This document shows positions 1 to 64,000 of a stretch of 64,000 bases of DNA, piece after piece. The stretch's first letter is position 1. Each line of letters opens with the position of its first letter. Made by a program: the position numbers and the translations under genes. Origin of the DNA: Tetracentron sinense (taxonomy: Eukaryota; Streptophyta; Magnoliopsida; Trochodendrales; Trochodendraceae); contig JABCRI010001446.1 in NCBI GenBank assembly GCA_015143295.1, positions 1 to 64,000 of the forward strand. Direction: 5' to 3'. A model generated the notes under the pieces. The model did not search any database. It was given only the letters and a program-made list of their open reading frames with translations, and was not told where the DNA came from.

Positions 1-1216
1 CACACGGGTAAAGCAGGGAGGTCTCATTGCCTACCGTTAGACCGGGACGTATACATATGCTGCATCTCGCCCACACCATTGGTGAATGGAACACATCAAT
101 GGAAGTCAGCGTGGGGTCCGAAGATAAAAGGTTAAAACCGATGCGATATGGAGTTGTTGATAGACCACGAAGTCCGCGCAGGTCTTACAGTACCGGACTA
201 CATTCAACTCTCCAATCTTAGCGGACTATACCACAGGACTGTCCGATTGCACGGGTGCGTCGAGGGTCGGCTCGGTTTGGCCAAGGATGCCAGCCAGGTT
301 TTGGAAAGTGTGTCAATGGGCGATTGCTCTCCGCACCGAGGCACGCTTTCCACGCCACTCGACCCTCCTAGGGAGGGCACAACCGAGGGGTGAATCAGTT
401 ATGAAAATGCGCCGAGCATGTAGCTTACACTTCGAGAGTTGAAGAGCCTCACCTTTGGTGGAATGCGCTTACAACCATATTATCAAGAAGCATACAAATG
501 GCACCCCCCCTCCACCCCCTTTCGGGCTTGTACGAAGTTTAGATCCCCGTTGTATTGGGATGAAGGAGAAAGACAGATGTTGGACCCCGAGTTTAATTGA
601 ACAAGACCGGGATAGTGTCAAGCTTACCGGGGAGGTTTAAACCCCCAGCACCAAGATCGAAGAAAAGCTATGCCGCAACCGAAGGAGGATCTTGAATCCG
701 AGTCGGTGATTTGTATTTGTAATATTTCACCACCAAGTGTGTTATGTGAGTTCAGGAAGAAGGCAAAACTTAGCCCCCCAGATACTTGGTGGGTCCCGTG
801 CCTCCAGATCACTTCACTTCGATCTGTGAAGTTGCTTACCGTGTTGCTTGCCCTCCTCACTGTGTGTCCATAATGTATTCCATGTCTCTTATGCTCCGGA
901 AGTACATCCCGGATCCTCTCATTTCATCGACTTGATCCCTAGAGATCCGAGAGGACCGCCTTTAGTTGAGAAGCCGTTCTATTTTGATAGAGAGATCATG
1001 CGATCACAACAGACTATACCGCTATTCCTAGGTGCAATTGCAACATCACGCGAGAGACAGAAGCCACGTGGGAGCGTGAAGCCCGAAGTCAAAGCAAAGT
1101 ATACACCCGAGTTGTTGAACTAGACGTGTGCATATAGCTTAATAATTTTGGTTTTGATTTTGTGAAGTATGTATCGTCAAATTTCGGGGACAGAAATTTT
1201 TTGTAATGGGGGAGAA
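1..1216 (+). pseudogene. Decayed integrase-chromodomain end of pol, Ty3/gypsy copy A1
   Basis: This stretch aligns by eye with the integrase core, integrase C-terminus and chromodomain-like tail of element D (its 27340-28440). Shared landmarks include the stretch encoding the TTFNS region near 200 and the region before the polypurine tract. It is heavily scrambled, with many breaks and no long open frame, so it is an old or badly damaged fossil. The purine-rich tract GGGGGAGAA near 1208-1216 directly precedes the LTR. The rest of the element lies off the left edge. Confidence 0.75.
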
Positions 1217-2598
1217 TGTAGCCCCCGGATTATTCATAACTTATGAAATAACCGTTGCAAGCTAATTGGCCATTCGTCATAGTATAATATAAACTAAGAA
1301 GGAGAAGTCTGGGAAATCTGAACGTCAAAAAGTGCGTTTCCGAAGAGCGAAACCCAACGCAGTTGAAAATCGTCGAAATCCGACGAGCGAGTCAAAAGAT
1401 ATGGTCAAAACAGTCCAGACCTAACAGAGCACCGTCGCTCGGTCCATTCAGCGATCGATCGGTCCCAAAACCGATCGATAGGTAGCTATCGCACGGTCAA
1501 AGATTTGTATGGGGAAATTTCCAGAGAGTGAGTTTTGACCGGTCGAGTCGGTCAATAACACCGATCGCTCGTAGGCAACAGATCGATCGGTCATAACCAC
1601 CGATCGCTCGGTCCTTCGCGTTTTTGCAGAATTTCAGTAAGGGCGTTTTCATCTTTTGGGTGTTAACCCTTACCCATAGGGTTTGCTCGACCCTTTGAGG
1701 CCTCACTTACAACATTTGAGGGATTTTGAGAGATAGAGAGAGAGAGAGAAGCTCTAACCTAGGGTTGGGTATTGAGGAAGAAATCAAAGGGGTGGACCAT
1801 CCTAGGTCGTCCTCAAACTTGGATTTGCTTCAAGTTCAAGGCTCAAGCTCGTGTGGGAGCCACTCTCCAAGCTAGGGCAGCCATCTCACGTACGTTTTGA
1901 AAGGGGTTTCTTCCCCAACTCGAGTCTTCCTCAGGCAAGGGTTGTTCCCTACCCCTTTTGGAGCTTCAATCAAGTTTCCCACCAAGGATCAAGCCTTGAG
2001 CAAGGTTAGTAAACCCTACTAACTTACCCTAGCAATAAATCTAGGTTTTTCCTTATGAAATATGATTCTTGTTAGTATGTTTTATCCCTTGCAAAATGTG
2101 TCATCTATAATAAATATAAACAAGATAAAGAAAGGGTAGGGATGCTTGGATGGAGGTTGGATACGGCGATTGGATGCCGAATGTGTGATGTATGATGTGT
2201 GGGTTGTGGATTGGAAATGGAGGATGGGCATAGTACAAATAACAAACTTACCATTGTGTGATTGAATGGAAAATATGCATTTAAAAGAAGGAGATAAACT
2301 ACTAAGGAATAATGTATGAAAGTGGTTGACAAAATACCTAAACTATGAATAAATGATCTCAATGAAGAATATAGGAATGGGTTTTTATGCATGCGTTCCT
2401 ATAAATGAGAAATGGGATCAAATGTTATGCAAACTACTTATGTACCTATGTTCATATCATGAATTGAATTATAATGTCATATCTTGGTTATTCCCATTAT
2501 CATGATTGTCACTATGGACACGTACACGAGCACGCATGATAGCATGAACCGTGATTCAGAGCATGTGCATATAATAAACAACAAGAAAATATTGCACG

Positions 2599-3010
2599 TC
2601 AAGGAGGTTGGTAGCCCAGGAGGATTCGGGTACTAACCTCTGGCTCACAAGATAACCCCTAAAACACCTATTGTCAAGGAGGTTGGTAGCCCAGGGACAT
2701 TCGAGTACTAGCCTCTGCTCACAAGAAAACTAAACAGTAATAAAAATCACCTATTGTCAAGGAGGTTGGTAGCCCAGGGACATTCGGGTACTAACCTCTG
2801 GCTCACAAGAAAAACCATGCATTTCATAACAAGGAGGTTGGTAGCCCAGGGACATTCGGTGCTAGCCTCTGGCTCACAAGTGCATTGCATAACAAGGAGG
2901 GTTGGTAGCCCAGGGACATTCGGGTGCTAGCCTCTGGCTCACAAGTGCATTGCATATCAAGGAGGTTGGCAGCCCAGGGAGATTCGGGTGCTAGCCTCTG
3001 GCTTACAAGT
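2599..3010 (+). repeat. Tandem hairpin array in the A1 LTR, six units
   Basis: About six copies of a roughly 50-bp core separated by variable spacers. Each core has 5' arm GAGGTTGGTA, a short loop and a 3' arm such as TACTAACCTC, TACTAGCCTC or TGCTAGCCTC, followed by a CTCACAAG-type tail. The 5' arm is constant. The 3' arm varies mostly between A and G opposite T, which keeps pairing in RNA through G-U wobble. The array lies in the transcribed leader part of the LTR. Confidence 0.75.
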
Positions 3011-3298
3011 TACAAGATGGAGGTTCACAAGATGATGATCAGGCATTCATGCATGCATGCATACATGATTTCTACGAGGCATACCGGGACATTACAAGGG
3101 GTTTTCAAGCATGAGTTTTATCGCTTTTCCGCATTCAATGTACGCACGTCAGGATGCTTGTATTGTGTCATGGCCCTATACTGTTTCTTTGCGATGTTCT
3201 ATTACTGCTTGTATAATATTACTATTGTGTGTTTATTATTGTTATGGTCTGCTAGTAGCTTGTACCTCGCTGAGTATTCCATGCTCAGCCGTACTTTC

Positions 3299-3478
3299 AT
3301 GTCGGCAGGTACTGAGGGAGCCCTCGACCCGGAGCCTTGGGTCGAGGAAGAGTATATAGAGGAGAGAGAGCCGACTATTCCATTACAGTCTCAGGCGGAC
3401 CAAGACCTCGATGCGTGCCATACCTCGACTACTGTTGAGGGAGAGTATGAGAGGGTCTTGTGTATTTTGATAGTTTGA
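3299..3478 (+). CDS. Small LTR-encoded frame, MSAG...PWVEEEY type (A1)
   Basis: The frame opens with ATGTCGGCAGGT (MSAGT) and contains LDPEPWVEEEYIEERE. The same N-terminus and acidic PWVEEEY core occur at the same place in the LTRs of families A, B and B-prime. Family C shares the core, and families E and F keep shorter versions. It is acidic, has no signal peptide or membrane segment, and has no known function that I recognise. The C-terminal part differs from that of element D. Whether it is translated, or is an exon after the adjacent CAG, is unknown. Confidence 0.35.
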   Translation: MSAGTEGALDPEPWVEEEYIEEREPTIPLQSQADQDLDACHTSTTVEGEYERVLCILIV

Positions 3479-3720
3479 TAGGTGGGCCTGTCCACCTTAG
3501 ACTTAGACATGTCTTGTATTTATGTTAACTTGGAATACTATTTGGATCATCAGAGGAAATGAACATTTGTTTACGCTTTCCGCATATATGATAGCTTCCG
3601 CGCTCTGATTATCGTTGTTAGTACTGTATTTTTATCTTGTACATTACAGATGGTTTGATAGGTACGCAGTGTGACCCCTAAAAGATCCCTAAACTCCTAG
3701 GGGTATTTCGGGGCGTGACA

Positions 3721-4480
3721 ATATGTATTGTAAATTTACCCATTGTCATATTTGATTCAATGCAATTATGTACAACGATTAACGAGCACGGCATGCTGAC
3801 ATGATTTACCGAGGTTATCAAGAACTATATAGAGTGGGACATATCCTACGATATGTTTGCCTCGCTTTTGGCAAGAACAAGACAAGCATTCATAAAGAAG
3901 TGTTGCCTTCCCTCGTAAGTGCATTTAGGAAGAATGTCTCTCCCTTCCCTCACAAGTAGTTTATTTTCCAAGCAAGCAAGATACATGGCATGGCAAGCAT
4001 GAGCACTTAGGAAGAAGGGTCTCCCTTCCCTCACAAGTAGTTTATTTTCCAAGCAAGCAAGATACATGGTATGGTAAGCATAAGCATGAGCATTTAGGAA
4101 GAAGGGTCTCCCTTCCCTCACAAGTAGTTTATTTTCCAAGCAAGCAAGATACATGGCATGGCAAGCATGAGCATTTAGGAAGAAGGGTCTCCCTTCCCTC
4201 ACAAGTAGCATGAACATGTTTGTTTTCCAAGCAAACATGACATGGCATGACACGCATGACATGCATGACATGACATGATACTACAAGATAAGACAGACAG
4301 GACAAGATTTCAAGCACGCAACAAGTGTTTTAAGACAAGTCAAGTGCACGACTATTTCAAGAGGTTTTATCGGCTTTTCTGTGATGCAAGCATGAATATA
4401 AATTGCTTTACTTCCTTGTTATGATATGAATTGTTTCCAGCGTTACAATATGAATTGTTCTCTGCTTTATATATTGCTAT
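3721..4480 (+). repeat. Left part of a B-family LTR, + orientation
   Basis: This is the same sequence class as the interior of the B LTRs read on the other strand: ACGAGCACGGCATGC, then the long CATATCCTACGATATG hairpin near 3840, then GAAGGGTCTCCCTTC hairpins. It abuts the A1 LTR at 3720, which probably inserted here. It is cut at 4480 by the minus-strand B element and resumes at 14900. The 5 bp GCTAT at 4476-4480 is repeated at 14900-14904. Confidence 0.75.
3895..4205 (+). repeat. Tandem hairpin repeat, about 80-bp units
   Basis: Four near-identical units, each with the perfect hairpin GAAGGG-TCT-CCCTTC followed by CCTCACAAG and a stretch rich in CAAGCAAGC and GGCATGGC. It is the sense-strand version of the array found in the minus-oriented B LTRs, but with longer units. 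The CTCACAAG tail is shared with the unrelated-looking arrays of families A and E. Confidence 0.75.
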
Positions 4481-4767
4481 TGTCGCGACCCAGAACCCAC
4501 CCTAGGAGTTAGAGTGAACTTTGGACGACTAATCATGACTTGCTTGACAAACCAACCTGCAAAACCCACAGAGCATATACAATAGAGGACAAAACAGCGG
4601 AAACATACTCTAACATGTTATTGTGGAAGTCTACCAAACCTCTATGTATATACGAATCCAAGGTTATACAAAAAGAATCCAAAAGAAAGTGCGGACATGC
4701 CCGCCAAAATACATAAATTTGACTCTCATCTCACCCACAGCTAATCCACTCAGAATCTAATCACCAC

Positions 4768-4887
4768 CTACTGATAACCCTCTACGGGAGGTTCCTCCAA
4801 AGGCTCCTCGACGTACTCCTCTTCCACCCATGGACCAGGAGCACAAACATCAAATGGAGCAACAGCTTCCTCAGAACCTGCCGACAT
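4768..4887 (-). CDS. Small LTR-encoded frame, 39 aa, MSAG...PWVEEEY (B, 3' LTR)
   Basis: A 39-codon frame plus stop beginning MSAGSEEAVAPFDVC and continuing through PWVEEEYVEEPLEEPP to a GYQ end. It is acidic and proline-rich, with no recognised domain. The length of exactly 39 codons is the same in all five B-type LTRs here (12485-12604, 14972-15091, 39696-39815, 52977-53096). It lies just after the CTGAG/CTCAG hairpin in the sense direction. A translated leader ORF or a spliced exon are both possible; function unknown. Confidence 0.45.
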   Translation of the reverse strand: MSAGSEEAVAPFDVCAPGPWVEEEYVEEPLEEPPVEGYQ

Positions 4888-5214
4888 AAGAAGTACGGCT
4901 GAGCATAGAATACTCAGCGGGTACTAAATACTAACCAACAATTATAGCATAAAAATAGCAATACATAATCAGGAGCAATTCATATATGTCAAACGGAAAC
5001 AATTCACATCATACAAGGAAGTAAAGCAGTTTATAATCATGCTTGTAATTCGTAGAAAACCGATAAATCCTCTTGAAAACATCGTGCACTTGACTTGACT
5101 TGAAATATCTTTTCGTACGCGAAAGCTTGTCTTGTCTATCTTGCTTGATTCTTGTATGTCATGTCATGTCATGCATGCTTGCTTGTGATCATGTAACTTG
5201 TGAGATGCACTTGT

Positions 5215-5428
5215 GAGATGCCTTGAGAGGGAAGGGAGACCCTTCTTTATGCAATGCACTTGCGAGGGAAGGGAGACCCTTCTTTATGATATGTATGTAC
5301 TTGCGAGGGAAGGGAGACCCTTCTTTATGATATGCACTTGTGAGTGAGGGGAGACCCCTCGTGAAATGTTAGTTCTTGTCTACTTGTGAAAAGCGAGGTA
5401 AAACATATCGTAGGATATGCCCCACCTC
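5215..5428 (-). repeat. Hairpin array of the B 3' LTR
   Basis: Three plus-strand copies of GAAGGG-AGA-CCCTTC are followed by a fourth unit in which both arms have changed together to GAGGGG-AGA-CCCCTC. Next to it, at 5395-5428, is a separate 15-bp hairpin. On the sense strand its arms are GAGGTGGGGCATATC and GATATGTTTTACCTC with loop CTAC; all 15 positions pair if G-T is allowed. The pairing works on the sense strand only, as expected for an RNA structure. Confidence 0.75.
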
Positions 5429-6289
5429 TATCCATCTTCTTGGAAACCTCGATAAATCATGTCATGCATGCCGTGCTCGTGGGAACCGTGTACATACTTG
5501 CATTTAAATTTAAACATGACATTTGGGAAATTTCACAACACACATAACATTAAAGATTGAGCAATTCAATATTCATAGCATTTAGGGAAAGCAGGAAACA
5601 CACTATCATGGGCCCTAGCAATATTCAGAATTTCTTAGGCATGAATTTACTAATTTACAGCTCACTTTATTCACCTTGGCATTTCATCAAACATGGTGTG
5701 TTCATTATGGATTTACCCTACAACATGCTTTTCTAAATGGGTTTTTTCTCAAATCATACATGTATGTTCATTATTGAAACAATGCCCTTCCCCATTTGTT
5801 CATCACACACAACCATTGGCATCCAATCGCCCATTCCATCTCCATTCACCATTTACCATTTACCATTCTCCATTCACCATTCACCATTCATCCATCTCAT
5901 GACACATGTGTAAATGAAAGAAAATCAAAAGAAAGGAAGGGGAAAGAAGAACTATAACTAGGAGGGTAGTAAAAAGTACCGACCTTGAAGAAATGAGGGA
6001 GAAACCCTCTTTCCAAATGACTGTGAGTTGCTGCCCTAGCTTGGATCGCGAGCTCCACAATGCCTGAACCGAAATCTTGAAGAAAACGGGCTTGAGGTTG
6101 ATCTAGGGTTTCAAAAACCCTTTGATTTCTCTCCAAACTGGAAACCCTAGATTGGAATCGCCTTCTCCTCTTTTTTCTATTCTCTCAAACTCTCTAAGTG
6201 TCGAATGATGCCCTAAAGGCTCGGGTTAAACTCTTAAGGTAATAGTGAACTGACAAAAGACCATAACACCCTTACTAAATTTCTGTAAA

Positions 6290-6812
6290 AACACGAGTGT
6301 CGAACTCGTTGTGCTGTGAACAGTGCCAACTCGTGGTGCTGTGAACAGTGCCAACTCGTTGTGCTGTGAAGGGTGCCAACTCGTTGTCCGTTGTGAATAG
6401 TATCAACCACATTGTCCATTGTGAATAGTACCAAACACGTTGTCCGTTGTGAATAGTATCAACCACGTTGTCCGTTGTGAATAGTACCAAACACGTTGTC
6501 CGTTGTGAATAGTATCAACCACGTTGTTCGTTGTGAATAGTACCAAACACGTTGTCCGTTGTGAATAGTATCAACCACGTTGTCCGTTGTGAATAGTACC
6601 AAACACGTTGTCCGTTGTCTTATGTACAGCGTGCCCGTGGTGCTGTACAACGTACTCGTGGTGAGCTGCACGACGTACCCGTTGTCTGTTACACAACGGA
6701 TGCACAACGTATACGTTATCAGAGTACGTCCTTAGCGCATAATCGACCTACGTCCTTAGCGCATAACCGAGCTACGTCCTTAGCGCGTAATCGAGCTACG
6801 TCCTTGCCTACA
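6290..6812 (-). repeat. U3 direct-repeat blocks of the B 3' LTR
   Basis: First come copies of a CTGTGAACAGTGCCAACTCG-type unit. Then comes an alternating pair (GTTGTCCGTTGTGAATAGTA followed by CCAAACAC or TCAACCAC) repeated several times to about 6620. Four copies of a TACGTCCTTAGCGCATAA unit lie at about 6722-6812. They occupy the U3 position where other families carry GATCGATC palindromes. Open frames across them are artefacts of the repeat period. Confidence 0.8.
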
Positions 6813-7018
6813 GGTCCAGACTGTTTTTGCCATATCTTTTGACTCATTCGTCCGATTTTGACGATTCAACTTGCGTTGGGTTCGTACTTCGAAAAGGAAC
6901 ATTTCTAACGTTTCAGAATTTCCAATTTCTTCCTTATTTATGAATTATAACTCTTAAAAAGGCAAGATGACAACGAAAGTGTCATGTATTAAGCATGAAA
7001 AAAGTCTGGGGCTCTACA

Positions 7019-7120
7019 TCCTCCCCCCCTTACAAAAATTTCATCCTCGAAATTCAGACACTACTTGCATTACAAATCAAAAAGAACATTACAAGTCATA
7101 CACAGACTTCACACAGAAAC
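7019..7120 (-). other. Polypurine tract and pol 3' tail of element B
   Basis: On the plus strand TCCTCCCCCCTTAC follows the LTR edge, which reads as a purine tract on the sense strand and primes plus-strand DNA synthesis. The adjacent TTTCATCCTCGAAATT is the complement of the AATTTCGAGGATGAAA block found before the 3' LTR in D, E, F and B-prime. The rest, to the pol stop, appears noncoding. Confidence 0.8.
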
Positions 7121-10100
7121 TCATTCAAGTAATTCTGGGTACTTTGCTTTGACTTCGGCTTCACGCTCCCATGTAGCTTCTTCCCGAGCATGGTGTTGCC
7201 ATTGCACAAGAACCAAAGGGATTATCTTGTTGCAAAGCACCTGATTCCTTCGATCTAAAATCTGGACTGGCTTTTCAATCAAGGTGAGGTCCTCTCGAAT
7301 CTCCAACTGTTCCAAGTCTATGACATGCGAAGGATCCGCAAGATACTTCCGAACCATGGACACATGGAAGACGTTATGAACTGCAGCCATGTGAGGTGGA
7401 AGAGCTACTCGATAAGCAACTTCACCAACCCGTGTGATAATCTCAAAAGGCCCAACATATCGAGGACTGAGCTTGCCTCGCTTCCCAAATCTCATGATCC
7501 CTTTGCTAGGAGATACTTTCACAAAAACTTGATCCCCTACTTGAAATTCCAAGTCCCTACGGCGCGTGTCCGCATAACTTTTCTGGCGATCTTGAGCGGC
7601 TTTCAATCAATCCCGGATGATCTTAACTGTGTTTGCAGTTTGCTCAATCAACTCCGGACCAAGTATTTTCCTTTCTCCTACCTCATCCCAATAGAGAGGA
7701 GACCTACAACTTCGCCCATACAAGGCCTCAAATGGTGCCATTTGAATACTTGCCTGATAGCTGTTATTATAGGCAAATTCAACCAAAGGCAAGTGCTCTT
7801 CCCAACTACCTCTGAAATCCAACATACAAGCTCGAAGCATGTCTTCAATGACTTGGTTCACTCTCTCGGTTTGTCCATCCGTCTGTGGATGAAAAGCGGT
7901 GCTGAAATCAAGTCGGGAACCCATAGCCTCTTGGAAACTTTTCCAAAATCTTGACGTGAATCTTGGATCCCGATCCGACACAATACTGACTGGCACCCCA
8001 TGTAGTCTAACTACTTCCTTGATGTATAGTGCAGCCAACTGACTAGAGTTGAAAGTAGTTCGGTAAGGTAAGAAGTGAGCTGACTTCGTCAAACGATCCA
8101 CTACTACCCATATCGCATCTGAGCCCCTTGCCGTCTTTGGCAAGCCAACTATGAAATCCATGGATATGTTCTCCCATTTCCACTCGGGAATAGGAAGAGA
8201 ATGCAATAGACCGGCGGGCCGCATGTGTTCTGCTTTTACCTGTTGACACACCAAGCATCGTGCTACATATTCCGCAACCTCCCTCTTCATATTCCACCAC
8301 CAAAAGTGACTCTTGAGGTTCTGGTACATCTTTGTGCCCCTTGGATGCACTGTGTACTTCGAACGATGTGCCTCTTCCATGATCTCTCGTCGAAGATCTG
8401 CGTTGGCCGGAACACACAACCTTCCTTTGAATGTGATAGCACCCCGACTAGTGAGAGAGAAGTCCTCACTACCCTTAGCAACTTCCTTGTCCCGATAAGC
8501 CAACAATTCCGCATCCATGGCTTGATATTCTTGGATCAAATCTATAATGTACGGCCGAACCGTAACATTTGCCAAGATAGGACCACGGACAAAGTTATTC
8601 ACACTGATGTCCAGATTTGCCAAATCTTCTAGTAGCTTCCATTCTTGAACTAACATGTGTGCTAACAACCCTTGAGGTTTTCTACTCAAAGCATCAGCCA
8701 CTACATTTGCTTTGCCCGGGTGGTATTGAATGGTACAATCATAGTCCTTCAGAAATTCCATCCAACGCCGTTGCCTTAGATTCAGCTCCTTTTGGGAAAA
8801 GAGATACTTGAGACTCTTGTGATCGGTAAACACATAGAACTCCACCCCATAAAGGTAATGACGCCAAATCTTAAGTGCAAACACGACCGCCGCAAGCTCC
8901 AAGTCGTGCGTGGGATAATTCTTCTCATGCTCCTTCAACTGCCTCGATGCATAGGCAATGACTTTCTTGTGCTGCATGAAACACACCCAAGTCCAACGTG
9001 TGAGGCATCGCTATACACCTCATACCCATAAGGTCCAGATGGCACAGTAAGGACCGGGGCTGTAGTAAGCCTCTTCTTCAGTTCCGTGAAATTGATCTCG
9101 CACTTATCACTCCATACAAACTTGGCGTTCTTCCTTGTCAGGTAAGTGAGTGGTGCTGCAAGGCTAGAGAAACCCTCTACGAATCTCCTGTAGTAGCCTG
9201 CCAATCCAAGAAAACTACGTATCTCAGTAACACTCTTCGGCCTCGCCCAACTCATAACTGCTTCGATCTTCTTCGGATCTACCGAGATACCTTCTGCAAA
9301 AACAACGTGGCCTAAGAATGCCACCTCTTCCAACCAAAACTCACACTTGCTAAGTTTGGCGTATAGCTTGTGCTCTCTTAGCATTTCCAAAGCAAGGCAT
9401 AGGTCGCGTGTGTGATCTTCCCGTGTCCGGGAATAGACCAAAATGTCGTCAACAAATACAATCACGCACCTATCAAGATATGGCTGGAACACCCGGTTCA
9501 TTAAATCCATAAAAGCTGCCGGCGCGTTCGTGAGTCCAAAAGGCATCACCAAGAACTCATAGTGCCCATACCGAGTCCTGAAAGCAGTTTTGGGAACATC
9601 TTCCGCCTTAATCTTCAACTGGTGATAACCCGATCGAAGGTCTATCTTCGAGAAAAATCTCGCTCCCTTCAACTGATCGAACAAGTCATCAATCCTAGGC
9701 AAGGGATACCTATTCTTTATAGTGACTTTGTTCAATTGTCGGTAATCGACACACATCCGCATCGAGCCATCTTTCTTCTTAACAAACAACACTGGGGCAC
9801 CCCACGGTGAGACACTTGGTCGAATGAAGCCAAGGCTTTGTAATTCTTCCAACTGAGTCTTCAACTCCTTAAGTTCAATCGGGGCCATCCTATATGGAGC
9901 CCTGAAAACAGGAGCTGTGCCTGGTGCAAGCTCGATCATAAACTCAATCTCCCTGTCTGGCGGCAATCCTGGCAACTCCTCTGGAAATACATCCAGGAAC
10001 TCACTCACAACCGGGATAGTCGAAGAGTCCTTTGCCTCGGGGTTAACTAAGCTCAATGCCGCAAAGCGGGCAATGTCTCTACCTTTCAACCCTCGAAAGT

Positions 10101-10445
10101 GGAATGGTTTTCCTTCTACTGGCTTGAAGAGTACCATCTTCTCAAAGCAAGCTACATGCCCATGATGTGCTGCTAACCAATCCATTCCCAATATAACATC
10201 AAAGTTTTGGATTCCAAGGACAATGAGATCAACCGCCAACTCGTGGCTTCCAACTTGGACCACACTACTTCTATACACTTTATCTGCCAATACTGTTTTG
10301 CCAAGAGGATTCGAAATGGCTAACTCCGGTTCTAGCTGACTAGGCTCCACAGAAAAGCCTTCTGAAAAACTCAGCGAGACAAACAAATGAGTAGACCCGG
10401 TATCAATCAACACACGAGCCAAATACTCATTGACTAGTAGGGTTC
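7121..10445 (-). pseudogene. pol: pol of element B: protease, RT, RNase H, integrase, chromodomain
   Basis: In the sense direction the region opens with a protease site (VLIDTGSTH). It then has RT motifs ([27 protein letters not shown]), RNase H (VYSDASH and [11 protein letters not shown]), integrase with a zinc-binding CLVCQQ, core motifs [17 protein letters not shown] and [10 protein letters not shown], and a chromodomain-like end (VEKPVQILDRR to YPELLE). Order and motifs are those of chromoviral Ty3/gypsy elements. It lies in three open segments, about two breaks, so this copy is not expected to make a full polyprotein. Confidence 0.92.
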
Positions 10446-10587
10446 CTGAAATTTTAACTAGCGGAGTTAATCCATGCATCAACAGAGTATACACATAGGT
10501 ATATATATATATCATACCAAGTATGTACACAAGGAATAAAACACAACATATCAATCACGAATAACGAAAATAATTCCAAACGCGTAC
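10446..10587 (-). other. gag-pol spacer of element B, intron-like
   Basis: 142 bp between the end of Gag homology (SDDVVQ) and the first protease homology. On the sense strand it starts GTACGCG and ends TTTCAG, the usual ends of a plant intron, and is T-rich with ATATAT. Spacers at the same place, of 132-147 bp, also begin GT and end AG in C1, D, C2 and F. Spliced gag-pol leaders are known for Ogre-type elements; splicing here is an inference. Confidence 0.55.
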
Positions 10588-11836
10588 CTTGCACCACATC
10601 ATCAGATGCAAGTGCATCACCCTCTGTCAAAGCAAATACACACCCCTGGTTCACCTGGCGAGACTGAGGTGTAGACCGAGTAGTCTGAGATGACGCCTGA
10701 TATGATCCTGCTGGGCGTGCTGGTGGACTAATCCCCTGAGACTGGCCTGGTAAATGCCGACTGGGGCAATCCCTGATCATATGGCCCTGGCGACCACAAT
10801 GAAAACATCCACCCGATGCCCTTCGGCAATCCCCTGCCGGGTGCCTTCGGCCGCATGAAGTGCAGACCTCATGTGCATAAGTCGGAGGGGCCGGAGGTGG
10901 AGCATACCTCATCGTCTGAGGTGCAACAGGCCGTGGGGCTGGAAGAGCCTGAGGTCTCGGCGCTTGAGGCACATACTGCCGGGAAGCTGGAGGCGCATAA
11001 GATGGCCTCATCGGTGGTGCTGGCCACGCATACTGATAAGGACCAGTCCGGGCCCGCCTCTCTAGAGGTGCTGAACTACTGGATTGGCCTCTCGCCAACT
11101 CCCTCTTCTTGCACACTGTCTCTGAATTGGCCTCGACCAATAAGGCCTTGTCTACTACCTCAGGGTAGGTAGCATGTCTGAAAACTGAAACCTTCTCCAT
11201 GATAACATCCTTGAGCCCTTGCTCAAACCTTCTTGCCTTCATTGCCTCGGTGGCAACCATGTGAGTCGCGAAGCGTGATAGCTCCAAGAACTTGGCCTCG
11301 TAAGCGGCCACAGACATCGAACCTTGCTCAAGGTTGATGAATTCCCTCTCTTTCTTTTCCCGTGCTCCAATCGGAAAATACTTCTTGTAAAAAGTATCCT
11401 TGAACTCCTCCCAAGTCCAAGGTAGACCCTGCATGGTCAAATCTCTCGTCCTCAGTGCGGACAACCACCAATGGTGGGCTTCGCCTTCTAGCATAAAAGC
11501 TGCCCATGCTACTCTCTCCTCCTCTGTAGGTGAGAGGACCGCAAAGATCTTCTCCATCTGGAGGATCCATGCCTCCGCAGCAAGAGGGTCCACACTCCCA
11601 TGGAATGGTGGAGGCCTCAATCTCCTGAATGCCTCAACTCCAACGGTACGATGTACTGGAGCTGCGGGCGGTGGAGTAGGTGCAGCCGATGATGGTATAG
11701 CTTGCCGAGCCGCCAGTATGGCCAGTGTCTCAGCAATAGAGCCTAAGACCTGAGAGAGGTCCGGCTGCTCATCCTCATCTCTGGATGAAGATGAAGCTCT
11801 GGTGTGTGGTCCACGACCCTGCGTGCCCCGCCTCAT
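10588..11836 (-). CDS. gag: Gag of element B
   Basis: Starts MRRGTQGRGPHTR. An acidic linker is followed by the plant retrotransposon Gag core: FRRLRPPPFHG, then WAAFMLEGEAHHWW, then FYKKYFP, then EFINLEQG. A proline/alanine-rich linker and two zinc knuckles come last, CTSCGRRHPAGDC and CFHCGRQGHMIRDC. The frame is open over its length, and a few extra codons run into the spacer. Gag forms the virus-like particle and binds RNA. The ATG is about 14 nt after a TTTTCAG motif, as in the other copies. Confidence 0.9.
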
Positions 11837-12197
11837 GACTAAAGTCCTGAAAACAATAGCATCACATGAGTCTCACTTGAAACCACAGTTTATTTCAATG
11901 TCGTTTCACAATAATTCAATTTGTATTAGTTGCATAATACTAATATACATCACATCAAGTCATCAGAGTATTCATCACATTATACTTATACTTTAGTGTT
12001 CTAGCGTACCTAGGACCCGTACTTGGTTAAAGCAACCATTTTAGACTAAGACTAAAGTTTAGTCTTAAACTTGGATCAAGACTCTCTTCCGACTTACTTT
12101 CTTCCTAACTTGTTTCCTGACATATGCTCTTGTCAAGGCGTGGTATAAGATTCTAAGTGACCCTAGAGACCTAAAGCCTAGGCTCTGATACCACTTC
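11837..12197 (-). other. Leader of element B with primer-binding site
   Basis: The complement GCTCTGATACCA at 12182-12193 reads TGGTATCAGAGC on the sense strand, the primer site for initiator methionine tRNA used by most plant LTR elements. It sits four bases from the LTR edge. The rest of the leader to the gag ATG has no frame of note. Confidence 0.9.
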
Positions 12198-12484
12198 TGT
12201 CGCGACCCAGAACCCACCCTAGGAGTTAGAGTAAACTTTGGACGACTAATCATGACTTGCTTGACAAACGAACCTGCAAAACCCACAGAGCATATACAAT
12301 AGAGGACAAAACAGCGGAAACATACTCTAACATGTTATAGTGGAAGTCTACCAAACCTCTATGTATATACGAATCCAAGGTTATACAAAAAGAATCCAAA
12401 AGAAAGTGCGGACATGCCCGCCAAAATACATAAATTTGACTCTCATCTCACCCACAGCTAATCCACTCAGAATCTAATCACCAC

Positions 12485-12604
12485 CTACTGATAACCCTCT
12501 ACGGGAGGTTCCTCCAAAGGCCCCTCGACGTACTCCTCTTCCACCCATGGACCAGGAGCACAAACATCAAATGGAGCAGCAGCTTCCTCAGAACCTGCCG
12601 ACAT
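12485..12604 (-). CDS. Small LTR-encoded frame, 39 aa (B, 5' LTR)
   Basis: Second copy of the 39-codon frame of element B: MSAG start, APFDVCAPGPWVEEEYVEE core, GYQ end. A few bases differ from the 3' LTR copy, yet the frame is open and the same length. It would lie in the 5' leader of the element transcript, well upstream of gag. Function unknown. Confidence 0.45.
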   Translation of the reverse strand: MSAGSEEAAAPFDVCAPGPWVEEEYVEGPLEEPPVEGYQ

Positions 12605-14124
12605 AAGAAGTACGGCTGAGCATGGAATACTCAGTGGGTACTAAATACTAACCAACAATTATAGCATAAAAATAGCAATACATAATCAGGAGCAATTCAT
12701 ATATGTCAAACGGAAACAATTCACATCATACAAGGAAGTAAAGCAGTTCATAATCATGCTTGTAATTCGTAGAAAACCGATAAATCCTCTTGAAAACATC
12801 GTGCACTTGACTTGACTTGAAATATCTTTTCGTACGTGAAAGCTTGTCTTGTCTATCTTGCTTGATTCTTGTATGTCATGTCATGTCATGCATGCTTGCT
12901 TGTGATCATGTAACTTGTGAGATGCACTTGTGAGATGCCTTGAGAGGGAAGGGAGACCCTTCTTTATGCAATGCACTTGCGAGGGAAGGGAGACCCTTCT
13001 TTATGATATGTATGTACTTGCGAGGGAAGGGAGACCCTTCTTTATGATATGCACTTGTGAGTGAGGGGAGACCCCTCGTGAAATGTTGGTTCTTGTCTAC
13101 TTGTGAAAAGCGAGGTAAAACATATCGTAGGATATGCCCCACCTCTATCCATCTTCTTGGAAACCTCGATAAATCATGTCATGCATGCCGTGCTCGTGGG
13201 AACCGTGTACATACTTGCATTTAAATTTAAACATGACATTTGGGAAATTTCACAACACACATAACATTAAAGATTGAGCAATTCAATATTCATAGCATTT
13301 AGGGAAAGCAGGAAACACACTATCATGGGCCCTAGCAATATTCAGAATGTGTTCATTATTGAAATCATACAACATGCTTGTTCATTATTTACAGCTCACT
13401 TTATTCACATATTCAGAATGTGTTCATTATTATTGAAATCACAACATGCTTGTATTATTGAAATCATACACATATTCAGAATGTGTTCATTATTTACAGC
13501 TCACTTTATTCACCTTGGCATTTTATCAAACATGGTGTGTTCATTATGGATTTACCCTACAACATGCTTTTCTAAATGGGTTTTTTCTCAAATCATACAT
13601 GTATGTTCATTATTGAAACAATGCCCTTCCCCATTTGTTCATCACACACAACCATTGGCATCCAATCGCCCATTCCATCTCCATTCACCATTTACCATTT
13701 ACCATTCTCCATTCACCATTCATCCATCTCATGACACATGTGTAAATGAAAGAAAATCAAAAGAAAGGAAGGGGAAAGAAGAACTATAACTAGGAGGGTA
13801 GTAAAAAGTACCGACCTTGAAGAAATGAGGGAGAAACCCTCTTTCCAAATGACTGTGAGTTGCTGCCCTAGCTTGGATCGCGAGCTCCACAATGCCTGAA
13901 CCGAAATCTTGAAGAAAACGGGCTTGAGGTTGATCTAGGGTTTCAAAAACCCTTTGATTTCTCTCCAAACTGGAAACCCTAGGTTGGAATCGCCTTCTCC
14001 TCTTTCTTCTATTCTCTCAAACTCTCTAAGTTTCGAATGATGCCCTAAAGGCTCGGGTTAAACTCTTAAGGTAATAGTGAACTGACAAAAGACCATAACA
14101 CCCTTACTAAATTTCTGTAAAAAC

Positions 14125-14695
14125 ACGAGTGTCGAACTCGTTGTGCTGTGAACAGTGCCAACTCGTGGTGCTGTGAACAGTGCCAACTCGTTGTGCTGTG
14201 AACAGTGCCAACTCGTGGTGCTGTGAACAGTGCCAACCCGTTGTGCTGTGAAGGGTACCAACTCGTTGTCCGTTGTGAATAGTATCAACCACATTGTCCA
14301 TTGTGAATAGTACCAAACACGTTGTTCGTTGTGAATAGTATCAACCACGTTGTCCGTTGTGAATAGTACCAAACACGTTGTCCGTTGTGAATAGTATCAA
14401 CCACGTTGTCTGTTGTGAATAGTACCAAACACGTTGTCCGTTGTGAATAGTATCAACCACGTTGTCCGTTGTGAATAGTACCAAACACGTTGTCCGTTGT
14501 CTTATGTACAGCATGCCTGTGGCGCTGTACAACGTACCCGTGGTGAGCTGCACGACGTACCCGTTGTCTGTTGCACAACGGATGCACAACGTATACGTTA
14601 TCAGAGTACGTCCTTAGCGCATAATCGAGCTACGTCCTTAGCGCATTACCGAGCTACGTCCTTAGCGCGTAACCGAGCAACGTCCTTGCCTACAG
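14125..14695 (-). repeat. U3 direct-repeat blocks of the B 5' LTR
   Basis: Same blocks as in the 3' LTR: CTGTGAACAGTGCCAACTCG units (more copies here), the alternating GTTGTCCGTTGTGAATAGTA pair to about 14500, and four TACGTCCTTAGCGCAT units at about 14605-14695. Unit numbers differ from the partner LTR, showing that these repeats change after insertion. Confidence 0.8.
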
Positions 14696-14899
14696 GTCCA
14701 GACTTTTTTGGCCATATCTTTTGACTCGTTCGTCCGATTTTGACGATTCAACTTGCGTTGGGTTCGTACTTCGAAAAGGAACATTTCTAACGTTTCAGAA
14801 GTTCCAATTTCTTCCTTATTTATTAATTATAACTCTTAAAAAGGCAAGATGACAACGAAAGTGTCATGTATTAAGCATGAAAAAGTCTGGGGCTCTACA

Positions 14900-15395
14900 G
14901 CTATGGTTATGCTATGACTGTTGATTAGTATTTGGTACTTGCTAAGTATTCCATGCTCAGCCAGACTTCTTATGTCGGCAGGTGATAGCAGAGCGGCTGC
15001 TCCTTTTGACATCTGTGATCCGAGCCCGTGGGTGGAGGAGGAGTATGTCGAGGAACCTGTGGAGGAACCCCCGGTAGAGGGTTATTATTAGAGGTGGTAG
15101 ATTATGAGTGAATAGTTGTGGGTGAGTTGAGAGAGATGTATTCATGTATTTTGGCTGGCCTGTCCGCACTTTCTTTTGCGTATCTTTTTGTATAAACTTG
15201 GATCACATATATATATGCATAGAGGTTTGGTTAAGTCTTCCGCTGTGCTATGTTAGAGTATGTATGCGCTATTAGGTCCTTTATTGTATATGCCTTGTGG
15301 GTCTTTGCAGGTTATTTTGGTCAAGCAAGTCATGCAAGTTATGATGAGTCATCCAAGAATCACTCTAACTCCTAGGGTGGGTTTTGGGTCGCGAC
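14900..15395 (+). repeat. Right part of the split B-family LTR, + orientation
   Basis: It continues the LTR interrupted at 4480. The duplicated GCTAT is followed by CTAAGTATTCCATGCTCAG, the small frame, and the LTR end CCTAGGGTGGGTTTTGGGTCGCGACA at 15395. No primer site or other internal sequence follows, so this was a solo LTR or the 3' LTR of a lost element. Confidence 0.85.
14972..15091 (+). CDS. Small LTR-encoded frame, 39 aa, + copy
   Basis: MSAGDSRAAAPFDICDPS, then PWVEEEYVEEPVEEPP, then a VEGYY end; exactly 39 codons plus TAG. This LTR is older than the B element inserted in it, yet the frame is open and differs from the other copies mostly by conservative codons. It lies directly after the CTAAG/CTCAG hairpin. 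Confidence 0.45.
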   Translation: MSAGDSRAAAPFDICDPSPWVEEEYVEEPVEEPPVEGYY

Positions 15396-16968
15396 ATAAT
15401 TAGTCCTTATCTTAAGGGATTAGATTTCATTCTTGGAAAACAAGAAACAAAGGGATAAGATTGAATTCTTATCAAAGACTTGGAGTACAAGACTCCCTAT
15501 GGCTCACACTCCCCTCTAGCCACGCCCACCCCTTTTGGGGTTTCTAATTTGATTAGAATCCCTAATTGTTAGGGAGTTTGTTGGTATCCCTAGAATCTAG
15601 GGAATTAGTTTTATCCCATCTTTATGAAAGGATCTTGCATGTTTAGGATATTCTGTTCTCTTAATTTTTTATTTTCATCTTGAATAATAGTATAACCAAT
15701 CTTTATGAAAGGATCTTGCATTCGAGAAAGGATCTTGCACTCAAGAAAAGAATAAAATAATCAAAGATCGTCGAGATTTAAGAAAATCCTATCTTTATAC
15801 TTTAAAAATAATTTTATTAAACTGTTTGTAGAAAAATATAATGGTTTTATTTTATGGGTTTGATCTATATGAGATATAGATTTTTCGAGCTCAATGATAA
15901 TTGTTATCATTCTTTTAATATTTTAAAATATCATAAAAAGTACTCCATCACCATGTTGCATCTAATTGTATGAGATTACAGTTATGGGTCAATTTTATTA
16001 TTTGTGATAAATTGTTTATCATGCATTCATATTAGAAGAAGATATGTAGTAGGATTTTGGCAAATTTGTAAAGGACAGATTCATTCGGTTTCCCTCAAAA
16101 AGGACGAATGGAAATCTGGTTTTCCTAATGCCATTTAATTTGCATATCATGCATTGGTCGAGATGCTGTGAAGAAGGATGTTGCGATGATGATCTCAATA
16201 AGATGATAAAGGAAGGGATAGCGAAGGAGTTTGCGAGTTGCTTTTATTCTTATCTCATTCTCTTGCATCCATGCATTTTGATTTTTATTGACCCATAGCG
16301 ATTAATCACATATAATGTTTATTCTTGTTTATTATCATGAGATGATATTTTTTTATTTTATCATGAGATGATTTCTGTTGTTTATTCATGTTTAATTATT
16401 TTGTTGAAATAATTATCCCTAATATATCATGTGTATATAAGACTGGGGACAAGTCCCTAAGTATTATATCTTCTACCATACAGTATATGATCTTATAGTG
16501 GAGAGTGCGAGTAAGCTAACAGGCCAAAGCCGGACCCAATCCCTCTCACCTATATGAAAACCTGGTGAAAACTTTATAAGCAAATAGTGGGAGTGACAAT
16601 GCCAAAGTGTGAGCTGTTGCTAGGTATTTATTAGGTTCATGGTAGGTGGGCACATGAATAAGAGATGTCATACAATAACGCCAAAGTGTGAGTATAACAT
16701 CCCTTATAGATCAGACAGTAGATTGAATGCTCCAAGATTCATAAGATGAGATCTGTGAAAACGAAGAAGATAGATTCTATCTGCCTATTCAAGGTGATGT
16801 GATATTACACCCAAATGTGGGATTACATTAAGCCAGTGACTAGGTATTCGATGCCAATTGATTCTTCCTAAATTGGCAATACTATTAGAAACAGACCCAT
16901 AATCTAATAGTAATTAATGAATTAAATAAATCCCTAATACTATCTTTATTTTTTCATTTGATTAGATC
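15396..16968 (+). other. Unassigned AT-rich stretch, probably copia LTR/leader remnant
   Basis: No convincing coding frame. A phrase TCTTTATGAAAGGATCTTGCA occurs near 15630 and again near 15700. The segment 16440-16900 has repeated phrases (GCCAAAGTGTGAG twice, CAAATGTGGGA) and runs directly into a copia-type gag, so it is most simply that element's damaged 5' region. I found no primer site and no clear LTR ends. Confidence 0.4.
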
Positions 16969-17660
16969 ATGGCAGGCCTTCACCCTTTAACTGAATTATT
17001 CGTGATGAAAAGTTAGTTGGAACTAACTATGTTAACAGGAAAAGAAAAATTAGAATTGTATTTGCTACAAATAACCTTTGACCTGTGTCTTAAGACACCT
17101 AAACCCGAAATTCTTGAAGATGCATCACCAGCCCAAAAGGCTGATTTGGAGCATTGAGAGAGGTCCAATCAGATGACCAAGTGTTACATTCTGGCTTCAA
17201 TGTCTAACATTTTGCAACGCTCGCATAAACACATGGATAAAGCTTATGACATTTTGCAAAACCTGCATGAGATGTTTGGTGAGCAAACTAGGTCAGCTCG
17301 ACAAGTAAAATTAAAAATCCTAGTTAACACCAAGATGGCTGAGGGAACTCCAGTCAAAGAATACATCATAAAGATGATGGGCTTATTGAATGAGGTGGAA
17401 ATTCTTGGTGTAGAGATGGATGCCATCACTTAAGTTGACATTGTTTTGCAGTCACTCCCTTCGTCCTTCAATGCGTTCGTGTTAAATTATAACATGAATA
17501 AGAGTGAAATGTCACTAAGTGAGCTTATGAACTCAATTGTGGTTGCAGAAGATTTGATCAAGAGGTCAACAAAGGGTGAAACTTTAATTTTTGATAATCC
17601 TAATACCTCCAAGCGATCTAAAAATTTTAGAAAGAAAACAAGGGCAAAGGTAAGTTTAAT
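16969..17660 (+). pseudogene. gag: Broken Ty1/copia gag (UBN2 type)
   Basis: Conceptual segments match copia Gag: YILASMSNILQRSHKHMDKA, LHEMFGEQTRSARQVKLKIL, MAEGTPVKEYIIKMMG, QSLPSSFNAFVLNYNMNKSE and MSLSELMNSIVVAEDLIK. This is the UBN2 Gag family, quite different from the Gag of the surrounding gypsy elements. It is broken a few times and cut off after a lysine-rich stretch at about 17660; the remaining copia parts are absent. An old fossil. Confidence 0.8.
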
Positions 17661-17860
17661 GGAGAACCCCGGAACCGAGTTCACTGTACTATGAACAGTG
17701 TTTGTAAATAGTGCCATTGTATGGTGTGTGTAAAGGTCTAAAGCCCTTTCATTGTGTTTTTTTGTATTAAGGTGAGTCAAGTTAGGGTATTAGGTTCATG
17801 CTTTGAGTCTCAACGAGAGAGTATAAAGATACTCTAAGTGGGTAAAATAAATGGTACAGA
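17661..17860 (+). repeat. LTR-like scrap between copia gag and element C1
   Basis: It starts TGGAGAACCCCGGAACC, close in form to the starts of gypsy LTRs here (TGTAGAACCCCGAA), and carries ACTATGAACAGTG and AAATAGTGCC like the start of the C LTRs. It is only 200 bp long before the C1 LTR begins at 17861. It may be the 5' end of another LTR interrupted by C1. Confidence 0.4.
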
Positions 17861-19650
17861 TGTAGAACCCCGAATCTTCATTTCACTAAGTAGTGAATAG
17901 TGTTCAAGTGTGGTCTTGTACACTTGTGGGTTTATACTAATGGAAATGTTTGGATATCGGGCGTGCATGTGTTGATAGGTCTATGTTTCCTTAAGGAGTG
18001 TGTTTTAATCATAAAAGGGTGTTAGAATTGGATTGGAGAAGGTTCAAGTAGTGGAAACAGGGTTTTGCAGCAAAGCAGGGGAGCACCGATCGCTCGGTGA
18101 TAACCACCGATCGATCGGTCTTCTACTGATCGCTCGGTAGCTGTGGACTGGTTAACTAATTTGTAAGGGAAAAAATTATATAGAGGGTGTTTCCAACCGA
18201 TCTCTAGGTCGAAACCATCGATCACTCGGTAAGCCACCGATCGCTCGGTCTTGACCATCGATTGATCAGTTATACGTAGATTTTTTTCATTAAGGGTTTT
18301 GAAGTCTTTAACCAGTGTCCCTTTGCCTATAAAAGGCTTGGTTCGTGCCCTAGATTTTTAGAAACCCTTGAGGCTTATTTTGAGAGGATTTTGAGAGGAA
18401 GAAGGAGGAAGCTAGGGTTTGCTCAAAGCTTGAAGAGAAGATCAAGTTTCTTCCCTCCTTTGGTGTTCGTAACAAAGAACATAAGGTTTTCACATCTTCC
18501 AAGCTTTTGGAATCAAAATCATCAATTTCACCAAGGTAGATACACTCTACTAACAATCTTGTGATACTACTAGTTACCACATAAGGTTCTTCTTATTCTA
18601 AACTATAACTCTTGATTTGGTATGGTGTGTGATGTTATTTTTATACTTGGATGTAAACTACCACTATTATGCACTCTATGTGTTTGGTTTTATGCCTCAA
18701 GGGCTTTTGAGTGTTTAAACATGTTATGACTCTCATATGGTCATATGTTCGCATGTCTTGCATGAATCGGTGTTTTTCCATGGATTTCTCGAAGTTGTTT
18801 TTGAATAAGTGACTTATATGAATGATTTTAAGAAACTCCATGATATCGTCTAAGATCGGTTCACAAGCTCCAAGGATCATGATACACTCACAAGAACTCT
18901 ATGATAATGTCTAAGATCGTTTCACAAGCTCTAACGATCACAAATGACATTGCTCTAAGATCTCTATGGTATTGCTCTATGTCTCTATGGATCATAAATA
19001 ACTCTAAGGAATTCTATGAACTCCAAGAACTCACGAGGCTATGATTATTGCAAGACTCATACGGTTTTGGTTTTTGGATTTCATTATATGTGATATTCAC
19101 GGTTTCCACGCTTTGATATGTTTTAAGGATTTCATTCTCCATGATTCGCATGCTCTATGCTATTATTGTTTTATTGTTAGTAGTATGTATACGCTGAGTA
19201 TTCAACACTTAGCTGATATTTGTTATCATCGGCAGGTGCTCGGGTTCCTTTCGATTTATGTGGTTCGGAGCCTTAGGTAGAGGAAGAGTATTACGACCCA
19301 GAGCCTTTTGTGGACCACTATCAGGATGATGGCTCAATAGATAGGCGTCACAACTTTGATTTTTGTTAACAGACTTAGTAAGACAATGTTATTTTGTTAA
19401 GTGAGAGTGGGACTTGTCCACTTCACATTTCGGATATACACGTGTATTTTGTTGGTTCAAACTTGGACCGAGTAATAGGAGTGTTTAATTATATTTTGGC
19501 TTCTGCTATATGTTTTAAATCGTTTCCAATATGTATGTCTGTGTACTCTGACAGGTTGTTCATGTGCCTTATGTATCATATGAGATGTATGATGCGGCGG
19601 TCACGAGCTAAAGTATCCCTAACTCGTAGGGGGTATTTTGGGTTACAACA
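17861..19650 (+). repeat. 5' LTR of C1
   Basis: 1790 bp, TGTAGAACCCCGAA to TATTTTGGGTTACAACA. It holds ACCGATCGATCGGT-type palindromes at about 18085-18270 and a TATA box. A run of CTCTAAGATC / CACAAGCTCTAAGGATCA phrases at about 18850-19020 takes the place of a hairpin array. The hairpin GCTGAG/CTTAGC lies near 19194-19214, and the PWVEEEY-like frame runs from about 19235 to 19369. Confidence 0.88.
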
Positions 19651-19654
19651 GACT

Positions 19655-19666
19655 TGGTATCAGAGC
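19655..19666 (+). other. Primer-binding site of C1
   Basis: TGGTATCAGAGC, five bases after the LTR end, complementary to the 3' end of initiator methionine tRNA. Confidence 0.9.
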
Positions 19667-20045
19667 TCTAGGGATCAGTTTCATTTGGGCTAAGCGAAAG
19701 TGAGTTCTCTGAGTTGAACTTAGAACTCAGATGGACTTGTTTGTGTTAGGCTTGCTACCACGACATAACCAGTATCAATCGAATCCTTAGGTCGGTCTAG
19801 GATCCTATTCTAGGTGCTAGTTTAGGCTATGTTCTTAGTGTCATCCCAAAAAAGGTAGATGCCAACACAAGGATCTTAGCTACACTAGAAAAATCTAAGT
19901 TATAATTGAATGATTATGTGTATACTTCGATGTATACTATATGCGAGTATTAGCATTTCATGATTTCTGAATTGCTATATGATTGTGTGAGGTTTGGTAT
20001 CCAAGTTAGACTCATGGTTTCCCATTGATCTCAGGATTTTACATC

Positions 20046-21053
20046 ATGAGACGCGGCAATCGGGGTCGTGGTTACCATACTCAGAGATCGAAGGGTGAGG
20101 TTCCGAGAGAGGAAGAGCCGCTTTACTTCATGAATGCTATGGATTCCATAACAGAGACCTTGGCTTTGTTGGCAGCCAAACCTACTGTGACTACTCCTAC
20201 CCCACCGACTACTCCTGTGCCTCCGCCGGTGCATAACACCGCGGGACTTGAAGCTTTCCGGAGACTACGGCCTCCTACATTCTATGGGACTCTAGACCTA
20301 ATGGTGGTAGAGCCATGAATTATGTTGTTGGAGAAGACCTTTCGTGCTCTCCAATGTACTGAGGAGCAACGGGTTGAGTGGGCTTCCTTCGTGATGGATG
20401 GTGAAGCCGAGCATTTATGGAGAGCTGCCCAAAGGCAGAGAGATGTTGCGAAGGCAAGGGAACCCTGGACATGGGCGGAGTTCCTGGACACCTTCTGTGA
20501 GCAGTATTTTCCCAGATTCATCCGAGAATAGAAGGTAAGGGAATTCATGCTTTTAGAACAGGGAGCGATGAACATGGCCGAGTATGACTCTAAGTTCACC
20601 AAGTTGTCGAGATTTACTCCACATCTAGTCGTGACTGAAGATCTGCAGGTCAGAATGTTTGGAATGGGGTTGAAGGCATTCATCCGTGATAGGGTGTCCA
20701 TCCTCCAAGTAGAATCCAGGAGAGAGATAGTGGGAAAGGTGAAGATCGCTGAGAAGAATGCAGAAGAATTTATTAGGAGAAGAGATAGTGGCTTCGGAAG
20801 AAGCATATCTCAGGGTCAATCAAGTGGTTCTTCACAATCCGAGAAGAGGACTAGGACTGTACCATACCAGTTCTCTCAGGCGATGTTGGCTCAGAGGCCT
20901 CCTTTTGTGCTCAAGCACCGCGCCCTACGACGTCACAGGCTACGAGGGTTACACCTCCGGGTTCCTCCGCATCGCAAGCTTTTGACGAGTGTGCCGCATG
21001 TGGCCATCGGCACAAGACTGGGGATTGCCTAAGATTGTCAGGTGGATGCTTCC
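20046..21053 (+). pseudogene. gag: gag of C1, 5' part (resumes 30966-31192)
   Basis: Recognisable segments: MRRGNRGRGYHT, GLEAFRRLRPPTFYGTLDP, the core around WASFVMDGEAEHLW and FCEQYFP, and a first zinc-knuckle region. The second knuckle is interrupted by the insertion of D at 21054. On the far side, 30966-31192 continues with the knuckle and the C-terminal part up to the gag-pol spacer at 31193-31335. Several breaks. Confidence 0.82.
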
Positions 21054-21266
21054 TGTAGCACCCCGGACTTTTTCATCCTTAATGAATAGCACCTTCGTAG
21101 CTAATTGGCCGTTTTTGTAGTCTAATTAATAAATAAGGAAGAAATCGGAAATTCCGAAACATTAGAAATGTGCGTTTTCGAAAGACGAACCCAACGCAAG
21201 TTGAATCGTCGAAATCCGACGAGCGAGTCAAAAGATATGGTCAAAACAGTCCAGACATGTAGAGAA

Positions 21267-21452
21267 CCGATCGCTCGGTTCAATCAGCGATCGATCGGTC
21301 CATAACCGATCGATCGGTAGCTATCGCGCGGTCAGAAATTTTGTATGGGGAAATTTTCCAGAGAGTGAGTTTTTGACCGGTCGATCGGTCATAAACACCG
21401 ATCAATCGGTAGGCAACCGATCGATCGGTCATAACCGCCGATCGCTCGGTCT
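21267..21452 (+). promoter_or_regulatory. GATCGATC palindrome cluster in U3 of D
   Basis: A run of seven or more short near-palindromes, perfect ACCGATCGATCGGT alternating with forms such as ACCGATCGCTCGGT and ACCGGTCGATCGGT, separated by short spacers. In the LTRs with a clear TATA box (C, E, F) the same cluster lies 60-100 bp upstream, where upstream activator sites are expected. The arrangement suggests binding sites for a dimeric DNA-binding protein. The factor is unknown. Confidence 0.6.
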
Positions 21453-22429
21453 TCGTGTTTTTTTCAGAATTTTCATTAAGGGCTTTTTCGTCTTTTGGGG
21501 GTTAAACCCTTCCTCCTTAAGGCTTGCTCGAGCCTTTAGGGCTTCATTCACAGAACTTAAGGGATTTTGAGAGATAGAGAGAAAGGAGAAGGGGATTTGC
21601 AACTAGGGTTTTCCATTGGAGAAGAAATCAAAGGGGTTTAAGAACCCTAGCTCACCCCAACTCGAGTTGCTTCAAGTTCAAGGCTCCAGCTCGTGTGGGG
21701 ACTCATTCTCCAAGCTAGGGCAGCGATCCTACGGCGTTTTTGAAAAGGGCTTCTTCCCCAACTCAAGTCCCCTTAAAGCAAAGGCTTCCTCCTTCCAAAT
21801 AGAGCTTTTATTTCAAGGTTTCTTCAACATCAAGCCTTGATCTAAGGTTAGTACACTCTACTAACTTCCCTTAGCAATAATCTAGATTTTTTATTGTGAA
21901 ATGTGACTCTTGATAGTATGTTTTCTTCCTTACAAAATGTATCATCTTCACTAAATATAAACAAGATAAGAAAAAGGTATGGATGTGTGGATGGGATGTC
22001 GATTGAGGCGATTGGATGCCGTATGGATGTTGTGTGATGTGTGAAAAGGAAAATGAAAGATGGGCACTTTACAAATAACGAATGTACCTTGATGTCTTGA
22101 TGAAAAATACGCACTAAATAAGGGAAATAGAAGGACTAAGAAATGTGGCCCACCGGGTGTTTGATAAAATGACTAAACAAGGGATAAATGGACTTAATGA
22201 AGAAAATGGAAATAGAAATTGTGTAAATGTTCTTAGAAATGATAAATTGCTCAAATGTGCTATATGTTGCCTAAATTTTCATACCTCTATGTTAAAGATT
22301 GAAATGCCATAGTCATGTGATCCGCCCATTCAAGTATGTCATCATGATTACCACCATTGACAAGCACACAAGCACGCATGCATGCATGAAACCGGGTTTT
22401 CCAAGATTGTATTTGTATATGATGAAACA

Positions 22430-22765
22430 AGAACATGACAAGGAGGTTGGTAGCCCAGGAAGGGTGCTAGCCTCTGGCTCACAAGTGAAATGAAACAAGA
22501 ACATGACAAGGAGGTTGGTAGCCCCAGGAAGGGTGCTAGCCTCTGGCTCACAAGTGAAATGAAACAAGAACATGACAAGGAGGTTGGTAGCCCAGGAAGG
22601 GTGCTAGCCTCTGGCTCACAAGTGAAATGAAACAAGAACATGACAAGGAGGTTGGTAGCCCAGGAAGGGTGCTAGCCTCTGGCTCACAAGAGAAATGGAA
22701 CAAGAACATGACAAGGAGGTTGGTAGCCCAAGGAAGGGTGCTAGCCTCTGGCTCACAAGTATACA
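22430..22765 (+). repeat. Five-unit hairpin array in the D 5' LTR
   Basis: Five units of 68-69 bp. Each has arms GAGGTTGGTA and TGCTAGCCTC around a CCCAGGAAGG-type loop, then TGGCTCACAAG and a GAAACAAGAACATGACA spacer. Ten positions pair, three of them as G-T on the sense strand. The 3' LTR has six units. Confidence 0.8.
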
Positions 22766-22998
22766 AGTCAAGAACAAATCAAGACACGAAATACAAGACA
22801 AGACACGATACACATACATGAGTTTTACCGAGGTTTTTGCATTCATACACGCATGTCAAGATATGGCTATGTATCTTATGCTTTCACTATTGCTTTAAAT
22901 TAATATCTTGTATTGCTCACTGTTGTTATGCTTTCGCTATTGTTATGGTTAGCTAGTAGTTTGTACTCGCTGAGTATTCCATGCTCAGCCGTACTTTT

Positions 22999-23139
22999 AT
23001 GTCGGCAGGTACTGTGGATGTCCTCGACCCCGAGCCTTGGGTCGAGGAGGAGTATGTAGAGGAGAGGGAGCCACCTATCCCATGGCAGTCTCAGGAGGAT
23101 GGGGACTTGGATGTGTGGCCATACCTCGACTACTGTTGA
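22999..23139 (+). CDS. Small LTR-encoded frame, 46 aa (D, 5' LTR)
   Basis: MSAGTVDVLDPEPWVEEEYV, then an acidic and proline-rich stretch, then an end reading WPYLDYC before TGA; 46 codons. The acidic PWVEEEY core and the MSAG start are shared with other LTR families although the surrounding DNA has diverged. No domain is recognised. Confidence 0.45.
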   Translation: MSAGTVDVLDPEPWVEEEYVEEREPPIPWQSQEDGDLDVWPYLDYC

Positions 23140-23420
23140 GAGGAGAGGATTAGAGAGTTCCTTTTGTATTTTGATAGGTGGGCATGTCCACCTTTACTTT
23201 GATTGTATGTGGTATATGTTAACTTGGAATACTATTTGGAGTTATAGAAGAAAAGAAAAGTTGGCTTACGCTTCCGCACTTATGTTTAGTTCCGCGCTCT
23301 GATTTTCATTGAATTATATTATGTTTAGCCTCTTGCATTACAGGATGGTTTGACAGGTACACGTAGTCACCTCTAAAGTATCCCTTAACTCCTAGGGGGT
23401 ATTTTGGGGCGTGACAGAAG

Positions 23421-23432
23421 TGGTATCAGAGC
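23421..23432 (+). other. Primer-binding site of D
   Basis: TGGTATCAGAGC, four bases past the 5' LTR end; initiator methionine tRNA type. The leader from here to the gag ATG (about 310 bp) shows no other frame and ends with TTCTCAG just before the gag start. Confidence 0.93.
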
Positions 23433-23743
23433 TCTAGGCATTAGAGTCCATAGGGTCACTTAGATGATTGAACAAGGTATTAGAATCACCTTAGAGAGTT
23501 GTATTCCAAGTATAGACTAACAAGTTAGTCTTAGTCAAAATGGGTTGAACTTCAACCGAACATAGAGTCCTACGCTAGGAACACGGATTGTATATTATGC
23601 TATTGTGTTATATACCATGTGTACATTATTTGTGTTGTACTTATTAAATGTGCTTGATGAATATGTATTAAGTGAATTGCGAAATTGTACTAAATGCGTA
23701 TCCAAGTTAGACTCATGTTGTATTGTCGTTCTCAGGAGAAATC

Positions 23744-24997
23744 ATGAGACGCAATACTCGGGGTCGCGGGTACAACACGAGGGGTAATGGAGGTGATGCT
23801 CCATCGGGTGATGATCAACCCGACTTTGCCCAAGCATTCGCATCCATAGCCGAGACCTTGGCTATGTTGGCGGCAAGGCAACCGGCCACCCCGCCTAATG
23901 CGGCACTTATACCGGCTCCTCCTAACCGAGCCCAAGCCGGGATAGAAGCTTTCCGGAGGATGAGGCCTCCAACTTTTTGTGGAAGCATTGATCCACTTAT
24001 TGCCGAGGGTTGGATTCGGCAACTTGAGAAGATATTCTCGGTTTTGGCACCTACGGAAGTAGAGAGAGTCACATGGGCTGCCTTTATGCTTGAAGACGAG
24101 GCCGACCATTGGTGGAAGTCTGCACTTCGGACCCGAGAGTTGACCCGGCAAGGCCAAGAATGGACATGGGGAGAATTCTTGGACGTTTTCTACAAGAAAT
24201 ACTTTCCGGTTGGGATGAAAGAAAAGAAAGAAATTGAATTTATTACCTTGGAGCAAGGTAATATGTCTGTAGCGGCTTACGAAGCCAAGTTCTCAGAGCT
24301 ATCTCGATTTGCTCCACACATGATAGCTACCGAGGCTATGAAGGCCCGAAAATTTGAGAGGGGGTTGAAGGCCTACCTCAAGGATCGTGTCTCAATGTTC
24401 CGACATGAGACATATTCAGAAGTTGTGGACAAAGCATTGTTGGCCGAGTCTAATTCCGAAGAGTTCTTTAAGAGAAGAGGAATAGAGAAGGGACAGTCTA
24501 GTAGTTCAGGGGAGAAGAGAGCTAGGACTATGTCTTATCAGTTCGCAGGGCCGGCTCAGTCACAGAGGATGTACTCGGCACCACAGGCTCTCCGCCCTTT
24601 TACTCCACCGACTTTTCGCCCGGCTACCTCGTATGCTCCTCGCCCCGCAGTGACTCAGGCTACGGGTTATACTCCTCCCACTTATTCACATGATGTCTGC
24701 ACCCTTTGTGGAAGGAGGCATCCAGCAGGGGAATGTCGGAAGGCTACAGGAGGCTGTTTTCATTGTGGCGACCAGGGCCACATGATTAGAGATTGTCCCC
24801 GACGTCTATTGCCAGCTCAGTCTTCGGGGAGCAGGCCCCCGATTAGGCAGACATCTCAGCCTAGCTCTTCTCAGGCTTCGAGGGCCTCACAGTCTACCCG
24901 GCCTCCTCGCCCAGCCACACAGGGCCGAGTCTTTGCCTTATCCGAGAGAGACGCACGTGCATCCGACGATGTCGTGCAAGGTACGCACGAATTCTAG
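23744..24997 (+). CDS. gag: Gag of element D, intact
   Basis: 417 residues from MRRNTRGRGYNTR. It has an Ala/Pro linker, then the retrotransposon Gag core with FRRMRPPTFCG, WAAFMLEDEADHWW and FYKKYFPVGMKEKKEIEF, and FAPHMIATEAMKARKFERGL. A Pro/Ser-rich linker and two zinc knuckles follow, CTLCGRRHPAGEC at about residue 319 and CFHCGDQGHMIRDC at about 338. I chose the ATG at 23744 because all copies share MRR(G/N)...RG after a CAG motif. Gag builds the particle and packages RNA. Confidence 0.93.
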   Translation: MRRNTRGRGYNTRGNGGDAPSGDDQPDFAQAFASIAETLAMLAARQPATPPNAALIPAPPNRAQAGIEAFRRMRPPTFCGSIDPLIAEGWIRQLEKIFSVLAPTEVERVTWAAFMLEDEADHWWKSALRTRELTRQGQEWTWGEFLDVFYKKYFPVGMKEKKEIEFITLEQGNMSVAAYEAKFSELSRFAPHMIATEAMKARKFERGLKAYLKDRVSMFRHETYSEVVDKALLAESNSEEFFKRRGIEKGQSSSSGEKRARTMSYQFAGPAQSQRMYSAPQALRPFTPPTFRPATSYAPRPAVTQATGYTPPTYSHDVCTLCGRRHPAGECRKATGGCFHCGDQGHMIRDCPRRLLPAQSSGSRPPIRQTSQPSSSQASRASQSTRPPRPATQGRVFALSERDARASDDVVQGTHEF

Positions 24998-25112
24998 AAT
25001 TTAAATTGTGTAAAATTTCTATAGTTTGCTTTGTGAGTTTCTATACTAAGGGTTACCTGTGTATGATGCTTGTTGTTTGAAATCTACTAATAGTAGTCAC
25101 TTAATCGCACAG
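24981..25112 (+). other. gag-pol spacer of D, intron-like
   Basis: 132 bp starting GTACGCACG right after the conserved SDDVVQ end of Gag and ending CGCACAG right before protease homology. T-rich, as plant introns are. The last few Gag codons and its stop lie inside it. Position and length match the spacers of B, C1, C2 and F. Confidence 0.6.
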
Positions 25113-25123
25113 GCGCTTTATTA

Positions 25124-28100
25124 GTGAACGAATGTCTCGCCCGACTGTTGATCGACACAGGATCCACTCACTCCTTTGTGTCACCTAGTTTCGCGAAGGG
25201 ATTTTTGACTGAGGCTATTCCGTTAGAGCGGGAGTTGACCATTTCAACTCCACTCGGTAAGTCAGTTGACACGAACAAGATATTCAGAGATTGTGTGGTT
25301 CAAGTAGGGGAGAATGAACTAGTGGCCGATCTTCTCATTTTGGATTTCCAAGATTTAGACTTTGACGTCATTCTTGGTATGGATTGGTTGGCAAGCCATC
25401 ACGGGCATGTTGCGTGTTTTGAAAAGATGGTGAATTTCAAGCCGGAAGGGGGTAAGCCTTTTCACTTCCGAGGATTAAGAGAGAGGGACATTGCTCGCCT
25501 CGCAGCCTTGAGTATAGCACACCCAGAAGCTCAAAACTCATCGGCTATTCCAGTTGTGAGTGAGTTCTTAGATGTGTTCCCGGAAGAACTTCCCGGATTA
25601 CCTCCTGATAGAGAGATTGAATTCGCTATAGAGCTTGCTCCGGGTACCGCTCCGATTTCAAGGGCACCATATAGAATGGCCCCTATAGAGCTTGAAGAAT
25701 TAAAGAAGCAGATTGAGGAGTTACAACAACTTGGTTTCATCCAACCAAGTGTCTCGCCGTGGGGAGCTCCGGTTCTCTTTGTGAAGAAGAAGGACGGGTC
25801 TATGAGGATGTGTATAGACTACCGTCAGTTGAACAAGGTAACTATCAAGAATCGTTATCCCTTGCCAAGGATAGACGACTTATTTGACCAACTGAAGGGA
25901 GCGAGATTCTTCTCCAAAATTGATCTTAGATCGGGGTATCACCAATTAAGGATCAAGGCGGAAGATGTTCAGAAGACGGCTTTCAGGACTCGGTATGGGC
26001 ATTACGAGTTCCTTGTCATGCCTTTTGGGCTGACGAATGCACCGGCGGCATTCATGGATTTGATGAACCGGGTGTTCCGATCTTACTTGGATCGATGCGT
26101 GATTGCATTCATTGATGACATTTTGGTGTATTCCCAGACACGGGAAGATCACGCACGAGACCTCCGTCTTGCTCTGGAGATGTTGAGAGAGCATAGGCTA
26201 TATGCCAAATTGAGTAAGTGCGAGTTCTGGCTAGAGAAATTCGCATTTCTTGGACACGTGGTGTCGGCCGAGGGTATTTCTGTAGATCCAGCCAAGGTTG
26301 AGGCAGTCATGAGTTGGGAGAGGCCCAAGAGCGTTACGGAGATACGTAGTTTCCTCGGATTGGCAGGCTACTACCGGAGATTTGTGGAGGGATTCTCCAG
26401 TCTGGCTGCACCTCTCACCTACTTGACAAGGAAAAATGCAAAGTTCAGTTGGAGTGACCGATGTGAAGTAAGTTTCCAAGAGTTGAAGAAACGCCTCACC
26501 ACAGCCCCTGTCCTTACTGTGCCATCCGGACATGGTGGTTATGAGGTATATAGCGATGCTTCGCATATCGGACTTGGGTGTGTCCTTATGCAGCATAAGA
26601 AAGTCATTGCCTACGCATCAAGACAATTGAAGGAGCATGAAAAGAATTACCCCACTCACGACTTAGAACTCGCCGCAGTTGTGTTTGCATTGAAGATTTG
26701 GCGACATTATCTTTATGGGGAACAATTTGAGGTATTCACAGATCATAAAAGCCTTAAGTATTTGTTTTCCCAGAAAGAGTTGAACCTGAGGCAAAGAAGA
26801 TGGGTAGAATTTTTGAAAGACTATGAGTGCTCCATTCAATACCACCCGGGCAAGGCAAATGTAGTAGCCGATGCTCTTAGCCGGAAGCCTACTGGACTTT
26901 TGGCGCATATGATGCTGAAGGAGTGGAGATTGCTGGAGGATGCATCCAACCTCGACATCAGTTTTAGTCTCCCTACCTATGGGCCGGTAATGGCTAGCAT
27001 CACAGTTAGGCCATTTATGTTGAGCATGATCCAGGAGTTGCAGGAAATGGATGCCGAACTACTTTCTTGCCGAGACAAGTCAGTTAAAAGTGGCAGTAAG
27101 GACTTTATGGCGAGGGAAGATGGAATTATCACTTTCAAGGGAAGAGTATGTGTCCCAGCCGATGAGAAGCTTAAGCGAGAAATCTTGTACGAGGCTCACC
27201 GGTCCAAGTACACCGTTCACCCCGGGGGTACCAAAATGTATAGGGACTTGAAGAAGCATTTTTGGTGGCGGAACATGAAGCGAGAAATAGCGGAGTATGT
27301 GTCTAAATGCTTGGTGTGCCAACAAGTCAAAGCCGAACACAGGAGACCGGCTGGACTTTTGCAGTCCCTCCCTATTCCCGAGTGGAAATGGGAACATATC
27401 TCTATGGACTTTATCGTGGGGTTGCCGAAGACGGTTAGGAAGACCGATGCTATATGGGTAGTTGTTGATAGACTCACGAAGTCCGCTCATTTCTTACCGT
27501 ACCGGACTACATTCAACTCCAATCAGTTAGCGGAGCTATACATCAAGGAAATAGTCCGATTACACGGGGTGCCAGTGAGTATTGTGTCGGATAGAGACCC
27601 AAGATTCACATCCAGGTTTTGGAAAAGTTTTCAAGGTGCAATGGGCTCCCGATTAGACTTTAGCACAGCTTTCCACCCACAGACCGACGGGCAAACCGAG
27701 AGGGTGAATCAGGTTATTGAAGATATGCTCCGAGCATGTATGCTAGACTTCAAGGGAAGTTGGGAAGATCACCTACCTTTGGTGGAATTCGCTTACAACA
27801 ATAGTTATCAAGAAAGCATACAAATGGCGCCTTTCGAGGCTTTGTACGGAAGAAGTTGTAGATCCCCGTTGTATTGGGATGAAGTGGGAGAAAGAAAGAT
27901 TTTGGGCCCCGAGTTAATTGAACAAACCGCGGATAGGGTCAAGCTTATCCGGGAGAGGTTGAAGACCGCACAAGACAGACAGAAGAGCTATGCCGACAAC
28001 CGAAGGAGGGATCTTGAATTCCGAGTCGGTGGTTTTGTGTTTGTAAGGATTTCACCGACCAAAGGTGTTATGCGATTCGGGAAGAGAGGCAAGCTTAGCC

Positions 28101-28444
28101 CGAGATATGTGGGTCCGTTCGAGATCATTTCTAGAGTTGGCGAGGTGGCTTACCGTGTTGCTTTGCCCGCTCACATGGCGGCGGTCCACAACGTGTTTCA
28201 TATCTCCCAGCTTCGGAAGTACATCCCGGATCCTTCTCACGTCATCGAGCTTGATCCAGTTGAGATTCGAGAGGATCTCACTTTGGTTGAGAAGCCGGTT
28301 CATATTTTGGATCGAAGAGACCAAGTACTTCGCAACAAGACTATTCCGCTAGTTCTCGTCCAATGGCAACATCACGCTCGAGAAGAGGCTACATGGGAAC
28401 GTGAGGCCGAAGTCAAGGCGAAGCACCCCGAGTTGTTTGAATGA
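25124..28444 (+). CDS. pol: Pol polyprotein of element D, intact
   Basis: 1106 residues. Protease DTGSTHS at about 11-17. RT with [18 protein letters not shown] at about 220 and the FIDDILVYS catalytic site at about 328. RNase H with VYSDASH at about 473 and [11 protein letters not shown] at about 537. Integrase zinc domain with HRSKYTVH at about 691 and CLVCQQ at about 729; core with [17 protein letters not shown] and [14 protein letters not shown]. Chromodomain-like end from about 1054 ([13 protein letters not shown] to HPELFE). Motif order and tail place it in the chromovirus branch, Tekay/Del-like. Pol copies the RNA and integrates the DNA. Confidence 0.95.
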
Positions 28445-28540
28445 TTTTATGTATGACTTGTAATTTTGTTTCAAATTGTTATGCTAAGTTGTTTAAATTG
28501 TAAAGCACGCATTGCCCAAATTTCGAGGATGAAATTTTTG

Positions 28541-28554
28541 TAAGGGGGGGAGAA
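28541..28554 (+). other. Polypurine tract of D
   Basis: GGGGGGGAGAA-type purine run immediately before the 3' LTR, primer for plus-strand synthesis. It is preceded by AATTTCGAGGATGAAATTTT, a block shared by most elements here. Confidence 0.9.
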
Positions 28555-30965
28555 TGTAGCACCCCGGACTTTTTCATCCTTAATGAATAGCACCTTCGTA
28601 GCTAATTGGCCGTTTTTGTAGTCTAATTAATAAATAAGGAAGAAATCGGAAATTCCGAAACGTCAGAAATGTGCGTTTTCGAAAGACGAACCCAACGCAA
28701 GTTGAATCGTCGAAATCCGACGAGCGAGTCAAAAGATATGGTCAAAACAGTCCAGACATGTAGAGAACCGATCGCTCGGTTCAATCAGCGATCGATCGGT
28801 CCATAACCGATCGATCGGTAGCTATCGCGCGGTCAGAAATTTTGTATGGGGAAATTTTCCAGAGAGTGAGTTTTTGACCGGTCGATCGGTAGGCAACCGA
28901 TCGATCGGTCATAACCGCCGATCGCTCGGTCTTCGTGTTTTTTTCAGAATTTTCATTAAGGGCTTTTTCGTCTTTTGGGGGTTAAACCCTTCCTCCTTAA
29001 GGCTTGCTCGAGCCTTTAGGGCTTCATTCACAGAACTTAAGGGATTTTGAGAGATAGAGAGAAAGGAGAAGGGGATTTGCAACTAGGGTTTTCCATTGGA
29101 GAAGAAATCAAAGGGGTTTAAGAACCCTAGCTCACCCCAACTCGAGTTGCTTCAAGTTCAAGGCTCCAGCTCGTGTGGGGACTCATTCTCCAAGCTAGGG
29201 CAGCGATCCTACGGCGTTTTTGAAAAGGGTTTCTTCCCCAACTCAAGTCCCCTTAAAGCAAAGGCTTCCTCCTTCCAAATAGAGCTTTTATTTCAAGGTT
29301 TCTTCAACATCAAGCCTTGATCTAAGGTTAGTACACTCTACTAACTTCCCTTAGCAATAATCTAGATTTTTTATTGTGAAATGTGACTCTTGATAGTATG
29401 TTTTCTTCCTTACAAAATGTATCATCTTCACTAAATATAAACAAGATAAGAAAAAGGTATGGATGTGTGGATGGGATGTCGATTGAGGCGATTGGATGCC
29501 GTATGGATGTTGTGTGATGTGTGAAAAGGAAAATGAAAGATGGGCACTTTACAAATAACGAATGTACCTTGATGTCTTGATGAAAAATACGCACTAAATA
29601 AGGGAAATAGAAGGACTAAGAAATGTGGCCCACCGGGTGTTTGATAAAATGACTAAACAAGGGATAAATGGACTTAATGAAGAAAATGGAAATAGAAATT
29701 GTGTAAATGTTCTTAGAAATGATAAATTGCTCAAATGTGCTATATGTTGCCTAAATTTTCATACCTCTATGTTAAAGATTGAAATGCCATAGTCATGTGA
29801 TCCGCCCATTCAAGTATGTCATCATGATTACCACCATTGACAAGCACACAAGCACGCATGCATGCATGAAACCGGGTTTTCCAAGATTGTATTTGTATAT
29901 GATGAAACAAGAACATGACAAGGAGGTTGGTAGCCCAGGAAGGGTGCTAGCCTCTGGCTCACAAGTGAAATGAAACAAGAACATGACAAGGAGGTTGGTA
30001 GCCCCAGGAAGGGTGCTAGCCTCTGGCTCACAAGTGAAATGAAACAAGAACATGACAAGGAGGTTGGTAGCCCCAGGAAGGGTGCTAGCCTCTGGCTCAC
30101 AAGTGAAATGAAACAAGAACATGACAAGGAGGTTGGTAGCCCAGGAAGGGTGCTAGCCTCTGGCTCACAAGTGAAATGAAACAAGAACATGACAAGGAGG
30201 TTGGTAGCCCAGGAAGGGTGCTAGCCTCTGGCTCACAAGAGAAATGGAACAAGAACATGACAAGGAGGTTGGTAGCCCAAGGAAGGGTGCTAGCCTCTGG
30301 CTCACAAGTATACAAGTCAAGAACAAATCAAGACACGAAATACAAGACAAGACACGATACACATACATGAGTTTTACCGAGGTTTTTGCATTCATACACG
30401 CATGTCAAGATATGGCTATGTATCTTATGCTTTCACTATTGCTTTAAATTAATATCTTGTATTGCTCACTGTTGTTATGCTTTCGCTATTGTTATGGTTA
30501 GCTAGTAGTTTGTACTCGCTGAGTATTCCATGCTCAGCCGTACTTTTATGTCGGCAGGTACTGTGGATGTCCTCGACCCCGAGCCTTGGGTCAAGGAGGA
30601 GTATGTAGAGGAGAGGGAGCCACCTATCCCATGGCAGTCTCAGGAGGATGGGGACTTGGATGTGTGGCCATACCTCGACTACTGTTGAGAGGAGAGGATT
30701 AGAGAGTTCCTTTTGTATTTTGATAGGTGGGCATGTCCACCTTTACTTTGATTGTATGTGGTATATGTTAACTTGGAATACTATTTGGAGTTATAGAAGA
30801 AAAGAAAAGTTGGCTTACGCTTCCGCACTTATGTTTAGTTCCGCGCTCTGATTTTCATTGAATTATATTATGTTTAGCCTCTTGCATTACAGGATGGTTT
30901 GACAGGTACACGTAGTCACCTCTAAAGTATCCCTTAACTCCTAGGGGGTATTTTGGGGCGTGACA
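28555..30965 (+). repeat. 3' LTR of D
   Basis: 2411 bp, nearly identical to the 5' LTR. It has six hairpin units at about 29910-30310 instead of five, and it lacks one 21-bp part of the palindrome cluster. Palindromes lie at 28766-28932. Together the two length changes account for the 48-bp difference. Confidence 0.95.
30548..30688 (+). CDS. Small LTR-encoded frame, 46 aa (D, 3' LTR)
   Basis: Same 46-codon frame as in the 5' LTR, MSAG start, PWV core and LDYC end, with one visible difference in the core. In the 3' LTR it would lie in the terminal part of the transcript. Confidence 0.4.
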   Translation: MSAGTVDVLDPEPWVKEEYVEEREPPIPWQSQEDGDLDVWPYLDYC

Positions 30966-31192
30966 CTTCCACTATGGTGAGGTTGGTCATGTGATACCGG
31001 ATTGCCCATGCAAGCAGTCACATACTGGGCTACAGGGAGTCTAACCTCCAGGCAGGCAGACTTTGCTTCAGGGGTCTTCATCTCAAGCTTCCAGATCCTT
31101 GCCGCCCACCCAGCAGCCTTGTCAGGCAAATCAGGGCAGGGTATTTGCTATGATAGATCGAGACGCACAGGCATCTAGCGATGTTGTGCAAG

Positions 31193-31335
31193 GTACGCGC
31201 AAGTTGAAGTTGTTAAAGTTCTAGTGTTGCTATGATGTATTATGTGTATATATTCTATGTGGTGTTTTCCTATGTGTGTATCTACACGTATTAGGTATGA
31301 AGTTATGTTATAACTTGGGTAGTTATAATTGTCAG
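31193..31335 (+). other. gag-pol spacer of C1, intron-like
   Basis: 143 bp, starts GTACGCGC after a DVVQ-like Gag end and finishes ATTGTCAG before protease homology. Same position as in the other copies. Confidence 0.5.
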
Positions 31336-32701
31336 GTTCGTTGCTAGTAAACGAGTGTTTAGCACGGGTGTTAATCGAAACAAGCTCTACTCATTCATTT
31401 GTCTCACCTAATTTTGCCAAAGGCTTTACGTCCGAGCCGAGTAAGCTACCTCGGGATTTGTCCATTTCGACTCCATTGGGTAAGTCTATTGAAACAGATA
31501 AAGTGTATCTGGGTAGTGTTGTGCAAGTCATGCAGCACGAGTTGCCAGTCGACCTAGTCATTCTGGAATTTCAAGATTAGAATTTTGATGTTACCCTAGG
31601 TATGGATTGGCTCTCAGCTCACCATGGACACATGGCGTGTTTCAAGAAGGTGGTGAATTTTAAACCCGCTGGGTTAAATCCGTTTCATTTCAGGGGACTT
31701 CAAAAGAGAGATATCGCTCGTTTTTCAGCTCTTAGTGTCGTAAATGTAGAAGTACGAGACTCAACATCCATTCCGATTGTGTGTGAGTATATGGATGTTT
31801 TTCCGAAGACCTTACCGGGATTACTTCTTGATCGGGCAATCGTGTTTGCGATTGAGCTAGCTCTGGGTACGGCTCTGATTTCTAGGGCTCCGTATAGGAT
31901 GGCCCCTATTGAGCATAAAGAGTTAAAGGAACAGTTGGAAGAATTGCAAGGCCTTGGTTTCATTCGGCCAAGTGTCTCACCCTAGGGAGTTCCAGTGCTG
32001 TTCGTGAAGAAGAAAGATGGATCGATGCGGATGTGCATTGACTACAGGCAGCTAAACAAGGTCACTATCAAGAATCGTTATCCATTGCCTCGGATAGACG
32101 ACTTGTTTGATCAATTGAAGGGTGCAAAGTTCTTCTCAAAGATCGATCTTCGATCCAGGTATCATCAGTTAAAGATCAAGGCAGAAGACATTCTAAAGAT
32201 GGCATTCAGAACCCGATACGGTCACTACGAGTTTCTGGTTGTCTTTTGGTCTGACTAACGCGCTGGGAGCATTTATGGATCTGATGAACCGGGTGTTCAG
32301 ATCATCTCTCGATCGGTGTGTGATCGTGTTCCTAGATGATATCCTTGTGTATTCACAGTCACGGGATGATCACACGAGAGATCTCCACCTGGCATTGCAG
32401 ACTCTTTGAGAGCATAGCCTATATGCTAAGTTGAGCAAGTACGAGTTCTGGCTGGACAAGGTGTCTTGTCTTAGTCATGTGGTGTATGCCGAGGGTATCT
32501 CAGCCGACCCTACGAAGATTGAGGCAGTGATGAATTGGGAGAGGCCGAAGAGTGTTACCGAGATTTGTAGTTTTCTCGGCCTAGTAGGATACTACAGAAA
32601 GTTCGTGAAGGGATTTCTCAGCTTAGAAGCTTCGCTTACCTACCTCATCCAAAAGAACACTAAGTTCACTTGGAGTGGCAATTGCGAGGCAAGTTTCCTA
32701 G
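31336..32701 (+). pseudogene. pol: Protease-RT part of C1 pol, broken
   Basis: Shows a protease region (NECLARVLIE, THSFVSPNF), GMDWLSAHHGH, RT motifs [18 protein letters not shown] and [16 protein letters not shown]-like sequence, and ends in the RT connection region. Several breaks. RNase H and integrase are absent because the C2 LTR begins at 32702 and the remainder of C1 is not found beyond C2. Confidence 0.85.
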
Positions 32702-34509
32702 TGTAGAACCCTGAATTTTCATTTCACTAAGTAGTGAATGGTGGGTGAATAGTACCCAAGTGTGGTTTTGTTCACTAATGGGCCTTATGCTAATATACTG
32801 TTTGGATTTATGGCGTGCATGTTCTAATAGGTCTACATATGCTTAAGGATTGTGTTTAAAGCATAAAAGAGTATTAGAAATGGGATTGGAGAAGATCCAA
32901 GTGGTGAAAACAAGGTTTTACAGCAAAACAGGGGATCTCCGATTGCTCGGTGATAACCTCCGATCGACCCATCTTATACCGATCGCTCGGTAGCTATCGA
33001 ACGGTTAACTTTTTTGTATGGGGAAAAGTTCCAGAGAGGATGTTTTCAACCAATCGACTGGTTGAAACCACCAATCGCTCGATCAGTCATCGATCGCTCG
33101 GTCTGTAACACCGATCGATCGGTCATACGCAGATTTTCTTCATTAAGGGTGTTTAAGACTTTAGCCACTACCCTTTGCCCATATAAGGGCGGGGTTCATG
33201 CCTTAGGGTTTTAGAAACCCTTTGTGCCCTATTTTGAGAGATTTTGAAGCGGAAGAAGAGGGAGCTAGGTGTTTCTCAAGCTTGAAGGAAGAACAAGATC
33301 CTTCCTTTCCTTTGGTGTTTCTTAACAAAGAACTCAGGTTCTCACTTGTCTCAAGCTTTTGGAATCAAAATCACTGATTTCACCAAGTTAGATACACTCT
33401 ACTTCCAATCTAATAATACTACTAGTCACCTTGGGTCGTTCTTCTTACTATCTACTATATATGTACCTTGATTTGTGATGTTGTGAAAGGTTGTTTTATA
33501 CTTGGATGTAAGTTATCGTTATGATGCACTCTAAGTGTTTGATTTAATGTCTCTAAGAGTTTTTGGGTGTTAACACATGCTATTACTCCCATATGTTCAT
33601 ATGCTCGCATGTCTCGCATGAACCGATGTTTTTCATGGATTTCTCAAAATTACGAAAAGGGGTTTTCAATAAATGACTTATAAGGAATGATTCTAAGCAA
33701 CTCCATGATATCTCTAAGATCGTCTCACAAGCTCTAAGGATCACAAATGAAATGCTCTAAGATCACTGTGGTGTTGGCTCTATGGTTTTGGTTTATGCTC
33801 TATGTCTCTACAGATCATAAATGACTCTAAGTAACTCTATGAACTCACAAGGCTATGATTATTGCTTGACTCACACGGTATTGGTTTTGGTTTTTGGTTC
33901 CGGATTTCATCATATGTACTTTTCACGGTTTCTACGTTTTGATATGCTTTAAGGATTTCATTCTCCATAACTCGCATGCTTTATGTTATTATTGCTTTAT
34001 TGTTAGTAGCTTGTGTATGCTGAGTATTCCACGCTCAATCAATATTTGTTATCATCGGCAGGTGCTCGGGTTCCTTTCGATCTACATGGTATGGAGCCTT
34101 GGTTGGAGGAAGAGTACTTCGACCCGGAGCCTTCCATGGACCACTACCAGGATGATGGATCATTAGATAGGTGTCATTACTTCGATTTCTGTTGATCGAT
34201 AGTAGTTAGAAGGATACATGATATTTTGTTAAGTGAGAGTGGGACTTGTCCACTCCACCCCTTTTTGGATATTTACATACAAGTATATTTTGTTGGTTCA
34301 CGTTTGGACGGAGTAATAGGAGTGTTATTTTGCTTCCGCTATGTTTAGTGTATTTTGTTTCCGTTGTGCATTATAAATCATTTTCGCTATGTTTGTCTAT
34401 GTACTCTGAAAGGTTTCCATGTGTGCCTTATGTATCATATTGGAGGTATGATTCGGTGGTCATGAGTCACAGTATCCCTAACTCCTAGGGGGTATTTTGG
34501 GTCATGACA
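32702..34509 (+). repeat. 5' LTR of C2
   Basis: 1808 bp, TGTAGAACCCTGAA to TTTTGGGTCATGACA. Palindromes at 32936-33125, TATAAG at about 33182, and a PWLEEEYFDPEP-type frame ending at 34195. Similar to the C1 LTR throughout, with clear divergence. Confidence 0.88.
34060..34195 (+). CDS. PWVEEEY-type frame of C2 LTR
   Basis: After the GGCAGGT motif the frame reads ARVPFDLHGMEPWLEEEY and ends CHYFDFC before the stop. The PFD, PWxEEEY and terminal C match the C1 copy (19235-19369) and the solo C LTR copy (57400-57535). The C family has no in-frame ATG at the MSAG position, so if it is translated the start lies upstream or is supplied by splicing at the CAG. Confidence 0.35.
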
Positions 34510-34513
34510 GACT

Positions 34514-34525
34514 TGGTATCAAAGC
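34514..34525 (+). other. Primer-binding site of C2
   Basis: TGGTATCAAAGC, a close match to the initiator methionine tRNA site, five bases after the LTR end. Confidence 0.8.
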
Positions 34526-34897
34526 TCTAGGGATCGGTTTTCCTCGGGTTAAGCAGAAGTGTTTCCTCTGAGTTGAACTTAGAACTCAGATGGAAGTGTC
34601 GTCTTGTTTGTTACCATGACATAACTGGTAAGAAGTGAATCCTATGGTCAGTCTAGGATCCTATTTTAGGTTCTAGTTTAGACTATGTCCTTAGTCCCAT
34701 TCCAAGAGGGTAGATTCCCAACAAAGGATCTTAGCTATGCTAGAAAACTAAGTTATAATTATATGATTATGTGTATACTTCGATGTATACTATATGCGGT
34801 AATAGCATTTCATGTTTATTAAATTGCTATGTGTTGTGTGAGAATTGGTATCCAAGTTAGACTTATGTTTTGCCAATTGATCTCAGGATTTGATATC

Positions 34898-36118
34898 ATG
34901 AGATGCGGCAATCGAGGTTGTGGTTACCATACTCGGAGATCCGAGGGTGAGGTTCCGAGAGAGGAAGAGCTGCTTTACTTTACGAATGCTATGGATTCTA
35001 TAGCAGAAACTTTGGCTTTGTTGGCAGCCAGACCTACTCCTACCCCACCGACTACTCATGTGCTTCCGCTGGTGCATCACACCACGGGACTTGAAGCTTT
35101 CCGGAGACTACGGCCTCCTACATTTTATGGTACTCTGGACCCAATGGTGGCAGAGGCGTGGATAATGCAGTTGGAGAAGACCTCTAGGGCTCTCCGATGT
35201 ACTGAGGAACAAAGAGTTGAATGGGCTTCCTTCGTGATGGAAGATGAAGCCGAACATTGGTGGAGAGCTGCCCAAAGGCAGAGAGATGTTGCAAAGGCAG
35301 GGGAACCCTAGACATGGGTAGAGTTCCTAGAAACTTTCTGTGAGCAGTACTTTCCTAGGTTCATTCGGGAACAAAAGGCGAGGGAGTTTATGCCCTTGGA
35401 ACAGGGAGGGATGAGCGTAGCCGAGTATGAGGCTAAGTTCATGGAGTTGTCTAGATTTGGTCCGCACTTGGTTGTGACTAAAGATCTACGAGTTAGAAAG
35501 TTTGAGATGGGATTGAAGGCTTTCATCCGAGATAGGGTGTCCATTCTTCAAGTGGAATCTTGGAGGGAGATAGTAGGAAAGGCAAAGATCACCGAGAAGA
35601 ATGCAGAAGATTTTATCCGGAGAAGAGATAGTGGCTTCGGGAGAAGCATGTCTCCGGGTCAGTCCAGTGGTTCTTCGTAGTCCGAGAAGAGGACTAGGAC
35701 TGCACCTTACCAGCTCTCTCAGCCGATGTCAGCTTAGAGGCCTTCTTTTGCGCCTCAGGCACCGCGTCCTACGACGTCATAGGCTACGAGGGTTATGCCT
35801 CCGGCTTCCTCCACATCACAGGCATTCGAGGAATCTGCCGTATGTGGTCGTCAGCACAAGACAGGGGACTGCCAAAGGTTGTCAGGTGGATGCTTCCACT
35901 GTGGTGAGGTTGGCCACGTGATACGGGGATTACCCCCGTAAGTAGTCACAGACTGGGTCACAGGGAGTCCGACCTCCAGGTAGGCAGACTTCATTTCAAG
36001 GGTCTTCATCTCAGGCCTCTAGATCCTTGCCACCCACCCAGCAGCCTCGCCATGCTAATCAGGGCAGGGTATTCGCCATAACTGACAGAGACGCACAGGC
36101 ATTTGATGATGTTGCGAG
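34898..36118 (+). pseudogene. gag: gag of C2, broken
   Basis: MRCGNRGCGYHTRRSEG start, FRRLRPPTFYGTLDPMVAEA, WASFVMEDEAEHWW, FGPHLVV, and the zinc-knuckle region near 35835-35935 (CFHCGEVGH-like). A few breaks. The ATG follows GATCTCAG by about 11 nt. The spacer with GT and AG ends follows at 36119-36265 (147 bp). Confidence 0.82.
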
Positions 36119-36265
36119 GTATGCACGAGCTTGATATTGATAAGGTTCTAGAATTGCCATGATGTGTTGTATATATATATATGCTATATGATGCTTATTG
36201 TTATGTGTGTGTCAATATGTATTATGCACATAACAGATTATAACTTGGGTAGTTATCATTCTCAG

Positions 36266-39200
36266 GATTGTTGCTAGTGAATGAGTGTCTAGCAAGAGTG
36301 TTGATCGACAAGGGATCCACTCATTCGTTTGTCTCACCTAGTTTTACCGAAGGCTTTACGTCCGACCCGAGTAAGTTTCCTCGGGAGTTATCCATTTCAA
36401 ATCCACTGGGCAAGTCTATTAAGACAGATAAAGTGTATCTGTGCAGTGTTGTGCAAGTCATGCAGCATGAGTTACCGGTCGACCTAATCATTCTGGGATT
36501 TCAGGATTGGGACTTCGATGTTATCCTAGGTATGGATTGGCTCTCAGCTCACCATGGACATGTGGCGTGTTTCGAGAAGGTGGTGAACTTTAAACCCGCT
36601 GGGTTAAAGCAATTTCATTTCAGGGGCCTTCAAAGGAGAGACACTGCTCATTTTGCAGCTCTTAGTCTCGCAAATGTAGAAGCACGAGGCTCCACATTCA
36701 TTCCGGTGGTATGTGAGTATATGGATGTTTTTCCGGAGACCTTACCGGGATTACCTTCTGATCGGGCAATTTAGTTCACGATTGAGCTAGCTCCTGGCAT
36801 GGCACCGATTTCGAGGGCTCCGTATAGGATGGTTCCTATTAAACTGAAAGACTTAAAGGACCAGTTAGCAGAATTGTAAGGCCTTGGCTTCATCCAGCCT
36901 AGTGTCTCACCTTGGGGAGATCCAGTGCTCTTTGTGAAGAAAAAGGATGGGTCGATGCGTATGTGTATCGACTATAGGCAACTGAACAAGGTCACTATCA
37001 AGAATCGTTATCCATTGCCTCGGATAGACGACTTGTTTGATCAGTTGAAAGGTGCAAGGTTTTTCTCAAAGATTGACCTTCGATCTGGTTATCATCAGTT
37101 GAAGATCAAGAAGGAAGACATTCCGAAGACGGCATTCAGAACTCGATACGGTCATTACGAGTTCTTGGTCATGTCTTTTGGGATGACTAACGTGCCGACA
37201 ACATTTATGGATCTTATGAACCGGGTGTTCAAATCGTCTCTCGATTAGTGTGTGATCATATTTGTAGATGATATCCTTGTGTATTCACAGTCACAGGATG
37301 ATCACACGAGAGACCTCCGCCTTGTATTGCAAATTCTTCGATAGCATAGCCTTTATGCTAAGTTGAGCAAGTGCGAGTTCTGGCTAGACAATGTTTCTTT
37401 TCTTGGGCATGTGGTGTCTGCTAAAGGTATCTCAGTTGATCCTGCAAAGATTGAGGTAGTAATGAATTGGGAAAGGCCGAAGAGTGTTACCGAGATTCGT
37501 AGTTTTCTCGGCTTGGCAGGATACTATAGTGTGACAAGTGTGAGGCAAGTTTCTTGGAGTTGAAGAAGAGGCTTACCACAGCCCCTGTTCTCACAGTTCT
37601 GTCTGGGAGCGGTGGTTTAGAAGTCTATAGTGATGCTTCACTTGTTGGACTTGGGTGCATCCTTCTGCAGCATAAGCAGGTGGTTACCTATGCTTCACAT
37701 CAGTTGAAGGAGCATGAGCAGAACTACCCCACACATGACTTAGAGCTTGCAGCAGTTGTTTTTACACTGAAAATTTGGTGTCACTACCTCTATGGGGAAG
37801 AGTTCGTGGTGTCACGGATCACAAGAGCTTGAAATATCTCTTCCTCTAGAAGGAGTTGAATATGAGGTAGCATCAATGGATGGAGTTTATGAAGGACTGT
37901 GATTATTCTATCCAGTACCATCCAGGTAAGGCTAACGTGGTGGTCAATGCTCTTAGTAGGAAGCCCTACGGGGTTATGGCTCACTTAAGAGTACAAGAGT
38001 GGAAGTTATTGCATGATATGTGTAACCTAGACACTACTCTCAAGCATACTACCTACGGGCCGGTGATGTCGAACATCTCAATCAGGCCGTATATCTTAAA
38101 CCGGATCAAGGAGTTGCAGAAATCAGATACTGAGTTGCTTGCTTACCGAGACAAGTCGGCTAGTAGTGGTAGTTAGGATTTCGCTTTGAATGGTGATGGT
38201 GCTATCACATTCAAGGGCAAGTTGTGTGTTCCCGCCGACACAGTGTTGCGGGGTATGTTTCTAGAGGCACTACTGGTGGCGAAACATGAAGAGAGAAGTC
38301 GTCGAGTATGTTTCTAGATGTTTGGTGTGCCAGCAGGTGAAGGCCGAGCATCAGAGGCCGGCAGGTCTTTTGCAGTCCCTCCCTATTCCGGAATAAAAAT
38401 GGGAGAATATCTCGACGGATTTCATCGTGGGTTTACCGCGGATGACGAAGGGCTCCGATGCTATTTGGGTCATAGTAGACAGATTGACAAAATCTGCACA
38501 CTTTATTCCGTATTGGACTACTTTCAATTCGAATCAGCTAGTAGCCTTGTATGTCAAGGAGGTGGTTCGTCTACACGGTGTGCCAGTTTCCATTGTGTCT
38601 GATCGAGACCCTAGGTTCACTTCCATGTTCTGGAAAACTTTTCAGAGTGCTATGGGTTCTTGTTTAGATTTCAACACCGCCTGTCATCCTCAAACAGATG
38701 GGCAGACTGAACAGGTGAATCAGGTTGTGGAGAATATGCTCCGAGCTTGTATGCTAGACTTTCAGGGTAGTTGGGAGGAACATTTGCTATTGGTTGAGTT
38801 TGCCTATAACAACAGTTACCAGGCAAGCATCCAAATGGAGCCTTTTGAAGCTCTGTATGGTCGGACTTGTCGATCACCGCTATACTAGGATGAAGTTGGT
38901 GAGAGAAAATTTCTTGTTCCTAAATTGATTGAGCGGACCGTAGAAAGGATCAAGATAATCAGGGAGCGACTAAAAACTGCTCAGGATAGGCAGAAGAGCT
39001 ATGCGGACACTCGCTGCAGAGATTTGGAATTCCAAGTTGGGGATCGGGTCTTTGTGAAGATTTTGTTGAGTCGGGGAATCATGCGATTAGGGAAGAAAGA
39101 AAAGCTCAGCCCTAGGTACGTGGGGCCATTTAAGATCATCACTTAGGTGGGTGAGGTTGCTTACAGGGTAGCACTACCGTCTCACATGGCAGCGGTCCAT

Positions 39201-39318
39201 AATGTGTTTCAGGTTTCTAGGCTTAGAAAATACATTCCGGATCCGACACACGTCATTGCTCTTAATCCTGTGGAGATTCGAGAGGATCTCACTTTGGTTG
39301 AGCAACCAGTTCAGATTT
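36266..39318 (+). pseudogene. pol: pol of C2, broken
   Basis: Protease (NECLARVLIDKGSTHSF), RT ([18 protein letters not shown]), RNase H ([11 protein letters not shown]), integrase ([35 protein letters not shown]) and part of the chromodomain-like tail (VEQPVQI) are all recognisable. Many breaks; an older, inactive copy. It stops abruptly at a T-run where the LINE-like sequence begins. Confidence 0.87.
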
Positions 39319-39695
39319 TTTTTTCTTTCTTGAGTCTGTAGGGGTAAGGTTCTATGTCCCCCCCTGTTTTTATTCTTGTTGGTTTTTTTGTAGGGGTAAG
39401 TTTTATGTCGCGCCCCAAAACCCACCCTAGGAGTTAGAGTGAACTTTGGACGACTAATCATGACTTGCTTGACAACTAACCTGCAAAACCCACAGAGCAT
39501 ATACGATAGAGGACAAAACAGCGGAAACATGCTCTAACATGGCATAGCGGAAGTCTACCAAACCTCTATGTATATACATAATCAATCCAAGTTTATACAA
39601 AAAGAATCCAAAAGAAAGTGCGGACATGCCCGCCAAAATACATAAATCTGACTCTCGTCTCACCCACAGCTAATCTACTCAGAATCTACAACCAC

Positions 39696-39815
39696 CTATT
39701 GGTAACCCTCTACTGGAGGTTCCTCCAAAGGCTCCTCGACATACTCCTCCTCCACCCATGGACCAGGAGCACAAACATCAAATGGAGTAGCAGCTCCCTC
39801 AGAACCTGCGGACAT
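39696..39815 (-). CDS. Small LTR-encoded frame, 39 aa (solo B LTR)
   Basis: Fourth B-type copy of the 39-codon frame (MSAG start, PFDVCAPGPWVEEEYVEEP core, Q end). Open in a solo LTR that has no other coding capacity. Confidence 0.42.
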   Translation of the reverse strand: MSAGSEGAATPFDVCAPGPWVEEEYVEEPLEEPPVEGYQ

Positions 39816-41189
39816 AAGAAGTACGGCTGAGCATGGAATACTCAGCGGGTACTGGATACTAACCAACAATTATAGCATAAACATGGCAATACATAATCAG
39901 GAGAAATTCATATTTGTCACACGGAAACAATTTATATCATACAAGGAAGTAAAGCAGTTTATAATCATGCTTGAAACTCGTAGAAAACCGATAAATCCTC
40001 TTGAAAACATCGTGCACCTGACTTGACTTGAAATATCTTTTCGTACGTGAAAGCTTGTCTTGTCTATCTTGCTTGATTCTTGTATGTCATGTCATGTCAT
40101 GCATGCTTGCTTGTGATCATGTAACTTGTGAGATGCACTTGTGAGATGCACTTGTGAGATGCCTTGAGAGGGAAGGGAGACCCTTCTTTATGCAATGCAC
40201 TTGCGAGGGAAGGGAGACCCTTCTTCATGATATGCGCTTGTGAGTGAGGGGAGACCCCTCGCGGAATGTTGGTTCTTGTCTTCTTGTGAAAAGCGAGGTA
40301 AAACATATCGTAGGATATGTCCCACCTCTAACCATGTTCTTGAAAACCTCGATAAATCATGCCATGCATGCCGTGCTCGTGGGAACCGTGTACATACTTG
40401 CATTCAAAATTTAAAGATGACATTTGGGTAGTTTCACAACACATATAGCATCAAAGATTGAGTAATGTAATATTCATAGTATTATGGGAAAGCAGGAAAC
40501 ACACTATCATAGTCCCTAGCAATATTCATAATTTATTAGGCATGCATTTCCAGATTTTCAGCTCACTGTGTTCACCTTGGCATTTCATCAAACATGGTAT
40601 GTTCATTATGGATTTATCCTACAACATGCTTTTCTAGATGGGTTTTACTCAAATCATACATGTACGTTCATTATTGGAACAATGCCCTTCCCCATTTGTT
40701 CATCACACACAACCATTGGCATCCAATCGCCCATCCCATCTCCATTCACCATTCACCATTCACCATTCACCATTCACCATTTACTATTTACCATTCATCC
40801 ATCTCATAGCACATGTGTAAATGAAAGAAAATGAAGAGGAAAGAAGGGGAAAGAGGAACTATAACTAGGAGGGTAGTAAAAGGTACCGACCTTGAAGAAA
40901 TGAGGAAAAAACCCCTTTCCAAAACGACTGTGTAGCTGCTGCCCTAGTTTGAGGAGATGCTCCTCACGAGTTTGTGCCTTGATCTTGAAGAAAAACGGGC
41001 TGGAGGTTGATCTAGGGTTTCAAACCCTTTGATTTCTCTCCCAAATGGAAACCCTAGGTTGGAATCGCCTTCTCCTCTTTCTTCTATTCTCTCAAACTCT
41101 CTAAGTGTCGAATGATGCCCTAAAGGCTCAGATTAAACTCTTAAGGTAAGAGTGAACTGACCAAAAGACCGAAATACCCTTATTGGGAT

Positions 41190-41860
41190 TTCTGTGAATA
41201 GTGCTGTGAATAGTGCCAACTCGTGGTGCTGTGAATAGTGTCAACTCGTGGTCGGTGAATAGTGCCACTCGTGGTGCTTGTGAATAGTGCCACTCGTGGT
41301 GCTTGTGAATAGTGCAAACTCGTGGTGCTTGTGAATAGTGCCACTCGTGGTGCTTGTGCCACTCGTGATGCTTGTGAATAGTGCCACTCGTGGTCCGTGA
41401 ATAGTGCCACTCGTGGTGCTTGTGAATAGTGCTACTCGTGGTGCTTGTGAATAGTGCAAACTCGTGGTGCTTGTGAATAGTGCCACTCGTGATGCTTGTG
41501 AATAGTGCCACTCGTGGTCCGTGAATAGTGCCACTCGTGGTGCTTGTGAATAGTGCCACTCGTGGTCCGTGAATAGTGCTACTCATGGTGCTTGTGAATA
41601 GTGCAAACTCGTGGTGCTTGTGAATAGTGCCACTCGTGGTCCGTGAATAGTGCCACTCGTGGTGCTTGTGAATAGTGCCACTCGTGGTCCGTGAATAGTG
41701 CCACTCGTGGTGCTTGTGAATAGTGCCACTCGTGGTGGCGTGAATAGTGCAACTCGTGGTGCCATGAATAGTGCCAACTCGTGGTGGCGTGAATAGTGCC
41801 AACTCGTGGTGGCGTTGTCAAGGGTGACGAACCCGTTGTCACGTCGTCTCATGTACAGCG
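41190..41860 (-). repeat. Expanded GTGAATAGTGCCACTCGTGGTGCTT array
   Basis: More than twenty imperfect units of about 24 bp combining GTGAATAGTGC with CACTCGTGGTGCT or CACTCGTGGTCC, in the U3 position. Long open frames here come only from the repeat period. The element B LTRs have a smaller block of related GTGAATAGTA units at the same place. Confidence 0.85.
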
Positions 41861-42321
41861 TGCCCGTGGTGAGTTGTACAACGTGCCCGTGGTGAGTTGT
41901 ACAACGGATGCACACAGTATACGTTTTCCTACAGGTACAGACTGTTTTGGCCATATCTTTTGACTCGTTCGTCCGATTTTGACGATTCAACTTGCGTTGT
42001 GTTCGTACTTCGAAGAGGAACGATTCTGGCATTTCGAAATTTCTAAATTCTTCCTCATTTATTAATCATACCTCTTAAAAAGGCAAGATGACAACGAAAG
42101 TGTCATGTATTAAGCATGAAAAAGTCTGGGGCTCTACATTTTATGTCCCCCCCATTTATTTTTTCTTTTGGTCTTTTGTAGGGGTTAGATTTGCTCTCCC
42201 CATGGTCTTTGTAGGGGTAAGGTCTATGTCCCCCCCATTTTTCTTAATTAATAAACTGGTAGGGGTCTGCCAAACCCCCCACTCCTTCTGAGTGGTTTTT
42301 TTTATTTAAAAAAAAAAAAAA

Positions 42322-42505
42322 CCGGCCTCTCAACTAAAGTGAGATCCTCTCGAATTTCCAACTGTTCCAAGTCTATGACATGCAAAGGATCCGCAATGTA
42401 TTTCCGAAGCATAGACACATGGAAAACGTTGTGAACTACGGCCATGTGAGGTGGAAGAGCTCCCCTGTAAGCAACCTCACCAACTCGCGTGATGATCTCA
42501 AACGG
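42322..42505 (-). pseudogene. Scrap of B-like pol end
   Basis: Complement of the integrase C-terminus to chromodomain boundary ([28 protein letters not shown] region), closest to the B and B-prime pol tails. It begins directly after the LINE-like poly(A) and stops where family G LTR sequence starts. Too short to date. Confidence 0.7.
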
Positions 42506-43979
42506 TCTTATGATTTTTTGAAGTAATCGATCTTAGAAACACCAACCCAAAATTTGGTTTTGTCAAATGCTGATGCTTCTTTGTTGTGAATTTCCTTTTA
42601 AAAACCTTGTTCCTAATTCTTAAAATGCATGCTTATGCGTAAACTTGATCATATGAAACTTATCGTGCATGGAGTGCTTGTGAGCCTTATGATATACATA
42701 TGGAAGGTCTTAACAATTCATATAAGACATGTTCTCATTATGGTATACTTGAAAAATTCGAGAAACATAGCATAGTTCATTCATTGCATTACATCACCAA
42801 GATCATGTCATTTTCATCACATCATAATTAAAATCATGCTTTATTTAGAGATAATAATGTTTACTTACACATATAGCCATATGAATCATTTTATTGAAAA
42901 ACCCCCAAATCTCAAATTCCTATTCAATCATTTGCTCATTTTCTATTTTTACCCCAAATCATATCTTTACATTTGCATCCTAGCAAGCTAAATCACATAT
43001 TTGATCATTCATTTAATCTTAGTATGATAACAAAGCTGAATAGTTTTTTTACTTACCTCTTTTGATCAATTTCTAGGTTGAAGAAAAAACCCTTGTGTAG
43101 AAATCCAAACTTGTGGGAGCTTGATTGAAGCTCTCCTTTCACAATCCAAAACCCTCCTTTAGAAATCCCTCTCTTCTCTCTTTCTCTCTCAAGGAACTCT
43201 CTTTAGGTTTAGGGTAAACCAAAACCCCCCAAAAGATCATCTACTTATAGGCAAAGGGGTGAAACCCCAAAAAAAAATCGCAAAAAAATAAGCAAAATCG
43301 CCTATCTACGATTGTTCGTAGATGTTTACGATCGTTCGTCGCTCTACGATCGATCGTAGCTTCCTACAATCAATCGTGCTTTATCTGACAGTTTCCATCA
43401 TTTTTTGGGGCTTTACGATCGATCGTAGCAACTCTACGATCGTTCGTAGCGTCGCTACGATCCTTCGTAGGGTCCCTACGAACGATCGCAACTTTTGCAG
43501 AATGTTTCAGCATTTTTGCGTTTTCATATTTTGGCCATAACTTTTGACTTGCTCATCGGATTTTGATGATTCAATTGCGTTTGATTTATCTTTCGAAGGA
43601 GAAAAACTTTTATGTTCTGCACAATTTCTAATTTTTCTTTATTCTTGGACCATTTTTCCCTTAAAGCGGACTGATCTGCAATGGGTTGCAACAGTCCACA
43701 TTTACAGCCAACCCGGTTTTGGAAATCGGATGTTTGACCCTACCTTGACTCAAAATTAAGAAAAGTGATCAACATGAACCTCGAAGAGGGTTCCAATACC
43801 TTTCTAAAAATTCAAGAATCACTCTATTCTGATCAACTATGAACAAACTAGAGCTATGTAAAGTTGAGGGTATTGTTAAACCATAATTTCTTTTTGACAT
43901 CTTAGAGTATTCATATACTCTACTCCTTCATTCCAAGCACCCAAAACTTAAGAAAACACATCCGGGGTTTTATAGAGCA
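42506..43979 (-). repeat. Family G LTR fragment, minus strand
   Basis: Read on the minus strand it has GAGTGATTCTTGAA...AGGTATTGGAACCCTCTTCGA near its start, matching the start region of the F LTR. Next come the shared U3 box, palindromes of form CTACGATCGATCGTAG (43305-43495), a TATAAG-like box near 43245, and a leader with AGAGGTAAGT near 43060. Boundaries are approximate and the distal part is missing. Confidence 0.6.
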
Positions 43980-44620
43980 TCTCCATAGATTGCTTTGGGA
44001 CATTCTAACCCTGGCTTACCCAATGTTATCCCATTGACCGTTAGTAGAAATGACATCGAAATTGCAAGTGACGTGAGATATCCATGTTGCAATTTAATCT
44101 CAGTGTAAGAACATTAACTAATAAGGATCCCACCACATGAAATTTTTAATTCAATTGATTCTTCCAATAACATTATCCCTAATGGGCCTTCGAGATTAAT
44201 ATACTATCTAAGTCATAGCACATTGTACATCATCCGAGTTTCCAAGACTTCTGATTAAGCCATGAGAAACATTTTTCTTATATAAAACATTTTGAGAAAA
44301 ACTTTTGTAAATTTTAATATATTTTAATAAAAATATATTTCAAACTTATTTGATTTCAAAATCACTTGCGCATGATTTAAGCTTAATCGACTGTCTTACC
44401 CGGAACTTGGATAATCTGTCTATTTAATGAGCATAGATTTCTTGTTTGAAATTCATCATGACTCGAACAACTTTTTGATTATCCAACTGTCACCATATCG
44501 TAGTCCCTCAGTTAGAGAGTACTTAGGTGCAATCAAAACAGTAAGATTACTACTTAGTTTTAAGTTCAGTTATAAATGAGCTCATCAGATCTAAGGATCA
44601 TAGAAACTGTTCAATGTGAA
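43980..44620. other. Unassigned AT-rich stretch
   Basis: No open frame, tandem repeat or match to the other families here that I can see. It could be internal or LTR sequence of a further element, or old genomic DNA. It ends where the B-prime LTR begins. Confidence 0.3.
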
Positions 44621-46344
44621 TGTCGCGACCCAAAACCCACCCTAGGAGTTAGAGTGAATCTTGGACGACTTACCATGATTTACTAGACTTGCTTGAAAAC
44701 CCATCCTGCAAAAACTCACAGAGCATATACAATAGAGGAAAAAAAATAGCGGAAACATACCCTAACATGGCACAGCGGAAGTCTAAGAGAACCTCTATGT
44801 AGCACCCCGGACTTTTTCATCTTTAATGAATGGCACTCTCGTAGCCAATTGGCCGTTTTCGTAGTGTAATTAATAAATAAGGGAGAAATCGGAAATTCTG
44901 AAACATCAGAAATGTTCGTTTTCGAAAGACGGATCCAACGCAAGTTGAATCGTCGAAATCCGACGAGCGAGTCAAAAGATATGGTCAAAGCAGTCCAGAC
45001 ATACAGAGCACCGATCGCTCGGTCCAGTCAGCGATCGATCGGTCCATAACCGATCGATCGGTAGCTATCGCACGGTCAGAAAATTTGTATGGGGAAATTT
45101 TCCAGAGAGTGATTTTTTGACCGGTCGATCGGTCAATAACACCGATCGCTCGGTAGGCAACCGATCGATCGGTCATTAACACCGATCGCTCGGTCTTCGC
45201 GTTTTTGCAGAAATTTCAGTAAGGGCTTTTTCGTCATTTGGGCATTTCACCCTTGCTTTATAAGCCTTGCACGAGCCTAAGGGTTTCATAAACCCTTAGG
45301 GCAGATATTTGAGAGAGAGTGGGAGAGGAGAAAGGGGTTCTAACCTAGGGTTTCATCTTGAGAGTGAATCAAGGGTTTAAACACCCAAGATCATCCCAAA
45401 AAGGGCGTGGATTCATCAAAACCAACCTCAAACTCGTGTGGCATTCCCATTCCAAGCTAGGGCAGCGATCCTACGGCATTTTGAAAGGGGTTTCTTCCCC
45501 AAATCAAGCCTTCTTCAAGTAAGGGTTCTTCCCTACCATTTGAGGTTCGATTTCAAGGTTTCTTCAAGGTCAAGCCTTGATTTCAAGGTTAGTACACTCT
45601 ACTAACTTCATTAGTGATAACCTTGATTTTTCTTCCTCAAATATGATGATTTTATATGTTGTATGTCCCTTTTTATTGAGTTGTGATGAAATCCCTATAA
45701 TAAATAAGATAAATGGATAAAGGTGTGGGAATGTGTGAATGGATGGTGGATTGTGGCGAATGGGTGCCGTGTGGGGTGATGTATGTAATGGGATGGATAA
45801 TGGTGGAAGGGCATTTTCAACATAATGAACATACCTTTGTGATGGATGAAAAACATGCACTAAGCAACTTAAATAAAAAGGCTATCATAGTGATGCTTAC
45901 CAAGTGTTTGAGAAAATGTTTAAATGATGATTTGAATGAGTGAACTTGAATTATAAAAGCATGCATTGAGTTATTCTTTCTAAAATGCCTATCTTGATCA
46001 AATGTGCTACATGTCATTTACATTTCCAGATGCTCATATTAAGAATTGAAATGCTATGCTCATGTGACCATCATACTCAAGTATGTCCTCATGCCTACCA
46101 CAATTTCTACACACACGCACGCATGCTTGCATGAACTGGGTTTATTTCACGAGTATTAGTGCATGAGAAATAAAACGAGAAACAAGCATATGTCAAGGAG
46201 GTTGGTAGCCCAGGGATGTGCGGGTGCTAGCCTCTGGCTCACAAGTTAAACGAACATGAATATCAAGGGTAGGGCATATCCCTAGGATATGTCATACCTG
46301 GCTCACAAGAAAACACGACGAGCAAGGATCAAGAAACATGGAAG

Positions 46345-46637
46345 GGTGTTAGTGTACTAAGACCAGGTACGGGCACTAACATCTGTTCCCCAACACGCAT
46401 GAAAGTATGCTAGTGTACTAAGACCAGGTACGGGCACTAGTGTATGTTTCCAAGACAAGCATGAAAGGATGTTAATGTACTAAGACCAGGTACGGGCATT
46501 AACATCTGTTTCCAACAAGTATGAGAGGATACTAGTATACTAAGACCAGGTACGGGTACTAGTATCTGTCTCCAAGCGATAATCAAGAAATATGGAAGGG
46601 TGATGATGTACTAAGACCAGGTACGGGCATTGTCATC
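46345..46637 (+). repeat. Five covarying hairpins in the E 5' LTR
   Basis: Stems at 46345-46383, 46406-46444, 46468-46506, 46528-46566 and 46599-46637. Each has a 10-nt arm, the constant 19-nt loop TACTAAGACCAGGTACGGG, and a 10-nt arm. Arms differ between units but always pair: GATGTTAATG with CATTAACATC, GATACTAGTA with TACTAGTATC, GGTGATGATG with CATTGTCATC. All ten positions pair in every unit, and the only imperfect pairs are six G-T pairs on the sense strand. Confidence 0.9.
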
Positions 46638-47013
46638 TGTTCCCAGGCAAACAAGAAAACTCACGAACAAGTCAACAAGAACATACGCATAATACTCACT
46701 CACGAGACAAGAACCGGGCAAGAACCTAGTACGTCCGTCCAGTTCATAGTTCGGGTACTAGCTAAACCAGAACAAAACAAGGCAGGTGTGATTTCCACGA
46801 TACGAGAACAAGTCATGACTTTTGGATACGAATTTACAATGCATGAGTTGATGTTCATGATTCACTTACGTGGTTATGTTGTTTTAGCTTCCGCGCTCTG
46901 AATTTGTATCTCTTGGGTGAACTGTATCATGTATTACATGTTATGCTATTGTTATTACTATTGTTAGTTAGTAGCTTGTACTCGCTGAGTATTCCATGCT
47001 CAGCCGTACTTTT

Positions 47014-47106
47014 ATGTCGGCAGGTACATTATGCAGCATAGGAACTCTTGCCCCTTGGATCGAGGCAGCTCGGGGTGAGCAGGAGATTCTTCGGATGGTT
47101 ACCTAG
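47014..47106 (+). CDS. Small LTR-encoded frame, 30 aa (E, 5' LTR)
   Basis: MSAGTLCSIGTLAPWIEAAR followed by ten more codons and TAG. It keeps the MSAG start and a PWIE echo of the PWVEEEY core, but the acidic tail is largely lost. Possibly a reduced form of the frame in other families. It follows the CTGAG...CTCAG hairpin near 46984-47004. Confidence 0.35.
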   Translation: MSAGTLCSIGTLAPWIEAARGEQEILRMVT

Positions 47107-47411
47107 ATATTAGGAGACGTGGCGTATGGCCAACGGTTGGGATGAGCGAGAGAGAGAGACATGTATTTTGGGATTTCCTTGGGGACTTTTCGTGTGAGCT
47201 TGAGTGGGTGACTCAAGCATTTGTACTCTTGTGATTATTGTATTCTATCCAGCTATTGATGATGTGGACACTTGGAATTACATTTATGTTAAAGGAAATT
47301 TTAGTCTCTCTATTTTTGCATGCCTTGTTATGCTCTCGCCGGTTGACTAAGGATAGGTCACGTCGCCAAGGTATCCTAACTCCTAGGGGGTATTTTGGGG
47401 CGTGACAGAAG

Positions 47412-47423
47412 TGGTATCAGAGC
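47412..47423 (+). other. Primer-binding site of E
   Basis: TGGTATCAGAGC, four bases after the LTR. The following 40 or so bases are nearly the same as in D's leader, further evidence that E is related to D. Confidence 0.92.
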
Positions 47424-48718
47424 CTAGGCATTAGAGTCCCTAGGGTCACTTAGATGATTGAACAAGGTATTAGAATCACCTTAGAGAGTCGTATTCCAAG
47501 TGTGGACTAATCCCTTAGTCCTTGTCCAGAACAGGGTGATTTCAACTGAAGGTACTGTCCATTTACGCTAGAAAACCAAAAATTTTATATACTTATACGA
47601 TTATGTGTTGAATTGTTATGTGGTATTATGTGATATATATATATATATATGGTGTGCATATTATATGTTATATGCTAAGTGAAAACCAATGCTTGATGAA
47701 TGAGTTTCCCAATTAGATCCATGAGTGATGTGACATTCAGGCTAGAGGCTAGCCTATGTGTTAGTTAACAAGGGGATGGAGGATCCCTCGTCATATGCTG
47801 TGTTATTAGGTTTCTATAGGGAATTGTTTCCCAAGAGAGGCTATAGGATGGTGCTAGGTCTTACAAGTCTAGTGTATTTAGAGTCGTTGCGACAACAGGG
47901 ACGTGGGTTTTGATATATATACTAGTATGCGTATCTAGTGTAAATTGATTGGTTAAACTGTACTTAATGTGTCTTACACAACAAATAAACATAACCCGTA
48001 CATCACGATATGATGATGAATCCATGTAAGTTCATGTAACCCCTCAACTAGTAGGAGCATATATAGACATCAATATATTTTAACCGACTCAGGGATGCTT
48101 GATGCAGGCTTCTAAGTACAGATGCGCATTATTGCAGCACGTCCTAGACTCGGTGCTCAGTCCAAAATAAGAAATACATTATAACTTCAAGGATAATCAT
48201 ACATTTCATACATAGCATGCACTCCATTTATCTCATGAGCATCATCAATAACATGCACGTCATATATCACATAAGCATTATGCACGGCATAAGCATCATG
48301 CATCACATATGCATCATACATATTCATACATGGCACGTATTGCATACATGGCATGAACATCACATGCATATCATAGACACCGTATGCACATCTCATGAAC
48401 ATCATTTAGATTTTAGAAGCATCATGCAAGTCACCAGATTAAGAGGATTTTACTTAAATTAACTCAAACAAGTGAACAAATCATTAGTCCTAATCTTAAG
48501 CTGGGTAATGTCTTAGGTATGAAATCGGTTAATACCTTAACCAAGCGTGAAACTTAGCTTCGCTAGCAACCTCAGAGTGTACCATTATACTATGGTGTGC
48601 ATATCTTGATGTATGTTCTATGCTTCGATAAATACCTGCTATTATGGAAATGCTATGTTTGAATGATGATAGTATCCGAGTTAGACTCATGCCTTGCTAT
48701 CGTCCCCAGGAGTAAACC
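47424..48718 (+). other. Long leader of E
   Basis: About 1.3 kb from primer site to gag, roughly 1 kb longer than in D. It contains an AT microsatellite near 47633-47650 and a CAT-rich low-complexity part at 48180-48425 (ATCATACAT, GCATCATGCA phrases). It ends CGTCCCCAG before the gag ATG. No convincing frame. Confidence 0.6.
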
Positions 48719-49924
48719 ATGAGACGTGGCAGTCGGGGTCGTGGATACCACACTAGGAGAGGTGGAGCGTCTCCTCCTCCATTGGGGGATGAGCAGCCTG
48801 ACCTCACCCAGGTCTTGGGATCTATAGCAGAGACACTAGCGATGCTTGCCGCTAGGCAGTCCTCTACCCCTACTCCTACTGCGGCACTTGTGCCTACTCC
48901 TACACATCATGCCACGGGGATAGAGGCATTTCGGAGGATGAGGCCCCCGGCATTTTATGGTGGCACCGACCCATTGGTTGCAGAAGCATGGGTCAGGCAG
49001 TTGGAGAAGTTGTTCTCCGTCTTGATACCTACGGAGGCAGAGAAAGTTGCATGGGCCGCCTTTATGATGGAGGGTGAGGCCGATCACTGGTGGAGGTCCG
49101 CCATCAGAACGAGAGACTTGGCTCGAACGGGTCAAGAATGGACTTGGGAAGAGTTCCTAGAGGTTTTCTACAAGAAATACTTCCCGGTAGGAGTTAAAGA
49201 AAGGAAAGAACTAGAGTTCATTACCTTGGAGCAGGGGAACATGACAGTGGCAGAGTACGAAGCCAAGTTCTCCGAATTGTCAAGGTTCGCCCCATATCTG
49301 ATAGCCACAGAGGCAATGAAGGCCAGGAAATTTGAAAGGGGATTGCGGGCCTACATCAAGGACAGGGTCTCTATGTTCAGGCATGAGACCTACGCCGAAG
49401 TTGTGGATAAGGCCCAGTTGGCAGAAACGAATATGGAGGAATTCTACAAGAGGAGAGAAATGTTGAGAGGCCAGTCCAGTGGCTCGACAGAGTTGGAGAG
49501 GAGGGCCAGAACGACTCCATACCAGTTCTCTGGACATACACAGGTGCAGAGCCATTCTCTTACACCCCAGGCCCCTCGCCCTACTACTATGCAAGTTACT
49601 CGACAGGTTCTACCAGCATCTTCTACATCTACGTTCGGGTTTTGCAATTACTGTAAGAGGAAACACTTAGCTGGGGATTGTCGAGCTCTTACGGGAGCAT
49701 GTTACCATTGCGGTGACACGGGACACCGGATTAGAGCTTGTCCAAGCCGACGGTCACGCTCTCAAACCCAGGGGACTAGACTCCCAAATCGACTGCCTAC
49801 GCAACCGGAATCACTCCAAGCTTCGAGGCCCCAACAGCCCATGCAGCCTCCACGTCAAACTAATGAGGGTCAAGTTTTTGCTATCTCAAGACAAGGTGCT
49901 CAGGCACCTAATGATGTTGCATGA
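48719..49924 (+). CDS. gag: Gag of element E, intact
   Basis: 401 residues: MRRGSRGRGYHTRRGG, FRRMRPPAFYGGTDPLVAEA, WAAFMMEGEADHWWRSA, FYKKYFPVGVKERKELEF, FAPYLIATEAMKARKFERGL, and two zinc knuckles, CNYCKRKHLAGDC and CYHCGDTGHRIRAC. Very similar in plan and sequence to Gag of D. Its stop falls right after NDVA, the place where the other copies have the GT of the gag-pol spacer. An open gag without pol suggests that the protein itself, or its RNA, is what this element needs to keep. Confidence 0.92.
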   Translation: MRRGSRGRGYHTRRGGASPPPLGDEQPDLTQVLGSIAETLAMLAARQSSTPTPTAALVPTPTHHATGIEAFRRMRPPAFYGGTDPLVAEAWVRQLEKLFSVLIPTEAEKVAWAAFMMEGEADHWWRSAIRTRDLARTGQEWTWEEFLEVFYKKYFPVGVKERKELEFITLEQGNMTVAEYEAKFSELSRFAPYLIATEAMKARKFERGLRAYIKDRVSMFRHETYAEVVDKAQLAETNMEEFYKRREMLRGQSSGSTELERRARTTPYQFSGHTQVQSHSLTPQAPRPTTMQVTRQVLPASSTSTFGFCNYCKRKHLAGDCRALTGACYHCGDTGHRIRACPSRRSRSQTQGTRLPNRLPTQPESLQASRPQQPMQPPRQTNEGQVFAISRQGAQAPNDVA

Positions 49925-50231
49925 ATGCCGAGAGATAGAAATTTTGGTTGTCAAGGATGACTTACTGTTGTGTTTAACTATGTTGCGTACATGTATACCC
50001 ATATTATGTTATGTTAAGGACCTTTCCTCATTTTTCGTGGGTGAGTAGTGACTTGAAAAGTCTAAGTGCCTTGCCAACAAGCAAGTGTCTGGTCTTGTGT
50101 CAATTGAGGGAAGATTCGTGTGTCCTTAGTATAACTAGGTGACAGAGTTCAAGTTGTAGTGAGAGAGGTGCCCCCGCCTGATTAGGCATCATCCAAATTT
50201 CGAGGACGAAATTTTTGTAAGGGGGGGAGAA
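49925..50231 (+). other. Post-gag segment and polypurine tract of E
   Basis: About 300 bp with no pol homology. The last part, from about 50192, has the AATTTCGAGGACGAAATTTT block and a GGGGGGGAGAA tract before the LTR, as in D. So the pol region is absent between the end of gag and the 3' end sequences. Confidence 0.85.
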
Positions 50232-52841
50232 TGTAGCACCCCGGACTTTTTCATCTTTAATGAATGGCACTCTCGTAGCCAATTGGCCGTTTTCGTAGTG
50301 TAATTAATAAATAAGGGAGAAATCGGAAATTCTGAAACGTCAGAAATGTTCGTTTTCGAAAGACGGATCCAACGCAAGTTGAATCGTCGAAATCCGACGA
50401 GCGAGTCAAAAGATATGGTCAAAGCAGTCCAGACATACAGAGCACCGATCGCTCGGTCCAGTCAGCGATCGATCGGTCCATAACCGATCGATCGGTAGCT
50501 ATCGCACGGTCAGAAAATTTGTATGGGAAAATTTTCCAGAGAGTGATTTTTTGACCGGTCGATCGGTCAATAACACCGATCGCTCGGTAGGCAACCGATC
50601 GATCGGTCATTAACACCGATCGCTCGGTCTTCGCGTTTTTGCAGAAATTTCAGTAAGGGCTTTTTCGTCATTTGGGCATTTCACCCTTGCTTTATAAGCC
50701 TTGCACGAGCCTAAGGGTTTCATAAACCCTTAGGGCAGATATTTGAGAGAGAGTGGGAGAGGAGAAAGGGGTTCTAACCTAGGGTTTCATCTTGAGAGTG
50801 AATCAAGGGTTTAAACACCCAAGATCATCCCAAAAAGGGCGTGGATTCATCAAAACCAACCTCAAACTCGTGTGGCATTCCCATTCCAAGCTAGGGCAGC
50901 GATCCTACGGCATTTTGAAAGGGGTTTCTTCCCCAAATCAAGCCTTCTTCAAGTAAGGGTTCTTCCCTACCATTTGAGGTTCGATTTCAAGGTTTCTTCA
51001 AGGTCAAGCCTTGATTTCAAGGTTAGTACACTCTACTAACTTCATTAGTGATAACCTTGATTTTTCTTCCTCAAATATGATGATTTTATATGTTGTATGT
51101 CCCTTTTTATTGAGTTGTGATGAAATCCCTATAATAAATAAGATAAATGGATAAAGGTGTGGGAATGTGTGAATGGATGGTGGATTGTGGCGAATGGGTG
51201 CCGTGTGGGGTGATGTATGTAATGGGATGGATAATGGTGGAAGGGCATTTTCAACATAATGAACATACCTTTGTGATGGATGAAAAACATGCACTAAGCA
51301 ACTTAAATAAAAAGGCTATCATAGTGATGCTTACCAAGTGTTTGAGAAAATGTTTAAATGATGATTTGAATGAGTGAACTTGAATTATAAAAGCATGCAT
51401 TGAGTTATTCTTTCTAAAATGCCTATCTTGATCAAATGTGCTACATGTCATTTACATTTCCAGATGCTCATATTAAGAATTGAAATGCTATGCTCATGTG
51501 ACCATCATACTCAAGTATGTCCTCATGCCTACCACAATTTCTACACACACGCACGCATGCTTGCATGAACTGGGTTTATTTCACGAGTATTAGTGCATGA
51601 GAAATAAAACGAGAAACAAGCATATGTCAAGGAGGTTGGTAGCCCAGGGATGTGCGGGTGCTAGCCTCTGGCTCACAAGTTAAACGAACATGAATATCAA
51701 GGGTAGGGCATATCCCTAGGATATGTCATACCTGGCTCACAAGAAAACACGACGAGCAAGGATCAAGAAACATGGAAGGGTGTTAGTGTACTAAGACCAG
51801 GTACGGGCACTAACATCTGTTCCCCAACACGCATGAAAGTATGCTAGTGTACTAAGACCAGGTACGGGCACTAGTGTATGTTTCCAAGACAAGCATGAAA
51901 GGATGTTAATGTACTAAGACCAGGTACGGGCATTAACATCTGTTTCCAACAAGTATGAGAGGATACTAGTATACTAAGACCAGGTACGGGTACTAGTATC
52001 TGTCTCCAAGCGATAATCAAGAAATATGGAAGGGTGATGATGTACTAAGACCAGGTACGGGCATTGTCATCTGTTCCCAGGCAAACAAGAAAACTCACGA
52101 ACAAGTCAACAAGAACATACGCATAATACTCACTCACGAGACAAGAACCGGGCAAGAACCTAGTACATCCGTCCAGTTCATAGTTCGGGTACTAGCTAAA
52201 CCAGAACAAAACAAGGCAGGTGTGATTTCCACGATACGAGAACAAGTCATGACTTTTGGATACGAATTTACAATGCATGAGTTGATGTTCATGATTCACT
52301 TACGTGGTTATGTTGTTTTAGCTTCCGCGCTCTGAATTTGTATCTCTTGGGTGAACTGTATCATGTATTACATGTTATGCTATTGTTATTACTATTGTTA
52401 GTTAGTAGCTTGTACTCACTGAGTATTCCATGCTCAGCCGTACTTTTATGTCGGCAGGTACATTATGCAGCATAGGAACTCTTGCCCCTTGGATCGAGGC
52501 AGCTCGGGGTGAGCAGGAGATTCTTCGGATGGTTACCTAGATATTAGGAGACGTGGCGTATGGCCAACGGTTGGGATGAGCGAGAGAGAGAGACATGTAT
52601 TTTGGGACTTCCTTGGGGACTTTTCGTGTGAGCTTGAGTGGGTGACTCAAGCATTTGTACTCTTGTGATTATTGTATTCTATCCAGCTATTGATGATGTG
52701 GACACTTGGAATTACATTTATGTTAAAGGAACTTTTAGTCTCTCTATTTTTGCATGCCTTGTTATGCTCTCGCCGGTTGACTAAGGATAGGTCACGTCGC
52801 CAAGGTATCCTAACTCCTAGGGGGTATTTTGGGGCGTGACA
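50232..52841 (+). repeat. 3' LTR of E
   Basis: 2610 bp, same length as the 5' LTR, about six substitutions. TATAA at 50693-50697, covarying hairpins at 51779-52071, small frame at 52448-52540 (same 30 codons). Confidence 0.93.
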
Positions 52842-52976
52842 CTCTATGTATATATACATGATCCAAGTATTGTACAAAATGAAATCACAAAAGAAAGTGC
52901 GGACATGCCCGCCAAAATACATGAGTCTACTCTCTCAAACTCACCCACAGCTCACTCACTCAGAATCCACCACCAC

Positions 52977-53096
52977 CTAATAGTAACCCTCTACCGAAGG
53001 TTCCTCCATAGGTTCCTCAACATAATCCTCCTCCACCCAAGGGCTCGGAGCACAGATATCAAACGGAGCAGCGGCTCCGCTATCACCTGCCGACAT
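52977..53096 (-). CDS. Small LTR-encoded frame, 39 aa (B-prime LTR)
   Basis: MSAGDSGAAAPFDICAPS, then PWVEEDYVEEP, ending VEGYY before TAG; exactly 39 codons. The surrounding B-prime LTR differs from B by many bases and by a different U3 cluster, yet this frame keeps length, start and core. Confidence 0.45.
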   Translation of the reverse strand: MSAGDSGAAAPFDICAPSPWVEEDYVEEPMEEPSVEGYY

Positions 53097-55090
53097 AAGA
53101 AGTACAGCTGAGCATGGAATACTCAGTGGGTACCAAACACTAATCAACAACCATAGCATAGCAACAACAATATAAAGCAGGAAGCAATTTATATCATACA
53201 GAAAAGTAAAATAGTTTATATTCATGCTTGTATTACATAAAAGTTGATAAATCTCTTGAAATCGTCGTGCACTTGACTTGACTTAAAAATCCTCATTTTG
53301 TGCTTGAAAACTTGTCATGTTTGTCTTGCTTGATCTTGTCGAGCGTGTCATGCCATGTGTGTCATGCTTGTATCATGCATGTCATGCGTGCTTGCTTGAA
53401 AATTAAACATGCTCATGTACTTGTGAGATGCGCTTGTGAGTTGCACTTGAGAGGGAAGGGAGACCCTTCTTTCATGATATGCACTTGAAAGGGAAGGGAG
53501 ACCCTTCTTTCTTGTGAGATGCACTTGCGAGGGAAGGGAGACCCTTCTTTAATGCGATGCACTTGTGAGTGAGGGGAGACCCCTCATGGAAGGGAAGTGT
53601 AAGCTCCCTCCTATGAAATGCTTGTTCTTGTCCTCTTGTCAAAAGCGAGGCAAAACATATAGTAAGATATGTCCCACCCCTAAGCTCCCTATTCTTGAAA
53701 AACCATCGGTAAAACATACCATGCATGTTGTGCTCGTGGAATCATGTGCATACTTTCATTTGAAATTTAATATGACATTTGGGGAGTTCACAATACATAG
53801 AACATCAATAATTTGAGCAAGTCAATATTCATACCAATTTAGGGAAAGCAACTTATCAAACTATCATAAACCCTAGCAATTCCTGTAAAGCCTTCAAGCA
53901 TGCATTTCATGATCTACAACTCATTTTCTTCACATTGGCATTTCATCAAACACATGGTGTGTACGTTATTGTTAACCCTAAATCTTGGATTTCTAGGTGG
54001 GTTAAGCACATAGCATACATGTGTATTTATTATTATCATAATTCCCTTCCCATTTTCGTTCATCACCATACATACACACGGCATCCAATCGCCCATTCAC
54101 ATATAACAATCATCCATTCATCTCCTCTCCTTATCTTGTTTAGAAATTTGGGAAAAATCATAAAAAGAAGGAAAACAAGGATAAGAGATGAACTAGAAGG
54201 GTAGTGTAGGGTACCGACCTTGAATAGGGTGAAGAAGACCCTTCATGTGGAGTTCCAACCTTGAAGAAGAACTCCCACTTGGTTTGAGGAACTCTAGGTG
54301 CTTTGGGAAGGCCCTTGCTTGCAAATCTCCAAGCTTGAACCTCCCTTAACCTCCAAATCAAAGCCTCTTTGGAGGATTTTCCAAATCTCCTCTCTTCCTC
54401 TTTCTCTCCTCTAGGTTAGAAAAGCTCCAAAATGAGGATCCCTAAACAAGACAAGGGTTTAAGACCCTCAAATCCGGCACCAGTTACCGCATGTGATCGA
54501 TCGCACACTTGTCTGTGATCGATCACAGGTCCTCTGATCGATAGCACATGGATGGGATCTATCCACATAAACCCCAGCATTCTTGGACTGAATTTCCCTA
54601 CATGCGATCGATGGAACAGACTTGCGATCGATCGCAGATCCCTGTGATCTATCGCACCTGGGGAAATCATCTATTGCATCTGACCCCGAGAGTTTGGAAA
54701 GCATTTTGCCTGTATGCGATTGATCGCACCCTCCAGATTTTGTTGTTTTCTCCCATTTTTCCTACTTTGGTAATTCGGACATAACATTTGACTCTGTTGT
54801 CCGATTTTGACGATTCAACTTACGTAGGATTCGTCTTTCTAAAGGGAACATTTCTGGCATTTTAGGATTTCCAATTTCTTCTTTATTTATTGATCAATTT
54901 GCCCCTAAAGTTGACTGATCCATAAATGAGATTCAGTAGCTCGGGTTTTCGATATATCCGACTTAGGAATTCTACTTCTTAACACTTAGAGTTCTTTGAA
55001 TTTTCTCATTTCATAGAAATAAGAGGAGTGTAAAGGCTTAACACCTTTGCACAGGTTCCAATACTTGGCAAAAAAATTTGGGGTGCTACA

Positions 55091-55958
55091 TCCTTCCCCT
55101 TATAAAAATTTCATCCTCGAAATTTGGACAACACTTGTATTACAAACCAAAACAAGATTACATAGCACAAACATAAGCCTATTCAAACAACTCCAGGTAC
55201 TTCGCTTAGATTTCGGCTTCACACTCCCACGTGGCCTCTTCTGGAGTATGAAGTTGCCACCGAAGGAGCACTAATGGAATAGTCTTGTTGCGAAGGACTT
55301 GATCTCTCCAATCCAATATATGAACTAGCTTTTCAACCAAAGTGAGATCCTCTCGGATTTCCAACGGTTCCAAGTCTATGACATGTGAAGGGTCCGCAAT
55401 GTATTTTTGAAGCATAGATACGTGGAAAACGTTGTGAACCACGACCATGTGAGTTGGAAGATCTACCCGGTACGCAACTTCACCAATTTGCGTGATAATC
55501 TCAAATGGGCCAACATATCGAGGACTTAGCTTGCCTCTCCTGCCAAATCTCATAATCCCCTTGCTAGGAGATACCTTCACAGAACTTGATCCCCTACTTG
55601 GAATTCCAAGTCCCTACGGCGAGTGTCAACATAGCTTTTTTGACGATCTTGGGCAGCTTTCAACCAATCTCGGATGATCTTAACCTTGTTCGCAGTTTGC
55701 TCGATCAATTCTGGACCAAGTATTTTCCTCTCTCCTACCTCATCCTAGTAAAGAGGAGACCTACAGCTTCGCCCATACAAGGCCTCAAGCTATTGTTATA
55801 GGGGAATTCAACCAAAGACAAGTGCTCTACCCAACTGCCCTTGAAATCCAACATACATACCTGAAGCATGTCTTCGATGATCTGGTTCACCCTCTCGGTT
55901 TGTCCATCCGTTTGTGGATGAAAAGTGGTGCTGAAATCAAGTCTGGCTATATTAACAT
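55091..55958 (-). pseudogene. pol: pol tail of the B-prime element
   Basis: Next to the LTR edge is TCCTTCCCCTTATAAAAATT (polypurine tract complement) and the TTTCATCCTCGAAATT block. Then comes minus-strand sequence for the chromodomain-like tail (VEKLVHILDWRDQ), integrase C-terminus (MKVSPSKGIMRFGRRGKLSP) and part of the integrase core. Several breaks. It ends abruptly at about 55958, beside the solo C LTR, and the rest of this element is gone. Confidence 0.8.
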
Positions 55959-55963
55959 CAGCG

Positions 55964-57839
55964 TGTAGAGCCCCAAAATTTCATTTCACTAAGAATGAAT
56001 AGTGTGTGAATAGTGCCCAAGTGTGGTTTTGTACACTTATGGGTCTTATGTTAATATATGTGTTTGGAATTATAGCGTATATGTTCCAATGGGTCTATAT
56101 GTCCTTAGGGAATGTGTTGAAAGCATAAAAGAGTGTTGGAAGTGCATTGGGGAAGATTCGAGTAGTGTAAACAAGGTTTTTCAGCAAAGCAGGGGTCGAC
56201 CGATCGCTCCGTCATTACCTGCGATCGATCGGTCAACTACCGATCGCTCGATAGCTGTCGCACGGTCAACTTTTTTGTATGGGGAAAAATTCCAGAGAGT
56301 GTGTTTTTGACCGATCTCTCGGTCATAACACCGGTCGACCGGTAAGCCACCGATCGCTCGGTCCATACCACCGATCAATCGGTCATACGCAGATTTTCTT
56401 CATTAAGGGTATTTAAGACTTTAACCATCACCCTTTGCCTATAAAAGGGCTGGGTTCGTGCCTTAGGGTTTCACAAACCCTTTGTGCATTGTTTTTGAGG
56501 GATTTGAAGAGGAGAAGGAGGAGAGGACCTTGGTGATCGTTCAAGCTTGTGGAAGATCAAGTTCTTCCTTTCCATTTGGTGTTTTCCAACCAAGAACTCA
56601 CTGTTCTTGCTTGTTCCAGCCATTGGGAGTCAAACTCATTGATTTCTCCAAGGTAGATACACTCTACTACAATCTTGCAATCCTACTAGTTACTAATTAT
56701 GATTCTTCTTATCTATGCCTTATCTATATGTATTGATTTTATGTATGAAAAGGTGTGATTATATACTTGGATGAAAATTACTATTATGATGCACTCTAAG
56801 TGTTTGATAAAATACCTCTAAGGGATTCTATGCTTAAATACGATGATTTCTCTTATTAAGTGCATATACTCGCATGTCTCGCATAAACCGATGGTTTCCA
56901 TGGATTTCTCAAAGTACAAACAAAGGTTTTTCACGAAAAGACGAATAATGAATGATTCTAAGTAACTCTATGATTTCTCTAAGATCGTTTCACAAGCTCT
57001 AAGGATCATACCATGCTCACAAGGAAACTCTATGATAATGCTCTAAGATCGTCTCACAAGCTCCACGGATCACCATGAAATGCTCTAAGATCTCTAAGGT
57101 TATGCTCTATGGAAATGCTCTACGGTATTGCTCTATGCTCTATGTCTCTACGGATCATAATGACTCTAAGTAACTCCATGAACTCACAAGAACTCATAAG
57201 GCTATGATTATCGATTTACTCACATGGTTACAGTTTTGGTTTCGAATATTATCTCACATACGTTTTCACGGTTTCCATGCTTTAAGGGATTTACGGATTT
57301 CATTCTCCATGTCTTGTATGCTCCATGCCTAACCGCTTTATTGTTATTAGTTTGTATACACTGAGTATTCCATGCTCAGTTGATATTGTTATGATCGGCA
57401 GGTGCTCGGGTTCCATTCGATTTGTGTGGCGAAGAACCTTGGGTCGAGGAAGAGTACCGTGACCCGGAGCCTTCCATGGATTACTATCATGAAGATGGTG
57501 CTTTAGATAGGAGTCGTGACTTCGATTTCTGTTGATCGACCGACTTAGAACTTGTGTCATTTTGTTATGTGAGTGTGGGGTTTGTCCACTCCACTTTTGG
57601 GTTTCTCACACATGCATACTTGTTGGTTCTTACTTGAGCCAAGTTATAGGAGTATTCATTTTGCTTCCGCTATGTTTAGTATTTTATTTTCCGCTGTGCA
57701 TTGTATTTCGTTTCCGTTATGTATATTCAGGTACTCTGATAGGTTTCCACGTGTGCCTTATGTATCATACTGGAGGTATGATATGGCGGTCAAGAGTCAA
57801 AGTACCCTTAACTCCTAGGGGGTATTTTGGGTCGCGACA
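55964..57839 (+). repeat. Solo LTR of family C
   Basis: 1876 bp, TGTAGAGCCCCAAA to TTTTGGGTCGCGACA, with a perfect duplication CAGCG at 55959-55963 and 57840-57844 and no internal sequence. Palindromes at 56198-56395, TATAAAA at 56440-56446, and an ACTGAG/CTCAGT hairpin near 57359-57380. A PWVEEEY frame follows GGCAGGT, about 57400-57535, ending FDFC. Confidence 0.92.
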
Positions 57840-57844
57840 CAGCG

Positions 57845-58331
57845 TGCTCTGATAGCTGAGAAGAATTCACAGGAATTTTTGACGAAGAGGGAGAAGATGC
57901 AAGCAAGCAGGTTTGTCCCCCAGGACAAGAGGTCGAGGATAGCAGGTCCTATGCCCATTGCTAGGCCTACCCCGTATCAGAGGCCTACTCAGGCAGCCCC
58001 TCGAGCATCTCAGTGGCTCCGCCTACTGCTGGTACCCAGTTGTATGATGCATGCAGCCAGTGCGGAAAGAGGCATAGAGTGGGAGAGTGTAGGGCAATTA
58101 CTGGAGGTTGTTTCCATTGTGGAGAGGTCTCACACCGGATCCGAGATTACCCACTCCGTATTCAGCAGGGGCTTCAGTTGACTCAGCCACAAGGAGTCAG
58201 GCCCCCAGGTAGGCAGTCCATACAGCAGAGGCCACCACAGGGTCCTAGACCTCAGCCTCACCAGCCAGCTCAGGGTCGAGTGTTTGCTACCTCGGAGTGG
58301 GATGCACAGGCGTCCGACGATGTTGTGCAGG
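57845..58331 (+). pseudogene. gag: C-terminal part of gag of F
   Basis: Begins within the Gag core end (ALIAEKNSQEFLTKRE, comparable to ALLAESNSEEFFKRR in D). Then a Pro/Gln-rich linker and the zinc-knuckle region CSQCGKRHRVGEC and CFHCGEVSHRIR, ending ASDDVVQ at the spacer. N-terminal two-thirds absent; also broken. Confidence 0.85.
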
Positions 58332-58466
58332 GTACGTTTAATTGTGCTTTAGTCAATTAAAATATTGTTCTGATGCTATGTGTGTGATATTAAATGTTAT
58401 GTGGTATGATGTAAGATGCATGTAGGTATTCATGATTTGACAAATTAGCTTTGTGTATTAATTCAG
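58332..58466 (+). other. gag-pol spacer of F, intron-like
   Basis: 135 bp from GTACGTTTAATT to TATTAATTCAG, T-rich. Fifth copy of the same arrangement, in the family most diverged from D. Confidence 0.6.
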
Positions 58467-61400
58467 GCTCATTGTTGATAAATGATTTCCTCGCTCATGT
58501 TTTGATCGATACTGGTTCCACTCACTCCTTCATCACACCTAGTTTTGCACGAGAATTTCCGATTGATCCAAGTCTGTTAGATCGTGAATTGTCGATTGCT
58601 ACTCCTATTGGTAGTTCGGTCATCACTGATAAGGTCTATCGAGCTTGTAATATTCAAGTAGGTCAGAGAGAGATGCCAGCCGATCTGATTGTCCTTGAGT
58701 TCCAAGACTTTGACGTCATTTTAGGTATGGATTGGCTTTCCAAATACCATGGGCATGTCGACTGTTTTGGGAAAGTGGTCAACTTTAGACCAATCAGTGA
58801 ACCCTCGTTTCGTTTCCAAGGGTTGAAGAAGAAGGACTTAGCTCGTTTCGCGGCATTGAGTCTTACTACCTCGGAAGCACCAGATTTCTCAAGTATCCCT
58901 ATTATAGAGGAATTCATGGATGTCTTTCCTAAAGACTTACCGGGTTTGCCACCGGATAGAGAAGTAGAGTTTGCAATTGAGTTGGTTCCGGGTACAGCAC
59001 CCATCTCTAAAGCGCCATATAGGATGGCTCCAGCAGAGTTGAAAGAGCTTAAGGAGTAGATTGACGAATTGCTTGGTCTTGGATTTATCCACCCAAGTGT
59101 ATCACCTTGGGGAGCTCCAGTGTTGTTTGTGAAGAAGAAGGATGGTTCGATGAGGATGTGCATCGACTATCGGCAACTGAACAAGGTCACCATCAAGAAC
59201 AAATATCCTTTACCTAGGATCGATGACTTGTTTGATCAGTTGCAAGGAGCTAAGTATTTCTCCAAGATTGATTTGAGGTCGGGCTACCATCAGCTGAAGA
59301 TAAAGGTGGAAGATGTGCCTAAGTCTGCTTTCAGGACCAGATATGGGCATTTTGAATTCTTAGTCATGCCATTCGGTTTGACAAATGCTCCGGCAGCATT
59401 CATGGATCTCATGAACAGGATCTTCAAGCCGACTCTGGACCGCTTTGTGATCGTGTTTGTGGATGACATTTTAGTGTACTCCAGGACACAGAAGGAGCAT
59501 GAGATGCATCTCCGGATCACCCTGAAGATACTCCGTGAGCATAAGCTATATGCTAAGCTTAGCAAATGCGAGTTTTGGCTAGAAAAAGTAGCATTTCTAG
59601 GCCATGTGGTGTCAGGAGAGGGGATTTCAGTTGACCCTGCTAAGATAGAAGCAGTGGAAGGATGGGGAAGACCAAAGAGTGTTACAGAGGTTCGAAGTTT
59701 CTTGGGCCTAGCTGGATATTATCGAAGATTTGTAGAAGGATTTTCCAGTTTGGCAGCTCCGCTTACTCATCTAACTCGAAAGAATGCTAGATTCGAGTGG
59801 AATGAGAAATGTGAGAAGAGTTTTCTTGAGTTGAAGAAGTGTCTCACCACCGCTCCGATCTTGACTGTTCCATCGGGTAGTGAAGATTTTGTGGTGTATA
59901 GTGATGCCTCACTCGTTGGGTTAGGTTGTGTTCTTATGCAACACGGGAAGGTGATTGCCTATGCTTCTCGGCAGTTGAAAGACCACGAGAAGAACTATCC
60001 TACCCATGATTTGGAGTTAGCAGCCTTGGTTTTTGCTCTTAAGATCTGGAGACACTACTTGTACGGTGCGCAGTTTGAAGTTTTCACCGACCACAAAAGT
60101 CTAAAGTATTTATTCTCCCAGAAAGAGCTGAATTTGAGGCAGCGTCGTTGGGTGGAATTCCTCAAGGATTATGATTGCTCTATTCAGTACCACCCGGGGA
60201 AAGCAAATGTAGTGGTAGATGCGCTAAGTAGGCGACCTACTGGATTCTTGGCACATTTAATGGTCCAAGAATGGAAGTTACTAGAAGAGGTGTCTAGCCT
60301 CGATGCGGGTTTCAGTGTTGGAGCTTCTAGAGGCTTGTTGGCTAACATTATGGTCAGGCCAACCTTGTTGGACAGGATTAAGGACTTGCAGTGGAATGAT
60401 GGAGAACTGCACGCTGCCATGAATAAGTCACTGACCAGCGGGTTTGAGGATTTCTCTTGGAGGCATGGTGGAGTTTGTTTCAAGGGTAGACTTTGTGTTC
60501 CGGATGATGAGGATTTAAGAAGAGAGATTCTGGATGAAGCACACAAGTCCAAGTACACCGTGCATCCGGGAGGTACTAAGATGTACCAGAACCTTAAGAA
60601 GTATTTCTGGTGGAAAGGTATGAAGAAAGATGTGGCTACCTTTGTATCCAAGTGTTTGGTGTGTCAGCAGGTGAAGGCCGAACACAGGAGGCCGGCAGAA
60701 CTTCTTCAGTCTCTTCCTATTCCCGAGTGGAAGTGGGAAAATATCTCCATGGATTTTGTTGTTGGTTTGCCAAAGACGGCCAAGAACTTTGATGCCATTT
60801 GGGTTGTGGTTGACCGATTGACTAAATCAGCTCACTTTCTTCCATATCGGACCACTTTCAACTCCAATCAATTGGCTAACCTCTATATCAAGGAGATAGT
60901 TCGTTTGCATGGAGTGCCAGTTAGCATTGTTTCTGATCGAGATCCAAGATTTACATCCAGATTTTGGAAGAGTTTTCAGCAGGCCATGGGTTCCCATTTG
61001 GATTTTAGTACGGCATTTCATCCGCAGACAGATGGGCAAACTGAAAGAGTGAACCAGATCATAGAGGACATGCTACGAGCTTGCATGTTAGACTTTCAGG
61101 GTAGTTGGGTTGATCACTTGCCATTGGTTGATTTTGCCTACAACAACAGCTATCAAGCTAGCATTCAGATGGCACCATTTGAGGCACTTTATGGGAGGAG
61201 TTGTCGTTCACCTTTGTGTTGGGACGAAGTTGGTGAGAGGAAGCTTTTGGGTCCCGAGCTCGTTGGTCAGACTGTGGATAGAGTTCAGTTGATCAGGGAG
61301 AGGTTGAAAGCAGCTCAGAGTAGATAGAAGAGCTATGCCGATACTCGGAGGAGAGATCTTGAGTTCCAAGTCGGAGATTTTGTATTTGTAAAGATCTCAC

Positions 61401-61789
61401 CTACGAAGGGGGTGATGAGATTCGGCAAGCGAGGCAAGCTCAGTCCGAGATATGTTGGTCCTTTTGAGATCATCACCCGAGTCGGGGAAGTTGCTTATCG
61501 GGTCGCCTTACCACCTCACATGGAAGGTGTGCATAATGTTTTTCATATCTCTATGTTGAGAAAGTATATTTCCTATCCTTTACATGTCATACATTTGGAA
61601 CCGTTGGAAATTCGAGAAGATTTGACTTTAGTGGAGCAACCGGCTCGAATTTTGGACCAAAAAGAGCAAGTTTTGCGTTCTAAGGTCATTCCTCTTGTAC
61701 TCTTGCAATGGGAGCATCACTCTAGAGAAGAGGCTACTTGGGAGAGAGAAGCCAAAGTCTGCGAAAAGTACCCACATTTATTCACCTAA
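58467..61789 (+). pseudogene. pol: pol of F: protease to chromodomain
   Basis: Protease [36 protein letters not shown] and FVDDILVYS, RNase [13 protein letters not shown] and [11 protein letters not shown], integrase [28 protein letters not shown] and [15 protein letters not shown], and chromodomain-like end VEQPARILDQKEQ to EKYPHLFT. Three open segments, about two breaks, the middle one over 750 codons. The sequence is clearly distinct from D, so a separate lineage of the same clade. Confidence 0.92.
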
Positions 61790-61819
61790 GGTACGTAATT
61801 TCGAGGATGAAATTCTTTT

Positions 61820-61832
61820 AAGGGGCGGAGGA
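61820..61832 (+). other. Polypurine tract of F
   Basis: AAGGGGCGGAGGA directly before the LTR, preceded by TTTCGAGGATGAAATT as in the other elements. Confidence 0.85.
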
Positions 61833-63489
61833 TGTAGAGACCCCGAATCTTTTTCATGTTTTTACTTCATTGTATTAGGGGTATTATAGTCTTTATGATG
61901 TTTTGATGTTTATTGTATTATATATTTATTTGGTGTGGTGTGAACTAGGCTTAATCAAACTTGTAACGGAGGGATGTCATATCACACCCTAAACTTTAGG
62001 AAGCTCTAGTTTTGGCACCGTTTACTGGAATTGAGTGATTCTTGAACCATTAGAAAGGTGTTGGAACCCTCTTCGAAGTTCATGTTTAATGTTTTTCCTT
62101 ATTTTGAGTTTAAGCTAAGTCAATGGTGGGTTTTATTTAATGGAGATGCAGATCAGTCAACTTTGGGGACAATTTAGTCTATTAATTAAGTGGAATTTAG
62201 AAATTCTAAAATGCCAAAAATGTTCATTTTCGAAAGACGAATCCAACGCAGGTTGAATCGTCAAAATCCGACGAACGAGTCAAAAGTTATGGCCAAAACA
62301 GTAAAGCGGGTCAAAAATCTATAGGCAACCGATCGCTCGGTCAGAAGTAGCGATCGATCGGTCCAAAACCGATCGATCGGTATCTATCGACTGGTCCAGA
62401 ATTTTGTATGGGGAAAATTTCCAGAGAGTGCTTTTTTGACCGATCGCCCGGTCAAGAGCACCGATCGCTCGGTTGAGAACCGATCGATCGGTCATAACCA
62501 CCGATCGCTCGGTCTTTCGTGATTTTTACAGAATTTTAGTATGGGCTTTTTGGTCTTTTTGTTCTCAGACCTTGAGGCTATAAATAGGGGGTCCTACTCG
62601 AAATATTAAAATACTCCACCTAGTTCTAACCTAATTTGGCAAAAAGGGGGAGAAACCCTAGGGTTTTGAGAGAGGATTGCTTGGAGAAGAAGGAGGTTGC
62701 TAGAAGATTGAGAGGAAAGCTTGGAGATCGTCCTCAAAGCTTCTCCAAATCGTCTCGGGATCGTTTTGTATCCAAGGGAAGGATTCCTAAGGTCGATATA
62801 CTATCCTAATCAACTTTATTTTAAGGTTTTGTGAATGTTAAGATGCTAGGAATGGTAGAAATAGATGTTTGATGCATTTTCCCTAATTTTCTAAGAAGCA
62901 AGCTAATTATGGATGGATATGTGGATTGGAAATGTGGATTAAATGTGGATAGAATGTATGGAGGATGGGAAATGTATGGAGGATGGGATTAATTTGTGGA
63001 TGTGGATGAATATATGGATTGTATGGATGGAATTATGATTTGATGAATGCATGAAAAGGTAGAGAAACAATGGATTCATATTATGTGTACTCAAGGTGTT
63101 TGTGAAAATGTCTGTGAGAATAAATGCTATGATACTTTTATGAAATGGTGGTAAATGGATTATAAATGATGTTAAGAATTATGATAAGAAATATATATGT
63201 GATTGTTTGTTAAGTATACTTAATTTCTTGCATGGGAATTGATAGTCGGGAAGGTAAGAACTTAGAGGAACATCTCTCAAACCGGGAATTCTCTAACTAT
63301 TTGGTATGGGACATATAGTGGAGTTTCCATGGTGGGAAATCGGAATCTAAGCAATTACCGACTCGAACATTAATTTCGACACTTAAGCACATAAGCACGT
63401 GTATGTTAAGATAAGAGTCTCACAAGTCACACATGTGGACCACAAGCATGAGCATGGCATACGTATGACATTCTGAATAAGCATAAGCA

Positions 63490-63625
63490 TGACATGGTCC
63501 GTATCCTCCAAGAACGGCATGTCAACCTGATTCTTAGACATGGTCCGTATCCTCCAAGAACGGCATGTCAACCACATGATTTCTAAGGCATGGTCCATAT
63601 CCGCCAAGAACGGCATGTCTCATTA
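63490..63625 (+). repeat. Hairpin array of the F LTR
   Basis: Three units of GACATG, GT, CCGT, an ATCCTCCAAGA loop, ACGG, CATGTC. Outer stem GACATG/CATGTC and inner stem CCGT/ACGG both pair. The third unit starts GGCATG, which keeps pairing through a G-T. The sequence is unrelated to the arrays of A, B or E but sits at the same place in the LTR. Confidence 0.7.
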
Positions 63626-63896
63626 CTGTGTGATCTGAATAAGTGCATAAGCATAAGCATCTCACAAGCACGTGGTCTCATAAGCATAAGCAACTCCTAA
63701 GTGTATTGTCTTCCAAGTCTAAGATTATCACAAGTACACGAGTCAAGATGATGATATGATGTATATGCGCACACGTTCTTCCGCACTCTGATTATGTTAT
63801 TATGTTATTGGATATGTTTCTAACTAAGTGCAGGTATATTATTATTGTTGGTTGGATTTTATATACACTGAGTACCTTTGTACTCAGCCGGACTTT

Positions 63897-64000
63897 GTCT
63901 TGGCAGGTTTAGAGCAGGAGTACACGGCGGAGCCGTGGGTTGAGGAAACATACGCAGAGGAAGGAGGTGAAGGTGAGCCTTCTGATGAGGGAGCCAGAGA
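63897..64000 (+). CDS. PWVEE-type frame of F LTR, cut by the window edge
   Basis: After CTTGGCAGGT the frame reads LEQEYTAEPWVEETYAEEGG and continues acidic to the edge. It keeps EPWVEE and the flanking hairpin although most of the LTR is unalignable with A or B by eye. There is no ATG at the MSAG position. Confidence 0.35.

Follow-up and report, generated by a model that had tools for sequence, protein, structure and literature searches.

Little is known about how plant LTR retrotransposons tell their genomic RNA apart from mRNA. A tandem array of five hairpins inside the LTR of one such element, located in the 64-kb stretch of DNA analyzed here (the window), raises the question of whether the hairpins are selected as RNA and, if so, what they might serve. 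The window is densely filled with LTR retrotransposons of the plant Ty3/gypsy kind. The element carrying the array, designated E, is framed by the following features:

44798..52841, plus strand: element E, an LTR retrotransposon delimited by self-comparison, with the target duplication CTCTA flanking both sides
47412..47423, plus strand: PBS-like sequence TGGTATCAGAGC, which we take to be a primer binding site of the initiator-Met tRNA type
48719..49924, plus strand: gag ORF of E, encoding capsid and zinc knuckle (Pfam; ORF list)

The LTRs of E measure 2,610 bp each (44798-47407 and 50232-52841) and share 99.77% identity in self-comparison. They differ at six positions, none of which lies in the array; this low number points to a recent insertion, and the variation among the hairpin units is consequently older than the insertion. 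Pfam searches detected Retrotrans_gag, Ty3_capsid, and zinc knuckle domains in the gag ORFs of three window elements, the Gag of E containing a CCHC zinc knuckle. As gag is the sole ORF of at least 150 aa within E, the element was taken as gag-only, borrowing pol. In the sister element F, Pfam identified reverse transcriptase, RNase H, and the integrase zinc-binding domain (H2C2) in pol; a Chromo match in F reached 21.8 bits and thus stays below the Pfam cut-off of 25.1, E itself being without pol. For E and F, we considered a group of plant Ty3/gypsy chromoviruses, presumably the Tekay-like one. Non-autonomous TR-GAG elements are defined by an LTR pair, a target duplication, a primer binding site, and a gag ORF in the absence of a pol ORF. 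E possesses the LTR pair, the CTCTA duplication, the PBS-like site, and the gag domains, and no other ORF of at least 150 aa. Judged by its sequence, E is a gag-only LTR retrotransposon of the Ty3/gypsy type, and its family is represented here by this one element.

The array itself was resolved into five units by alignment and folding, and self-comparison revealed its counterpart in the second LTR:

46340..46389, plus strand: hairpin unit 1 (16 bp, one bulged G, loop TACTAAGACCAGGTACGGG)
46401..46450, plus strand: hairpin unit 2
46463..46512, plus strand: hairpin unit 3
46523..46572, plus strand: hairpin unit 4
46594..46643, plus strand: hairpin unit 5
51774..52077, plus strand: exact counterpart of the five-unit array, within the 3' LTR of E

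Each unit comprises 50 nt, and the alignment among the five is gapless. In the common fold, a bulged G separates an outer helix of four pairs from an inner helix of twelve, which is capped by a 17-nt terminal loop; leaving the closing U-G pair open enlarges this loop to 19 nt. The first-pass annotation had described an exact 19-nt loop in all five units, flanked by 10-nt stem arms. The loop was indeed found as exact copies of TACTAAGACCAGGTACGGG at 46355, 46416, 46478, 46538, and 46609 and five more times in the 3' LTR of E, while no antisense copy was detected. The arms pair as described; the true stem, however, is longer and reaches 16 bp: the 10 bp already noted are flanked by two wobble pairs, and beyond a bulge of one base follows an outer helix of 4 bp. 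The arms of this outer helix (GGAA/TTCC, GAAA/TTTC, and GAGA/TCTC) extend pairing and covariation beyond the 10-bp stem. Linkers of 10-21 nt, rich in A, separate the hairpins.

Pairing is complete in the sense RNA. The 10-bp stems had been claimed to pair in all 50 cells with six exceptions from the Watson-Crick rule, all G-T and none A-C, and our count gave the same figures (50/50 paired, 44 Watson-Crick, 6 G-T, 0 A-C), including the one stem position occupied by T-A, C-G, and A-T in different units. Over the five 16-bp stems, 80 of 80 cells are paired. Two-sided compensatory changes affect seven of the 16 stem pairs and one-sided changes, always to G-U, another four, the remaining five being invariant. 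RNAalifold, run without a supplied structure, returned the same 16-bp stem and placed two additional C-G pairs beneath an apical loop of AGGUAC. The arms differ by 30% on average, and all 19 loop columns are invariant; the chance of no variable column falling in the loop, if variable columns were placed anywhere, is 1.1e-5. A covariance model scored the ten known E units at 75.7-81.2 bits, these being matches by construction or identity. Beyond them, it retrieved weak antisense echoes of three units in both LTRs and one chance-level match elsewhere.

Several null models were applied to the coordination between the arms. Among all 120 reassignments of the 3' arms, the real one alone yields 50 paired cells (runner-up 49, mean 43.4). 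When the same number of changes per arm was introduced independently, an average of 36.3 and a maximum of 46 cells remained paired, and none of 200,000 runs reached 50, in line with the earlier proposal that the units changed in a coordinated manner and did not drift as ordinary duplicates. Out of 500 shuffles, none matched E in paired cells or covariation score, three matched its count of two-sided pairs, and 179 its count of pair types. Sliding the partner by 1-3 columns lowered the paired cells to 32-54%. These numbers have to be read with the relatedness of the five units in mind, as duplicates do not render the stem cells independent events. Seven other tandem arrays of the window, aligned and folded likewise on either strand, gave 0-1 two-sided pairs compared with seven in E. 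These controls, selected by us out of 71 rows, are unequal: two have two units, two have three, and one has only 4 variable columns. Fair controls, about as variable as E, are the array at 41204, whose 12 units have 31 variable columns, and the one at 14222, whose 4 units have 22; neither contains any two-sided pair. Independent drift of duplicates was ruled out on the basis of the arm-swap and independent-mutation nulls together with the control arrays.

Fold energy by itself is moderate and not striking. Single E units gave z-scores of -1.45 to -3.24, and the 471-nt region in sense orientation -2.10, with 4 of 100 shuffles folding equally well; several 120-nt windows inside the array were near zero. 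The antisense of the whole array region folds at shuffle level (z +0.87; 83 of 100 shuffles equally good). In antisense units, the six G-U cells of the 10-bp stems turn into A-C and are broken, and the consensus energy changes from -19.4 to -11.9. Antisense RNA as the folded molecule was dismissed on these two grounds, shuffle-level folding and the loss of the six wobbles. All seven two-sided pairs are kept on both strands; the case for RNA therefore rests on the G-U cells and the folding energy. Other RNA identities were also considered: no Rfam family, retrozyme and hammerhead included, matched the window at the gathering threshold, which ruled out an Rfam family or ribozyme, and a tRNA gene was rejected for the array.

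Comparison of the array with the remaining LTRs of the window led to related hairpins, two of which lie upstream of unit 1:

46197..46235, plus strand: E0, an upstream hairpin of the F/A type (GGAGGTTGGTA / TGCTAGCCTCT), from hairpin comparison
46267..46299, plus strand: H2, another hairpin type, also present in B-type and C LTRs, from arm-set pairing

Stems of the F/A type, having the same build and similar arms, occur as five and six hairpins in the LTRs of F, six in A, and one (E0) in E; the hairpin inventory of the window comprises at least those given here. The two LTR arrays of element F (22422-22760 and 29902-30309) differ in carrying 5 versus 6 hairpin units, and the following 657 bp differ at one position. 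Across 13 hairpins (E0, A1-A6, F, and E1-E5) and 11 positions, we counted 106 Watson-Crick pairs, 37 G-U, 0 A-C, and 0 other; for this count, the single G inserted in A5 was omitted, and the F hairpins, identical in their arms, were counted once. When duplicates were merged, nine different arm sets remained, five of them being the E units and the other four coming from E0, A, and F; all 99 of their cells pair in sense, compared with 76 in antisense, and 4 of 100,000 arm shuffles attained 99. All 13 hairpins counted keep a G-U wobble at the base of the stem, and one position is occupied by G-C, G-U, or A-U depending on the hairpin, which fits the prediction of stepwise RNA evolution. Most E units differ from the F/A type on both sides at two positions (G-C versus T-A and A-T versus G-C). 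Among E0, A, and F, changes are one-sided, the C-G state at one position departing from T-G on the 5' side. Damage is seen in array A, namely the inserted G in A5 and, in the inner helix, one C-A and one gap; its alignment contains two sense A-C cells. The fixed 19-nt loop was seen in no element other than E. Loops of the sister families span 12 to 17 nt, with only CCAGG...GG common to most copies. H2 displays the same G-U-only bias as the E array, pairing in 54 of 56 cells over four arm sets (14 G-U, 0 A-C, 2 other; the degraded copy D left out). Two observations do not agree with this pattern: five array regions of the B, C, and D types, folded without shuffles, all gave a lower energy in antisense than in sense, and no hairpin array was seen at the matching place of G-type LTRs, around their CTCACAAG motifs.

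Taken together, the two-sided covariation, the one-sided changes restricted to G-U, the strand difference in folding, the control arrays, and the sister families lend good support to the original claim of pairing in the sense RNA with a selected loop. On this sequence evidence, we consider the array very probably a set of selected sense-RNA hairpins, and probably a functional one.

Further repeated signals were recorded in the same LTR region:

46238..46245, plus strand: CTCACAAG, sense-strand motif (LTR scan)
46302..46309, plus strand: CTCACAAG, second copy in the same E LTR (LTR scan)
46984..47004, plus strand: hp3 GCTGAGTATTCCATGCTCAGC, followed about 13 nt on by TCGGCAGGT at 47017-47025, a possible acceptor (LTR scan)

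The 8-mer CTCACAAG is present in at least one sense copy in each of the 11 LTRs scanned (e.g., 22478-22759 and 46238-46309), whether hairpins adjoin it or not, and in no antisense copy in any of them. In F, A, B, and C, it stands behind many of the hairpins, and G- and I-type LTRs contain it as well; the linkers after E units 1-5 are devoid of it. YTCACAAG was matched 67 times in the window versus 5.5 times expected; one B-type LTR accounts for 13 of these matches through a distinct 25-bp array. This array (41201-41811, minus strand) consists of 13 TTCACAAG copies and lies in the promoter-side part of that LTR. The hp3 core CTGAGTA was found in 11 of 11 LTRs scanned and the downstream GGCAGGT in 10 (Bc being without it); the outermost pair of hp3 shows a two-sided change (A-T) in G3 but reads A-C in Bb, C, and I, a further observation out of line with the hairpin pattern. 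Perfect CGATCGATCGGT inverted repeats at 45032-45060, 21288-21316, 28789-28817, and 62351-62379 lie on the promoter side of LTRs, fold strongly on both strands, and are probably DNA-level elements. Searches for the loop TACTAAGACCAGGTACGGG and the hp3 hairpin in viral contigs, for a longer hp3 pattern in prokaryotic genome contigs, and for relatives of a 642-aa piece of F pol in both returned no match. As these collections consist of viruses and prokaryotes, this absence says little.

The possible role of the array depends on its position relative to the promoter and to splice sites, for which the following candidates were assigned:

45259..45264, plus strand: TATA-like box at LTR +462, the putative promoter
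45585..45593, plus strand: donor-like AAG/GTTAGT, junction 45587/45588, near the end of an AUG-free stretch, the putative splice donor
45699..45704, plus strand: AATAAA with a GT-rich stretch after it, where R may end
48707..48718, plus strand: acceptor-like CAG/GA directly before the gag ATG, junction 48709/48710, the putative splice acceptor

Five of the 11 LTRs have a TATA-like box at this place (E; G1 at +468; G2 at +481; G3 at +478; and I, whose start is cut, at +380), while F, A, the B-type LTRs, and C lack one. In E, the array lies about 1.1 kb downstream of the box, and transcription would start about 30 nt past it. For Retrosat2 of rice, the map in the excerpted source likewise puts the start near the 5' end of the LTR (U3 1-244) and assigns 2 kb to R (PMC3485330). 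The longest AUG-free stretch in E, F, and A (546-556 nt) begins upstream of the box, spans the TATA-like position, and ends shortly after CAAG/GTTAGT or TAAG/GTTAGT. Donor-like sites were also noted in B-type LTRs (CAAG/GTCGGT), in C (CAAG/GTTGGA), and, within the longest AUG-free stretch, in G1 and G3 (CAAG/GTAGAT); G2 lacks a good donor. All six promoter-to-donor stretches evaluated (E, F, A, G1, G2, and G3), with starts set by the TATA-like box or by alignment to E, are without AUG. The stretches of Bb and C were chosen as AUG-free, making zero a result by construction, and were not counted. Each stretch is unremarkable alone, since 132-513 of 2000 dinucleotide shuffles were also AUG-free. 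Within 300 nt past the donor, 14-23 AUGs follow in all six LTRs counted (E, F, A, Bb, G1, and G3).

At the other end, five elements (E, F, the B-side element, and those after two G-type LTRs) show an acceptor-like YTCAG/GA or CCCAG/GA before the gag ATG, or before a start reading like it, positioned below a shared GTTAGACTCATG or a one-letter variant thereof; a sixth match of the pattern, inside a pol ORF, is due to chance. Equivalents of the donor/acceptor arrangement of E were noted at 23733, 20032, 34884, and 11849 (minus). The combination of a donor near the AUG-free end with an acceptor before the gag ATG suggests a spliced gag mRNA in these elements. From the assumed start, the unspliced leader of E measures 3,429 nt and contains 124 AUGs, and joining donor and gag acceptor would give a leader of about 304 nt without any AUG. 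Use of the TCGGCAGGT acceptor alone would leave 61 AUGs before gag, and this second acceptor-like site complicates the splice model. From donor, acceptor, and AUG distribution, we infer a leader intron that encloses the array, the primer binding site, and what remains of the LTR.

Based on this placement, we propose that the 5' leader of E genomic RNA would display five selected stem-loops separated by the short A-rich linkers. Selection would keep the pairing of the stems, whose sequence is free to change, and a partner would read the sequence of the loop. Splicing from 45587/45588 to 48709/48710 would provide gag mRNA with its AUG-free leader and take out the array together with the primer binding site, so that the hairpins would be present only on unspliced, reverse-transcribable RNA. 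The array may thus act as a multivalent recognition platform picking out unspliced genomic RNA. We rate the chances as evenly balanced that it marks this RNA as a candidate signal for packaging or export. Concerning its use, the position suggested within the unspliced leader of a gag-encoding element makes packaging, export, or Gag binding, all named in the first-pass annotation, plausible. Packaging mediated by Gag/nucleocapsid is ranked first because E encodes its own zinc-knuckle Gag, even so as a tentative assignment that we hold to be possible rather than likely; nuclear export or protection of the unspliced RNA comes second and appears unlikely.

Matched arms do not necessarily require selection on RNA, as quasi-palindrome correction can yield matched two-sided changes in inverted repeats. 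Templated mutation of this type during reverse transcription or replication would agree with the two-sided pairs being equally visible on either strand. Copying at the DNA level, however, should erase wobbles, yet G-U occupies 37 of 143 cells with no A-C among them, an invariant G-U sits between covarying pairs, and the invariant loop is left unexplained; we assign this process a low probability. Lower still is the one given to a DNA-level signal, a cruciform or transcription-factor site similar to the palindromic repeats of Sirevirus LTRs. It could refer to the inverted repeats being located in an LTR and to the CGATCGATCGGT palindromes near the 5' end of the same LTRs, but folding is seen for the sense strand of the array and not for its antisense, and the putative start lies upstream of the array.

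The other two alternatives accept the RNA and assign it a different task. As a translation or splicing control, the hairpins would shield upstream AUGs, promote ribosome shunting, or separate the donor from acceptors for partial splicing. The number of AUGs in the unspliced leader, which renders simple scanning to gag implausible, speaks in favor of such a control, as do the long structured leaders with uORFs described for plant pararetrovirus pregenomic RNAs in the excerpt available (PMC5902531). Nevertheless, the exact repetition of a 19-nt loop in five units suggests sequence-specific binding and not bulk structure, and the array region itself contributes ten AUGs, leaving this explanation rather improbable. 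An export or intron-retention element, by which the hairpins would recruit host export factors and let intron-containing genomic RNA leave the nucleus, as the mouse IAP RTE and MusD MTE do, is compatible with the suggested location within the leader intron. The MTE, on the other hand, is described in the accessible part of the source with pseudoknot and kissing-loop motifs (PMC12786077), and the comparison of E with the mouse elements concerns the proposed role; we regard export as an unlikely explanation of the array.

Returning to the recognition platform, its most specific form would be a modular, psi-like genome-recognition device of a plant LTR retrotransposon, made exclusive to unspliced RNA by the leader intron, which we put forward as a speculative and rather doubtful extension. 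Tandem duplication would set the number of identical docking hairpins, and compensatory change would renew the stems while the loop is kept. Given that sister-family loops differ, loop divergence could set packaging specificity, and the gag-only element would have retained, in E0, a single hairpin like those of the autonomous family. With its small size, its repetition, and its constant loop, the hairpin lends itself unusually well to testing, as stem-preserving changes should be tolerated and loop changes should not. Furthermore, covarying tandem units in LTRs offer a handle for seeking such signals in other plant genomes from sequence only. Among the literature matches listed, none reports, in the excerpts available, tandem hairpins that covary within a plant LTR, and we consider the array new as a variant of known leader RNA signals.

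With respect to known systems, E shares LTRs and a gag-only interior with the TR-GAG non-autonomous LTR elements. In barley BARE1/BARE2, likewise, Gag originates from a spliced subgenomic RNA and complete and defective families coexist; according to the excerpt, the spliced BARE1 RNA makes Gag and the unspliced one is packaged (PMC3735527). Different from E, the spliced-out segment comprises 104 nt and lies at the end of gag instead of the leader, and stem-loops are not mentioned in that excerpt. The IAP RTE and MusD MTE, as presented in the part of the source available (PMC12786077), are also RNA elements on unspliced transcripts of LTR elements; they stem from mouse. Sirevirus LTRs resemble E in bearing many symmetric repeats inside a plant LTR. 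Their motifs, however, are described in the excerpt as palindromes that contain a CGG-CCG core and precede the TATA box (PMC2829016), whereas E has long-loop hairpins downstream of its TATA-like box and no CGG-CCG core in its unit arms.

The retroviral psi combines several stem-loops in the 5' leader, and the E array, belonging to an element that encodes a zinc-knuckle Gag, would lie past the splice donor and hence occur only on unspliced RNA. Unlike psi, E presents head-to-tail copies of one hairpin and one loop in varying copy number, and its array belongs to the LTR and precedes the primer binding site.
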